DNA of 64,000 nucleotides, taken from NCBI GenBank assembly GCA_900095095.1, contig FMBT01000375.1, positions 1-64,000 on the forward strand. The letters run 5' to 3'. Under the pieces are notes generated by a model. It worked only from the letters and a program-made list of their open reading frames with translations, searched no databases and was not told the DNA's origin. This DNA is from Fragilariopsis cylindrus CCMP1102. Its lineage: Eukaryota; Bacillariophyta; Bacillariophyceae; Bacillariales; Bacillariaceae. The position numbers and the translations under genes are program-made. Shown here one piece after another: positions 1 through 64,000 of this stretch (within the stretch, counting starts at the first letter, position 1; each line of letters begins with the position of its first letter).

Positions 1-2519
1 TACACTAGCACACACACACACACAAAACACGCTCTGTCATAAGTCAAAGCAAGCAATCAAGCAGCCATTAATGTAATGTAACGTAATCGGCGGTGCACGT
101 ACGTGGGATGGGGATACCTACGTGCAAAAAGCAATATTTTTGAAGATAATTAACTTTGGGGGGATGAAAATGAAATATCAGTCAGTCAGTCACTCAGATT
201 TCTTTGGCAAGAAAGGAAGAATTTTATGCCATTCCAGCATTCACTACACTATAGCACTACTGTAATCTAATGAAAAAAAATATATGTTGAAGTAATTCAT
301 GAACGGTGTACAATAATATTTTTTGAAGTACGTATAGCGAGATATAACTATCTACTGGACATTTTCTTTTTCTTCTGGAAGATATGTATGTATGAACTGT
401 ACTGTACTGTAAATCAACTTGATTATTTGTTTGCTGCTTAGAGGTTTCCGTTTAATATTAGAGCTAATATTAACTTCGCGAGCGGGATAATATCACTTCG
501 CCTTGCTTCACTGCCTCGGTTCTATCAATCTTTCTGCTATGTGTATCATATGCGGGGGTCAAAATCACTTGTTTAGAGGAACTGTGCAACTAGTAGTAGA
601 GCTGCTACTGTAATACTAATGCAGTAGTTGTGACACATAAGGTACTTCAGTAGTCGGTATTGGTGGTTCTACTAGAGTTCCAATGGGGATGTTTACCACT
701 GTCCTTATAGAAAACACTTAGAATTCTTACATTTTGAAAGCTTTATTTGCTACTTCGGTCTTTTGTGTTTCATTAGGGGTTTTCGTTGACAACACGTGCC
801 ATCATAGCATACGAAGTTGCTCCTCTTCAAGAGCTACTAGCCCCTACCAGGATAAATTTTTATTTGTACTGGACTACTTTCTTAAAGATTAAATTAGGCA
901 AACCCGGGATTCTACCAATTTCAATGATTACTGAGTGAAAACAGAGTGGCCCCCTTACGGATTTGAGAATGTCTTTGATATTCTGATGTTTTTAACTAGG
1001 TATAATTTACCTATCTCATGCATAATCAACAACTAACTGCTTTTTATGCTAGACTCTGGTATTAGTACTACTTACTTGTTGTTATTCAAGATGTGTGCAT
1101 TCTGTGTACTCTTAGACTTACTTCCTCTCTGTTAGTACTATCACTATTTCTCTACTGACTTCCACTCTCTGTGCACATGTTGTTCATGATGTCAATATTC
1201 TGTCTGCTCTGGAAGTAGCTGACGTGGTCCAGTCCTAGGCAACTCGTGACTTGCCGAATCTTGACATTCTAGTAGCAGACCAAGGTGACATGCATGGATA
1301 TTGAGCAACATCAGTCACAACAATTAGCGACAATGTTCAAGGGAATCCATGATAGAAGCAATTGGCCGTGACATAACTGCCCTCCTTTCAGGATAAGAAC
1401 CAGAAGAATTCTAGATAGGTCACTTTGTTTCCCATGCCATATGGGATTCATTCATTTTCTATTTTTGTAGCTAGCCACTATGATATGACATAAAGTTGAC
1501 CATATATACCAAAGGGGATATAAACTTGGCAAGCTATGGGCAGGACCATGCTAATGTGGGTGCTAAAGGAGGAAAACCTGTTTTGGGGCCTAAATGACCC
1601 TTTTGGGGGCTTAGCACACCCTGACACCTTCTTAGTTGGACCTTGTATCCATAGGTAAAATTTTGAGATCCATATAATCTTTCAAGGTTATTAGGTCTGC
1701 ATTGATAGTGCATCACAGCCTTGATTACACTCGCACTTGGCACTTAGAGAAATTGTGTATTTTAATAGCAGTGGGTTTTGACCAGTGACAACACCCCAAA
1801 TATGTATGGTTACCTAAAGCAATGATATAATCCAGAACCTTTATGAATTAGGTTGATGCCTAGCTATTTTATTTGGGACTCAGCATACCTGGTATGGGCG
1901 CGGTAGCATCTCAAATATTTTTGCAACGTGTGCATTTTGGGCCATTTTATGTTTATTCTATTGTTCCCCGCCCCACTACACCACCAATATGGCAAATCTT
2001 CCAAGCATTGTTGTTGCATTTTGACCATGTGCATATATGGAAGGTATCTGGGTGTTCAAACCATGGTCCAATTGTTTTGTTGTTGTTGCAGCCTATTTCT
2101 GAATGGTACTTTTGGGCATGGAAATATGACATGTTGGCAAAAATGCAATGTTTGTGTTCTGGAGGCAAGAATAAGGTAAGTATGAGGGATCATGACCCTT
2201 AGTTCATCCCCTATGGGTATGGGATGGATGACTGGGTGGTATTTTGTTGCACCATGCTGGTTCTAGAACCTAAGGAGAAGTTATTCAACTTATTATTCAC
2301 CTCTTCATCTTATTATTCAAAGTTGTTTAGTATTCCAATAACCAAACTCCACTGGAGAATTCGTGGGATAAAAATGGTACCAATCAGAATTACTTTAGTC
2401 AAGTGATGATGAACCACCAAGGATGGTAGGAGGGAAACACATTTAATCTGTCTAGTACTGTTAAACCATTGTGTTTCATACCAACCTACACCTACCTGGA
2501 TCTCTTGTTCACCTAGTTA
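1..2519. other. Gene-free 5' region
   Basis: No reading frame here has coding character: the frames are short, lack domains and do not use the codons of the neighbouring genes. A short CA run opens the window. About 1500-2480 has the same AT-rich, GGGG/CCCC-spotted texture as the 25.3-26.0 kb region. It may be an eroded mobile element, but no transposase or terminal repeat is visible. Confidence 0.6.
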
Positions 2520-3440
2520 TTTTTGTGCCTTCCACAACAGCAAAACGAATTTTATTCCTCAACCACATGAACAAAAAAGATTTAGGAGGCAAACACAGTG
2601 TTCTAATACACTATGTGGATGTTTGTTTAACCAACTAAGCTGTAATTGTCCAATGGAACCCTTTCAAATGAGATATTTTGTTGTTCATTTTGATCAAAAA
2701 TCTTGTTATTTTTGTGTGCCTACCACATTAGCAAAACAAATTTTATTCCTCAACCACATGAACAAAAAAGATTTAGGAGGCAAACACAGTGTTCTAATAC
2801 ACTATGTGGATGTTTGTTTAACCAACTAAGCTGTAATTGTCCAATGGAACCCTTTCAAATGAGATATTTTGTTGTTCATTTTGATCAAAAATCTTGTTAT
2901 TTTTGTGTGCCTACCACATTAGCAAAACAAATTTTATTCCTCAACCACATGAACAGAAAAGTTTTAGGAGGCAAACACAGTGTTCTAATATACTATGTGG
3001 ATATTTGTGCACCTGACTCATCTGGTGTTGTCCTCTGCAACCCTTTCAAATGAGATAGTTTGTGGTTCATTTTTGATCAAAAATCTTGTTGTTTGTGTGC
3101 CTACCACATTAACAAAACAAATTATTCTGTAACCACATGGACAAAAAAGTTGAAGGAGGCAAACACAATTATCTAGTACACTATGTCAATTTTTCTGCTC
3201 CTGACTCATCTGGTGTTGTCCTCTACAACACTTTCAAATGAGATATTTTGTGGCTCATCTCTGATTGAAAATCTTGTTGTTTGTGTGTGCCTTCCACAAC
3301 AGCAAAATGAATTTTATTTGGCAACCACATGGACAAAAAAGTTGTAGGAGGCAAACACAATTATCTAGTAAACTCTATGGATGCTAGTGCACCCAACCCA
3401 TCTGGCCTTGTCCGTTGCAACACTTTCAAATGAGATATTT
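2520..3440 (+). repeat. Tandem array with a 191-bp unit, about five copies
   Basis: The segment containing 'caaccacatg' and 'ggaggcaaacacagtg' recurs with a 191-nt period. The block 'tgtaattgtc' starts at 2641 and again at 2832, and 'ttttattcc' at 2741 and 2932. The first three copies are nearly identical. The two downstream copies (from about 3110 and 3300) are clearly diverged, so the array grew recently at its 5' side. A diverged copy lies in reverse orientation at about 26030-26420. Confidence 0.9.
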
Positions 3441-3479
3441 TGTTTTGTATGTACACATACATTTTAAATTAAATCCCTT

Positions 3480-3700
3480 AAATGATGTGTTCTGTGCGTG
3501 CGTGAGCCTACATTGTGAGATACCAGTGGGCTTACAAGACTAAGGAATATAACAGTTCTTCATCCAGTAGGTCAATCCAAAAAAATGACTTTTTAGGTGT
3601 ATATACTTGATGCTAAAATTGTTATTATATATATATACTACACTAACAAATACTAGTAAAATGCTGACATGATTTAGCTTTTATACTGAGAATTCATTTC
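3480..3700 (+). repeat. End segment of a dispersed repeat (copy 1)
   Basis: This AT-rich stretch contains 'gagcctacattgtgagatac', 'cttacaagactaaggaatat' and 'atgactttttaggtgtatat'. The same string of words occurs in reverse complement at about 25090-25330. In this copy it directly follows the 191-bp tandem array. It is probably the 3' end of a non-autonomous element. No coding capacity is visible and the class is unknown. Confidence 0.8.
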
Positions 3701-4226
3701 TCACGAAAACCCCCAAATAGAAAAGTTAAAATAAATGTTTGTTGCCTGTAGGTTAGGTACTGTCATGTCCGACGCCCGTCATGTCATCATTCATTTTTTC
3801 ATCATGCATGCTGAAATGAAAGAGCGTGACTGACGATCAATCCATCCATCGTATCTTTACGCAGTAAAAGTACTAGCGTACAGTGACAAAAAATTAAATA
3901 AATCACAATTTTTTTTTTTGTGCGAGGTAACTTACCAGCCAGTGTATTTAGACACGTCCTCCAACTGAAATGCATTGTTGATTGATTGCCAACTGACTGA
4001 CTACCAACAGTACATATGATACTAGTGCTGTACAGTAATTGAGGTAATAACTATCAAATTCTTGAACATCAAAACAAAACAGAAAAACCAAACAATAGAG
4101 TACTAACGTTAGTACCTACTGTCGTGGCGCAATATCACATCCACCCACCCACCCCACCCTAAACAAACAAAACAAAACAACGTTAACACCTGGAGAGATG
4201 AAACTATAACTATCTATCTATCTATC

Positions 4227-7200
4227 ATGTCATCATCATTTGCATCATCATCGAAAGAAGACGGCAACAATAACACCGAAAAAAGCGGAGATGCTAGTAG
4301 TAGCAGTAGTAGCGGGAAGACGACTCCTACTCCTCCTCCTCCTCCAGTCAATGTTAAAAAGAAGGGAGACGACATCACCGATACTGCTACTGCTACAGCT
4401 ACAGCTACTACTGCCAACTGCAACAACAACAAAAACACACACAACAAAAACAAAAACACACACAAAGAAGATGATAGCAACAAAGATAATAATAATGATT
4501 CTGATTCTGATCCTAATTGCGAGATAGTAGAATGCGAAGAAGAAGTTGAATGTATTAAAATTAAAGGACCACAAACATACTATGATTTATTATCATCATC
4601 TGACGATGACAATGACAATGACAATGATGATAAAAAACAATGCAAAGGTGAAAAAGCAGCAGCGGCACATCAGTATCAGTCACTAACAGCAGCAGCAGCA
4701 GCAGCAGTAGATGCTATACCTGCAGCTATATCGTCGTCGTCTGTATCTGTATCTGCAGATGCTATATCTAAATCTGATAATACTGCATCTGATAATACTG
4801 CTGATGCTTCCAATGATAGTTCACCACCAAAATCAGCTGCTGCTGCTGCTGCTACTGCTACTGCTACTGCTACTGCTGCTGCTACTGCTGCTAATACAAT
4901 GAAATCAACAATGAAATCAACAATGAAACCAACAATGAAATCAACAATGAAACCAGAAGCAGCGATGCTTTTGCCATCATCATCATCATCTTCTTCTTCT
5001 TCTCCTCCTGTTGAACGAAGAGAAGGACGGCAACAACAACAACAAGAAGAAACTACTACTACTAATAGTAATAGTAATATCAACAATAAATCATCCTCAT
5101 CCTCATCCTCATCGTCTGCGCAGAAGAACAAGGAAATATCATCAACCACCACCACCATCACCGAAAATGCTGATGCTGATGCTGATGCTGATGCTGATGC
5201 TGATGCTGATGTTATTATTGTTGACAGTAGTAGTAGTAATAGTAGTAGTAGTAGCGACAATGGTAGTGATAATGATATCGAATTTATTGGAACTAAAATG
5301 ACATATAAAGGACCATCGATCATACGACGTAAACAATTTGAACAGGCACAACTACAAAAAGAACAACAAAAACAAAAACAACAACCAAAACCAAATCTTA
5401 AATTAACAAAAGCCACATTAGCTACAACTACAGCCGCTAGAATAGCTACAGCAGCAGTAGCAACAGCAGTAGCAACAGCAGCAGCAGCAACTTCCACTTC
5501 CACTACTACGGATTTTCTTCCTACAACAACAACAGCAACAACAGCATCTAAGTCTCTTCAAAAATCAAGAAAACAAAATAATGCTGTTGCGGGGAATAAC
5601 AACAAGAACAACAACAACAACAACATCGACATGAAGAAGAAAAAAAGGATGATACCGATAGTCCAGCGGTGAAAGTAATAACGACGACCAAGGAGATGCG
5701 ATCGCCAACGTTCGAATCATCGTCATCATCAGTATCATCATCAGTATCATCATCCCTATCATTTCAACAAAGAAAACGAATAGTAGATTATGCTCCTACC
5801 AGTACTGATACAAATACAAATACAAATATTTTAACATCGCCGCCGCGTTCTTCAAATTTAAAGAAACCACCACCATCGTCGTTATTGCAATTATCCTCAT
5901 CGTCATCATCATCTTTTCAAAAAAGGCAGAGACGACGACAACGACGACGAGATACACAATCGAATGGTACTACTAGTACTACTGTTATTGCACCTGTGAA
6001 GGATAATACTACTAATACTAATGCTTCTACTGCTACTAGTTTCAACGGGGCAGAAACTAATAGTAACACACCATCATCGTTGCCTTCTTCATTGACACAA
6101 GAAAAAGAAGAACGTATTCGTCGTAGATCCTGGTTTCTTCAAAAATATAATAATAATAGTGTTAGGATTAGTACTAACAATGAACAACAACTCCACAACA
6201 ATCATCATCGTCACGATAACGCTGGAAAACCATCTCCGTCTCGGCATCGCCTCCAATCGCCATCCTCGTCATCCTCGTCGTCGAGATCTCTACAATCTTC
6301 GCCACCCATATCAACAAAATACCACAACGATGACGATGATGATATTCGAAAAGCTAGTCCAAAAAAGACAACAGCCAAGAAAATTACTGTATCATCCTCA
6401 TTCGATGCCGATGGCAGTGACGACGATGTTGAAATATTAGAAGGGCTCTCCTCTGCTACTGCTACCACCGGGTCTTGTATTTCCAAAAGAACCGTGAACC
6501 GTGATAGCAAGAATGATGGCAAAAACAAGGTGTCATCTCCTTTATCGCATTCAACATCCAACAGATACTGGTACCGAACGCAATTCGTCAACATCGAAAA
6601 AAGGAGCGGATTGTGAAAGACAGCAACAGAATGACAAAAAACTGCGGTTGGTTTCTACCAGTTCTTCTTGTACTTCTTCTCCGATTTCGCAAATGGAGGT
6701 TACAAAAGATCATCATCATCACCGTATCAGAATGGAGTCGATAGCGACGATAGTGACGATGATGTTGAAATAGTGGGCAATCCTCCGCAGCACACACAGG
6801 TGAATTGGTATCCGGGGATCCTACAAAATAACGATACCGACGGCAGCAGCAGCAGCAGCAGCGACTTCTCACCAATCCCCGAATGTAGCATCTGAAGAAG
6901 CGACAGAAAAAGTAACAGCACCAGCGGACATGATGTGCACGGTAATCGAGATTCTAGATGACGACGACGAGGATGGGTCTACTGCATCATATTCTAATGT
7001 TGAAAACCACAATAGGGTTTCGCAGCGACGATCAAGACAGGTAAGCGAGACGCTAACCTCGGATCGGAAACGACATAAAGGAATACCCTTGAACAGAAAG
7101 AAAGATCAGAACTACCGGGTACTTCATCATCCGCCGACACAAATGATATCATCAATTTAGTCGATGACGATAAGAAAACTAATGGGAATGGGAAGAACAG

Positions 7201-10200
7201 AGCGACTTATTTGAACCGGTTGGATCTATCATCTTCTGAGGAGGAGTCTGATTCATTTGTTTTGATGGATCAGAAGAAGCAACCACGTGTACTACAGCGT
7301 AAGGAGCCACCGCCATTGGACAATCTGAAAGAATATCAGGATAGGATTCTGAAGATATCGCAGAGATTGCAAGCCGAGAAGGAGAAAGTGAAAAAACAAA
7401 TGATGGAAAATGCGTTGAAGCTACAAAAGGCAAGCAACCGAAAATTAATGTCCAACGCTCCGACCTATTCATCAAGATTAACAAATAAGTCAACAGTGTT
7501 GACTTATATTGACGAGAATAATGCGATCAGTAGTGAGGGGCACACGACGCTAGTGAATTCTTCCAGTAAGTAACTGCGACAAATAATCACGTTAGGGAAT
7601 TCTTTAAAATAATGACCGGCTAATATAATCCCACTCACCCTTTCTATTTCCCCCCATTTTTTCTTCAATATTTCCCAGTGACTGTGGTTCCGACTGAAGA
7701 GAAGGAAGAGGAAGAAAATAAGACGAGAGTGCTGAGGAAGAAGGCAAAAGTGCTAAAATTGAAGCCGTTCCGATACAAGGATTTACAGGAGAAATTTGCT
7801 GACATTTTAGACGAGCTGCCAACTGTTGAGCGCTTTCATCCCGATGTTCACACGTATGTTAGCTCTATCTTACATACACCACCAAACGGACAGAAAGAAG
7901 TTAATATCGATGTTCCACCGAAATACATCTTAGTTTCTGATGGTATAGAAGATCCAGAACCAAGTGCCGAGTCGATCAGCAAAGAAAAGAATAGTTACGA
8001 ATCAGTCATGGGAAGTTACCGTAACTTTTGCTCACAATGTAAAACATTTAACTGCACATTTCGTGAGTAATATATTTGTGTTCCTGCGATATAGTGTATA
8101 TTTGTTTCGCTCTTTCATTCATTAGTAGACTAATTGATAATTATCTCTCACATCTCGATCAATGTAATCGCACAAAAAGACATGACCCGATACCCAGACG
8201 CAGCTACTCAAGCTGCTATCGCTATTAAATACGATAAACTGTTCAAAAGCCGACAGGCACGAAATCAACAAAATATCGATCCCGATGACCCACTTTCTTC
8301 CTTAGACATATCCCGTGGCAGATTGATTATTTTAAAGGAGAAAGTGTTTACTGACAATTCCTTGAAGTTGGTAATATTTGAACGAAATAAGCGCAATGTT
8401 AGCAGCAAAGGCGACAAAAAGACTTATATTTATTTGCGAGGTAATATTACATGCCCATTTTGCAAATTCAATTGTATAGACGAAGAAAAGCTCTCAAAAC
8501 ATCTATCGCGTTTTCACCAGGATTCTTATTTGTGCAAGAATGTAAACAAAACAATGACTGTAACTGCTAGAACTGAATCTCGTGACATCGACAGCGATGT
8601 TGATAGCGATAACACATCGCTATCGCTAAGAAATTTGAGTACGAAGAAAAGCTCCTGGACTGAAGAGGAAGATAAGATTCTCTCTGAAAATCAACAAATT
8701 TTCGGCAACAAATGGACAAAAATTCAAAAACTACTTCCTGGACGTTCAACAAGCGAAACTGCGAATCGATACCACAGTCAGAAAACACTTCAATCGCGAC
8801 AATTGGAACGCGACGGCGCCAGTGAAGAATTTGAGATGCAAGGTTTCATACCAAAACGATCGTACTACCATTCCCGCAACCTGGTTCCTTACGGTAACAA
8901 AGAAGATTTTGAGCGTGATTCTGATGATGAAGTGAGTTAGCTAGCCGCTTGTTGTTCTTGTATTATACCATTGGCTTCAATGATGCAATATGGAGTTTGT
9001 CTTACATTTGTTTCTGTTTTCAATTTAATTATTACAATCATAGTCGGATTACTCGTGGTATCAGGAATATCGTGACGAACTCATTTATGGTAAGTTCCAC
9101 ACCTCATTATCTAAAATAATAGGACTATATTAAATCTATACACGAAAATCATAACGTCTGTCGTGGTCTTAATTCACTCTTTTCTCTATCGCTTTCAGAT
9201 TTTACCGATATGACCCTCTGTGAGAAACGTATGCAATCAATGTGGAATCGATTCTTAGGTTATTCACCGACTGTCATTATCGACAAAATTGTACCAAAAA
9301 TATGCTTCAATTTTATTGAAAAACACAAGAGAGAGCTAAAAGAATTAAAATTAGAATGGGAAGTATACAAAATGCTGATAGTATTTTGGGAAAGACGAAT
9401 GCTGCGCGTCGTTCACGTAGAAAAGCTCCTATATGTGTTCCACTATAAGACAACAAAAATTGATGAACATGATCAGCAGTTTCCTCTTACAAATGATCAA
9501 AAAGTTGTAGTCAGTCGTCTGTTTGTTATGTTCGAAACTTTGTACAGTCACGATCAAGATGTTATCTCGGGAGTAGGCGACGCCTTGAGAAGAAATGATC
9601 TAAATGTAAATGATTTTATGCGTACACCAGTGATAAGAAAATTTAAACGGCCGAAATCTGCCGGTGCGAAAAGAAATAGACTAACTGGGAACAAACTCAA
9701 GGATTTCTACTACCCATGCCATCACAAAGGTGCATGCAGCAAAAAAAATGAGTGTACTTGCATAGAAAATGATCATTTATGCACAAAGCACTGGTAAGAC
9801 TATTGTTACTATTTGGCTTTTATCTGTTTCTCCAATATGTAACGTCATCCAATTTCTTCTTGCCGAGATACAAAAATATTCTTTCCTCAATTGTTCTCTC
9901 TCTTCTATTTCAAGCATATATGGAGAATTCGGGGTCAATTTTTTTAAAGGATGTAGTTGCATAACAAATTGTAGAACCTCTACCTGTCCCTGTAGAGGTA
10001 AGTACTGCATGTGCGCTCGTGTGTGTGCTTTTGTCTTGTTTCTTTTCTTACGTCACGTTCGTTCATTTTGAAACTTGGTTTTTCGATTGATTCAGGCAAC
10101 AATCGCGAATGCGATCCGGATGTATGCAAATGCAGCGCAGGCTGCAATGATGAGGGATGTGCTAATATGGATGCTGCGATGGGGCGACGGGTGCCGTTAT

Positions 10201-10938
10201 TGGTTGGTAAATCAAGCATTGAGGGGGCTGGACTGGGAGTTTTTACGAAAAATGCGCTTAAGAAAGGGGATTATATTGACGAGTATATTGGAGAGCTTCT
10301 TGAATTTACAACGATTGACACCGCTTATTATTTCGACGTAACAAAGGACTACGTAATTGGTACGTCCGAATGATACTATAATTTATTTTGTTGATACACA
10401 GATCAACTTCAATATCTTTTTTTCTCACCACTTTCTTTATCAATATTTTATCATGGTTCCTCTACCAAAAAAAAAACAGACGCGACGAAGCAAGGGAACA
10501 AAACACGGTATTTAAATCACAGTACAAGACCAAATGTTACAGCAAGAACACATTTTGTGAATGGTGAATATAGAATTAAATTTTATTCCAAACATAATAT
10601 CCCAGCTCAATCAGAGGTAAGATAGAAATATTACATTCAGTAATGATTCTGTTTATATATCTTGCCCTACCTAGCCTGTTAAGTAATCTGGTTCTGGTTA
10701 TTGACGGGGTACTATTGTGCCTTACTTATTACCTTTTTTGATGCAACTAACAGTGTTTTCTTTTTATATTATGTCCTTTTTTATAATATGTCCCTTTACG
10801 TCATATTTCTTATTGTTTACATCAAAAAAGTTATGTTACTCTTATGGTAAAAAATATAACGACATGTGGCGCTCAAAGGGTCTTGATCATTTGTGCCAAG
10901 ACAGTGATGATGATGAAATGGAGGCAACTGACATATGA
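4227..10938 (+). CDS. Enhancer of zeste (PRC2 histone H3K27 methyltransferase)
   Basis: Catalytic subunit of Polycomb repressive complex 2, acting on chromatin. Exons seen in the conserved part are ...-7565, 7679-8062, 8180-8931, 9044-9089, 9199-9793, 9915-9997, 10096-10359, 10480-10616 and 10831-10938, with GT-AG introns of 98-214 nt. These joins keep one frame, giving 789 residues from the Met formed at the 7565/7679 junction. Domains in order are an MCSS-like zinc motif ('NFCSQCKTFNCTFH', completed across the splice at 8062/8180), a C2H2 finger (8449-8535), a SANT domain ('WTEEEDKIL', about 8650-8780), a CXC Cys cluster ('FYYPCHHKGACSKKNECTC' to 'CSCITNCRTSTCPCRG') and a SET domain ('GAGLGVFTK', 'DATKQGNKTRYLNHS', 'ELCYSYGKK'). 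The part before about 7200 is Ser/Asn/Asp-rich. It stays open only by switching between two frames about five times, so its join to the core is inferred. It could be a separate upstream gene. The SET/CXC identity is firm. Confidence 0.85.
4500..7180 (+). other. Low-complexity acidic N-terminal region with SUMO-interaction-like motifs
   Basis: Translation of the open frames gives repeated hydrophobic tetrads next to acidic or Ser runs: 'CEIVECEEE' (about 4518), 'DVIIVDSSSS' (5208-5237), 'NDIEFIG' (about 5272), 'DDVEILEG' (about 6424), 'DDVEIVGN' (about 6757), 'VIEILDDDDEDG' (about 6942) and 'DIINLVDDD' (about 7144). This matches the general SIM pattern, a V/I-rich core flanked by acidic or Ser residues. 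The spacer is Ala, Ser, Asn, Gln and Asp homopolymer. The motifs fall in alternating frames, so an indel-free sequence is needed to show one protein carries them all. Confidence 0.5.
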
Positions 10939-11890
10939 AATAATCATATATTACTGACCATACTACATACATTCCGAATCATCTATATTGATATTGTACG
11001 TCGAAATGTTATATTGCTATCTAGCTTTACTGAATTCCTACTACTGCAGAAGATACAAATTTAATAAACGCTAAATGTTAATTCTGTACAATTGCAAGCT
11101 AGCTAGAATACCAATCCTCTACCAGCTAGTTTTCAAAGATCAAGGAGACGATTCATTCGTTTAAGTTGATGATTGAATAATATTGTTTTTCTCAACCTGA
11201 TGTATATCTTCTTAAGGCGATCGGAACATGAACAATGTACGATTGATTGATTCTCCTCGAAACAAACAAGTACCACGCATGCAACATCGCAAAACTTGTT
11301 AAGTCAACAATGATCAGTAACGACTTTGACGATCATGCAAATCGTTATCCTCCACACTTGTTTAGACTACTAGATATTTTTTTTGGTGTACGCTTTATTG
11401 CTTCGTTTTGAATCATATCATTATATCGCGACATAACATTCATGAGCTGAAGAAAATCAATCATTCAGCTCACGAATCAAATATTTGAGCTGATTGATTG
11501 ATCTTCATTCATTGTTTTGACTCACTTTAAAAATGAATGCGCGCACGCTGAAGGATGCGAATTTTCGTTGATTTTCGTTTTTTTTCTTCAAATCCACATG
11601 TCAGCTTCTTTGAGCGCGATCTTTTCTAGAGATCAAAAAATGCTTCATTCGATTCTTCATTCGATTCTTCATTCGATTCTTCATTCGATATTCATTCAGA
11701 GATTCTCATTTCAATGTACAACTAAAACTTATACATATCTGCAACTCTGTTAACCTAAACCAAAAGACGACGAACGACGACGACGACGACAAACGAACGA
11801 AAGACGACGAACAACGACAGTAATTTAATTCGACGAAGAAAGAAAAAAAAAAGAGAAAAAAAAAAAAGAAAGAAAGGAAAGGAATGAAAG
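10939..11890. other. Intergenic region between E(z) and the GH3 gene
   Basis: No coding frame is supported. At 11642-11693 a 12-nt unit containing 'cattcgattctt' is repeated about four times. An AG-rich leader (about 11770-11890) with poly-A and 'cgacgacgac' runs precedes the ATG of the downstream GH3 gene and is probably its 5' UTR. Confidence 0.5.
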
Positions 11891-14800
11891 ATGTTGTTTA
11901 AAATTGTATCATTATTATTATTATTCCTATTATCGTCGTTGTATAATACTACGTCAGTGTCGTCGTCGTCGGTAGAATCAGACAAAAATTATGTTCATAA
12001 TGATAGAAGTAGTAATGTTGATATAGAAAAAATATTAGATACTATGGATTGGAAGGAACAGATTGGTCAAATGATACAAATTGATATAAATGTATTACTT
12101 ACTACTACTACTGATGATACTACTGATAATGATAATACTACTGCTGATGATACTACTACTCCTGTTACTTTCAATCAAACATTACTAAATTATTATATTG
12201 GTGAATTAGGTATTGGTAGTGTATTAAATAATCATTATAAATGGACATCTGCACAATATAGAACAGAAGTTATTAGATTACAAAATACAGCAAAAACTTA
12301 TTCCCAAAGAAAAAGTTCAAAAATACCAATACCTGTAATATGGGGTTTAGATAGTATCCATGGTAGTAATTATATTGTGGATACGGTATTAACACCCCAA
12401 CCAATTAATATAGCAGCAACTTTTAATGTAACAATAGCGTACCAGGCTGGTAAATTAGCATCGTATGATACCAGAAAATCAGGTATCACATGGTTATTTA
12501 GTCCATTATTAGGTTTAGGTGGTTGGAATCCATTTTGGTCACGTATATATGAAACATTCGGTGAAGATCCTATATTAGTAAGTCTTGTCTTTATATTAAT
12601 TATTATTACTTTATCTTTTACAACGTTCGTTTTTTACATCGCATTGCTTGCTGCTCATCGAGGATATCATGCCGTCCAGTCCAGTCCAGTCCAGTCCAGT
12701 CCAGTCCAGTCCAGTCCAATTCAAACTTTATCTTGTCTTCGATTGGTATCAATTCTACAGTATTCCTCCCAACAAAAATTGCTGGGTTTGTGTACACCGC
12801 ACCACATTTTATGTGGTGGTTCAATATGAAAAAATTTCCTGGAATAGATTTTGTTTTGTTTTGTTTCATCTTGTTTTGAAGATATATTTGTCCATCATTT
12901 TCTTCTGTCGATTTGTCACGGTACCGACAATGGGAGCGTCAACGTCAAAAACCGCCCCATTTGTTTCTGTTTACCTGTTTCTATTTCTGTTTATTCGGTC
13001 GTCCTCCCCACCAATTACTTCCACCACCAACAGAACAATGATATTCTATTTCTCCCATGTGCTTCAATATTGCCGTACTCTACGAACGTCTTATAGTTCT
13101 TTTCTCTCTGCTCTCTCTGCTCTCTGTCTCTTTCATTACGTTTTACGTTTACATTCGGCGTATATTATTATGTAGGTTGGTGATATGGCATTAAGTATGA
13201 TTACTGGTATACAAGAATATGATCCTATCGTAAAAGACGACAAATCAAATCCATTTAAAATGATAACACCATCTAAAGCAGCAGCATGTGGTAAACATTG
13301 GATTGGATATTCATTTCCACATAATGGACATGATCGTAGTCCATCCTATATATCAAAAAGACAATTATATTCCTATTTTATATTACCATGGAAAAAAGTA
13401 TTATCATCTGGTCGTGGTCATGGTCATGGGGATCATAAAAAGTTAATGACAATAATGGAATCATACACATCATTTGATGGTGGTGTACCAAATGTTATAA
13501 ATCGTTATTCATTAGATCATATATTAAGAAACGAAATGAGATTTAATGGTGCTGCTATTACTGACTATAATGAGGTATTAAACACACAAAATTTCCATCA
13601 TATTGTACCTAATATAACAGATGCATATTATAAAGTATTAACAGAGTCTAGTAGTATTGATATGTCAATGATTGGTGCCAATGAATTTGATATTAAATCC
13701 TATTTGAATCAATGTCCAAATTAAAAGATATGAAAAATCGTATGAATAATAACATGTTTAAAGATCGTGTAAGAGAGAGTGTACGTCGTATATTACAACT
13801 AAAAAAAGATTTACATATGTTTGAAGAAAGTTTTGACTTAAAACCATTAGTAGAAGAGGATGATGATGATAATGATGATTATAATAGTCCCTATCTTCGT
13901 GATGGTAATAATGACAATATTAAAATATCTACTAAAGATATACAAACAGTATTAGAAATGACACGTCAATCAATGATATTAACAAAAAATGAGAATAACG
14001 CATTACCATTGTTACAACAAACTATAAAACTAGAAGAACAAGAAGAACAACAGCAACAACCACGAAAATTAAAAGTATTAATAACAGGTCCAACATCCAA
14101 TTCATTAAGTTTTCAATCAGGTGGTTGGACTGGTGAATGGCAGGGTATTGATTCACATAAAGAATCAGATTGGTTTACATACGGAAACACTGTATTAGAA
14201 GCAATGAAGCTGGATGGAGATTTGTTTGATGTTACATATGAATGTGGTGTTGATTATTCAGGTAATGATTGTAATAATAGTGAAAATAATGATAATGATA
14301 ATTCAGCATCATCTTTTACTGACGATGAAGATGAAGACGGACAAGATAATAAGGAACAATATGTACTAAATAAAGTCAAAAAATGGATTCATTGGGGTAG
14401 TAGTAACGACAACAATGGCAATGACAATGACAATGATGACAACTATAATAGTTTTGATGCAATAATTGTCTGTTTAGGTGAAGAAAATTATACCGAAAAA
14501 CCTGGTGATATTACAGATTTAAACCTACCACATGGACAATATTCATTAGTGAAAGCATTAAAGGAAGCTGTCAGAAGTACGACAAAGAAAGATACAAAGA
14601 TTATTCTTATTTACTTTGGTGGTAGGCCAAGATTACTCGATACAATTGTACCAATTGTGGATGCTGTTATAATAGGATTCTTACCAGGACCGTTAGGTGG
14701 AAATGTGATTGCAGATTTTCTAACAGGTCGTATCAATCCAAGTGGAAAATTACCAATCACTTATCCAAAAAATCAAGACTTGTCTGGTTTGCCATACCTG

Positions 14801-15940
14801 CATAGTATATCTGATATGTGTATAGATGATAATGATAGTAATAATAACATACCATGTAAAGTACAATGGCCATTCGGTCATGGATTATCCTATACACAAT
14901 TTACGTATAGTGATATTACATTAAGTACAGAAATATTATACCATCGTTGGCATGATGATGACGACGACGAAGATTTTACTGACACTGATACTGTTAATTC
15001 TGATGATGAGATATTAACCGTAACAGTAACAGTAACAAATAGTGGTATTGTAGGAGGAAGTGAAACTGTTTTATTTTTTACATTTGATGAATTTAGAGAT
15101 ACAACACCAGAATATAAACGACTACGTGGATACCAGAAAATATGGTTAGATCCATATGAATCCAAAACAGTTTCTATACAAATGTCACTAATTGACGACG
15201 ATTTCGAAGATGCTGCAACGGCAGATAATAAAGATTCTTTACGTTTTATTGGTCCACATGATGATACACATTACATCTTACAAAATGGATTACAATTTCG
15301 GGTTGGGATTACCTCTGATGCTGATTGTCGTATGGATCCTATGTCTACTTTATGTGCACCTAATCTTGTTACGATACAAACTGAAAAGGATTATATTGGT
15401 GCATGTGAGGCAGCATGTAAATTATGGAAAACAAGTAAATGTGACAGTGCAATATTTCCATCACCAACAACTGCAAGTTGTAGGAATGCCTGCGTATCAA
15501 TTCATAACAATAATGATGAAAATGGTAGTGGTAATGGATCAAAACAATTAAATAACGATGGATGGGGTTGGACGTATGTTTTATGTTTAGAATCCCTGGT
15601 ATGGAATGATCAATTTGATTCGAATAAGGATTGTTGGAAATTGCGATCATTCTGTCGGGATGTACTGAGTACACCTGGATATGACGAATTTGGGAATGGT
15701 GGAGGAACAACAACGATTGGTAGTAGTAGTAGTAATCGAGGAGGAGGAGGAAGTAACGACACTCCTTCCAAAACATCGTTACCTGTACTTGTTGCACTTA
15801 TTTCTGGTATAATTGCTTCAATTGTGATTAATTGTACAATAAGAAGAAGGAGCGGGGATGGTAGTACCACCACCAAAAGCGCCAAAACCTATGGCGATGT
15901 CCAATTCACTCCTGTCAACGTCAATGAAGTAGTGTGTTAA
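11891..15940 (+). CDS. Glycoside hydrolase family 3 beta-glucosidase, membrane-anchored
   Basis: Likely removes glucose from beta-glucans outside the cell or in the vacuole. An N-terminal signal peptide ('MLFKIVSLLLLFLLSS') precedes the GH3 barrel ('IPVIWGLDSIHGSN'). Exon 1 (11891-12577) splices over a 598-nt intron (12578-13175) to 'VGDMALSMITGIQ', giving the family motif 'GEDPILVGDMA'. Next come 'ACGKHWIGYS' and the nucleophile loop 'AAITDYNEV' (Asp). The C-terminal GH3 domain has the acid/base region 'CLGEENYTEKPGD' and 'GRINPSGKLPITYP'. A fibronectin-III-like domain, a Cys-containing segment, one membrane helix ('LPVLVALISGIIASIV') and a short tail ending 'VNVNEVVC' follow. One base appears to be missing near 13705, where the frame changes inside an otherwise continuous domain. 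I read that as a sequence indel. Total is about 1150 residues. Substrate (chrysolaminarin or wall beta-glucan) is inferred. Confidence 0.9.
12578..13175 (+). other. Long intron of the GH3 gene with a CCAGT tandem repeat
   Basis: The donor is GTAAGT at 12578 and the acceptor is 'tattatgtag' ending at 13175. At about 12674-12718 the pentamer CCAGT is repeated about eight times. The intron is several times longer than the 98-214 nt introns of the neighbouring E(z) gene. It contains chance open frames but nothing recognisable. Confidence 0.85.
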
Positions 15941-16129
15941 CTAATAATATCACAGAAAATTAATTGTGTAGAATAATGATAAATAAATCACCTGTACTAA
16001 GTAAGTGTGTGAGTTCAATACACTGGTATTATAGCTTCCTTTTTCTAATCCCACTACTGTAGCATATATACTTGACTTTATAGGTCAATGTAGTAACATC
16101 ATACTCTTGTTTAAGTGGTATGACGGCTT

Positions 16130-16601
16130 TTATTTTTCTTCTACTTCTTCCAATTCTTCATAGGCGAAGTTGTTGGTATTGACACCTGCGTAATTGACTT
16201 TTTCGAATCTTACAACTATGATTGATATTACAATAATGATAATATTATATGAAAAAAGCAATTCCGTTAATATTGTGTGCAGAACGAGTTTGAGAGGTAA
16301 GAATCAGTCATATACAGTAGAACAGTTGACAAAAAGATACTGTTGCTGCTACCTAGTACTCACCCACTGGGTAACGAACACTACCAGGTTTATCTGCAGC
16401 CGCGACGGATGCAACCTCGTTGTACCAGTAGGATTCTTTGCGTTTGATGCGGACCTTGCTGCCTCGCTTAATATCAAAAAGCTCGGTCGTCGTGTGGTGC
16501 GCCGAAGTGGAGGAAACATGTGCAGGAGCTGGTACAAAGGCTTTACTCCCTTGCAAAGAGCATGTTACTACCAAAAGAAGGAGAAGTGCGAAACGAAACA
16601 T
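16130..16601 (-). CDS. psaE: Photosystem I subunit IV (PsaE), nuclear-encoded with plastid targeting
   Basis: PsaE sits on the stromal side of photosystem I, where it helps ferredoxin docking. Exon 1 (16364-16601) and exon 2 (16130-16215) are joined over a 148-nt GT-AG intron, giving 107 residues. The first 21 or so residues form a signal peptide ('[18 protein letters not shown]'). 'SKAFVPAP' follows, an ASAFAP-like motif in which Phe comes just after the cleavage site, as in diatom plastid preproteins. From about residue 44 the PsaE SH3-like domain is complete: '[20 protein letters not shown]', '[15 protein letters not shown]' and '[17 protein letters not shown]'. The domain is about 64 residues, the usual PsaE size. 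In most diatoms I know of, psaE is in the plastid genome, so a nuclear copy suggests gene transfer. The gene converges with the GH3 gene, about 190 bp apart. Confidence 0.93.
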
Positions 16602-17428
16602 GGTTGCTGATTCTACTGTATATTCAAAAGAACTTTGATATTGATGTGTGATGACATCAGTACAGTAGTACATTGCATAGTAGGGCGGCTCACTGTACTG
16701 CTACGACAGACTAGAGCTGCTTCTTCTCTCTCTTATTCTAGAGCTAATCATGTTGCTTTTGCACGTGTACGTATATTTGGGTAGTGGAGGGGAGCTTTGT
16801 GAGACGATAGCTGCATGTTGTAGTGTGCCGTAAGTGGGTTGTGAGCGTGTCAAAAAGTGGGTAGTCGCGCGTCGTAAGTTTGTCATTGTGCGCGGTGCAC
16901 GTCTGGTGCACGACTAAGGACGATCATTGAAAAATGAGATGACATCATCATACTGTAATATAGTAGGTATTTAGTAGTAGGTTAGTACGGTAAGAAGTAC
17001 AGTACACAGCTAACAATAATATGTTAGACGAGCGAGCGAAGGACAGATCTACTGCTATCTGCCTCGTGAAAAACAAAATCGATCGATGCATGCATACCAG
17101 CCCTTCAATTAATTTTCCCAAGTAAATGTATTTTTTGTGCCGGTCGATGTTTTGATGTTGTTTTTTCGATTATATTATCTTTCCTCCTCGAATCTTATTG
17201 TTATCTGTTACTGTACTTCATCTAACTAACAGACGCACGCACGAGCAACATCAAATCAAATAAAACGACAGACCTCGTCTCTTCAGTACTCCTCTGTCCG
17301 TATTTTCGACGATAGACAAATCTGAGGTAGAATAGTGAAACAAACAGAGAAACAAGATACACGATCTATTAACCGATACAACAGTACAACAAACCGATAC
17401 GATACTGAAACGAAACGATTGATCGATC
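16602..17428. other. Intergenic region between divergent psaE and the rhodanese gene
   Basis: No gene is seen. It should hold the psaE promoter (reading leftward) and the promoter of the rhodanese-RRM gene (reading rightward). A short near-repeat of 'tgcacgt' words lies at about 16896-16911. Confidence 0.5.
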
Positions 17429-20084
17429 ATGGCAAAACAAGGTAATGATGACGATCATGATGACGATGATGATCTCCAACAACGAGGCACCGAAATTGAA
17501 ATTGAAAAGAAGAAGAAAAGTAGGAAAAAGAAGAAAAAGGACGAAGACAAAAAGAAACGTAAACGTGATGACGATGATGATGATGATGATGATGATGACG
17601 ACGATATCGTAGTGAAGCTTGAGGAATCAGAAATAAACCAAAAGAAACATAAAAAAGATAAAAAGAAAAAGAAACTCAAAAAGCATAAAAAGTCTAAGAA
17701 GAACAATGACGATGAGATTGACGTTGATGTTGATGACACTGTTGATGCTGCTGCTGAGACTCCTACTGCTTCTCAGCTACAACAAGTTGTAAAAAAGGTC
17801 TTTTCACTATTTCCACAGCCAATAGTAATACCAAGAATTACGACCAGACGACTCTGAGAAAAAAACTGGAGAAAGTGAATAAGGTACTGACAGCACACGC
17901 AGCAAGCAATGAATTAATCCACCAATTGTCTCCCGTTCAAATAAAAAAATTAATGAAGAAACGAGAACAGTATACTGAAGCTTTACTCCAAAATAAGAAT
18001 ACTACTAATAATCACAATAGCAGTAACAGTAACAGTAACAGTACAGTAACAGTAACAGTAACGGATCCTTGTCGAATCATAGTAATAAGAGGAAGAAAAA
18101 GAAACATAAAAAGTCGAAAATAACAATGACGATGACGTTGACGTTGATGTTGATGACACTGTTGTTGTTGCTGTTGCTGAGACTAGTTCTACTGTTCTCA
18201 ACAACAACAACAACAACAACAACCTCGTTTAGTTGCATCATCTGCAATTGAATTTTATGATCCTGTTAAAAAATTATCATCCTTAGAGGAAGAATTAGAA
18301 TACAACGTCAAAGTCAACGAAAGAAGAATAAAAAGATGAGTAAGAAAAGTAAAAGTACTATAGTAGTAGTAGCAATTGCCATGAAGAAGATGAACAACAA
18401 CAGAAAGATGATGATAATAACAAGAATCAACAAAGCATGATGAAGATGATAATATCAAATTTAACATTATTATTATTTATCAATATATTGAACCAGAATG
18501 GGATGAAACAACATATGAACAAATATTATATTCATTAGAAAAAATAGGTAAATCATTACATTAACTGGACGAATGAGATGTGCAAAGAAGGTTTAAATTG
18601 TACATTAACTGGACTCATTCATCCATCATTGAATATTGTAATTCACTCCAACAATTACGTCCCAATGATTTCATACATACTGAATTTAAATTAACAACTA
18701 ATTACCTATTGGACAAAAATTTAAAGAATTAAAAGTATTAAAAGTAATAGAAATTGTAAATATGGTTTAGAAAAATCTAAAATGCCATCATTAACAATCC
18801 AAAATATGCGGGGTACATTTAGAACCAAAACAATATCATGAAAAAATCACTGAAAACAATACTGTGATTATTGATGTACGGAATCATTATGAAGCATCTA
18901 TTGGACGATTTGTTATACCAGAAAATAAAAATACTACTGATCAACCAATATAATGGACCAAAATGGATTGATCCCAAAATGAGAAAATCAACTGAATTTC
19001 CTGCATGGTTAGATAAAGAATCAACCAACGTCAATTGAAAGGAAACAAGTATTAATGTATTGTACTGGTGGTATACGATGTGAACGTGCATCGGCATTAT
19101 TAAAATATAAAATGGATACAGACCCACTACTAAAAATTTAGATATTAAAGGTGTTTTTCAATTACAAGGTGGTATTGATAAATATTTTAAAGAATATCCA
19201 AGGTGGATATTGGAAAGGTAAAAATTATGTTTTTGATAAACGATTTAGTCACGCGCCACCAAAATTAGATGCAATGGAACGTAATAATAATCAAAATAAA
19301 TAATATGGATACGATACGATGATGACGATAATGAGAAAAGAAACCATCCGCAACAACAGAAACAACAACACACAGTAGCCAAGAAGCAATGGGTAAATGT
19401 GAATCATGTTCTAAATCATGGGATATGTATCGGGTAAACGACGTTGTCCAACATGTGGTGTACCATCATTGATATGTAGAGATTGTTTTTTATTAGTAAA
19501 AGAAAAAAAAATTACAAATTTGATTTAAGCAGTATACGATGTGATTTATGTGTCGAACAAAAATACATTCGAAACGTGATTATAAAGAAATTGATAACAA
19601 ATTAATTCAAAATTATGAACAAAAAATGATATCAAAAGGTTTATTAGTAGTTGAAGAAGCTGGATGCAGGCAGGTAGTGGTGAAGCAAAAGCAACAAACA
19701 AAACAAATGGTTATGACGACGACGATGCCAATGATAATGTTAATGTCGTGCTATTGTTGGTGTATCAAATCCAGATAATATAACACGATTGGTAATAAAA
19801 AGTTTAGATAAAGAAAAGACAACAATAGAATCAATTCAAGAATTATTTGAACAGAATTTAGGTGATAATGTGGAATTATAACACATGTTGTATGGAAAAT
19901 TGATCGTAAGACACAAGATTTTATGGGTATGGGTTGGATAGAAATGTTAGATTCCAATGATGCGTCCAAAATTGTCGCATTATCCAATCAATCCAAATTA
20001 AAATTATTTGGAAGACAAATGAAAATTACATTCTCACCAGCTAATTCAAAAGATATATGGCCACCATCCAATAGTAAAGTATGA
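17429..20084 (+). CDS. Rhodanese (TSTD2/TrhO-like), zinc-ribbon and RRM protein, frame-interrupted
   Basis: A Lys/Asp-rich head (17429 to about 17810) precedes a TSTD2-like layout. The N-terminal rhodanese-associated domain is at about 18460-18720 ('YQYIEPEWDETTYEQ'). The rhodanese core is at about 18850-19290, with 'VIIDVRNHYEASIGRF' and the active loop 'YCTGGIRCERAS' (Cys codon 19061-19063). A Cys-rich ribbon follows ('CESCSKSWDMYR', about 19395-19560). An RRM-like domain at about 19760-20050 has 'KSLDKEKTTIESIQELF' and 'GMGWIEMLDSNDASKI'. Bacterial TrhO relatives hydroxylate tRNA uridine and human TSTD2 is poorly known, so an RNA-related role is inferred. The domains are readable only across roughly ten frame changes, nearly all equivalent to one missing base. 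Active-site residues are intact. Either the sequence has local deletions or this is a young pseudogene; the former seems more likely. Confidence 0.6.
17660..18195 (+). repeat. Internal duplication in the Lys/Asp-rich head of the rhodanese gene
   Basis: About 17685-17765 and about 18110-18182 share 'cataaaaagtc', 'aacaatgacgatga' and 'gttgatgttgatgacactgt' in the same order, about 425 nt apart. Both encode a Lys-rich stretch followed by a DDxxDVDVDDTV acidic stretch. Confidence 0.75.
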
Positions 20085-20642
20085 ACAGTTATAAAGTTAT
20101 AAATAAAATAGGAAAAAGTATAAAATAGGAAATAAAATAAAAATCTTAAATTATTTAGGAGGAATCATAGAATATATAGCGCTATTAGTAATAACGTTAC
20201 AGTAGTCGATTTATTAATTTTTACGCATCGACATAAAAACTAAAAGTATTAAGTAAGTTTTAGGTTGGGGATTGAACTTGTCAATAAGTTGAGCTTTATA
20301 TTTAATGCGCTGAATAATAAAAAAGAAGAAGTGCACAACCAATTAGCGTCTGATTATTGTGTGTCGTTCCATCCTTGACGTATGTCATTTTTGATGAGTG
20401 CGTGTGTCGGATGTTGACAACATACTTATGTCATTGGTGTCACGCAGCACGCACATTGCGCATGCTGTGCATGCTGTCATAATGGGCACATGATATCTGA
20501 TTCGTCTTCACAATTTCGCTGTCTTTTACGTAAAATGCAAGAAGCAGCTCCTAAGTACGGCTCGCCAACGTATTTAAATTTCACATAATATTATGGCATA
20601 TGTTGTGGCTGTACTAGAGGTATCGTCGTTAAATTATCTCTG

Positions 20643-20942
20643 TTGGTGCGTCGTTGTTCCCTTCCGAATCAATTTCTTCATCTTCTTCATTTTAAGAATT
20701 GTATTCGCATACAATATATTATGTTCAACAATTGTGGCAATACCCTACAACAATTATAAACTACTACTGTAACTACTTTTACTTTTCATTGCTACATTGG
20801 TGCGTCGTTATTCCCTTCCCAATCAATATCTTCATCTTCCTCATTTTAAGAATTGAATTCGCATCTAGATTGTGTTCAACAATTGTGGCGATACCCTACA
20901 ACAATTATAAACTAGCACTATAACCACTTTTACTTTTCATTT
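20643..20942 (+). repeat. Two-copy tandem duplication (154-bp unit) upstream of the HMG-box gene
   Basis: Copy 1 (from 20643) and copy 2 (from 20797) share 'ttggtgcgtcgtt', 'tcattttaagaattg', 'ttcaacaattgtggc' and 'ataccctacaacaattataa'. Copy 2 ends about 40 nt before the HMG-box start codon, so the duplication probably lies in its promoter or 5' UTR. The rest of 20085-20642 shows no gene. Confidence 0.9.
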
Positions 20943-20984
20943 CTGATAGAATAATAGTAATAAGCAACGACTACTACCTACAGC

Positions 20985-22591
20985 ATGAGAGAATTATCCG
21001 CTCCAGTCGTCAAGTACAAAAAGGCTCCGAGGCTCCAAGGCGTTTCAAGTCATCGTATATGTTCTTTTCAACAGTAAAACACAAAGAAATACGAGCAGAG
21101 TTGATCGAGAAGTACAACGAAAAGGGTCGAAAAGTAAGTGCTTCATTATATTGTATTATGTTATGTTATGTTATGCTATATTTATATAAGTTCAATTTGA
21201 TTTAGTCTATTTCCATGTATTCCTCACTGTTCATTCTTTATTCTGATCTTATTTTATTGCTATCCTTTTATTATATTATTACGTTTCGTTACGCTTACGA
21301 TCACACCACAGCTTAACACTACCGATGTAGCAAAAATGGTTTCTAAAGCCTGGAAAAGCTCATCAGAAGATGATCGTGCTAAGTGGGAGGAGATAGCAAA
21401 ACAAGACAAGGCACGATATGAGAAGGAAAAATCGACATATACAGGACCATGGAAGGTCGCTGTAGTGAAGCATAAGAAGGAAAGAAAAACAATAAAAATA
21501 ATACAGGTGCATTTAAACGTCCAATGTCGGCATTTCTGGCATTCTCGCAAAAGAAACGAAAGGACGTGAAAAGTAAACACCTGGATGCTACAAATAAAGA
21601 TATATCACAAATCCTTGCCAAAATGTGGAAAGATGCCGATATGATCGAAAAAGAAGTGTTCATTACGGAAGAATTTCAACGTCGACAAGAATACAAGGAA
21701 GCGATATCAAAATGGAAACAGATGCGCAGCAGCAGGGTGACGAAGAGACGATAAAATGTAGTGGAGCAGCAATGACAGTACTGTCCTATCCGGGAAGGAA
21801 AATTGCACCAGTCAATATCAACAAGACCCAACAACGATGTACACACGAGAAGTGTTAGTTTCACTAGTGACTCTACTATGAAATCTTCTGTATCTGATAC
21901 TAGTACCACTGTAACATCATATAGCACCAAACTGGCGGCCGATGTTTTTGCACCACCGGTAACCACACCAGTATCAAATCCTTACTATCCTCCCCATTAT
22001 TAATCCTTGTTCAGCGCCTGTAGTATTACCTTCCTCGAGTAATAACCAACAGAAGCAGCAATATCTACCGCCATCATTATATAACTACAATCAACATCAT
22101 TATCATTATCCTCATAGAGAACAACATCCGGTGCATAATGCCTGTAATCAAAGTACACATGACTGCACCAATTCATACGGAACGCAGCACAGTTTGTATG
22201 AACAACATCAAGCGGTATCTGTTCCTAACAGTAATGTGAATACAAATGACGGAGGTGGGCAACCAGCAACAACAACATCCGTACAGATACGGACCCCACC
22301 CCCACCGCCCTACTATAATCAACAAGGTACGATCGATACGGGCATGTCTATCTATTACGAACTACTTCTACTAACATTGTCAGTATATACCTTCATGTTG
22401 TCTCACTCAAGGTTTTTTCTTGTCTCTATACTATGATTTATAACTAAATATTCTATACAGAGAATCAACATCACCAGCCGCCGCCACATGGTGCTTCTGC
22501 TTCTGGATACGAATCCTACTATCAATGTTACGATCAAAATAATGTACAACATCATTATGATCAGAATTATTCACAGCAACAACAACCATAG
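20985..22591 (+). CDS. Two-HMG-box chromatin protein
   Basis: A DNA-bending nuclear protein. Exons are 20985-21133, 21312-22326 and 22461-22591 (GT-AG introns of 178 and 134 nt). HMG box 1 is split by the first intron: 'RRFKSSYMFFSTVKHKEI' then 'LNTTDVAKMVSKAWKS' and 'DRAKWEEIAKQDKARYEKEK'. HMG box 2 is at about 21510-21715: 'FKRPMSAFLAFSQKKR', 'ISQILAKMWKD'. A long Gln/Asn/Pro/Tyr/His-rich tail follows, ending 'DQNYSQQQQP'. The frame changes about five times (near 21030, 21490, 21715, 21840 and 22000), mostly equal to one missing base, as in the rhodanese gene just upstream. Box residues are well kept across the breaks, which favours sequence indels over decay. The ATG at 20985 is the first one in the leader. 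Confidence 0.75.
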
Positions 22592-22997
22592 ACAATCGAG
22601 TCGAATAACCAGTAGGGCGTGTCCGCTTCTCTCTAAAATACGCGCAGTATTAGAGAGGAAATAATTGTAAAATAATACTATATGTATATATATGTACGAT
22701 GAGGGGACACCAACTTAATCATTCATTCACATTGCGGGCGCCCATTTTGGTGAACCCCGGGGAGGGGGGGGGGGGGGGGGGGGGTCGTCTTAAGCCTGAA
22801 TGAACGTGTAAACCACCTGTTATTTTTGTGAAGCCTGTTTAGTGTAGAGAGAAAGAGGGCAGTGGAAGTGTAATTTGTATCATAACATTTTTAATATTTG
22901 AGTTTTTGCATATAAAATCACTATCTAAAAGTAGTACTACTACTACTTCTGTCTACCAGCCTACGGAATCATCAAAAAAATTGGTTTTCTATATATC
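22592..22997. other. Intergenic: inverted repeat and a 21-G run
   Basis: Shortly after the HMG gene stop, 'cttctctctaa' (about 22625) pairs with 'ttagagaggaa' (about 22650) around a GC-rich loop. The run at 22764-22784 is 21 uninterrupted G. No gene is seen. The segment separates two genes that converge (HMG-box on +, renalase-like on -). Confidence 0.7.
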
Positions 22998-24824
22998 TTA
23001 GCTCTGATTGAAAAGCAATGGCGCAAGATCCTCTGCCAGAGACAATCCCGAGAGCGCTGCGGCTTCCACTCCTTCTGGTCCCATCAACAATGATGACGAC
23101 GAACTCCCATCATCAGTAGTAGTAGTTGTTGTTGTTGTTGTCGTGGATTTCTTTTTACGAAAGAAAAAGTCACCACACACACCGGCTCTTCTTGAATTGT
23201 CCAACAGGTGTGGCACTGTCAATCTCTTGGAGTCCTTCGGTTGTGCATGATCCCATGCCATTAACGAACAATGTACTACTTTTCCCAGTGATGTTGATGT
23301 TGATGTTGATGTTGATGTTGATGTTGATGCTGCTGTTGATGTTGATGCTTCATCTACTACTGCTGTTACGGAAGGTAATATTTTCCTATTACTATCTTTC
23401 TCCTCTTCTGCTACTACTGTAGCCAAAAATGCATCTAACATTTCTTGTTTGACTGCCTCTTCATCGTCTAACTGTTCACCAACTAAATGAGAGGCTGCAT
23501 ACTCGTGTGTCGAGTGTACCACCCATAGGTCAAATTGTGAGTCCAATGATGAGTCCAATGATAACGATTGTTGCTGTTGTTGTTGTTTTCCATCTACTAC
23601 GTGTACACCTTCGTTTCTATTTCTACCGGGTTTGGATGAATCATGGATGATTGTTTTGAGGAATGGATGTTCGTCGGGAGCAATGTGTCGCACCCCTGAT
23701 ATAGTAGTAGCAGTAGCAGTAGCTGTAACAGTGATATTAGTCGCGGAGGGTTTTTGAAATGCAACAAGAAGAACTACCGCTCCTGTTGATTCCAAATCAA
23801 GTGGTAGTGCAAGATCTTTCCAATGAGCCGGATCGAGTATTGCATAAGTATTGGGTAAGACAAGAAGCTTATCGGACATCACGAGTGCATCAAAGATATG
23901 TATTTGAGGCTTTCCACCTTTATCATTCCGATCAACCACTCGTACATTCCATACCTTTTGTTGTTCGTCATATTCTGCTGACTGGACATGTTGACCAAAG
24001 AGACATTTACTACTACTACTACTAGAACCGTTTTCTCCTCGTGATGATCCAGCATGGTGTGATTTGTGTGCTTGTATATCGGAAACAATTCCTTTCGCAA
24101 TTGAATTTTGGGAGGGAATGCCCACCCATAAATGATTATCATTATCATCATCATTCGCATCATCCGCACACACTGCTTCATCTCGTTCTCGCTCTCCTAC
24201 TGATGATTCTGATTTCGACAACAACGACGCTTTTCTTGGTGATTTCGTATCAAATATCCATTTGGATACAAGTCCACTGTCTTCCCATTGTGCCAATAAA
24301 CCATCTCGAAATTCTTTTGTCTGTACCGAAAAGTAGGGTGCCGCATGATCGAAAAAAACTTCCACGACTTTTTCTGTCGTAGTAGCTGTAGTTGGAGTTG
24401 TTGATGTTGCTTGTTGTTGTCTTCTGCTGCTACCATCCCCTTCATTATCAGTAGTATCCACCTCGATTTTGACACGCCGACGAGCAGTACGTCCTCCCGG
24501 ACCTCTTCCCCACTCCAATGTCGTGACCTGTAGCTCAGGAGCGTTGGTGTCGGTATTGGCTAATTCTGATGATAGTTCTAGAAGACGCTTCGCGCATACT
24601 AGTCCACTAATTCCTGCACCAACAACACCGACTCGTATTGGTGTTTGCTGTTGTGTCGATATTGGATGAGTTGACGACGATGCTATAGATGACATTGACA
24701 TAGCGGCGGTAGTGCGTAGTATTGTGCAAGTAAGATTATTATTGCGGACAAGTTGGCTAGCACCGAAAACTAGAAGGGCGGTAAAACGTACAACTCGTCG
24801 ATGGTTGCCGCTTCTGTTGAACAT
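22998..24824 (-). CDS. Renalase-like FAD-dependent oxidoreductase
   Basis: Single exon, 608 residues from the ATG at 24822-24824. Residues about 64-130 hold the FAD-binding Rossmann motif 'VGVVGAGISGLVCAKRLLE', then 'WGRGPGGRTARR', the signature of the renalase/amine-oxidase-like family. 'VFFDHAAPYFSVQTKEFRDG' and 'LAQWEDSGLVSKW' follow the same family pattern. The C-terminus has 'AWDHAQPKDSKRL', 'RRAGVCGDFF' and 'GVEAAALSGLSLAEDLAPLL', the closing FAD-contact helix. The typical length is about 340. The excess comes from Thr/Ser/Gln/Asp-rich inserts. The basic, hydrophobic N-terminus may be an organelle or membrane signal, but I cannot tell which. Substrate is unknown. The frame is intact, in contrast to the two genes before it. 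Confidence 0.85.
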   Translation of the reverse strand: MFNRSGNHRRVVRFTALLVFGASQLVRNNNLTCTILRTTAAMSMSSIASSSTHPISTQQQTPIRVGVVGAGISGLVCAKRLLELSSELANTDTNAPELQVTTLEWGRGPGGRTARRRVKIEVDTTDNEGDGSSRRQQQATSTTPTTATTTEKVVEVFFDHAAPYFSVQTKEFRDGLLAQWEDSGLVSKWIFDTKSPRKASLLSKSESSVGERERDEAVCADDANDDDNDNHLWVGIPSQNSIAKGIVSDIQAHKSHHAGSSRGENGSSSSSSKCLFGQHVQSAEYDEQQKVWNVRVVDRNDKGGKPQIHIFDALVMSDKLLVLPNTYAILDPAHWKDLALPLDLESTGAVVLLVAFQKPSATNITVTATATATTISGVRHIAPDEHPFLKTIIHDSSKPGRNRNEGVHVVDGKQQQQQQSLSLDSSLDSQFDLWVVHSTHEYAASHLVGEQLDDEEAVKQEMLDAFLATVVAEEEKDSNRKILPSVTAVVDEASTSTAASTSTSTSTSTSTSLGKVVHCSLMAWDHAQPKDSKRLTVPHLLDNSRRAGVCGDFFFRKKKSTTTTTTTTTTDDGSSSSSLLMGPEGVEAAALSGLSLAEDLAPLLFNQS

Positions 24825-25089
24825 CAATCTCTATGAAAAATCCCAGAAGGAAATTACGCAGAACAAGTAGCGTATTTTTTTAATACGACAGAGTTCCTTT
24901 CGCAGTTACAGTTTCTTCTTACTCAGCTTAGATCTACAACGTCTTTTCCGATGTTGTTGTTCTGTTTTGTTTTGTTGAAGATGATGATTCATTTATTGTT
25001 CGTTGCTGTCATCGTCCTATCATAATTTTTATTTTTATCTATGGAATGTGTTGTTATTATTCTCTATGTTACGGTATGATGCCTCTATC

Positions 25090-25330
25090 GCGAATTCTCT
25101 ATATAAAAACTAAATCATGCCCAAATTTTACCAGTATTTGTTAGTCTACAGTAGTATATAATAACAACTTTAGCATCAAGTAGTATATACACCTAAAAAG
25201 TCATATTTTTGGAAAATTAAACCATGAAGTTTACAATTGACCTATTGGATGGAGAATTGTTATATTCCTTAGTCTTGTAAGCCTACTGGTATCTCACAAT
25301 GTAGGCTCACACACAGCACACATCATCTTT
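25090..25330 (-). repeat. End segment of a dispersed repeat (copy 2, inverted)
   Basis: Read on the minus strand this matches 3480-3700: 'gagcctacattgtgagatac', 'cttacaagactaaggaatat', 'atgactttttaggtgtatat'. The two copies are about 22 kb apart in opposite orientation. Unlike copy 1, about 700 nt of other sequence (25330-26030) separates this end from the 191-bp-type units. Confidence 0.8.
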
Positions 25331-26029
25331 TTAGTAGATATCTTGTTCAGGACACAAAGCAGGGTAGAACTTATGGGAAAATGCTTCTTTTTGGTCAGGG
25401 AGAGTTCCTTTACCTTGACATGTGTGTAATAAATAATGGTTCAAAATATGTTATAGGCGTTCCTTCAATTCATGAACATATCCTTGTACAATGACTAGCC
25501 TTTTAACACACCATGTTACTAGTTAATTTATTGCGGCTATTATTTTTGCTATAAGAAGTTTTTCCGGAAAATAAAGTTATGGAACCCATTACATGTTTAA
25601 TATTTATATGTCTGCAGGACAATATTGGTGAACAGGGGTTTTATTTCTTCACCAAGGGCTAAAAACCGAATTTGGGCCTATATTAGCTAAAATCAACTAA
25701 AAAATATTTTGCACGAGGTGTGCCATGTGAACCAGAGGCCATACTATTGGGGCTTTAGGTGGGTTAGTTTATTTTTTGAGTATTTGTGTGGTTGATCCTG
25801 TCAAAATTGGTGTGGGATCATTTTCCAACCAGCAGTGACTATTTTGAGTATGGCCCTTGATTGGTTTTGTTATGACAGGAGGAGTAAAACACTGCAATTA
25901 CATCCCAAATAATGGTTGGTTGGGATGATGATGCTTTCCATTCACAAGTAATATGTCCTAGTGAGGACTGTGAATCAATTCTGTTTCTAATTTACCTGGT
26001 GGTATGTTAAAACAATGAAATGTATGTAT

Positions 26030-26420
26030 CTTGGACCATACGTTTTTGATCAGAAATGAACCACAAAATATCTCCAATAAAAGGGTTGCACAGGACAACA
26101 CCAGATGGGTCAGGTGCACAAACATCCACATAGTGTACTAGAACATTGTGTTGCCTCCTACAACTTTCCTGTACTTGTGGTTGCAAATGAAATTCATTTA
26201 GCTGGTGTGGAAGCACAAAAACAACAATATGATTTTTGATCAGATATGAATACAAAACCAGATGGGTTGGGTGCACTAGCATCGACATAGAGTACTAGAA
26301 CATTAGAACATTGTGTTTGCCTCCTACCATTTTTCTGTTCTTCTGTTTGCGGAATGCAATTCATTTTTCTGTTGTGGAAGTTACACAAACAACAAGACTT
26401 TGGATCAGATTTTCACAAAC
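26030..26420 (-). repeat. Diverged 191-bp-type repeat units (inverted copy)
   Basis: On the minus strand two units carry the words of the 2520-3440 array: 'ggaggcaacacaatgttcta', 'tgtggatgtttgtgcacctg' and 'catctggtgttgtcct'. They resemble the older 3' units of that array more than the nearly identical 5' units. Confidence 0.8.
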
Positions 26421-26700
26421 AATGGGTGAAACAGATGCTATTGATCTTACTTATCAATAATAATATGATAAGGGTTGTTGGATGTGTTTTGTAATAAAAA
26501 TCCAAACTATTTGTGTAGTGTCTTTTACTACAACAGATAATATACCTAAAAATTAATAACAGCTGCAACACTCTTCCGATTAGTGGGATTTAGTTATATT
26601 CCCTTATTGGAAATGTCTTGTCTTCTAGGTAAGCCCCTGCATATACGGCCTATCGGATCGGTTGATGTGGGACGGATGCTATTTAATTGGTGTTGGTGTC

Positions 26701-26729
26701 AGCTGAGCTGAGCTGAGCTGAGCTGAGCT
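26701..26729. repeat. GCTGA pentanucleotide repeat
   Basis: About five tandem GCTGA units. No gene lies within about 1 kb on either side. Confidence 0.9.
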
Positions 26730-27944
26730 CCAGTATTATGTTTGAGTCGTATATTTGCGAGTGCTAATCGAGTGAGTCAAAGGAGTGATCTAATCGAGTG
26801 AGTCGAGTGTTGAGGTTTGGATCTTGGATCCAACCGTTGAATCTATATCTAATAGTAACCCGGAAGTAGAATCCGAGTGTACTGAATATATTAATTATAG
26901 TTTAAGATAACAACCAAGTTAAAAGCAAAATAGAGTACAAATACTGTAGATAACCATGGCCAGTTCAGAGCTTTTCAGACATATTAGTTAGTACATTCTT
27001 CTTCTAATTTTGGGTGGACTTTTTGCGTGGTTGAGTGTAGTAGTGTCATGGACACATAGTAGTAGTAGTGGTAGTAGTAGTAGCAACACAATAATTCCAA
27101 AGAATACTGCTCAACTATGCGCACCAATCATATTCATACAGAATTACCATGGGGGGCTAAAATGCTATGCAGAGTGAAGGAAAGAAGTTCAACAATATTG
27201 ATTTTTCACATTGATGATGATGATGATGTACCTTCAGAGAAATTTCATACTTTGTGCACACAGCAGTGTTGTGTAGTGAGTGTGTGCATCGGCATCAAAC
27301 ACTACTAAGCTTGTTAATTAGCTAGCCTTTTGAAAGTGAGATTAGGTGTTTGGAGTGTAAAGTAAGTAGTGAGAAAGAATCTTCATAGTATCTCTCTCAC
27401 TAAAATTATTTAGTGGACTTGAGTTGAGTCGTACATATCGACGAATTTCTTCTTTTGATTTTGTTCTCGCCACCAAACAAACAGTTTTAACGTAACAGCC
27501 AGGCTAATAATTATAAATAAAGTCGAATTAGCTATCATGCACGAATGAATGAATATTGATTGGAATTGATAAAAACGAGCAGTCATCGATAAGCACAAAG
27601 TGTCAAGAGGGTTTTTGAATTTTGGCTAGTAGCTATATTACCTAGTAGGCATAACAGTTTTTATTTACCGTAATTAGAGACTTGTTACCGTAGACGGACG
27701 CGAAGAAAAAACCAACACAAACCAAAAATACACAAAGTATACTTCCGAGTTGTTGCAACTAAACAATCAAAGAACAGAAAACAAAACAAGACAAAAAGAG
27801 ACGACAAAACAATCAACACAACGAGACAGTTAAAGAAGTAGTAATAGAAGAAGAAAACGAATTTCGTTTTTATCAATCAATCAATCTCTGTTCATTAGTA
27901 ACGTTAACCTTTTCTCAAATTACTTCAAATTACTTACTTCAATC

Positions 27945-29075
27945 ATGGTTTGTTGCTGCAATACAATCGGTAATATATTTAGACTTGTCATCGTTTGTGG
28001 ATGTGCATTTGCGGTAAGTTATGTTGCTTTATTGTGTCTTATTGTGCTTTGTGCTTAATCGTACCGGTAGTTCATTTGAAATAAAAGTATAAGTAGTGTA
28101 AACAGCGTTACTGTACGGTACGCACACATAACATAACATACAGGAAACAGTAAATAGTACTGCGTACTCGTTTCTCTTCGTCGTCGTCGTCGTCGTCGTC
28201 AACTCTTTATTTCGCCATCTCTTCGAGACACGATATGAATTGAGTTGACACGGCATGAATCGGCACGACATGAATTGACACGACATGAATCGAAGAGAGT
28301 GCAATATTCTATTCTATGCTATTCTCATCTTATCTCCTTCTGAGATATCTCTGATACATATTGCTCATTTCTCATGTCTCTCTCGCTCACTCTTCGTTGT
28401 TTCTCGCTCGTCTCTTCTCCCTTCTCTTCCTTCAATTATATAAATATCTATTTATTCATTATACCGGTATGCAATAACATCAAAAAGTTAATAATGCAAT
28501 TTTTAAATATATATTCATGTGATTTTATTCATTCTAAAAGTGATGATTCACTTTCAATTGGTATATGGTTTCAAACATCCTCATCATTCGATGGCAATAT
28601 CGTTGACGGTGATGGTGGGGATGGTGAATGTAATATTGATGATGGGTCGTATACAGCAGAAGAAAATGGTTTAGTGGCGGGTGCACGATCGGCATTAATT
28701 ATATCTATGCTTTGTGGTATGTCCGCATTAATTATGGTGATGTTTGAATGGTGTATCTGTGAAATATGTTGTGCGGGTCTAGTAGAAGGTTTAGCATTTG
28801 TCGGTGCATGGGGTTGTGGATTAGGTGTGTATATGATCTATGGTATTGATGGATGTGGTACATTAGAAGAAGAAATTAATGAAGGAACCACCGATGATAC
28901 TATATCTAATTTCGGTACATCCTTAATACCAGACAGTATTATTAATATACCAACTGGTACTGATTGTGATTGGGGACCAGGTGCAACCTATAATTTACTA
29001 GCATGTATTGCCTATTTTGGTTGTGGTATATTATTATGTTGTACACCACAACCAAAACCTATTTGTAAACAATAG
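27945..29075 (+). CDS. Cys-rich four-helix membrane protein of unknown function
   Basis: Exon 1 (27945-28013) encodes 'MVCCCNTIGNIFRLVIVCG' and ends in GTAAGT. A phase-0 intron (28014-28487, 474 nt) joins to 'LIMQFLNIYSCDFIHSK', so the first membrane helix is completed across the splice. Further hydrophobic segments are 'ALIISMLCGMSALIMVMF', 'GLAFVGAWGCGLGVYMIYG' and 'LLACIAYFGCGILLCC'. Loops hold paired Cys ('CICEICCAG', 'GIDGCGTLEEE', 'GTDCDWGPGATYN'). The layout resembles tetraspan or claudin-like proteins, but I see no family signature. The protein is about 218 residues. The exon 2 acceptor ('caaaaag') is weak, so that junction is the least certain part. Confidence 0.7.
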
Positions 29076-30025
29076 AAGAAAGAGAAAGAGAAAGAGAAAC
29101 AATCAAGTGAAGGGAGAATATTATATATTTATATATATATGTGAACAAAAATAAAAATAAAAAGACAGTAGTCAATTGCAGTAACTAGTAGATAACCAAA
29201 AATAATAGCCTACGTGGTGCTACGCTACTACTATACCGGTACATAACAGCAGAATTCACTCGGCACACGACAACGGTATCTGCAACTGTATTGCACTGTA
29301 CGTTGTGTGTACTGTATTGTGATAAAACGCAAAAGTAACTATTGCAGTACAGTAGTAACGTTAGTAGCTAGTAGCTAGATAAAGATTATACAGTAGTAAA
29401 GGGTGGTATAATATATAAAAACGAAAAGATTAAAAATGCGTATACAGTACTAGTAGTGTACAGTTGTTTGACATAATATTTTTTCTAATGCCAGGTCATA
29501 CACAGTATAGTATACAGTAGGACTAATAGTATAGCAAGTACTGTAGAGGTTTTTACGAAAAATGAGAAAATTTGCTTGAGGACGAACTACTGTGCGGTAG
29601 TTAACTAGTGTACAGTAGCATAGGATCTTACTGCATGTCACGCCATGTCATACCATTTTTCATCCGATTTGATAATACTACATATGTGTTTCTTCATTTA
29701 TTCATACTTTTGTTGTTGTTAGGGCTATCCAAATAGAATACACAATAGAATACAGTAGCGTGTTGATACTACTATGACAATGACAATGACAATATCATCA
29801 GTCCTTTTTTTTATGTTGCTAGGTAACTAGCTAGCTAGACTAGGTAGAAGTGTCAAGAAGATAAAAGTTTCTACTAATTCTGCATACTAAAAAACATTAA
29901 ATATATATCCGAATCTTGTTGTTATCGAAACGAATGAATCCAATCGATAACCGCACCACACCACAACACACCACAATACACAAATACAAAAACTAAATGC
30001 GTACACGTATTATCATTTTTTTTTC
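29076..30025. other. Intergenic, no gene seen
   Basis: AT-rich sequence between two convergent genes. Short runs such as 'tagctagctagac' occur but no coding frame, RNA gene or clear repeat. Confidence 0.5.
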
Positions 30026-31197
30026 TCAAGCAGATACTTCGGCATCTTCGCCTTCTGCATCAGCATCAGCAGCAACAACAATTTTATTACCATCGTCATC
30101 ATAACCATCACTCCAATTGGCAGGATCTGAATATTCATGATCAGGATGTTTCAACACCCATTCCTCAGTTTCTTTTTCATATGGAGCAGCAAATTTCTCC
30201 ATATTTGCATACCAATATATTGGAAATACCCAAAAACTAAATATGATACCAGATACAGTTACAATTGGGACTAGTATATTAGCAATCATAAATGCTTTCT
30301 GTGAATCACCACCTTTTAAATGAATAATACCAGATGGTAAACTAATTAATGCACAAATTATAAATATGCACATCCAAATTCCTGTATTAATTCGAACATT
30401 TAGTCTTATAAGTGGATGTGTTAAGGCTTCAATACCAACCTCATCTGCTGCAAAGTCTTGACAGAATGGTCGACCAAATACAAACCACATTATACCAACC
30501 CCGAATGCAATTGCTGCATTGATGATAAAACTACTCCAGTATTTTAAAAAGTCTGTTGATGGTGGATAAGAATATGTAATAATCATTAATATACCAAACA
30601 TAGATGCAAAAATAACATCTAGCATTTTTGGCCTACGTAATAGATAGATAATAAATAATGCAATAATGAAATGATAAGGAACAGATTAGATCGAATTAGA
30701 TAGAATATGTTAGGGGTTTTACATTGTATTTTTATAGCAGTGCATGCACTGTAGTACCGTCTTTCTATTCGGGCTTTTCTTCCTATTAGCTGGCTAATAA
30801 TCAGATGGCTGCACGTAAAATAAACAACACAAAACACACAGGACCAAAACTTAAAGACTTACCATGTTCGTGTTTTACCAAATTTGTATAAAATTAGATT
30901 TATAACTAATATATTAAATAATGCAAATAAAAATGAAGTTAAAAACAAAATTTTATAATCTTGTACAATGAATGTAAGGATTAATGGTACCCACATAGCA
31001 ATTCCACTTAATGTATACAATGCAATGATCAGTTTTTCAGTGCATTCACTATTTCCATTATTACCATCGTTATTATTATCGTCATTACCACCACCTTCCT
31101 GGTGAACAACATCAAGAACGACAACGTCTGCAGTTCTATATGACCTATTACGAGCAGGTAAGTTCGACGATCGCCTATTACTAGTAGTAGATACCAT
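30026..31197 (-). CDS. Six-helix membrane protein of unknown function
   Basis: Exon 1 (30863-31197) and exon 2 (30026-30632) are joined over a 230-nt GT-AG intron, giving 313 residues with the junction 'TRTWPKMLDVIF'. A hydrophilic Asn/Asp-rich N-terminus precedes helices at 'LIIALYTLSGIAMWVPLIL', 'ILFLTSFLFALFNILVINL', 'VIFASMFGILMIITYSY', 'INAAIAFGVGIMWFVFG', 'GIWMCIFIICALISLPSGI' and 'ANILVPIVTVSGIIFSFW'. The tail is acidic and carries 'DHEYSDPANWSDGYDDDGN'. I recognise no transporter or receptor motif. The start is the ATG followed by 'VSTTSNRRSSN'. Confidence 0.78.
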
Positions 31198-32486
31198 CTC
31201 TTAACTAATATCCTCTTCGTTTTTACTACCTTATACGTGTACAATTACAGTAATTCCTCGTCGATCGTTGTGTTGTTCTGTGTTATGCTCTTTTTGCTTT
31301 TGTGTTATGTTCTTTTTTCTTGTGTGTCGTTGGCGAGTTCTTTGCTGATGATCTTTTGTGGTGTGTGTTGTTTTTTTCGCTTTTTATGCAAGGACGTTCA
31401 AGTATTTCTGTAAAGAAAGAGCGAAAGGATAACTACTTCACGCTAACACGAATTTTCAAACTGCGATGGGCAATTTTAAATTTTTACGGGCTTATTACAG
31501 CGTAGGTGAAGCCATTAAAAAGCGATCGGAGTTATTATTTTATCTCTTGATAAGAAAGCGCGTGCCTATGAAAGGGGGGGGGGGGGTACGGTCTCAAAAT
31601 GGGGCGCTAAGTCCGATTTTTGAAGGAGAAACAGCCCCTTAAAGAAAGGACCCAAAATTCCTGCCCCATTAACGGGGCAGTAGCTTGAAAGATGTTTAAC
31701 ATTCCAAAGATGATTGTTGGATGCAATCATATGGTAATAGTTCAACTTTATGTTTCAACATTTGACAAATGTCTTTATTAGCTTTCCTGTTGTAAGGTAT
31801 TTGGGTGGTATTTACCTCTCATTTTATTCTATCTCTCTCTCTCTCTCTCTCTCTCTTCCTTTCTTGCAGCGAATAGTAAAAATATACCTGGATTAATTGA
31901 ATGATTGGTCTCACTATCTGGACTTGACACTCGACTCAACTCGACTCGAGCACCCCAATCACGTGAAATAGGATATCATCATGTTGGTGCTACGATTGGT
32001 ATTGCTATCTTAGCATTATTCAATATAGCAGTAGTCGTTATGTTAGTTTTTCAATTGCCACACTTTTGTCAAAAGTCACGATTGTACAATACATAAATAA
32101 GATGACAACAAAAAGGTGATATATAGTAGTAATAATAATGATAATAATAATTACAAAAAGAAGAAAATTCCAATGTAATATGGGCCGACACATTTTATGC
32201 TCCGTATAAGAACGAATGTACTTTATTCTGAAGGGAATTCTCGTTTTTTGGTGAGTCTTCTAATGAATGGATTACAGTATGAAAAAATAGATCGAGCAGG
32301 TATTACCTTACTATCAACAAAGCAAAACACACAAAGACAGTACATTTTCACATTATGGTTTCATTCATATACCGTATTCACTTTTACATATACTAGATAT
32401 ATATAAACATATATTTATATTCATATTCATATTATCTTTATATTCTTTTGATCCATATTATTGGGTGTTGTTGTCATCGTATTTTA

Positions 32487-32518
<32 letters not shown>

Positions 32519-32562
32519 AAGCTACGTAGTTAATTTGATGGTATATATACTGATTAATTTCT
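31198..32562. other. Intergenic: G13 run, palindrome, possible exon, microsatellites
   Basis: A run of 13 G lies at 31574-31586. A 7-bp perfect stem with 6-nt loop (CTGCCCC...GGGGCAG) lies at 31661-31680. A TC repeat ends in 'ttcttgcag' at about 31869, a good-looking splice acceptor. A CATA repeat lies near 32490-32513. The only frame with coding flavour is listed separately. Confidence 0.55.
31905..32096 (+). CDS. Possible terminal exon of a small membrane protein
   Basis: This frame has no ATG start. Its last 42 residues have codon usage like nearby genes and one membrane helix ('ATIGIAILALFNIAVVVMLV'), ending in 'FCQKSRLYNT'. A splice acceptor lies nearby at about 31869, but I could not find a matching upstream exon. 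It may be a gene fragment or chance. Confidence 0.25.
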   Translation: MVSLSGLDTRLNSTRAPQSREIGYHHVGATIGIAILALFNIAVVVMLVFQLPHFCQKSRLYNT

Positions 32563-33573
32563 TTACACCATAATTAATGTACCACCTAATATTGTTGGTA
32601 ATGTTTCATTGGTTCCTAATCCAAATTTTGATAAACTTACAAGTAGATCAGGTATGCTGGATTCATTATCATCATCATCATCATCCTTCTCACCTGCCGC
32701 TGCCTTCCTATTACTATTACTATTATGGATATGAAAACTATTTCGTAACTTTTTACCGGCTAATGGACGAATAATTTTCAACACGACATTGATAAAAGAT
32801 AAGGGATTGATAATATGAAATCCACATATTCGTATTGGTAAACACGTATTGATATGTTTGAATAACTTGCCAGATAGTTTTATATTCCAATCCGAAAATT
32901 GAGTGACCCCTCTCACATAAATAATAATTCCATGTTGTTGCACCGATTCATCTTGTTGTTGTATCAATTGATGGATTTGATACCAAACTACTTTTAATAA
33001 AGTATCAGCAGAAATATCGGTATCGGCTTCGACCCACATATCCTGGAATAAAATTCCACGCCCATCTGGATCGGTGATGACTGGAGAATATTGTAAATAT
33101 TTCATGGCTGGACTATCCATGGTCATAATACCGTGCATGGCACCACCCTCCTCCATCGTCATGGGAAGGAAGGCATGCTGTAAACCAAACGTTTCCACAC
33201 GACTGTCCCAATATTTCAACCATCGTTTGACTGCTAATTTTGTATTGAAACTTTCACATCGTAAGAATGTTAACTTAAATGTATCATAACAGGCTTCGCA
33301 ACCGCCTGGTCCAGTAGCTGAACAGCTTTCTTTGGCCAATAAATAATTTGCCTTCTTTTTGACATTACTGATATTATCAATCATCGTATCAAATTCCAGA
33401 ATCGAATTTTTGATAAGAGCCGGTGTTTCAATTCGTGCTGGTGCTTGCTTGTATATCGTATCAAGATCAGTAGCTACTGATGAATCATCATCTTTTATTA
33501 TTATTGATGTATCTTTAGCATAATACATCAAATAAAAAGATAATAATGAAACGAAAGGTTGAAGAAAGAACAT
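32563..33573 (-). CDS. CRAL-TRIO (Sec14-like) lipid-binding domain protein
   Basis: Single exon, 336 residues. The second half matches the CRAL-TRIO lipid-transfer fold: 'HGIIIYVRGVTQFSDWN', then 'RICGFHIINPLSFINVVLKI' (the Sec14 'h-h-N-P-h-h-F' strand-helix), 'IRPLAGKKLRNSFHIH' and the closing 'LPTILGGTLIMV', the equivalent of the Sec14 'LP..YGG' element. Residues about 85-115 have several Cys ('CSATGPGGCEACYD'). The hydrophobic N-terminus ('MFFLQPFVSLLSFYLMYY') may be a signal or anchor. A role in lipid binding or trafficking is inferred from the fold only. A second CRAL-TRIO gene lies at 47.9 kb. Confidence 0.75.
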   Translation of the reverse strand: MFFLQPFVSLLSFYLMYYAKDTSIIIKDDDSSVATDLDTIYKQAPARIETPALIKNSILEFDTMIDNISNVKKKANYLLAKESCSATGPGGCEACYDTFKLTFLRCESFNTKLAVKRWLKYWDSRVETFGLQHAFLPMTMEEGGAMHGIMTMDSPAMKYLQYSPVITDPDGRGILFQDMWVEADTDISADTLLKVVWYQIHQLIQQQDESVQQHGIIIYVRGVTQFSDWNIKLSGKLFKHINTCLPIRICGFHIINPLSFINVVLKIIRPLAGKKLRNSFHIHNSNSNRKAAAGEKDDDDDDNESSIPDLLVSLSKFGLGTNETLPTILGGTLIMV

Positions 33574-34084
33574 TATGACGGGTGATTTGACTTTGACTCT
33601 GGCTCTGACTTTGACTTTAACTCGGACTTTGACTTGATACTTGATAGACTCTTCTTGCTTGTAAACCTAACCTTGCTTGCGTCCTGGATGCTGATCAACC
33701 ACCAACAACTTGAGAAAAGAAATTGGTACAGTAAAAGAAAATAATATCATGTATCCAAGAATTAGAAGTACGTACTGTACAGTGACACTCGATCACAAGA
33801 TTATTGACACCACGAGAGATATGGCATATCGTACTGCTGTCCAGACTTATGGTCCTTGATAAGTTTTATCTTACTACTGATTTGATGTTTTCTCAAGTAC
33901 TATAAAACGTATGGGTGGACAGACTATATTTCAATAAAAGGAGTTTAGAACACTCTATCCTTTATTTGTTTCAAATCAAAAAATAATTAATACAAACAAC
34001 CCCTACTTGCTCACACAAAGAGATCCACGACCAATCGACACACACACACACACACACACAATATTGAAGTCGGAGGTACAAGAA

Positions 34085-34142
<58 letters not shown>

Positions 34143-34186
34143 GTACGTGCAATACTGTGATATAATTGCATTTTAAAAACAGAAAA
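33574..34186. other. Intergenic between divergent genes, with AC and GA microsatellites
   Basis: 'gactttgac'-type hexamer repeats lie at about 33590-33640, an AC run at about 34038-34060, and a long GA run at about 34085-34141 about 45 nt before the eIF2D start codon. The region should contain both promoters. Confidence 0.6.
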
Positions 34187-37038
34187 ATGTTTCAAAAGGA
34201 AGGTTCATGTGTTGAGATAATAGTTTCATCATCATCATCATCGTCTAAAAATAGCGGCAATAAAGGCAAAGGCAAGAATCAGCAGCAGCAACAACATGGA
34301 AAGAGGAATGTTGAACCAACAATAACCAAAAAAGTTGTTGTAGATGTACCATTAAAAAATCAGATCGTCGTAAATTACGACAACGTGCTGCTGCATATTT
34401 CTTTGGTAACAATGTTGATAATGATAATAATGATGATGATAATGATAAGGGAGACGTTGACGTTGTTGTTGACAACAATAAAATCGTCAACAACAACAAC
34501 GAGAAGGTAACAACAGTTCCTCCATCAGCATCAGATTCAGATTGTGATTGTAGTAAACGTAAACGTGAACGTAAACAATTTGAAAATTTATTAGATGAAA
34601 TATTTTTAAAAGGTGGAACAATATCATCAAGAAGTATACCGACAACAAATTCAAATAATTCAATTTCTACTATTACGAAAACAAAAGGAAATCATGAATG
34701 TATGGTACTATATGTTAAATCTCCTTCTCCTTCATCGTCAACAACAAATGATGATGATGATGATGACGATAGTTGCAGTGATGTTAATTGGCATTGGCCA
34801 TATAAGAAAAAACATCAATTTGTATGGATGGGATTAGAAGATAAAAAATCAAATACAATTATAAATGAATCACCAACTGTGGCATTTCTTGCTGTTATCT
34901 ATAATCACAATTTGATGATCATCAATCATCAACCACATCAACATCAACATCATCAACATCAACATCAACATCAACACAATCAAATAATGTGTCGTAGTCG
35001 TATCGTTACTGTTCCATCAGCTGTATCAAGATTTGTATGTCGGGGTGCAGATTTAATGCGTGCTGGTATAATAACTGCACCATTATTGTCATCAGCATCC
35101 GCATCCGCATCAGTATCACCATCAGCATCCGCACAAGCAACAAATCTTCTTCCACAGAAGAAGATGACGAAGAAAATAAAGAACAACAGCAACAATAATA
35201 ATGCTGTACTACTAGATGGCGGGAATAATATGGTGATGATTTGTGTCAAAGGTAATCCACAACCATTTGCTGTTGGTAGATCATTATTGTCTCAGAAGAC
35301 CGATGGTGATGATAAACCATACGGATATGGTACAAATGGTATTGGTATTGAAATATGGAATTGTTATGGTGATGATTTATGGAAAACAACAACAACAACA
35401 ACAACAAAAAGAACGACCACTAGTGGTGGTGGTGGTGGTGGTGGTAGCGTTCGTCATCCTCTTCCAGCAAATGTCGATGATGGACGGTATGGTAATCCTG
35501 GATTTATTGAAATTGATAATAATGAATTATATGTATTACCTATAATCGCTCAAGATGGTAGTGATAGTAGCGATGATGACGATGATGGTGATGTAAGTAA
35601 AGAAGAAGAAGATGATGTAGAAGGCGTTGAGGCAACAGCACCAGCACCAGCAACATCTTCTCACACGAAAGACTGTGACGATGATGAAAAAGAAGCAGAT
35701 AATGGCGGAGAAGTAGCTATAGCAGAAGAAAAAGATGACGATGATGAAGCTGCAGCAACAGAAACTGAAACAGCGATCGAAGTCAATGAAGGTGAAGAAG
35801 AGGAGGAAGTAGAAGAAGAAGAAATCATTCTTCCACCAACACCAGATGAAACTTTACATGATGCTGTTTGTCAAGCATTAGTCAATCTTAATCTTAAGAA
35901 TAATGATTTGCCAATGTTGGTTGGTACATTCTATACGAAACATGTACTACCACTTGATCGTACTATTGATATCAAGACAACATCGTATAAGAAATTTGGT
36001 AATTATTTGAAGAAATGGCAACAACAACAGAACGAAACTGATTTTGGATTATTAAAAACTGGACCAGATCCATCAAATACTAATAATACAGATCCGAATG
36101 CTATGTTATTGTCATTCAATCGAAGACATGAAGATTTATTTGGTATGAAGAAAAGTAAGAAGCAAAGTGATGAAACAGCAAATAGTAGAATTGTATTAGT
36201 TACATTATATACAATTCCTAATCATTGGACCGATCTATTACGTTTGAATATTGATGATGTGAAAGCAACAAATGCAAGTAGCGAAACAAGAAAAGGTACA
36301 GGTATGTTAACACTACCAGAAGTACGTAAAATATTAGATTCGTATTTAGAAAGAGAATCACTGATCATCAATAAAGGAAGTGTTATGTTAGATGGACCAT
36401 TAACAGATGCATTATACAAGCAAAAAAAGAATAACAAGCAATCTAAACAACAACAACAACAGCAAGCCGGAACAGAAGAAGAAAAAGTAGTATCATCCAA
36501 TGAACCATTTTATCCAGAAAAAGCATCACGTAAAGAAATATCAAAATTATACATTAATAAATTAGGTACAGCATACGCATTAGTATCAATGCCTGGTTCC
36601 AATATCATAAAATTAAGTATTGGACAAGCACCGAAGGTATCAATAGAAGTTATACGTAGACAAACACGTAAATTTATCACAAGATTACGTGGATTAGAAG
36701 AATATTTTGGTTGTGGTGCAAAGCCAATCGATTCCACAAAATTTTGTAAAGATATATCAAAACGATTAGCAATTAGTGGTAGTATCGATACCGATCCACA
36801 AAGTAATGGCCGTGCTGCACTTGCAAGGAAAGGTTACGTTGAATACATATTTGGTGCTAATATTGTTGATGAATTAGAAGCATTGTTAACAGGTGATGAT
36901 TCATTGTCGGGTCATGGTGGTGCTTCTTGTGGTACTTCTTGGGATTATCCACGTATACCGTTAGATATAATTGATGTTACATTACGTAAAGGTGTACCAG
37001 CACGTAAACGACGAAAACCACAAAAAAGTATTAAATAA
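34187..37038 (+). CDS. Translation initiation factor eIF2D (ligatin)
   Basis: eIF2D delivers tRNA to the ribosomal P site and aids reinitiation and recycling in the cytosol. The protein starts 'MFQKEGSCVEIIVSS'. After an Asn/Gln insert it reads 'TIKKSDRRKLRQRAAAYF', the eIF2D N-terminal signature. A PUA domain follows ('IVTVPSAVSRFVCRGADLMR', about 34990-35065; 'QPFAVGRSLLS'; 'GIGIEIWNCYGDDLW'). A long acidic insert (about 35560-35850) precedes a SWIB-like domain ('LPMLVGTFYTKHVLP', 'DIKTTSYKKFGNYLKKW') and a C-terminal SUI1 domain ('VSIEVIRRQTRKFITRLRGL', 'FCKDISKRLAISGSI'). About 950 residues, longer than human eIF2D (584) because of Asn/Gln/His/Asp inserts. A frame change in an A6 run near 34355 suggests one missing A. 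The rest is intact. Confidence 0.9.
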
Positions 37039-38831
37039 TGATAGTAATAATAGGCGTTAAAATTGTGGGTGATATGTAGTGGCAAAAACATATTATCTCA
37101 TAACGCCTAGTTACATACCCCACCACTCAAGTGGCAACAATAACTATTCCCCAAATACACCCTAACTAAAAAATATAAATTACTTGTGAAAGTGGCGATG
37201 GGACCTGTACTCTCTTATCATACTAGAATTCCAGTAGTAGTCAATTAGTCTCTATCTTCTCAACCACAGCCACATAAACTGTAACTTAATCTAGCAGTAT
37301 ATCATGGACAAATTTCCCTTTTATCTACTGATAGAATGCACCTGAATAATACCCCTCAAGTGAAGCACTTATATTCTTTCCAATTTTACATCTTAGTTCC
37401 TAAGATTTTTTTCTCAATTCAATAATACAGGAGTATCAATTCAATTTATGTGCCAAATTTGATATTCAAAATATTTGAAGATTGTACTTAAAATGAGAGT
37501 GTTTATGGTTGTGTACCTTGTTTGTGGTAACAAGAAAGTCTGGTCAGACAAGGGCAGTATGGCCCATCAGCATAGTAGTGTGAGTATTGACTTGACGTGA
37601 TGATACATCTATAGCAACTGGGACTGAAGCCATGCTAACTAGTACAATAAGATGATGACAGTATAGCTTGGCAGTTGTAACAGGGAGAGTAATACCAACT
37701 CACATCTCATTTACACAGAATAGAATATTGCATGCAATATGAACAACCCAGTTGGCTCGACAGTTGAATGGAAAGCTCGTAATAAATAATACTGACTATA
37801 CTAGCTTAACAACAGTCTGAGCTAGACTTGTTCTGTTCCAAGACTGTGAAATCTCGGATGATACCTTTTCTATTATAAATTATGACAGATGCAGAAGCTA
37901 CTGAGGTTATTAGTCAACACAATCATATGCTTTTGACAACTTTCTCAGTCATATGTGTGGCACTTGATTGTTTGAACACACCATGGTGTGTCTATTGGAC
38001 TGGATGTGCATCTATCTGTCTATGATGTGAATCTGTATGTGATGCAGGCTCATCTCCTAAGTAAGCGCTGTGTACCTGATGGATGGCTTCCAATAAATTG
38101 GAAATCATTTCATCTATTCATATTTATCTTGTAACCAATAAAAACACAATTGTTTCAGTAACTATACTCTTTTTACCAATTTTTATGTGTTGTAGGGAAA
38201 TTGCCATGATTCCTACAAATTATGAATATTACTAGTTACTTTATTCTAATATGTTATTTTCTATTTGAATAAATGGGTTGAATGGTTTATCATGAATCTG
38301 AGTCTTGTTACTGTTAGATAATAGATACAGAAAACCAACATATCACATACAATAATAGCACATGGCTTGTGCTTTTTATTTCTCCCTGTCTTCTGCTGAG
38401 ATCTTGATGATAGTAAATATTATAAACTAGCATTTAAATATTTTGTATACACTTTTTATCCACGATACCAGCGCGTTGCACATCTAAAATCTGACAAAAA
38501 TATAGCTTAAATGTTGCGCGTGTTGACTTTGAACTTCAAGATTAGCGATAATCATTTTGGATTGGCGACCCTTCTCTCTCTCTTTCTGAGTCCGCATTTT
38601 TCGCCAATTCATATGGAAAATAGCTAATGAAGAGCGAGGACACGGTAAAGCCTGAGGACCCGCTCAACATGTCACAAAATTAATGTTCAATCTATTTATT
38701 TTCATTTTTTCACACCGCCTAACTAGTAGACTAACGCGGCTTCCATACTGTACATAACATAGTACGACGGCAACTTTCAAATCAATTTGGCATTTTTAAA
38801 GTCAAAACAGAGCGGTACGACATCAATTACA
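37039..38831. other. Gene-free region of about 1.8 kb
   Basis: No coding frame of note on either strand. From about 37100 to 38480 the sequence is AT-rich with short words such as 'ccaccactcaagtggcaac'. It may be an eroded repeat, but no terminal repeats or second copy were found in the window. The last 300 nt before the FAS1 gene should hold its promoter. Confidence 0.5.
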
Positions 38832-41549
38832 ATGGAATCTTTCATGCTCTCCATTCCTTCACGGCAGGGATTTTTCGCATACCTCCTGATATTGTTTCTG
38901 GCGTTCTCGTCGGTTGACAACATTACAGCCACGACGGCAACAATAGTGGCGGAAGCGACGACAACGCCAACGACGACGACAGAAGAAAAGGAACGAAAGA
39001 GTATCTCATTCGGAACGAAACTATCTTTAACTATCGATAAGGTAAGTAGCAGTTCTATGGAAGATGAAATTGTATCTAATAACGATACCGATTCATCACT
39101 AGATTTAGATTTGGATGCTGATAATAATTACGGTAACAACGTCAACTTCAACGAAACATTGGCGACAACAAGAACAATCTCCGACGTAATAGAGAATCAA
39201 AATGAACAACAATTCACAACATTCGAAGATATTGTTTGTTCATCTTCTATGAGCGATCAATTTTCAATGTTGTGTAATCTCCTTAAACAAACAAATGATT
39301 TAGGAAGAAGTATCAACGGCGAAAGTGACGATACAATCTCATCACGACTCTCTGTTTCTAGTGCTATTGATATTGACTGGAAAATTAACTATAATGATCC
39401 ATTTACATTATTTGCACCAGTAAATACTGCATTCGATGGACAATCATTAGAGATTTTACTTCCAGTAGGACTATCTATTGCTGATTTTCTATCAACACAT
39501 ATAGTGAATTCTGCTATATCACCTAACGAATTAAGAAGAAATTGTTACGCTAATATACCAACACGATTTGCTGGTGAAACAACAACAACACTCTGTACTT
39601 TTGATGGTCGGAATACACCTATATATCAAGTCGGGGAAGGAAATTTGTTTTCCGACCGACCACAATTTATTGGTACTGGAATTAAGATTAATGGGTATAA
39701 TGGGTACATATACGGGATAAACAATTTCATTAGACCAAGTCAATTCCTTGAAACAAACCAACCAACAGATACACCAACTCTACGAAGCCCAACAAATAGA
39801 CCAACTCGACGACCAACAGCGTCACCAATATCTACTACTTCTCCTACAGCGTCGCCGACAATTTCACCGACAATTTCGCCTTCAAGTTCTCCCACATCGA
39901 GTCCATCCGGTAATCCAAGTGAGTCACCCAGTACAGACCCAAGTTCTGCACCAAGTTCGGATCCAAGTGATGGACCAAGTGAAAGTCCCAGCTCTGTTCC
40001 TTCTGCTAGTCCAAGTGGAGGTCCCAGCTCTGTTCCTTCTGCAAGTCCAAGTAGAGGTCCAAGTTCCGATCCTTCTACAAGTCCTAGTGGATTTCCAAGT
40101 GCCTCGCCTAGTGTAGCGCCTTCTAGCAGTCCTTCTGAATCACCAAGCAGCAAGCCTTCGTCATCGCCTACCTCAGAGCCAAGTGGAACACCTAGTGGAG
40201 CCCCGAGTAAAAGTTATCTCCCTAGTGCTGTTCCTTCTGACACTCCTTCAGATAGTGTTGCACCAAGTTCAGCACCAAGCTCAGACCCTTCATCTGGTCC
40301 AAGTTCTACTCCTAGTTCTGGTCCAACAATTTCGCCTACTGCGTCGCCTACTATATCGCCTACTATATCGCCTACTATATCGCCTACTGTATCGCCTACA
40401 GTATCGCCTACAGTATCGCCTACTGCATCGCCTACTGCATCGCCTACAGTATCACCTACTGCATCGCCTACTGCATCGCCTACTGCATCGCCTACTGCAT
40501 CGCCTTCTGGCTCTCCCACCGGAAGTCCTAGCGTTGCTCCTTCCTTGACCCCAACTACAACTGGAACCGGAACGTCTACTGGGACGAGTTCTCAATCTGG
40601 ATCCGGATCGTCTACTGGGACGAGTTCTCAATCTGGATCCGGATCGTCTACTGGGACGAGTTCTCAATCTGGATCCGGATCGTCTACTGGGACGAATTCT
40701 CAATCTGTATCCGAAGATCCATCTGGGCGTACGTATATTTACAGTCACCAAATGCCGACTACAAGAGCACACTGTTTGTTTCACCTTATTTTTGGGGTGA
40801 TGAATTCTAAACATTTTCATTTTGTTTCTTGTTATGTTTTTCTTTATATCTATTATTATTATTACTATTAATATCATTAGCGACCGAAGCACCTACCACC
40901 ATGGGAAGTTGTAAGTATAACAAAAGACAAATGCATATATACTGAAATGGTGTACTAATACACACTACTACTATTAGCGAGTGAAAGCAAAAATGTACTC
41001 CTTTTAAAAGGCATTACTTTTTGCTTATGTGATCGTTTAAAAAATCTCATCGTGTGCTTTTTTTTGCTTCCTGTATAATACATTGTTTCTACCTTTATTA
41101 TTATTATTATTATAGCCTCTTCTTCCTCTAGCGGTCCAATTGACTCAGACGCGTCCACTATAGATATCGAAGATGCTTTGGTGGAGAAGTCATTAGAAGA
41201 ATCATTGCCATCATTACAACCAAGTGATGGACCATCATTGCAACCGAGTGATGGACCATCATTACAGCCAAGTGATGGACCATCATTGCGACCGAGTGAT
41301 GGACCGTCATTACAACCGAGTGATGGACCGTCATTGAGACCAATTGACTCAGGCGCGTCCACTATAGATATCGAAGATGCTTTGGTAGAGAAGTCATTAG
41401 AAGAATCATCGTCATCATTACAACCAAGTGATGGACCGTCATTACGACCAAGTGATGGACCATCATTACAACCGAGTGATGGACCGTCATTACGACCACC
41501 AAGTGGTAAAAGACAGCCATCATTACGAACACGTGAAAGGAGGAAATGA
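38832..41549 (+). CDS. Secreted fasciclin (FAS1) protein with PSxxPS mucin-like repeats
   Basis: Likely a cell-surface or extracellular adhesion protein. Exons 38832-40728, 40881-40910 and 41116-41549 join in frame over GT-AG introns of 152 and 205 nt, giving 786 residues. The ATG sits in a good context. Residues 1-33 form a signal peptide ('GFFAYLLILFLAFSS'). The FAS1 domain (about residues 130-300) shows 'FTLFAPVNTAFDG', 'IADFLSTHIVNSAI' and 'GYNGYIYGINNFIRP'. From about residue 305 come PSxxPS/SPTxSPT repeats, probable O-glycosylation or silica-contact tracts. A SGSGSSTGTSSQ block repeats about four times near 40570-40710. Exon 3 encodes a twice-repeated 'STIDIEDALVEKSLEES' segment, each copy followed by 'SDGPSLQP' repeats. 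The end is basic and no membrane anchor is seen. Confidence 0.9.
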
Positions 41550-41942
41550 ATCAACTAGTAGCATAAATACTAGTAGATACTAGGAGTAGATGTAGATGAT
41601 GGTACATATATGGATATAATTAGATCATAATATCTACACTACACCAGCTAGAAAATAAGAACCTCTTCCTACACTCAAAACGTTCCGCGCACACTACACT
41701 ACACCACAGTACTACACTGCAACCTGTTTAAGAAAGAATGAACGCGTGATCTATCTACATCTACACACGGCATGGCATGTATACCCAATTGTTTTAGAAA
41801 GATAGCGAAAGATAAAAAACAAGGAAGCTAGACACCATATCATAGGACTAATTCTTAAATAAGTAGATACATATTATGATATGTATTACTTTCATTTTTT
41901 TAATCTTCTTTATTTTATAATCTTATAGTATCTTGTTGAAAT
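41550..41942. other. Intergenic, convergent gene ends
   Basis: AT-rich 3' ends of the FAS1 gene (plus) and the methyltransferase gene (minus). No other feature seen. Confidence 0.5.
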
Positions 41943-43205
41943 TTAAATTATTTCTAATACAGCTAAATATCCTTCACGGATTTCACGTTCCGATTTTGAT
42001 TCTGCTGGTTCCACAATTAATTTCATTTTTATTTGCGATGAATTATCATTATCATCATTACTATCATTACTATTATCATTACATAACCAATCATTTAATT
42101 CATCTGTTGTTGGTAATGCACGTGGTACCAATAAAGAATTTTGTTTTGTTTGACCTTGTACATGTGATGCACCCTGTGCATGAATAATAATTATTCTACT
42201 ACCTATTTTGGTGGTATCGAGTAATTCATTTTTAGTTTTCAATAAAGCAGTTTTCATATCAGGTAAATCATGTAATGCAGAACAAAATAATACAGAACGA
42301 TACTTTGTTGTAGTAGTATCTTGTTGTTGTCTACCTATTTTATAAAAATCATCTGCTATAAATTTACCACCATCCACTTCTATATCAGGATAAAACTGTT
42401 TTGCATAATCAATCATTTCACTAGACAAATCAATACCATGTATTTGTTTATTTCTAAAACCAACTTTTTTCAAAAATGGTATTGTGACACCATATCCACA
42501 ACCAACATCTAATACCTTATCGTCATCGTCTTCACTTGCACTTGAACTACTGCATACATCATATGCATATTGAGATGCTTTTAATACACGATTTTGAAAT
42601 GTTGTTGACATAGTACCAGTTAATGATTTACATGCTTTTGCTGTTGCAGATGCATCCCATGTGATACGTTGCATTTCCATTTGTAATTTTTCTGGTGATA
42701 AATTATTTTCTGTTAGGTACAATTCATATTTATCACGATTTTGAACCGCAATTTCAATATCCTCATTACTAAATTTTCGACGTATTGTATCAAAGTCCAT
42801 ACCTGATACTCTTTTATCAAATTGTTGACATACATCACGTAATACAAATGCTTCTTTTATTTCTGGTGACATCATTGATTCAATTCTTTTTTCTGTACCT
42901 TTTGTTATTTCTTCTGGGGTTGTACCACCATACATTTTAGTAACTTTTTTCAGTAATTTATTTTTTAATTCAGTTGTATTCACCTTTTTGGTTTCTCCTT
43001 TAGTTTTGTTACTACCACCTTTTTTGATATTTTTCTTCGATGGTGCCGGTGCTCCAAATCCAGCCATAAATAATTGAGACGTTGATAATGTTGACGTTGA
43101 TACTCTCGATATCGATGTGCTCAATGGCATTGGAAATTGAAATGATGAGACCAACGATACCATTAGGACAATCATTGTTGATACTACTATTATTACCGTC
43201 ATCAT
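41943..43205 (-). CDS. Plastid-type class I SAM-dependent methyltransferase
   Basis: Single exon, 420 residues. The N-terminus is a signal peptide ending 'VSLVSSFQFP', with Phe at the likely cleavage site, so plastid import is plausible. The methyltransferase fold starts at about residue 240: motif I 'VLDVGCGYGVTIPFLKK', acidic loop 'IHGIDLSSEMIDYAKQF', then 'FIADDFYKIG' and 'SVLFCSALHDLPDMKTALL'. This follows the UbiE/COQ5-like order. An N-terminal domain of about 150 residues ('EEITKGTEKRIESMM', 'FDTIRRKFSNEDIEIAV') is not one I recognise. An Asp/Asn-rich insert sits near the C-terminus. Substrate is unknown. Confidence 0.82.
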   Translation of the reverse strand: MMTVIIVVSTMIVLMVSLVSSFQFPMPLSTSISRVSTSTLSTSQLFMAGFGAPAPSKKNIKKGGSNKTKGETKKVNTTELKNKLLKKVTKMYGGTTPEEITKGTEKRIESMMSPEIKEAFVLRDVCQQFDKRVSGMDFDTIRRKFSNEDIEIAVQNRDKYELYLTENNLSPEKLQMEMQRITWDASATAKACKSLTGTMSTTFQNRVLKASQYAYDVCSSSSASEDDDDKVLDVGCGYGVTIPFLKKVGFRNKQIHGIDLSSEMIDYAKQFYPDIEVDGGKFIADDFYKIGRQQQDTTTTKYRSVLFCSALHDLPDMKTALLKTKNELLDTTKIGSRIIIIHAQGASHVQGQTKQNSLLVPRALPTTDELNDWLCNDNSNDSNDDNDNSSQIKMKLIVEPAESKSEREIREGYLAVLEII

Positions 43206-44094
43206 AATGTTACTAGTATTATTTTATTATGAACGACTGTTGAATTGAATATTTAAGGGCGACTGTTCAACGAGACTTTTCTCTTTCTTTCTTGGTACAA
43301 TAATTGTAGTACAGCAGATTGTTTTGTTCTGATCCGTTTGTGTCGTTTCTTTTGCGTCGGTGAGCTTTTTTCTCTTTATTGGTTGTCGAAAAAGGAAAAA
43401 ATCTCATACGTGTGTATCTTTTGAGGGCATACAGTGCTTATTATTATGACTGTTCTTGATTTGATGTGATGTGATGTGATGTTATGATGATGTGTGGCTG
43501 ACATTTCACTCGGGATTCGATTCATTCATGATTTATTTCCATTAAAAAAAAGAATAAGATCTTAAAAATCGTGCGAACGATTGATTGATTTCATCTTTCT
43601 TCATTCTTCATTTTACATCAACTCGCCATAATGTGTGAAGTCATGTTAAGAAGTACGGAGTAACGTATCTCCTACATGATGTGAAATTTTTCCTAAGCCA
43701 ATAAAACAGTCCTACACAATTTCACCTAGCTACTAGTAGTACAGTAGGAATGCGTTGTTCGCACTTTTTAATAGCTTATGATTTCTTTCATACGATTTTC
43801 TGGGGCAAAATATGAGTCGAGACTATCGTACTTTGTCATTGCCGTTACGATTTTTCGTTCGAGTGGACTTTTATCATGCTGGTTCTTCTTTGTTCTTTTT
43901 GACTTTCTTGCCTATGCCTGTTCAACGTGAAACGATCACGCCAGAAGAAATACACCGAGCGTGGATAACACACCGTGCTAAATCGGTGTGCATACTACAT
44001 ACTACATGGTACTGCATTTCTTCATTATTCTACCATCTGCTAGTCCAGCACAACTCTTATATTGGAGCTACGATTTAGAAGACTGTAACTCAAG
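43206..44094. other. Intergenic region upstream of the ADP-ribosyltransferase-like gene
   Basis: No gene is firmly supported. A frame at 43812-44078 encodes 'MPVQRETITPEEIHRAWITH', which could be a 5' exon of the next gene. A GT-AG join I tried does not keep the frame. Confidence 0.4.
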
Positions 44095-44574
44095 ATGAAG
44101 TATTTCGATAGCATAGCTGAAAACCTAAAAAGTCTACAAAATAAGAATGATTTCCGTTCCTTCTTACAGAAAAATAACGACTGTACAAGTGGGCAGGTAA
44201 TCTCCATCCGAGATGCAGATCCCAGCCCGGCCTCCGTATCTAAGTTTTGTAGGGGGGGGGAGGTAGAAGGCAAGAACAAATGGACAATGGGTATCATGTT
44301 TCATGGAACACACTATGATTCAGTGGGACCAATTTGTAGAGACGGATTTGGGGGTGGCTATTTCACTAGCAGCTTCGACTATGCGAAAAATCGTTCCCAG
44401 TACAAGCAAAGAGTAACAAAGTCCAAAGAAATAGATGGCCACGTGCTAGCAATGGCAGTACTTGTACCTGAGGCTGACCGGCACGAATTAGGCCATACGG
44501 ATAAGCAAGTTCCATGCCCAGAATCGGACTATACAATACCACTTTTTCTTGTGACCGTACGAGACAATAATTGA
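44095..44574 (+). CDS. Small ADP-ribosyltransferase (PARP)-like protein
   Basis: 159 residues from the ATG. The core reads 'MGIMFHGTHYDSVGPICRDG', then 'FGGGYFTSSFDYAKNRSQY', 'GHVLAMAVLVPEADRH' and 'DYTIPLFLVTV'. This is the PARP/ART pattern of the HGT His, the YFT Tyr and a closing strand. The third catalytic position, Glu in true polymerases, is not clear here, so mono-transfer or loss of activity is possible. A G9 run at about 44252-44260 encodes part of 'FCRGGEVEG'. The gene may begin further upstream: a nearby frame 'LYWSYDLEDCNSR' runs straight into it with a one-base offset. Target unknown. Confidence 0.5.
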   Translation: MKYFDSIAENLKSLQNKNDFRSFLQKNNDCTSGQVISIRDADPSPASVSKFCRGGEVEGKNKWTMGIMFHGTHYDSVGPICRDGFGGGYFTSSFDYAKNRSQYKQRVTKSKEIDGHVLAMAVLVPEADRHELGHTDKQVPCPESDYTIPLFLVTVRDNN

Positions 44575-45531
44575 CAATATTGATAGTACTTCTCCTGTGG
44601 ACACGGATGTCTTTTTATAAGGTGTCAACAATATCAAGATACTTCCCCATCTCACCAATCGATGAATTTGAAGTGGAGAAAAAAAGAACTGTACCTTAAA
44701 CAACAATAATTTATTCAAACAATGCTCAAAGCAATGTAATCTTGATATACGATAAGAAGATAAATTTACGGCATGTAACGTAACATTAATAGCATGATTG
44801 TAAACTAAAATATTAAGTGATTGTATAGTTTTCATCTTTCTAATGTGTTTATCATCATCATCGTCGTCGTCATCGTCCATACGAGCACATGTACAACGTA
44901 CACGGTCGTCGTCACTACTACAGCATTGTAATACAGTATATGGATGCGCATGCATGTAAGAGGAGAAATAAAAAGGATTCCAATTTTCTTTTCTTCTGTT
45001 TCATTATTCGATTATGAAATGTCTATTTTCATTGTCGCATGTCCCAGATAAAGTGACGAGTTAAGTTGAGCCTTGTGATATTTTTCCATGATTTGAGATT
45101 TTTAATAATAGCAAACAATAACAATGTGATACGGATGTTGTCGATTATAGTTAGTGTAGCACAGATTATCTGCAATGGTTGGTTCTTGCTCATAAAACAA
45201 GAAGAAATGAAAGTATTCGATAGCATTGAATATATTCAAGGAGACGCGGATCAACAGAAAAAGATATAATATACAAGTATTATCTCAATGAGTGGTCATG
45301 TATTCTGCTACTATTAACATTGTAGTACAGTAGATACATTATTTATTGTTTAAATTATAGTGGAGGTTTGACTCAATTCGAAAACTGAAGTTATTGTCCT
45401 TTTCTTATCTACTATCAATCGTGTTTTGCTGTTGCTGTTGCTGTTGCTATTGCTATTGCTGTTGCTGTTGCTGTTGCTGTTGCTTTTACCGATGCTGATG
45501 ATATCGCTGCTACCGATGCTGATGCTTCATT
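44575..45531. other. Intergenic, no gene seen
   Basis: Between the ART-like gene and the end of the PIG-S-like gene. Only trinucleotide runs occur, a CTGTTG-type repeat at about 45428-45488 among them. Short frames have no coding character. Confidence 0.5.
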
Positions 45532-46887
45532 TTATATTTCTTTTTTGTCCTTCAATTTATTTGTATTTGTATTTGTATTTGTATTTGTATTTGTATTTTC
45601 TTCTTCTTCTGCATTTGATTTCTTATCTTTATCTTCTTGTTTTAGTTTATTCATATTCTTATATCGTAAATATTCTTTTATCCATGATATTAAAAATGGA
45701 AATAATAATGGAAATAATAATGGCATTAATACAGCCAAAAAATGTTCGAATGGAAAATTACGTACCAACTTTTTACGTTTTTTAGCACTACTACTTTTAC
45801 GATTTTTATTACGATTTTTATTTGTACTACTGCTTTTTTTGTGACTACTACTACTACTACTACTGTTATGACGATTCTTGACATTGACACCGTTTTGTTG
45901 TTGTTGTTGTGTTTTCTTCTGTTGTTGTTGATTATCAATATCAATAGTACTACGAATCATCCATGATTCTATCAATGATTTCAATGGTGTAGACGATGAC
46001 GATGACGATGAAGATGAAGATAATAATGCCGGTACTATCATTGTCATTTTCGTCATTGTAGTTTTTGATGGATTTGCATTTACATTTACATTTACATTTC
46101 CTTCTTCAATTGACTTCCAAGATGGCGATGGTGCTTCATCAAGTAGTAGTAATAGATTGGATGGAACATAAATAACAAGATTATGCTGCATATCCATCTT
46201 TTTTGTATTGATGGTAAAAATAGAAGCAGATGATTGTTGATTTAAATAATTCTCCCATAATAGTTGATCTTGATCATCTTCTTTTTCTTCTTCTTCTAGT
46301 AGAGGTGCTAGTAGTGCTGCTGCTGGACGAATAATTTCTAAATCCATTTTAAAATTATTGTTGGCATAATCAGTATTATCAGTATTACTATCAGTATTAT
46401 CACCATCAACAGTTTCAGTATTACCATCCAGTTGGACTAATACTAATTCTGAAAGTTCATTTGTGAAATAATCTATCCAATAAGTAAGTTGTGTCACATT
46501 TTCTAATACAAGTGTTATTTTTATATTCTTATAAAATTGTTCAAATAATGATAAATCAATAAGATCATTGCTGTCATTGTCAGATTCTTCTACCACTTCA
46601 TCTTCTACTGCTTTGTCGTGATCGTTTCCTTCAAAATCAAAATACTTTGAAATAAGAATTGAATGAATAGGATGACATAATGATTCTTCCCACCATTCTT
46701 GATTCATTTTTGGATCATCACTATTATTATCTGTGAGAAAAATAAGTCTTGGTATATCTTTCGTTGTAGGACTAGTTCCTTGACTACTACTAGTATGATA
46801 ACAAAATCCATATTGTATTGATATCCAAACAATTATAATTAATTCAATTAATACAATACTTTGAAGTAATAATCTTGTTCCTGCCAT
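45532..46887 (-). CDS. Two-helix membrane protein, possibly GPI transamidase subunit PIG-S
   Basis: Single exon, 451 residues. An N-terminal helix ('SIVLIELIIIVWISIQYG') is followed by a long, Asp/Asn-rich, probably lumenal part, then a C-terminal helix and a Lys-rich tail. The C-terminal segment 'FPFEHFLAVLMPLLFPLLFP' plus 'FLISWIKEYLRYKN' resembles the human PIG-S end as I recall it. 'HNLVIYVPSNLLLLLDE' resembles its 'LLYVP' region, and the topology (one helix at each end) is the same. PIG-S works in the ER complex that attaches GPI anchors. The protein is about 100 residues shorter than usual and much of the middle does not align by eye. The identification is tentative. Confidence 0.5.
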   Translation of the reverse strand: MAGTRLLLQSIVLIELIIIVWISIQYGFCYHTSSSQGTSPTTKDIPRLIFLTDNNSDDPKMNQEWWEESLCHPIHSILISKYFDFEGNDHDKAVEDEVVEESDNDSNDLIDLSLFEQFYKNIKITLVLENVTQLTYWIDYFTNELSELVLVQLDGNTETVDGDNTDSNTDNTDYANNNFKMDLEIIRPAAALLAPLLEEEEKEDDQDQLLWENYLNQQSSASIFTINTKKMDMQHNLVIYVPSNLLLLLDEAPSPSWKSIEEGNVNVNVNANPSKTTMTKMTMIVPALLSSSSSSSSSSTPLKSLIESWMIRSTIDIDNQQQQKKTQQQQQNGVNVKNRHNSSSSSSSHKKSSSTNKNRNKNRKSSSAKKRKKLVRNFPFEHFLAVLMPLLFPLLFPFLISWIKEYLRYKNMNKLKQEDKDKKSNAEEEENTNTNTNTNTNTNKLKDKKEI

Positions 46888-47852
46888 TATTACTTTTGTA
46901 TGCTCTTGTTTTCTTTTCTTTGTTTTTCTGTATTGTCGCTGCTGCTGTTACTACTACTGCTTGTTTACTTTCCGCTGTAGACGTCCTCGATATCGATGGT
47001 TTGTTTGTTTGTTTGTTTATTATTTTTGTTGTCGTGTTGTCGTATCATCATAAATAACGGTATCGTATCGATTTCTTTCGCTCCGTCAATTCAATTCAAA
47101 TAAAAAGGACTAAAGTAGTATGTTTTTGACACGTCACTTAATGTAAAATATAGTAACTGTAAATAACATCTAACTGACATAATAAAAACCTGGAATTATT
47201 GGTTTCAGTTTTGAGTGCTAGTAATAGTACACTTATTAGAATTCTAACCTACTACTGTACATCAAAAAGCACATATGCCCTGTTACATTGAACATTAAAC
47301 CAACAAATATATATCATAAAACAATTCTCCTTTCACAAACAAAAAGAGAAACCTACCCTACTACGGTAGAACTTGTAAAGCAAATCCATGGTAGGTGTGC
47401 TTCTTTGTTTTGAGTTAAAGAAGTAAAAACCATTCATAATAAACTAAGTCCTCAACCAAACACACTCACACACTACACACGATCAATCGAAGGTCAATCC
47501 AAGGTCAACTGTTGATCAACAGTCCGTAAGTTGATTAAGTATAAAATACAGTACAGGCTTTCTTTTCTTCTTCTTTTTTCCGGTGGTGGGAGAGAAGATT
47601 CGATTTCTCTTTTCTAATAAATTGCTGTGAATACGGGACGGGCGACGAGACGAGACAATCAAGGAACTCAGCAAAACACAAAACACACCGCTGCATTACT
47701 ATACCCCGCCGTGCGCAGAATTCGCTTTACTTCATATTCAATTCAATTCCACTTGCTTGCTTCATTACTTAATTTCAAACTGATCTGATCGGATCGAACG
47801 CTAATAATAATCGATCGGTACAGCTACAGTTACAATTACAGTGCAGCCAAGA
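46888..47852. other. Intergenic between divergent genes
   Basis: No gene seen. It should contain the promoters of the PIG-S-like gene (minus) and the Sec14-like gene (plus). 'aaggtcaa' words repeat near 47490-47507. Confidence 0.5.
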
Positions 47853-50408
47853 ATGACGATGGAGGCATATCCGTCGACGGCGACAATGAAATCAGGCGAA
47901 AGTGGTACCACAACACCAACACCAATATCAAGAACACCAGCAACTGAAATAACTACTGAAATTACTGTTGCAGTATGTTGTGGTTGTCGTCCAAAAGCAA
48001 CAGCTGGATCAAAATCTAAAAAATACACAAAGGAATTATCCCAAAAAGGATGGTTACGTGTATTTCATACAAAGAGAGGAACAAACAACACAAGAAGATA
48101 CAAGGATACATCTTTAGGGAATGATTCAGAATGGACTGCATTTCATCATCATACTCATCATGATCATAATGATGACGATGATAACGATGATAACGATGAT
48201 AATGATGATAATGATGATAATGATGATAATGATGATGATGACAATGACAATGAAAGTAGTACTAGTAGTATGTTCTTCTTTGATGCAGTTGATCATGATC
48301 ATCCATTAGGTGAAGATGAATTTCCATTTCCATTTCCAGTGGATGGATATGCAATTGGTGGTCCTAATTCTGGGGTTGTTTTTACGACGTCAATAGAACA
48401 TCCTGCACCGAATGTTTCTATGGATGATCCAACAACAATGTTACGTCATTCCGCTAAAGCAGCATCAACATCAGCAGCTTCGTCAAGAAACGATGATGAC
48501 GACAATGAAGTTGATGATGACGGCGACGATGATGAGGGCATTGATGTAGATAGAAGAGCATTAATAACAAATCATAAGGAAGTATCTGCACGATTTCGAC
48601 GAATAAGAAAACGTTCAACATCTGAATTGCATAGATCATTGACAACACTACAAACACCAACAACAACACTAACAACAGCAAATAATGATAATGATAATAA
48701 TAATCTAGAGAATGCAATTGGTTTAGCTGGTTATCCTGGTACATTAACAGTTCATGAATTAAATGAATGTCAGAAGTTTTTAGAAGGTATAAAAAAATTA
48801 GATCCAACAATATTAGAACAAGTATATTCATTACGTGATATTGAAGAAACTCCCTATACGATATGTAGATGGTTACGTGCAACCAAATTCAACAGTGAGG
48901 AAATATTACAACGACTACAAGATAATCAATATATGTTTGATGAAGCAAAAGAATATCAATTTTATGGACCAGATATATCAAAACATATGAATAATTGTCC
49001 ATTGTCAGTATTTCAAAGTCAATATCCATTCCATCCATTGGGTAGAGGTTATAATGGTTGTCCAATCGCTTATTTTTTAGCTGGACGTATAAATCCAGAA
49101 GGTATACTATGCCTTTGTTCTATTGATCAATTAAAACATTATTTTTGGTATTCATTCATGTATCAAATGAAAATTCAAATGAAAGAAAGTCAAAAAAAAA
49201 ATATTGATTTTTGTAAATGTGAGGGTATTAATGTAATAGATTTGAAAGGTTTATCAATATCATCTCTAACACATGAAACAATGGACGTTATTAAATTATC
49301 ATCAAAAATAAGTGATTTCTTTCCAGAGGTAATTAATGTGAAACTAATATGTATTTTGTTTAATATTTTTTCGTTGGACCTTGACCCTCAATCATCGTGA
49401 TCGCGATGGTATTGTAATACTGCACTTTTTTTCTTTCTTTCTCGTTCTCACGTTTTACGTCCTTCGTTCCCATCGTATACTATATAGACATTGCATTGTA
49501 TGTTAATTATAAATGCACCATCATTTTTTTCCTTTGCATGGAAAATAATTAAAAAACTTATTGATCCAAGAACAGCATCACGAATACAATTATTTTCATC
49601 ATCCAATGAAAAAGCTTCGCAACAAGCATTAGAAAAATTGATTTGTAAACAAACACAACTTCCAAAAGATTATGGTGGTGGAAATATATCATTAGAAGAT
49701 TCATTTATGAAAGAAGTACAACAATCAAATCCATTAATAACAAAACAAAATATTGAACTATTACATACAAAAAAGGGTAAAAAGTCAACATCAACTGTAC
49801 AAATATCAAAACCATGGCCATTACAAGAAAATGAAACAATTGATATAACAATCTATACACGTTCTGTTAGTGAAGCTACTATAACTATTTTATTGAATGG
49901 TATACCAGTAAAAACAATTCAAGCACAATGTTTATTCGGTAACAATGATGATGCTGGCGATGACAAAAACAACAATAATGATGTTAGTGATGACAATGGC
50001 AATGACAATCCAAAAACACCATACCCGAATCGTATTGTTGTATCTGATTATGATGCATCATCATCATCATCGGAAGAACAACAATTATTAGTACTTGGTC
50101 CCGGTGAAGTTACAGTAACAGCAACAGATTTAGATTCACCAATATCAAAAGAAAAACAGTACCATCATTTATCACGTGGATATTTCTTAATTGTTGGCGA
50201 TGTTAAAAAAGTAGTTGTTGATACTAAGAATCTCCATCAACAACAAGTCAGCAACAATGGCAATAACAATAACAATAATGATAGCAATAAACATGTTACT
50301 TTTACTGGTAATACAAAGAATAATGCTCAACAGCAACAGGTTTCTGCGACAATGGCTGGATTATCGACACCACCAAAATCTTCCAAGATCAACAACAACA
50401 ACAACTAG
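47853..50408 (+). CDS. Sec14-like CRAL-TRIO protein with C-terminal GOLD-like domain
   Basis: Probable phosphatidylinositol/lipid transfer protein. Exon 1 (47853-49328) and exon 2 (49488-50408) join in phase 0 over a 159-nt GT-AG intron: 'SDFFPE' + 'TLHCMLIINAPSFFSFAW', the Sec14 'YPE...INAP..F' motif. 798 residues. The first 330 are low complexity, with an Asn-Asp repeat (about 48166-48250) and a Cys/Lys-rich patch 'VCCGCRPKATAGSKSKK'. The CRAL-TRIO N-terminal helices ('TICRWLRATKFNSEEILQRL') and the lipid-binding lobe run to about residue 540. After it, 'WPLQENETIDITIYTRS' and 'YHHLSRGYFLIVGDV' suggest a beta-sandwich of the GOLD type, as in yeast and plant Sec14-GOLD proteins. The start is the first ATG of the frame. 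Confidence 0.85.
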
Positions 50409-50879
50409 TAGTGCTAGGAACACTAGTAGGAATAAAATGAAGAAGAAGGTAAAGAAAACATGAAAAGGAGTATATAGATAAGATATGATGCATTAATATA
50501 TGTAATACAGCAGTAGATTGATTCAATAGTTCGAAAATACACGATTGATAGTAGATAAGAAAAGCAACTAACAGAAAAAGGACGATAACTTCAATTTTCG
50601 AATTGAGTCAAATTTTCGCTATAATTAAGACAAGAAATAATGTATCTACTGTACTACAATGTCAATAGTAGTAAAATACATTACTAATCATTGAGTTAAA
50701 ACTTGTTTATTATATCTGTTTCTTTCCTTTTTTCAAGCGGTGCGAGCGTATAATCTATATATAGGATATCTTTAATATGCAATGGTTGCTTCTATTTTTT
50801 TTTTGTGTTGCTGTTGGTTTAATTTTCGTCCTGTGCATGTTAGTCAGCATAGTACTGTTTATACATGTTGTTTATTATT
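50409..50879. other. Intergenic, convergent gene ends
   Basis: 3' flanks of the Sec14-like gene (plus) and the GH5 gene (minus). No other feature seen. Confidence 0.5.
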
Positions 50880-53686
50880 CTATACTTTTTCTAATTCAGT
50901 ATAACCAGAATTTTCACGTTTCTTTTTATTGACAATATAACTTCTTAATCCTAATTTATTCAGAATAAAAAATACAATCATACCAATCAATAATGGTATA
51001 AACCAACCTTGGTCTGTTGTTATTCGTCGTATATCATACCATTGACGTAGTGGTATATTATGACGATATTCTACATCAGGACGAATTGCACTTGGATCAC
51101 TCATAACAAAATCATCATTCGCATCCCATCCCTGCCATTGATTCCAATCTAATGTACGTGGATTAGGATATTCATCAATAATAGAATAGTCATCATCAGT
51201 ACGATTGTATACATCAAGACAACTACCATATAAACTTTCACTTGATATATTCGGTGCAGGAATTGGTGGTATCCAACCTTCCTTTAAACCTCTTAAAAAG
51301 TCCCATTCAATAAATGCACCACCTCTGTATTATAATGCGCACAAACGGACATTTTTTGTTTTGTTTTGTTTCGTTTCATGAATGACAGGTTGTGTAATAG
51401 ATGGATGGATGGAAGAGAAAGGAGGAGGGAAGAGAAAAACAATGAATATAGAAAGAAGAAAAAGATTAGATTCATTCAATCAAAAAGAAACGATTGGTGT
51501 CGAACTGAACCGAACCGAACGAATCGAGATCGAGATCGGAAAACAACAAATAGAAATAAAATAAAACATACTAATAACTTACTCCATTTTGAAATTCCAA
51601 AATAACCAACCGCTAGCAATACCATTTGGTGAATCTTTTGTTATACTGTCAGCTGCTTCATAGGCAATCATTTGTGCTTGGACAAAATTACGTAAAAAAT
51701 TGGATCGTTTTTTATCCAATGTTCTATTTAATAATGGTACCTGTCCATCTAACGAAATACCCTTCATTAGATTAGGTGTCAATGCTGTTGGTAATGAATC
51801 AAATGCACCTGACCATTCACCTATTAATCTTGATATACCATGGGATGGTATTGTTTTTTTTTCATCATCTTCATAACAACATTCTTTTACAGATGCTGCA
51901 TCATGACGGCATACGTACGCAATATGTTGTTTTGGTGTAAATGATCTACCTTGTTCAAAAAATACATGATATGGATGACTATCAAGGTATGTATTATGAT
52001 GTTTTTCATTATCAATCCAATACGAACCATCATTAAAACGATCCGGACGGAATGTATCACCAATAAATATGGATGTATTGGAACCTAATATGGAACGTAT
52101 ATTTGTAAGTGCATCATTATAGTATTGTTTTAATACTGTTTCATTACAATCACTGAATGGTTCATTTAATATACCAAATCCAGTAACAACATCATTAATC
52201 TTATCTTTTTTAATTGCTAATGCTAAATCAGTTATTATATCTAATGTTCTTTGTACATTTGTGGAGGATGATGACCAACCAGAACAACTTGATTTACCTA
52301 AATAATGACCAGAATTATCAAATCCATTTTCTGATCCAGGTGCTGTTTTGTTTATTATTTTTGTTTGTTAGTTCGTTCGTTTTAAGGAAGAAAACGAAAA
52401 AAATCGAGTCGTATTGAAATGAAATGAAATGAGAAAATTGTACCGTAAGAAACAAAGAAGAAGGAGTGAGTTGAGTTGAGTTGAGTGATTTCGATTCATT
52501 ATAAACTGAAAACGCAACACAACACTTGATCGGATTCCGTTCGTTCGTTCGTTCGTTCGTTCGTTCGTTAGTTCGTTCGTCCTAGTTTGGAATCAAATCA
52601 AGATTCAAATCAATTCGAAAAGAAAGAAAGGAACAGTATCATCCAGCAACAATGATTGGTCATGACGTGTCGTGTCGAATGACGTGTCGTGTCGAGCATA
52701 CACTGTATCTTTCATTTCATTCATTTGCTTGTTCAACTCTCGTCTCGTCTCGTGATCTCGACTCGACTCGACTCACTTCAGAGAGGTAATTGTTTGTTGA
52801 CGAGAGAAAAAGTAGAAAGATAGGCAAATCAAACAATCGATCAATCAACGACACGGTACGGCATTGGTACACACCCGAAAAACAAAACAAAACAAATCAT
52901 CCGTAGAGAAAGCAAAGAAAGCAGGCGTATTTATTTACGTATTCTTTACTGTGTACAATTGTATACGATAAGTACGATAGTACGGTACGTACCACCATGT
53001 AAATCAGCCCATACAATTAAATTTAATTCTCTTGCCCATTTACATGCACGAACAAAATACTTCCATCCACCTGGTATAAATGGTTCATCGTCTTCAATTT
53101 TCAAATTTGAATCATTATTATCTTCTTCAGTTAGTCGTATCCAATATCCCATTGGTATACGTAAATGTGTGACACCATTTTTTTGTAGTGTCTGTAAATC
53201 ATCATACGTTAAAAATGTATCCCAATGACGTTCCATATATTTAGTAGCGGTTTGAATTCCATGTATACTATGAGAACGTAATACTTGTCCTAATGTATAC
53301 TCATCGACAGGATAATCCATACCATGTTTATCAATCCCTACACCTTTATGATTACCAATACTATCTTGTGTATGTATGAAATGATAATCTGTGGGTGGTT
53401 TTGCTTTTATTGCTAATACAGGTTGACATTTTGAAGTTGTATCACAAAATAAATCATTATTATCTGTGTCTGTGCTGTTAGGTGCACCAATTTGTCCTGG
53501 ATACCAACATAAACTTCCTTCTAAATGACATGTATTGATTGCAAATAAATACGGTGTGATAAATCGTTCTGCCATTAACCATCCACCTATATTCACACCA
53601 CGGATCCATTCTTTTTGTTCTTCTGACTTTGGCTTTGGCTTTTGTTTCTGTTGTTTTTGTTCTTGTTCTTTCGATAACGTTACCAT
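50880..53686 (-). CDS. GH5 exo-beta-1,3-glucanase with C-terminal membrane segment
   Basis: Cleaves beta-1,3-glucans, as fungal EXG-type enzymes do. Exons 52993-53686, 51583-52342 and 50880-51324 join in frame over GT-AG introns of 650 and 258 nt, giving 632 residues. Junctions rebuild the family motif 'DLHGAPGSENGFDNSG' and 'FWNFKMEGGAFIEWDF'. 'GVNIGGWLMAERFITP' opens the barrel. 'FGILNEPFSD' (Glu about 291) is the acid/base and 'RLIGEWSGAFD' (Glu about 406) the nucleophile. 'RIPMGYWI' is also typical. A helix near the end ('GWFIPLLIGMIVFFILNKLG') would anchor it. No N-terminal signal peptide is seen ('MVTLSKEQEQKQQKQKPKPK'), which is odd for this family. Either an upstream exon is missed or the protein is tail-anchored. 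Confidence 0.92.
52343..52992 (-). other. Long first intron of the GH5 gene
   Basis: GTACGT donor and 'aaacag' acceptor on the minus strand. It holds CGTT repeats (about 52540-52580), GAGTT repeats (about 52467-52488) and 'cgtgtcgtgtcg' words. Its joining restores the uninterrupted GH5 motif, which supports the boundaries. Confidence 0.85.
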
Positions 53687-54705
53687 AATGATTTAATTTG
53701 AACTTGAATTTTGATCTTGAATTTGAATTTGAATTTGAATTTGAATTTGAATTTGAATTTTGATTTTGATTGATTCTTTTCTTTCCTTTCCTTTCCTTTC
53801 GAATTTCTTTTGCTGCTTGTCGCTATCCCTCAAACTCGCTATCTCTCTTTCTTTCTCTCTCTTTCTTTCTCTTTCTACTATATGACAAAGATAGTACTGG
53901 TGGTTGTTTTTCCAAATCGAAAACGTCTTTCTCAAATTATTATTACCAAAAAAGATTTCCGTTTTGTTTTAAAGTTCAAGGTATTGGCTGTCGTTCTACT
54001 ACTAGTACCGGTACTAGTCTGCCTTCTCTTCTGAATACGAGAAGCGAAGTCTGAAGTGTGAAACGGAGTTGAATCAATCGTTGTGATGACAAGGCTTACC
54101 ATGACAACGAAGACGCTCTACTGTAGCTACAGTATCGACCAATCAGGGATTGGAACGATTGAATAGGACTTGTTTTTGAAAATTCGAAACACGCACGCAC
54201 GCAAACAATACACAGCATTAACTACGTAGTACATGTACCACGGAGAAGAAAGTTCTGTACTTTACTTCAATCGTAATAATTTCGGTCTGCATGTCACTCC
54301 TTTTTTACTGATGAAGCAAAGATCTATTTTATGCACGATTCGAAAATCTTCATCACGATAAGCTACTACTTCCTCCAGCGAGCGCTAAACGCGCAGGGGT
54401 CTATCGTTTGAAAAATTAACACGCGCAAAGCACGCGAAAACCTTAAAATCTATTCATTCAATAATCGACAGGAAATTCAAAAACATAAAACGATATGCTA
54501 GTAGCTACTTCTAGTAAAGAAATTACAACGCCAACAAGAATGAATCAATCCAGACCCAACTTACTTCGATTCGATTCAACGACATATGATAGTATTTAAT
54601 ACACTTCATTACCCAACGTTACACGCCAGTGAAACTAAACCAAACTAGAAGTAGTTATTCTGCTATTAGATCTCCTACCGTACTACGCCTACGGTACTGA
54701 ACAAA
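53687..54705. other. Divergent promoter region between GH5 and the coiled-coil plastid gene
   Basis: GAATTT hexamers repeat at about 53710-53760, in the GH5 5' UTR. CTTT-rich repeats lie near 53775-53880. The block at about 54285-54560 shares words with 55800-56060 upstream of the patatin gene (listed separately). Confidence 0.6.
54285..54560 (+). promoter_or_regulatory. Upstream block shared with the patatin gene (copy 1)
   Basis: Contains 'tttcggtctgca', 'agatct' followed by TTTTA, a 21-nt stretch at 54332-54352 starting 'tgcacgattcgaaaat', then 'cacgcgaaaa', 'gaaattcaaaaa' and 'gaatcaatccaga'. The same words occur in the same order at 55804-56055. It lies about 150-420 nt before the start codon of the coiled-coil gene. 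Confidence 0.6.
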
Positions 54706-55401
54706 ATGTTTTCCCAACGATATTATGTCCTACGTTTTGCTACTGCCTGTTGTCTCATACTAGTAGTACATAATAAGTCGACGCACGGCTTCGTACCGGT
54801 AGTACATCACACATCAGATCAATCATCATCTTATCCCACTACTACTAGACTCCTGATGGTATCGACGATGAGTAGTACTAGTATTCCAGAAGTGGTGGGA
54901 ATCTCCGGATGCGATGATACACTGTGGAATAGTATCCCCTATGGTGCACAACGAGATTTAGAACGATTTTGTCGATTGGCAACGGACGAAAGTTATGAAT
55001 TTGTACAGACGAAAGAATTTCCTATTTCACCCTTGGAATTAGCAAAGAATCGAGTTGACACAATGAAAGATATTAATCGCTTTGTCGTTAAAAAGAACAA
55101 GAAGAAGAAGAATGAGAACGATGATGCTGATGATGCTGATGATGCTTCTCCTTTTGTTCCACCTTTTGAAGATTTGGCATGGAATAATGGTGTCAAGTCG
55201 TGGGAATTAAATAATCTAGCAGAAAAAGAAATGGCACTAGCAAAAGTAAAAGCCGACAAGAAAGCGGCTATCAAATTAATGAGAGAAGAAGAAGAAGCTG
55301 CAAAGGTTGAGGCTGCTGCAAAATTGGCAGAAGAGGTAGAAGCAGAAGCAGAGATGGCTGATGGTATGGAGAATGACGATGATGATGGTGCATTCCAGTA
55401 A
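54706..55401 (+). CDS. Plastid-type coiled-coil protein of unknown function
   Basis: Single exon, 231 residues. Residues 1-27 look like a signal peptide ('RFATACCLILVVHNKS'). 'THGFVPVV' follows, with Phe right after the likely cleavage site, the diatom plastid transit pattern. The middle carries 'LWNSIPYGAQRDLERFCRLA' and 'LELAKNRVDTMKDINRFVV', for which I know no family. The last 80 residues are an Ala/Glu/Lys heptad-like helix ('ALAKVKADKKAAIKLMREEE') ending in an acidic tail. Its upstream region shares conserved blocks with that of the next gene, also plastid-directed. Confidence 0.75.
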   Translation: MFSQRYYVLRFATACCLILVVHNKSTHGFVPVVHHTSDQSSSYPTTTRLLMVSTMSSTSIPEVVGISGCDDTLWNSIPYGAQRDLERFCRLATDESYEFVQTKEFPISPLELAKNRVDTMKDINRFVVKKNKKKKNENDDADDADDASPFVPPFEDLAWNNGVKSWELNNLAEKEMALAKVKADKKAAIKLMREEEEAAKVEAAAKLAEEVEAEAEMADGMENDDDDGAFQ

Positions 55402-55799
55402 TAAACAAAAGAATCAATTGATGCCGTGTCGTGTCGTATCGTGTCCACCATATTTGTATTTGAATTTACGAAGAAATATAGTATATATATATATATTTTA
55501 TGTATATGTATATATTATTATTTCAATAGAAGAAGGATAGTACAATAATTACGGATAATGATACATTATATCTAAATGTTGTTATTAAGTATTACTACTA
55601 CTACTACTATTACTGCTATTACTGTAAAACACAATCAAATACAATCGACACAATATCTACTGTATCTACCTGTCATGTGTAGCCTTGATTATTCCAACGC
55701 TTCCTTTGGAGTTTTTTCTATGATTGTTTGTAAATTCCGACGGCTTCGTCAAAATATGCGCTTAATGCATGCATTACACGAGAAGTACTAGTACTGTAA
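55402..55799. other. Intergenic, no gene seen
   Basis: 3' flank of the coiled-coil gene. A short frame at 55576-55791 starts with Thr/Ile runs and has no domain. I do not regard it as a gene. Confidence 0.5.
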
Positions 55800-56060
55800 G
55801 AACAATTTCGGTCTGCAACAAAGAAGATCTGTTTTAGTTATGCACGATTCGAAAATCTTCACATCACGCACATCAACACAAAAACAACACAAACTTCTTG
55901 CCTTTAAACGCACGCGACATATTCATTGAAGGATCACACATCGGATGACGTCGTGACAGCAAAAAAGCAAGCGAAAATTCAAAAATAGAAGAATGAATGA
56001 ATCGACACCCATCATCATCGCAACTTTACACGCGGCGTATGTGAATCAATCCAGAATCAA
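55800..56060 (+). promoter_or_regulatory. Upstream block shared with the coiled-coil gene (copy 2)
   Basis: 'tttcggtctgca' (about 55806), 'agatct' and TTTTA, the 21-nt identical stretch at 55841-55861, 'cacgcga', 'gaaaattcaaaaa' and 'gaatcaatccaga' (about 56043). It lies about 200-450 nt before the patatin start codon, similar to the spacing in copy 1. Confidence 0.6.
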
Positions 56061-56253
56061 TCAATCATCGCTCGATGCATGCAGCATGATCGTCTTCTTT
56101 TCTTCTTCGCGGTTTTGAAAGAAAAAGGAATTGGAATGAGCATATGCGTAAATCGAAGGTAAAATAGAAGTCAATTAAATTTAATCAAACCAGATCAAAT
56201 CAAATCATACATTCATCATTCCACGAAACAATAAAAATAATAATCAGTATTAT

Positions 56254-59016
56254 ATGGATCGCCTTTATCTTCGACGTCGTCGTCGTCGTTGTCGTCGTCA
56301 TGATGATGTCTCTGATAAGATGAGGATGAAAACTACTCGTTCACGTTTACTTTTTCATTATTGTATAGCAATGGCAGCTATTTATAATTCCTTTAGAACC
56401 GTGGATGGATTTCATTTGCCAACAACAACAAGTGTTGTTATCAATAATCGAAAATCTAGTAAAACAACAAGTTGCAACAACAGGATGACGACAAGAATAA
56501 AACGGAATATGCCTTGTTCTTCTTCGTCATCTCCTTCCTCCTCATCATGTTTACATGTTCTTTCTAATCCCAGTCGTCGTCATCATCGGACGACTGACAA
56601 CGACAACAATAAGATTGGTATCGTTGACAACTACCTATCAAATATCAACACAAATCCATTAATGATTGATTTGCCAACATCAGCAGAAATGATGAATCAA
56701 AAATACACCAACAACAACATTAAATATGGTAATAGGCCTCTGATAACAGCAGCATCAATAGTACAACCACCAACATCTGCTGCTGGTATGAAACCGTCGT
56801 TGTCGCCGCTAGGTTTAGATCCATCATTATTATCTATTGATGATGCTATTCCGTCTCATGAGGGGGCGGCTTTAATAAGTTCATTGTTTCGAAGTAAACA
56901 AAGAATAAATGGTGAGATATTCTTTCCCTCGTCCCCGTCGTCTATAATACGACCAACAACAGCTACAGCATCTTCTCGTTTGATATCAAAACTGAATAAT
57001 CCAAAACAATTGAAGTTGAAATTGAAAAAACCAAAACGACGTACGACGACAACAATCTTAAAAGAACTATTTAAAAAAGAAAAAAAATCACCACCATTAG
57101 AATTAACAACAGTGGAAGAATTGGATAGATATTGGCCAGAACATATTGATGATAATGTTGGTCCATATACTGAACCAATTGATTATAATCGTTTACTGAA
57201 AGGAATATCGGTAAAGGGTGATACACAAATTATTGGTAGTAAAAATCATACTGATTTTATACATCCTGTATTAAAATTAATGTATGAAAGGAAAAGGAAA
57301 AAGAAACTTCAAGAAGAAGAAGAAAACGCTTCTTCTATTTCTTCTTCTGATTCTGAAACAAAGAACACAAAAACAGAAAAAGTAGCAAACGAAAAGATTG
57401 CATTAGTTGTGGAAGGTGGTGGAATGAGAGGTTGTGTTAGTGCTGGGATGGTCTGTGCAATACATTTTTTAGGCTTGGAAGATACTATTGATATTGTCTA
57501 TGGTAGTTCCGCGGGTGCTGTTATTGCTGCCTATTTTGTATCCAGACAACTGCCATATTATGGTCCCGAAGTATACTATGATGCATTAACAACATTGTCG
57601 TCATCGAGTTCATCAAGTTCAAGTTCGAGTTCAAGTACGTCATCATCATCAAGTACAACATCATCAAGTACAGCAACAAAACAAAAACAAAAATCAAGAT
57701 CAAGATCGAGTAAACGTAATAGTAATAATGTGATTGATCAATATGAAAATAATTATTTCATGGATTATAAACGAATAACAAGATCAATGGGGCTAGGATT
57801 ATGTGATCCACGTTTATTAAAGGATGTAATAAAACGACCAATACAGGGTAAGCCAATGATGAATTTACAATATATGTTTACAAATGTTATGCAGGATATT
57901 AAAAAAATTGACTTTGATACATTTAATAAAAGACAATCCATACAACCACTTAAGGTTGTATCAACTAGTTTAATAAGTGAACAACCTGTTGTGTTGTCTA
58001 AAGAAAATGGTCATTTCAATTCTATACAAGATTTATGTAATTCATTGCATGCCAGTTGCTTATTACCAGGTATTGCTGGTCCAGTAATGAATGTATTAAA
58101 AGATCCTCCCACAAAAGATAATAATAATGAACAACAACAACCGCTACCAACGTTTGTATTACGGAATAATAATAATCAAAATAATGATAAAAGTAATAAT
58201 GATACAAAAAAAAATGAAAATATTAATCTATTATATGAGCCATTAGGTGATGCAATGTTTTCAGAACCAATCCCGTATAATATTGCAGAAAAGGATGGTA
58301 ACGCAACACATATACTGGTCATCCGTTCATCACCAGATGGAACAAATTTAATTGCTTCTGATACAATAATTAAATGGATGGGTTCATTAATATATAGACG
58401 ATACTTTTTAAAGAAAAACAATCTACCAAATATGTATCAACGATTACAAAAACAACAAAAACATCAACGTATATATGCAAAAAATATATTAGAATTAAAT
58501 GAATATGCATCATCATCACCACCAAAAGAATCAAAATCGGAATCAAATTCGAATTCGAATTCGAATTCGAATAGTAAACAAAAACCATCCGTAATGACAA
58601 TAGCATTATCACCAAATACAACAGAAGTATCACATTTAGAAACATCAAGAGAAGGAATATTTACGGGTGTACGACAAGGATTTGCACGCGCATATGATGC
58701 TCTTGTTGAGGATCCATTAAAGCGTGGTAATGGTGCTAAAATGGCACTACAATATTTTCCTGATGAAATATTAGATTATAATCCAAATGACATTAAGAAT
58801 ACTAACGATCCTGATTCTTCTTCATTATTCAAATCAGCATTTGAGCTATATATTGAATCTACAGGTATCAAACCAAAAACGTGGCAGCAACAGGAGGATG
58901 AAATCAAAAATGAAAAAGAAAAAAACAGAAAACAACGACAAGTGAGTTCCGAAAGACTAAAACGTAGTATAATACGTTACTACGATCAGTGTACGATAAA
59001 CGATGATACACGATAA
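56254..59016 (+). CDS. Plastid-type patatin-like phospholipase
   Basis: Single exon, 920 residues. Likely hydrolyses acyl esters of membrane or storage lipids with a Ser-Asp dyad. After an Arg-rich start the hydrophobic stretch 'LLFHYCIAMAAIYNSF' and 'TVDGFHLPTT' (Phe after cleavage) suggest signal plus transit peptide. The patatin domain begins at about residue 381: 'IALVVEGGGMRGCVSAGMV' (oxyanion loop GGGxRG), then 'DIVYGSSAGAVIAAYF' (nucleophile elbow GxSxG, Ser about 418). The Asp element is 'LGDAMFSEPIPYNIA', a GDA form rather than the usual DGG/DGA. 'YKRITRSMGLGLCDPRLLKD' and 'LHASCLLPGIAGPV' fit a eukaryotic patatin/SDP1-like subgroup. Ser-rich and Asn-rich inserts add length. A short CAACAA and TTCGAA repeat encodes the (NS)n tract near 58545-58570. 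Confidence 0.9.
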   Translation: MDRLYLRRRRRRCRRHDDVSDKMRMKTTRSRLLFHYCIAMAAIYNSFRTVDGFHLPTTTSVVINNRKSSKTTSCNNRMTTRIKRNMPCSSSSSPSSSSCLHVLSNPSRRHHRTTDNDNNKIGIVDNYLSNINTNPLMIDLPTSAEMMNQKYTNNNIKYGNRPLITAASIVQPPTSAAGMKPSLSPLGLDPSLLSIDDAIPSHEGAALISSLFRSKQRINGEIFFPSSPSSIIRPTTATASSRLISKLNNPKQLKLKLKKPKRRTTTTILKELFKKEKKSPPLELTTVEELDRYWPEHIDDNVGPYTEPIDYNRLLKGISVKGDTQIIGSKNHTDFIHPVLKLMYERKRKKKLQEEEENASSISSSDSETKNTKTEKVANEKIALVVEGGGMRGCVSAGMVCAIHFLGLEDTIDIVYGSSAGAVIAAYFVSRQLPYYGPEVYYDALTTLSSSSSSSSSSSSSTSSSSSTTSSSTATKQKQKSRSRSSKRNSNNVIDQYENNYFMDYKRITRSMGLGLCDPRLLKDVIKRPIQGKPMMNLQYMFTNVMQDIKKIDFDTFNKRQSIQPLKVVSTSLISEQPVVLSKENGHFNSIQDLCNSLHASCLLPGIAGPVMNVLKDPPTKDNNNEQQQPLPTFVLRNNNNQNNDKSNNDTKKNENINLLYEPLGDAMFSEPIPYNIAEKDGNATHILVIRSSPDGTNLIASDTIIKWMGSLIYRRYFLKKNNLPNMYQRLQKQQKHQRIYAKNILELNEYASSSPPKESKSESNSNSNSNSNSKQKPSVMTIALSPNTTEVSHLETSREGIFTGVRQGFARAYDALVEDPLKRGNGAKMALQYFPDEILDYNPNDIKNTNDPDSSSLFKSAFELYIESTGIKPKTWQQQEDEIKNEKEKNRKQRQVSSERLKRSIIRYYDQCTINDDTR

Positions 59017-59274
59017 GTAAGTAAAAGAGAAAAGAATATATAATAGAGAAAAGAAAAACACTAGCTATCTGGCTAGGCAATACAATACACAATACAGTAC
59101 TGATATCAATAGTGGTAATAAAAAAATTATAACTTTTCATATTAACTGATATATGTACCGTGCCGTAACTAGTAACTATAGCGTTGTGTTTTAGAAGTTA
59201 GAGCTGTACTTGGTGACTCACTTGGACAAGAACTAGGTAAGGTACTTAGAGCTATACTAGGGAAATATGATCCT
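59017..59274. other. Convergent gene ends with a repeat relic
   Basis: On the minus strand, just past the stop of the large repeat protein, a +1 frame over about 59180-59277 reads 'PRGSYFPSIALSTLPSS' and 'CPSESPSTAL'. It matches the internal PSxxPS units of that protein. It is probably a leftover of the repeat beyond a displaced stop. No other gene seen. Confidence 0.7.
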
Positions 59275-62200
59275 CTAGGGACAAAAACTTGCGGCTTCTG
59301 CGGGCGTATCTTCTTGAATGATGTTGTCGCATTCTTCACTGCAGGAATCTTCCGTCAGGCACGCACCGGCTGCAAAAGCCATAGAAGAACACTTGCAAGA
59401 GTTTTTGCCGGTGCAACTACCGGCTGCAGGGGAGAAAGTAGATTTGGTTCCCCAACATGAACCCTCACCAGTACAAGAACCAGCACCGATGACACCACCA
59501 GCCTTGTAGCAGGAACCCTCGCCAGTACAAGAACCAGCAGCGATGCCACCAGTAGCCCTGTAGCAGGCTCCTTTCTTGGTGCAAGAATCGGCGCCGATGG
59601 AACCTTCAATCACTCCAACACAGGCATCCTCGCCAAGACACGAACGAGTCCCAACCAAGATGGCTAAACAATGGCAATTTGTGCCTGGACCAACGCAACT
59701 TATGGCGCCAATACTAGCAGTAGTTCCAAGGTTTCTACAGGGGTCAGCACCATTGCACGCACCGGCTCCGATCGTGCCTGCCGACTCTCCACAGGGTGAG
59801 TTGCCAGAAAATAGGCCAACACAACTACCGGCCCCTATGGTTGCAACAGCACCAATACAAGCGTTTTCACCAAGGCAAGCATCTGCGCCAATAGCGGCAG
59901 CGGCAGCAGTTTGGCAGGCGTTTTCACCAAGACAAGAATTTGCGCCGATTGAAGCAGAAGGCATATGTTGGCAGGCGTTTTCACCAACACAGGCGTCGGC
60001 CCCAATGAGGCCATTCGAGAAGTCACAGGCATTCACACCAGTGCAACTATTTGCGCCAATAGTTGCAGTAGAGCAGAAGCAGGAATCATCTACTCCACAG
60101 GCACTGACACCAATAGTAGGAAGTCCGACACTATTGCATTCTAGAACATCAGCCTTATCAGCCTTGACTTCACTAGGTGGTCCACTCAGCGCTGAGCTTG
60201 GTGATGATGAAGGCTTGCTGCTTGGTGAATCGGAAGGACTTCTAGATGGATACAAACTAGGTGAGGAACTCGGACCTCCACTTGGTGACGAACTTGGTGT
60301 TAAAGTCGGGCTAGAGGACGGTGAGGTAGTTGGAGTTGCGGTGGGAGTTGCAGAAGGCGAGGAAGTTGGACTCGTACTAGGTTTGGTACTGTCAGTAGGA
60401 GACTCGGATGGTGCAGAACTTGGGAAGTAACTTCCACTAGGAGCAGCTGATGGTTCTCCACATTCGACACTGACAGTTTCACAGGGAATTTCTACTCCGT
60501 ATGCACAGAATTTGTAGTCACCACCCATTTCGGACAAATTATCAACATTACAGGCATCACATTGATCTGCTTCGAATTCTGCATCCATATACACGACGAC
60601 AGTTACACTAGCAAATCCTTCAATACATTCACCTTTAACATCTTCAGAATCTCCAAAAATGACATTGCTCTTAATGATACAAGAATCCATACCGGCTTCG
60701 ATGGCAAGGCCTGCTTCTTCTGGTATCCAATTTTGGGTAACAGTGAAGTCAACCGTATTGTTGGCAAAGTTTTGGTTGTTGATTACGATAGCATTTGCGG
60801 GCATTGGGATAGTTTCCATTTCATCTCCACCGGTTGTCATACAAACAGACTCGATAATCTTGGGCTCTGCAGGCATGTAACAATCGGTAGGCATCATAGA
60901 CTGAGTTGGGTTGTTGGTAGGAGATTCAGAAGGAGAGGCACTTGGGCTGCTACTGGGTCCCCTACTTGGCAAGGAGCTCGGCAAAGTGGATGGAGATCCG
61001 CTAGGACTTGCACTAGGACCAGAAGTTGGACTAGATGAGGGTGCAGAGCTGGGAGAGCTCGTTGGACCACCAGATGGTGCCGCACTTGGACTAGAGGTCG
61101 GACCACCAGTTGGTGCAGCAGTAGGCAAATCACTTGGAGAAGCGCTGGGCGACAATGTAGGTTTGCTGCTTGGTGATTCAGAGGGATTGGCCGTTGGGCC
61201 TCCCGTTGGACTGGTAGACGGACTAGCACTGGGACTTGCAGATGGCGCTGGACTCTTTGTTGGGCTATCAGATGGAGCAGAACTAGGGAAATACGATCCG
61301 CTAGGGGCTTCACTAGGTGATCCACTTGGCGCTGAGCTTGGTGATGATGAAGGCTTGCTGCTTGGTGATACAGAAGGACTGCTAGATGGCAACAAGCTAG
61401 GTGAGGAACTCGGACCTCCGCTTGGACTTGCTGAAGGCACGTAACTTGGACCTCCACTTGGACCTGCAGAAGGTGAAGCACTTGGAGATCCGCTTGGAGA
61501 TCCAGACAGTGAGGAACTAGGTCCACCACTTGGTACACCACTTGGTACACCACTAGGAGCAGAACTTGGAACAGAACTTGGTGATGCGCTTGGACTCGAA
61601 CTAGGAGAGGAACTTGGAATCGAAGTTGGAACTGTACTTGGTGACTCACTTGGACTAGAACTAGGTGAGGCACTTGGAGCATGACTATTTGTAGGCGTAT
61701 TACTTGGAGCTGAACTAGGGAAATAGGATCCACTAGGAGCTTCACTAGGTGATTCACTCGGCGCTGAGCTTGGTGATGATGAAGGCTTGCTACTTGGTGA
61801 TACAGAAGGACTGCTAGATGGCAACAAGCTAGGTGAGGAACTCGGACCTCTGCTTGGACTTGCTGAAGGCACGTAACTTGGACCTCCACTTGGACTTGCT
61901 GAAGGCATGTAACTTGGACCTCCACTTGGACTTGCAGAAGGTGAAGCACTTGGAGATCCACTTGGAGGTACAGAAGGTGAGGAACTTGGTCCGCCACTTG
62001 GTACACCACTTGGTACACCACTGGGAGCAGAACTTGGTACACCACTTGGTACACCACTAGGAGCAGAACTTGGAACAGAACTTGGAACAGAACTAGGTGA
62101 TGCGCTTGGACTCGAACTAGGAGAGGAACTTCGAATCAAAGTTGGAACTGTACTTGGTGACTCACTTGGACTAGCACTAGGTGAGGCACTTGGAGAATGA

Positions 62201-63828
62201 CTATTTGTAGGTGTATTACTTGGAGCTGAACTAGGAAAATATGATCCGCTAGGGGCTTCACTAGGTGATTCACTCGGCGCTGGGCTTGGTGATGATGAAG
62301 GCTTGCTGCTTGGTGATACAGAAGGACTGCTAGATGGCAACAAGCTAGGCATGTAACTCGGACCTCTACTTGGACTTGCTGAGGGCATGTAACTTGGACC
62401 TCCACTTGGACTTGCAGAAGGTGAAGCACTTGGTGATCCGCTTGGAGATCCAGAAGGTGAGGAACTGGGTCCACCACTTGGTACACCACTAGGAGCAGAA
62501 ATAGGTTCAACAGATGGGAATGTAGTGGGATAGAATGTAGGATACATTGTTGGAGGACCTGATGGAGATGCGGTTGGATTGGTGCTAGGAGCAGAGCTTG
62601 GACTCCAACTTTTTCTGATAGTTGGACTAAAAGTTGGACCTGTACTTGGCATGGCGCTTGGAACAGAAGTTGGTGATGCACTTGGACTCGAACTAGGAGA
62701 GGAACTTGGAATAGAAGTTGGAGCTGTACTTGGTGACTCACTTGAACTAGCACTAGGTGAGGCACTTGGAGCATGACTATTTGTAGGTGTATTACTTGGA
62801 GCTGAACTAGGAAAATATGATCCGCTAGGGGCTTCACTAGGTGATTCACTCGGCGCTGGGCTTGGTGATGATGAAGGCTTGCTGCTTGGTGATACAGAAG
62901 GACTGCGAGATGGCGACAAACTAGGCATGTAACTCGGACCTTTACTTGGTGATCCACTCGGCGCTGAGCTTGGTGATGATGAAGGCTTGCTGCTCGGTGA
63001 TACAGAAGGACTGCTAGATGGCGACAAACTAGGCATGTAACTCGGACCTCCACTTGGACTTGCTGAAGGCATGTAACTTGCGCTAGGACTACAACTAGGA
63101 GAGGAACTTGGAGAAGAACTATTCGTAGTTGGCACAAAAAGCTCAATAAGTCTATCAGTAGGACTATGTGATGGCGTAGGAGTATTGCTTGGAGTGCCGC
63201 TTGGAGCTACACACGTACATTTGATCTCGAAGGTGTATTTGATTATTCCGTATCCTTGGGCGGAGTAATCTTCGTAAGGTGGTTTGGAACACTTGTCAAT
63301 TTGAACTTCACCACCACTTGAAATTTCCTGTACCACAGAATCAGTATTGGATGCGAAATATATATCAACAATCGCAAAAGATTGAACGCCATCATATTCG
63401 AAGCAACCAGCTTCAATTTCAGGTGCATCGAGTTTGCATCCGGCAGTGAGTGGCATAGATACATAGTTAGGATCCAAAGCGTACTTGCCAACCTTTTTCA
63501 TGTGTTTTATGTAGATATCTGTATGATTCGCAAAAGGATTATCTACCTTGAACTTGACAGTGTGAGCAGCATTGATAACATTTGGTTGTTCAAAGATGAT
63601 ACCATAAAGAATGGGTTCACCCTCTGGTGGAGATTCTCCCGATTGCTTAATCATTTTCACAACACCATGTGGGTTGGCTGGACAGGCGGATTCATTCGTT
63701 AATGTCTTGTAGGTTTCGTTGCAAGAGGTAGTAAAACGTTGTTGGTGGTGTTTCGTTGCCGATAACCTCGCGGTAATGACAATGGGCGCAACAAGCAACA
63801 AGCTGCCGAACGCAAAAGAAATCCTCAT
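59275..63828 (-). CDS. Large secreted PSxxPS repeat protein with paired Cys domains and C-terminal IGAxSC repeats
   Basis: Single exon, 1517 residues, probably extracellular. It starts with a signal peptide ('MRISFAFGSLLLVAPIVITA'). Domain A (about 33-205) has six or more Cys and beta-strand-like motifs ('VKFKVDNPF', 'GCFEYDGVQSFAIVDIYF'). PSxxPS tracts run from about 206 to 977. Domain B (about 978-1129; 'NTVDFTVTQNW', 'CIEGFASVTVVVYMD', 'DYKFCAYGVEIPC') looks like a diverged copy of domain A. A short PSxxPS tract follows, then about 14 units of 18-19 residues with consensus [IV]-G-A-x-[SA]-C-x-G-x-x-[AS]-C, such as 'IGANSCLGENAC' (about 1233-1510). These units probably stack as a disulphide-rich solenoid. 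The PSxxPS part shows higher-order units beginning 'GSYFPSSAPS'. No membrane anchor. A role in wall, frustule or adhesion is inferred. Confidence 0.88.
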   Translation of the reverse strand: MRISFAFGSLLLVAPIVITARLSATKHHQQRFTTSCNETYKTLTNESACPANPHGVVKMIKQSGESPPEGEPILYGIIFEQPNVINAAHTVKFKVDNPFANHTDIYIKHMKKVGKYALDPNYVSMPLTAGCKLDAPEIEAGCFEYDGVQSFAIVDIYFASNTDSVVQEISSGGEVQIDKCSKPPYEDYSAQGYGIIKYTFEIKCTCVAPSGTPSNTPTPSHSPTDRLIELFVPTTNSSSPSSSPSCSPSASYMPSASPSGGPSYMPSLSPSSSPSVSPSSKPSSSPSSAPSGSPSKGPSYMPSLSPSRSPSVSPSSKPSSSPSPAPSESPSEAPSGSYFPSSAPSNTPTNSHAPSASPSASSSESPSTAPTSIPSSSPSSSPSASPTSVPSAMPSTGPTFSPTIRKSWSPSSAPSTNPTASPSGPPTMYPTFYPTTFPSVEPISAPSGVPSGGPSSSPSGSPSGSPSASPSASPSGGPSYMPSASPSRGPSYMPSLLPSSSPSVSPSSKPSSSPSPAPSESPSEAPSGSYFPSSAPSNTPTNSHSPSASPSASPSESPSTVPTLIRSSSPSSSPSASPSSVPSSVPSSAPSGVPSGVPSSAPSGVPSGVPSGGPSSSPSVPPSGSPSASPSASPSGGPSYMPSASPSGGPSYVPSASPSRGPSSSPSLLPSSSPSVSPSSKPSSSPSSAPSESPSEAPSGSYFPSSAPSNTPTNSHAPSASPSSSPSESPSTVPTSIPSSSPSSSPSASPSSVPSSAPSGVPSGVPSGGPSSSLSGSPSGSPSASPSAGPSGGPSYVPSASPSGGPSSSPSLLPSSSPSVSPSSKPSSSPSSAPSGSPSEAPSGSYFPSSAPSDSPTKSPAPSASPSASPSTSPTGGPTANPSESPSSKPTLSPSASPSDLPTAAPTGGPTSSPSAAPSGGPTSSPSSAPSSSPTSGPSASPSGSPSTLPSSLPSRGPSSSPSASPSESPTNNPTQSMMPTDCYMPAEPKIIESVCMTTGGDEMETIPMPANAIVINNQNFANNTVDFTVTQNWIPEEAGLAIEAGMDSCIIKSNVIFGDSEDVKGECIEGFASVTVVVYMDAEFEADQCDACNVDNLSEMGGDYKFCAYGVEIPCETVSVECGEPSAAPSGSYFPSSAPSESPTDSTKPSTSPTSSPSATPTATPTTSPSSSPTLTPSSSPSGGPSSSPSLYPSRSPSDSPSSKPSSSPSSALSGPPSEVKADKADVLECNSVGLPTIGVSACGVDDSCFCSTATIGANSCTGVNACDFSNGLIGADACVGENACQHMPSASIGANSCLGENACQTAAAAAIGADACLGENACIGAVATIGAGSCVGLFSGNSPCGESAGTIGAGACNGADPCRNLGTTASIGAISCVGPGTNCHCLAILVGTRSCLGEDACVGVIEGSIGADSCTKKGACYRATGGIAAGSCTGEGSCYKAGGVIGAGSCTGEGSCWGTKSTFSPAAGSCTGKNSCKCSSMAFAAGACLTEDSCSEECDNIIQEDTPAEAASFCP
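60180..63200 (-). repeat. Higher-order PSxxPS coding repeat
   Basis: Five 'GSYFPSSAPS' units start near (plus coordinates) 62815, 62236, 61720, 61287 and 60424. The first four are 579, 516 and 433 nt apart, so unit length shrinks toward the 3' end of the gene. Between them 'GGPSYMPSASPS' and 'PSSSPSVSPSSKPSSSPS' blocks recur in the same order. This is the pattern of unequal recombination within the gene. Confidence 0.85.
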
Positions 63829-64000
63829 GATGATAGATAAAAATTCAATTGCTACTAGATTATTGATGGTTGTTTTCCACTAGGTTACATATGAATATAA
63901 TTTGAATAAAACAATAGTGTGAGTGAAACATATTGCACAAATAATTATACGGGTGAAATTATACCAGAACGTAAAGATGTATGTACGTGATATTCAGCGA
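63829..64000. other. 5' flank of the large repeat gene
   Basis: AT-rich, no further feature seen before the window ends. The promoter of the large repeat protein lies here and beyond. Confidence 0.5.

Follow-up and report, generated by a model that had tools for sequence, protein, structure and literature searches.

The stretch of Fragilariopsis cylindrus CCMP1102 DNA analysed here (64,000 nucleotides, hereafter the window) carries on its minus strand a gene encoding the photosystem I subunit PsaE; its coding span is exactly 16130-16601 and its product is 107 aa long. In most diatoms psaE is plastid-encoded. Exon 1 (16601..16364, 238 nt) contains the start codon, a presumed signal peptide, a putative transit peptide and ∼36 residues from the start of the PsaE domain, and exon 2 (16215..16130, 86 nt including the stop) contains the remainder of the domain, matched at 16142-16219, and an acidic C-terminus. 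Between them, within the domain and in phase 1, lies a predicted spliceosomal-type intron of 148 nt (16363..16216; GTGAGT...TAG) with GT-AG ends (GTGAGTACTA...CAATCATAG). Among the donor/acceptor pairs listed, the 148-nt pair restores the PsaE consensus; one alternative pair, with an intron of 151 nt, likewise leaves an open frame up to the end but gives PVGEFEKV. The spliced product matches the Pfam PSI_PsaE profile over its whole length (positions 1-60 of 60; E 3.8e-31; 107 bits against a curated cut-off of 27), by which we assign it to PsaE. It also matches 87 distinct PDB sequences at E <=0.001, and the best 60 of these 87 carry the name PsaE or photosystem I subunit IV/E, bar a few “putative uncharacterized protein” chains. 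The initial annotation, made from the sequence alone, had proposed a complete PsaE domain interrupted by a 148-nt intron, and both the gene model and the domain score bear this out, with splicing as a prediction.

The N-terminus opens with what looks like a signal peptide (16539..16601, minus strand, codons 1-21), with a hydrophobic core of mean Kyte-Doolittle value 3.65 over 8 residues and a presumed cleavage before F22. A putative transit peptide follows (16476..16538, minus strand, codons 22-42), assigned from its position and by comparison with N-termini encoded at the light-harvesting loci of this genome. Both psaE copies found in the genome (the second is described below) start with a hydrophobic stretch, then GSKA-FVP, then a short S/T/H-rich stretch leading to TTTELF. 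The ASAFAP-like motif initially reported here therefore holds as to the hydrophobic leader and the F-led site but not as to the exact motif, which is GSKA-FVP rather than a canonical ASAFAP; relative to the AXAFXP motif quoted in PMC4169464, S replaces the first A. As a positive control for leaders, we fetched 30 of the 104 matches to light-harvesting loci in the F. cylindrus genome. Of the 30, 12 combined a hydrophobic leader and an (S/T/A)AFAP site, some of them in short ORFs (63-105 aa) that may be first exons, and the other 18 had no such leader under the pattern. The psaE site, with K at −2, would fail this stricter light-harvesting pattern and passes a relaxed one; the latter also accepts 7 of the window's 99 first-Met ORFs and 453 of 20000 shuffled versions of the psaE N-terminus. 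The relaxed motif by itself would thus seem weak evidence, and we count it only together with the PsaE domain and the selection result described below. Under the relaxed test the presequence is bipartite, a signal peptide being followed by an F-led transit peptide of the AXAFXP type, and import is predicted. Elsewhere in the window (54706-55401, plus strand), a 231-aa ORF without a Pfam match has an N-terminus resembling a plastid leader (STHG-FVPVVHH) and is a candidate unknown plastid protein.

On the downstream side, the C-terminal part of a glycosyl hydrolase family 3 (GH3) gene (13712..15940, plus strand) converges on psaE, and GH3 also adjoins the second copy. The intergenic region on the other side (16602..17428), which separates psaE from a divergent lysine-rich ORF (plus strand, from 17429) and can be aligned with the second copy, is presumably the promoter side of psaE. 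Within it, two blocks (16822-16906 and 16928-17011) appear by eye to be near-identical in both copies amid indel-rich upstream sequence and are possibly regulatory. Five of the six neighbouring ORFs scanned match Pfam families ordinary in nuclear genomes; these neighbours and GH3, along with a GT-AG intron (predicted to be spliced) in both copies, mark psaE as a nuclear gene. A bacterial-type promoter scan of 16000-17000 returned 6 matches against a shuffle mean of 2.3 and was set aside because the model is bacterial, and a terminator scan of the same interval, also with a bacterial model, found none. In the most G+C-rich part of the window lies a 1517-aa ORF (59275-63828, minus strand) with a signal-like start, SPS-rich repeats and cysteine-rich stretches, by its look perhaps a cell-wall or surface protein.

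The second psaE copy lies on a contig of 12,044 bases (C815; locus L005, 4660-5121, minus strand) and encodes a product of 103 aa, with an intron of 150 nt at the same position as that of the window gene. C815 shares with the window a syntenic block that includes the GH3 gene, with 91% identity over its main piece of 5,978 columns, and we infer that it is most likely the other haplotype. Diverged haplotypes are described as a known mark of the F. cylindrus genome (PMC5634323).

Searches of the F. cylindrus assembly (67,884,144 bases in 818 contigs, the window belonging to contig C350) gave four psaE matches, which correspond to the exons of the two nuclear copies. Searches for psaA/psaB and psaD gave no match in this assembly, and the same searches do match in a cyanobacterial control genome. 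Because psaA/psaB and psaD, which are present in all diatoms of 120 plastomes (PMC12412971), are without a match, plastid DNA must be largely or wholly missing from the assembly. Since psaE and psaI do match, the psaE locus is nuclear and not a plastid contaminant. By the same token, we rejected reading the missing plastid psaE as a loss, psaA/psaB and psaD being missing too.

The companion gene, nuclear psaI, is found on two contigs (C187 and C651; loci L006 and L007, 1213-1602 on the plus strand in each), where a 129-aa frame encodes an identical protein. This protein has a signal-peptide-like start, AYG-FAP, a second hydrophobic stretch that resembles a thylakoid-transfer domain, and a C-terminal PsaI domain. 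It matches PDB chains 8xls, 6l4u and 8zeh best, and we take these to be diatom photosystem I. Nuclear rpl27 was considered as a further transferred gene; the one L27 match in the assembly was of no clear plastid type. The genome also yields 53 matches to the ice-binding domain, of which some lie in a single long frame and others are interrupted by in-frame stops, and one ice-binding protein is identical over 255/255 residues to PDB chain 6a8k, presumably F. cylindrus fcIBP11. Both fcIBP11 and the structure of an F. cylindrus ice-binding protein, its entry code not given, are ascribed to this species in a review (PMC10992025).

The locus had at first been taken for a finished plastid-to-nucleus transfer. 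The nuclear, intron-bearing and plastid-addressed PsaE that this implies is present, but the assembly, lacking plastid DNA, is uninformative on plastid psaE and hence on completion. The accompanying statement that plastid psaE has been lost in a few diatoms agrees with passages of PMC4169464, PMC9044688, PMC9408514 and PMC12412971. The likeliest alternative refines the preferred reading of a working nuclear gene rather than contradicting it: nuclear psaE would be functional alongside a psaE retained in the plastid of F. cylindrus, the transfer still being under way and the copies either sharing the work or the plastid copy decaying. According to PMC9408514, plastid psaE is missing from Rhizosolenia, from Pseudo-nitzschia other than P. 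americana and, if the wording is taken in its likelier sense, from F. kerguelensis, whereas plastid psaI is missing from all Fragilariopsis, so the F. cylindrus plastid may still carry psaE. The retention of plastid psaE by P. americana, alongside congeners that are without it, would fit an old nuclear copy followed by later, separate plastid losses. However, the sentence on psaE loss in PMC9408514 is ambiguous, and annotation errors or gaps are reported for every published organellar genome analysed by PMC12412971. We thus regard residence in both compartments as a genuine possibility, albeit one with the balance tilted against it.

As to the origin of the gene, a PsaE tree of 61 columns was built from 25 rows (the window sequence, 11 PDB sequences and 13 of 80 cyanobacterial loci, and thus without diatom plastid PsaE rows). 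The printed PDB rows 7qco and 9eys and the duplicate 7y7a were left out, and the organism names of the PDB rows are as we presume them to be. Stars were given to 2 of the 22 inner branches. In these 61 columns, the window PsaE falls among cyanobacterial rows with unstarred supports (82/82, 85/75 and 84/80) and not beside the red-type plastids. Constraining it to group with four land-plant-type rows (AU p 0.113) or with three red-type plastid rows (AU p 0.082) was rejected in neither case over the 61 columns, so the domain phylogeny that the initial annotation had looked to, with a green-lineage position as the contrary outcome, decides against neither the land-plant clade nor the red-type one. 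Among these rows, the highest identity to the window PsaE is that of the cyanobacterium Roseofilum (47/61); Porphyridium has 44/59 and the four land-plant-type sequences 36-37/59. We consider it most likely that nuclear psaE arose by endosymbiotic gene transfer from the plastid of the diatom itself, as psaI did, a preference owed to the lineage, the companion psaI and the published plastid losses in relatives, and not to the tree.

Horizontal transfer of psaE from a cyanobacterium or another alga (e.g., a green one), instead of from the diatom plastid, would accord with Roseofilum as the source of the top identity. It would also accord with one extra residue in the DKPGSV loop, whereas the diatom chains (8zeh, 8xls, 6l4u) match a red-type profile over ranges of equal length (1-61). 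However, 61 conserved columns are too few to resolve such an origin, and an extra residue in this loop is also present in two cyanobacterial chains (6pnj, 7f4v) and may have arisen locally once the gene had been transferred. In addition, psaI moved too and looks diatom-like, and plastid psaE loss has been published for close relatives. We judge a horizontal origin to be unlikely. Searches for psaE relatives in viral contigs found none among 23 pattern-matching stretches. Caution is needed with PDB chain 6ly5_e, labelled PsaE in an entry that we take to be Chaetoceros photosystem I, because it prints a land-plant-type sequence, perhaps a placeholder; this made it unusable as a diatom PsaE reference.

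The two copies also allow the state of the gene to be judged. Across the 72 codons that start at TTTELF and include the stop, the window and C815 copies align without an indel and are separated by 3 synonymous changes and 0 nonsynonymous ones. In contrast, mismatches and gapped positions number 9 and 26 in the 162 columns of the intron, 9 and 76 in the 339 columns of the upstream flank (301 nt), and 11 and 10 in the 195 columns of the downstream flank (190 nt). At the pooled mismatch rate of the intron and flanks (0.050, with sites treated as independent and a single pair of copies), 8.3 nonsynonymous changes would be expected in the 72 codons versus the 0 observed (P = 2e-4), and 2.3 synonymous changes versus the 3 observed. 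Because no amino acid has changed over this stretch while the intron and flanks diverge, psaE is under selection; retention of the nuclear gene by selection, as would be looked for in a completed transfer, is thus seen in this one pair of copies. In the leader there are 7 mismatches, and gaps totalling 12 nt that keep the frame, whereas the domain is unchanged as protein, so the leader evolves faster than mature PsaE. It is accordingly very improbable that nuclear psaE is a silent or decaying transferred copy, that is, nuclear plastid DNA with a chance leader, when 72 codons show neither amino acid change nor indel amid surroundings that differ by ∼9%, and when frame, intron and leader are intact in both copies. 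An assembly artefact or a contaminant from another alga is scarcely credible, given flanks and a GH3 gene common to both copies, a psaE contig of 207 kb, and ordinary nuclear Pfam families at 5 of the 6 neighbouring ORFs scanned.

With its gene structure, its domain, the form of its presequence, its two copies under selection and its companion nuclear psaI, the locus is best explained as a working nuclear gene for photosystem I PsaE, and we are confident in this explanation, under which the transcript would be spliced, the product imported and the donor the diatom's own plastid. The mRNA would be spliced at the 148-nt intron, and the precursor would enter the ER-derived outer plastid membrane by means of its signal peptide, to be cut before F22. 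The F-led transit peptide would then take PsaE across the inner plastid membranes and be trimmed near position 42, leaving a mature SH3-like protein of ∼65 residues that would lie next to PsaC and PsaD on the stromal side of photosystem I and aid the docking of ferredoxin or flavodoxin. PsaE itself is not known to bind iron.

PsaE protein has been detected in F. cylindrus by mass spectrometry, being up under low iron and low manganese, with ferredoxin and cytochrome c6 down under low iron (PMC13106929). The rise is notable because photosystem I is iron-rich, and a similar transcript response in F. kerguelensis is cited in the same paper. The proteomics database used there holds nuclear and plastid proteins together, and the portions of the paper available to us do not state the source gene of the PsaE peptides. 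In P. granii, PSAE is reported to be higher when iron-replete, the opposite direction (review PMC7966952). If the low-iron PsaE does come from nuclear psaE, nuclear residence could allow PsaE to go its own way. We therefore offer, as a speculation that we would ourselves bet against, that transfer of psaE in Fragilariopsis/Pseudo-nitzschia freed PsaE from plastid co-regulation and brought it under nuclear iron-stress control. An iron-free docking subunit could thereby go up as ferredoxin goes down, perhaps favouring flavodoxin docking or limiting oxygen radicals, and a plastid copy may coexist in F. cylindrus. This link to iron is the interesting part of the case, and the two psaE copies, probably alleles in a diploid model, provide a concrete gene for asking why PsaE rises at low iron.

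Nuclear psaE is familiar from land plants and green algae, where PsaE is imported with a simple transit peptide. The F. cylindrus gene resembles land-plant-type psaE in being nuclear but belongs to a different lineage, its product being 36-37/59 identical to the four land-plant-type sequences. Much closer in kind are three species of the diatom Thalassionema, whose plastid genomes lack petF, psaE and psaI, all three genes being nuclear instead; the petF products carry signal peptides there, with “similar results” given for psaE and psaI (PMC9044688). However, Thalassionema is another diatom lineage, no intron is mentioned in the available text of PMC9044688, and the two nuclear psaE genes probably derive from separate transfers. 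Nuclear petF of Thalassiosira oceanica (PMC4169464, PMC7966952) is likewise a photosystem I partner gene that moved from plastid to nucleus, with an iron-related rationale; unlike PsaE, its product is the iron protein ferredoxin, and at low iron F. cylindrus PsaE rises while ferredoxin falls (PMC13106929).

Within the literature bearing on psaE that was available to us, which also includes PMC10307964, we found no description of the nuclear psaE of F. cylindrus. PMC5643376 classed genes of Fragilariopsis as nuclear, plastid or absent, and the nuclear state of this psaE may already be in print in a figure of that paper; the annotation of the earlier F. cylindrus reference genome may also include the gene. 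Nuclear psaE in diatoms is in any event already reported, and F. cylindrus is a well-supported further case rather than a new kind of event. For the host genus and the related Pseudo-nitzschia, PMC9408514 describes the plastid side and, in the portions available, no nuclear gene, leaving the mechanism that compensates for the lost plastid genes to future study. The nuclear, plastid-addressed psaE and psaI of F. cylindrus are a direct candidate answer to that question.
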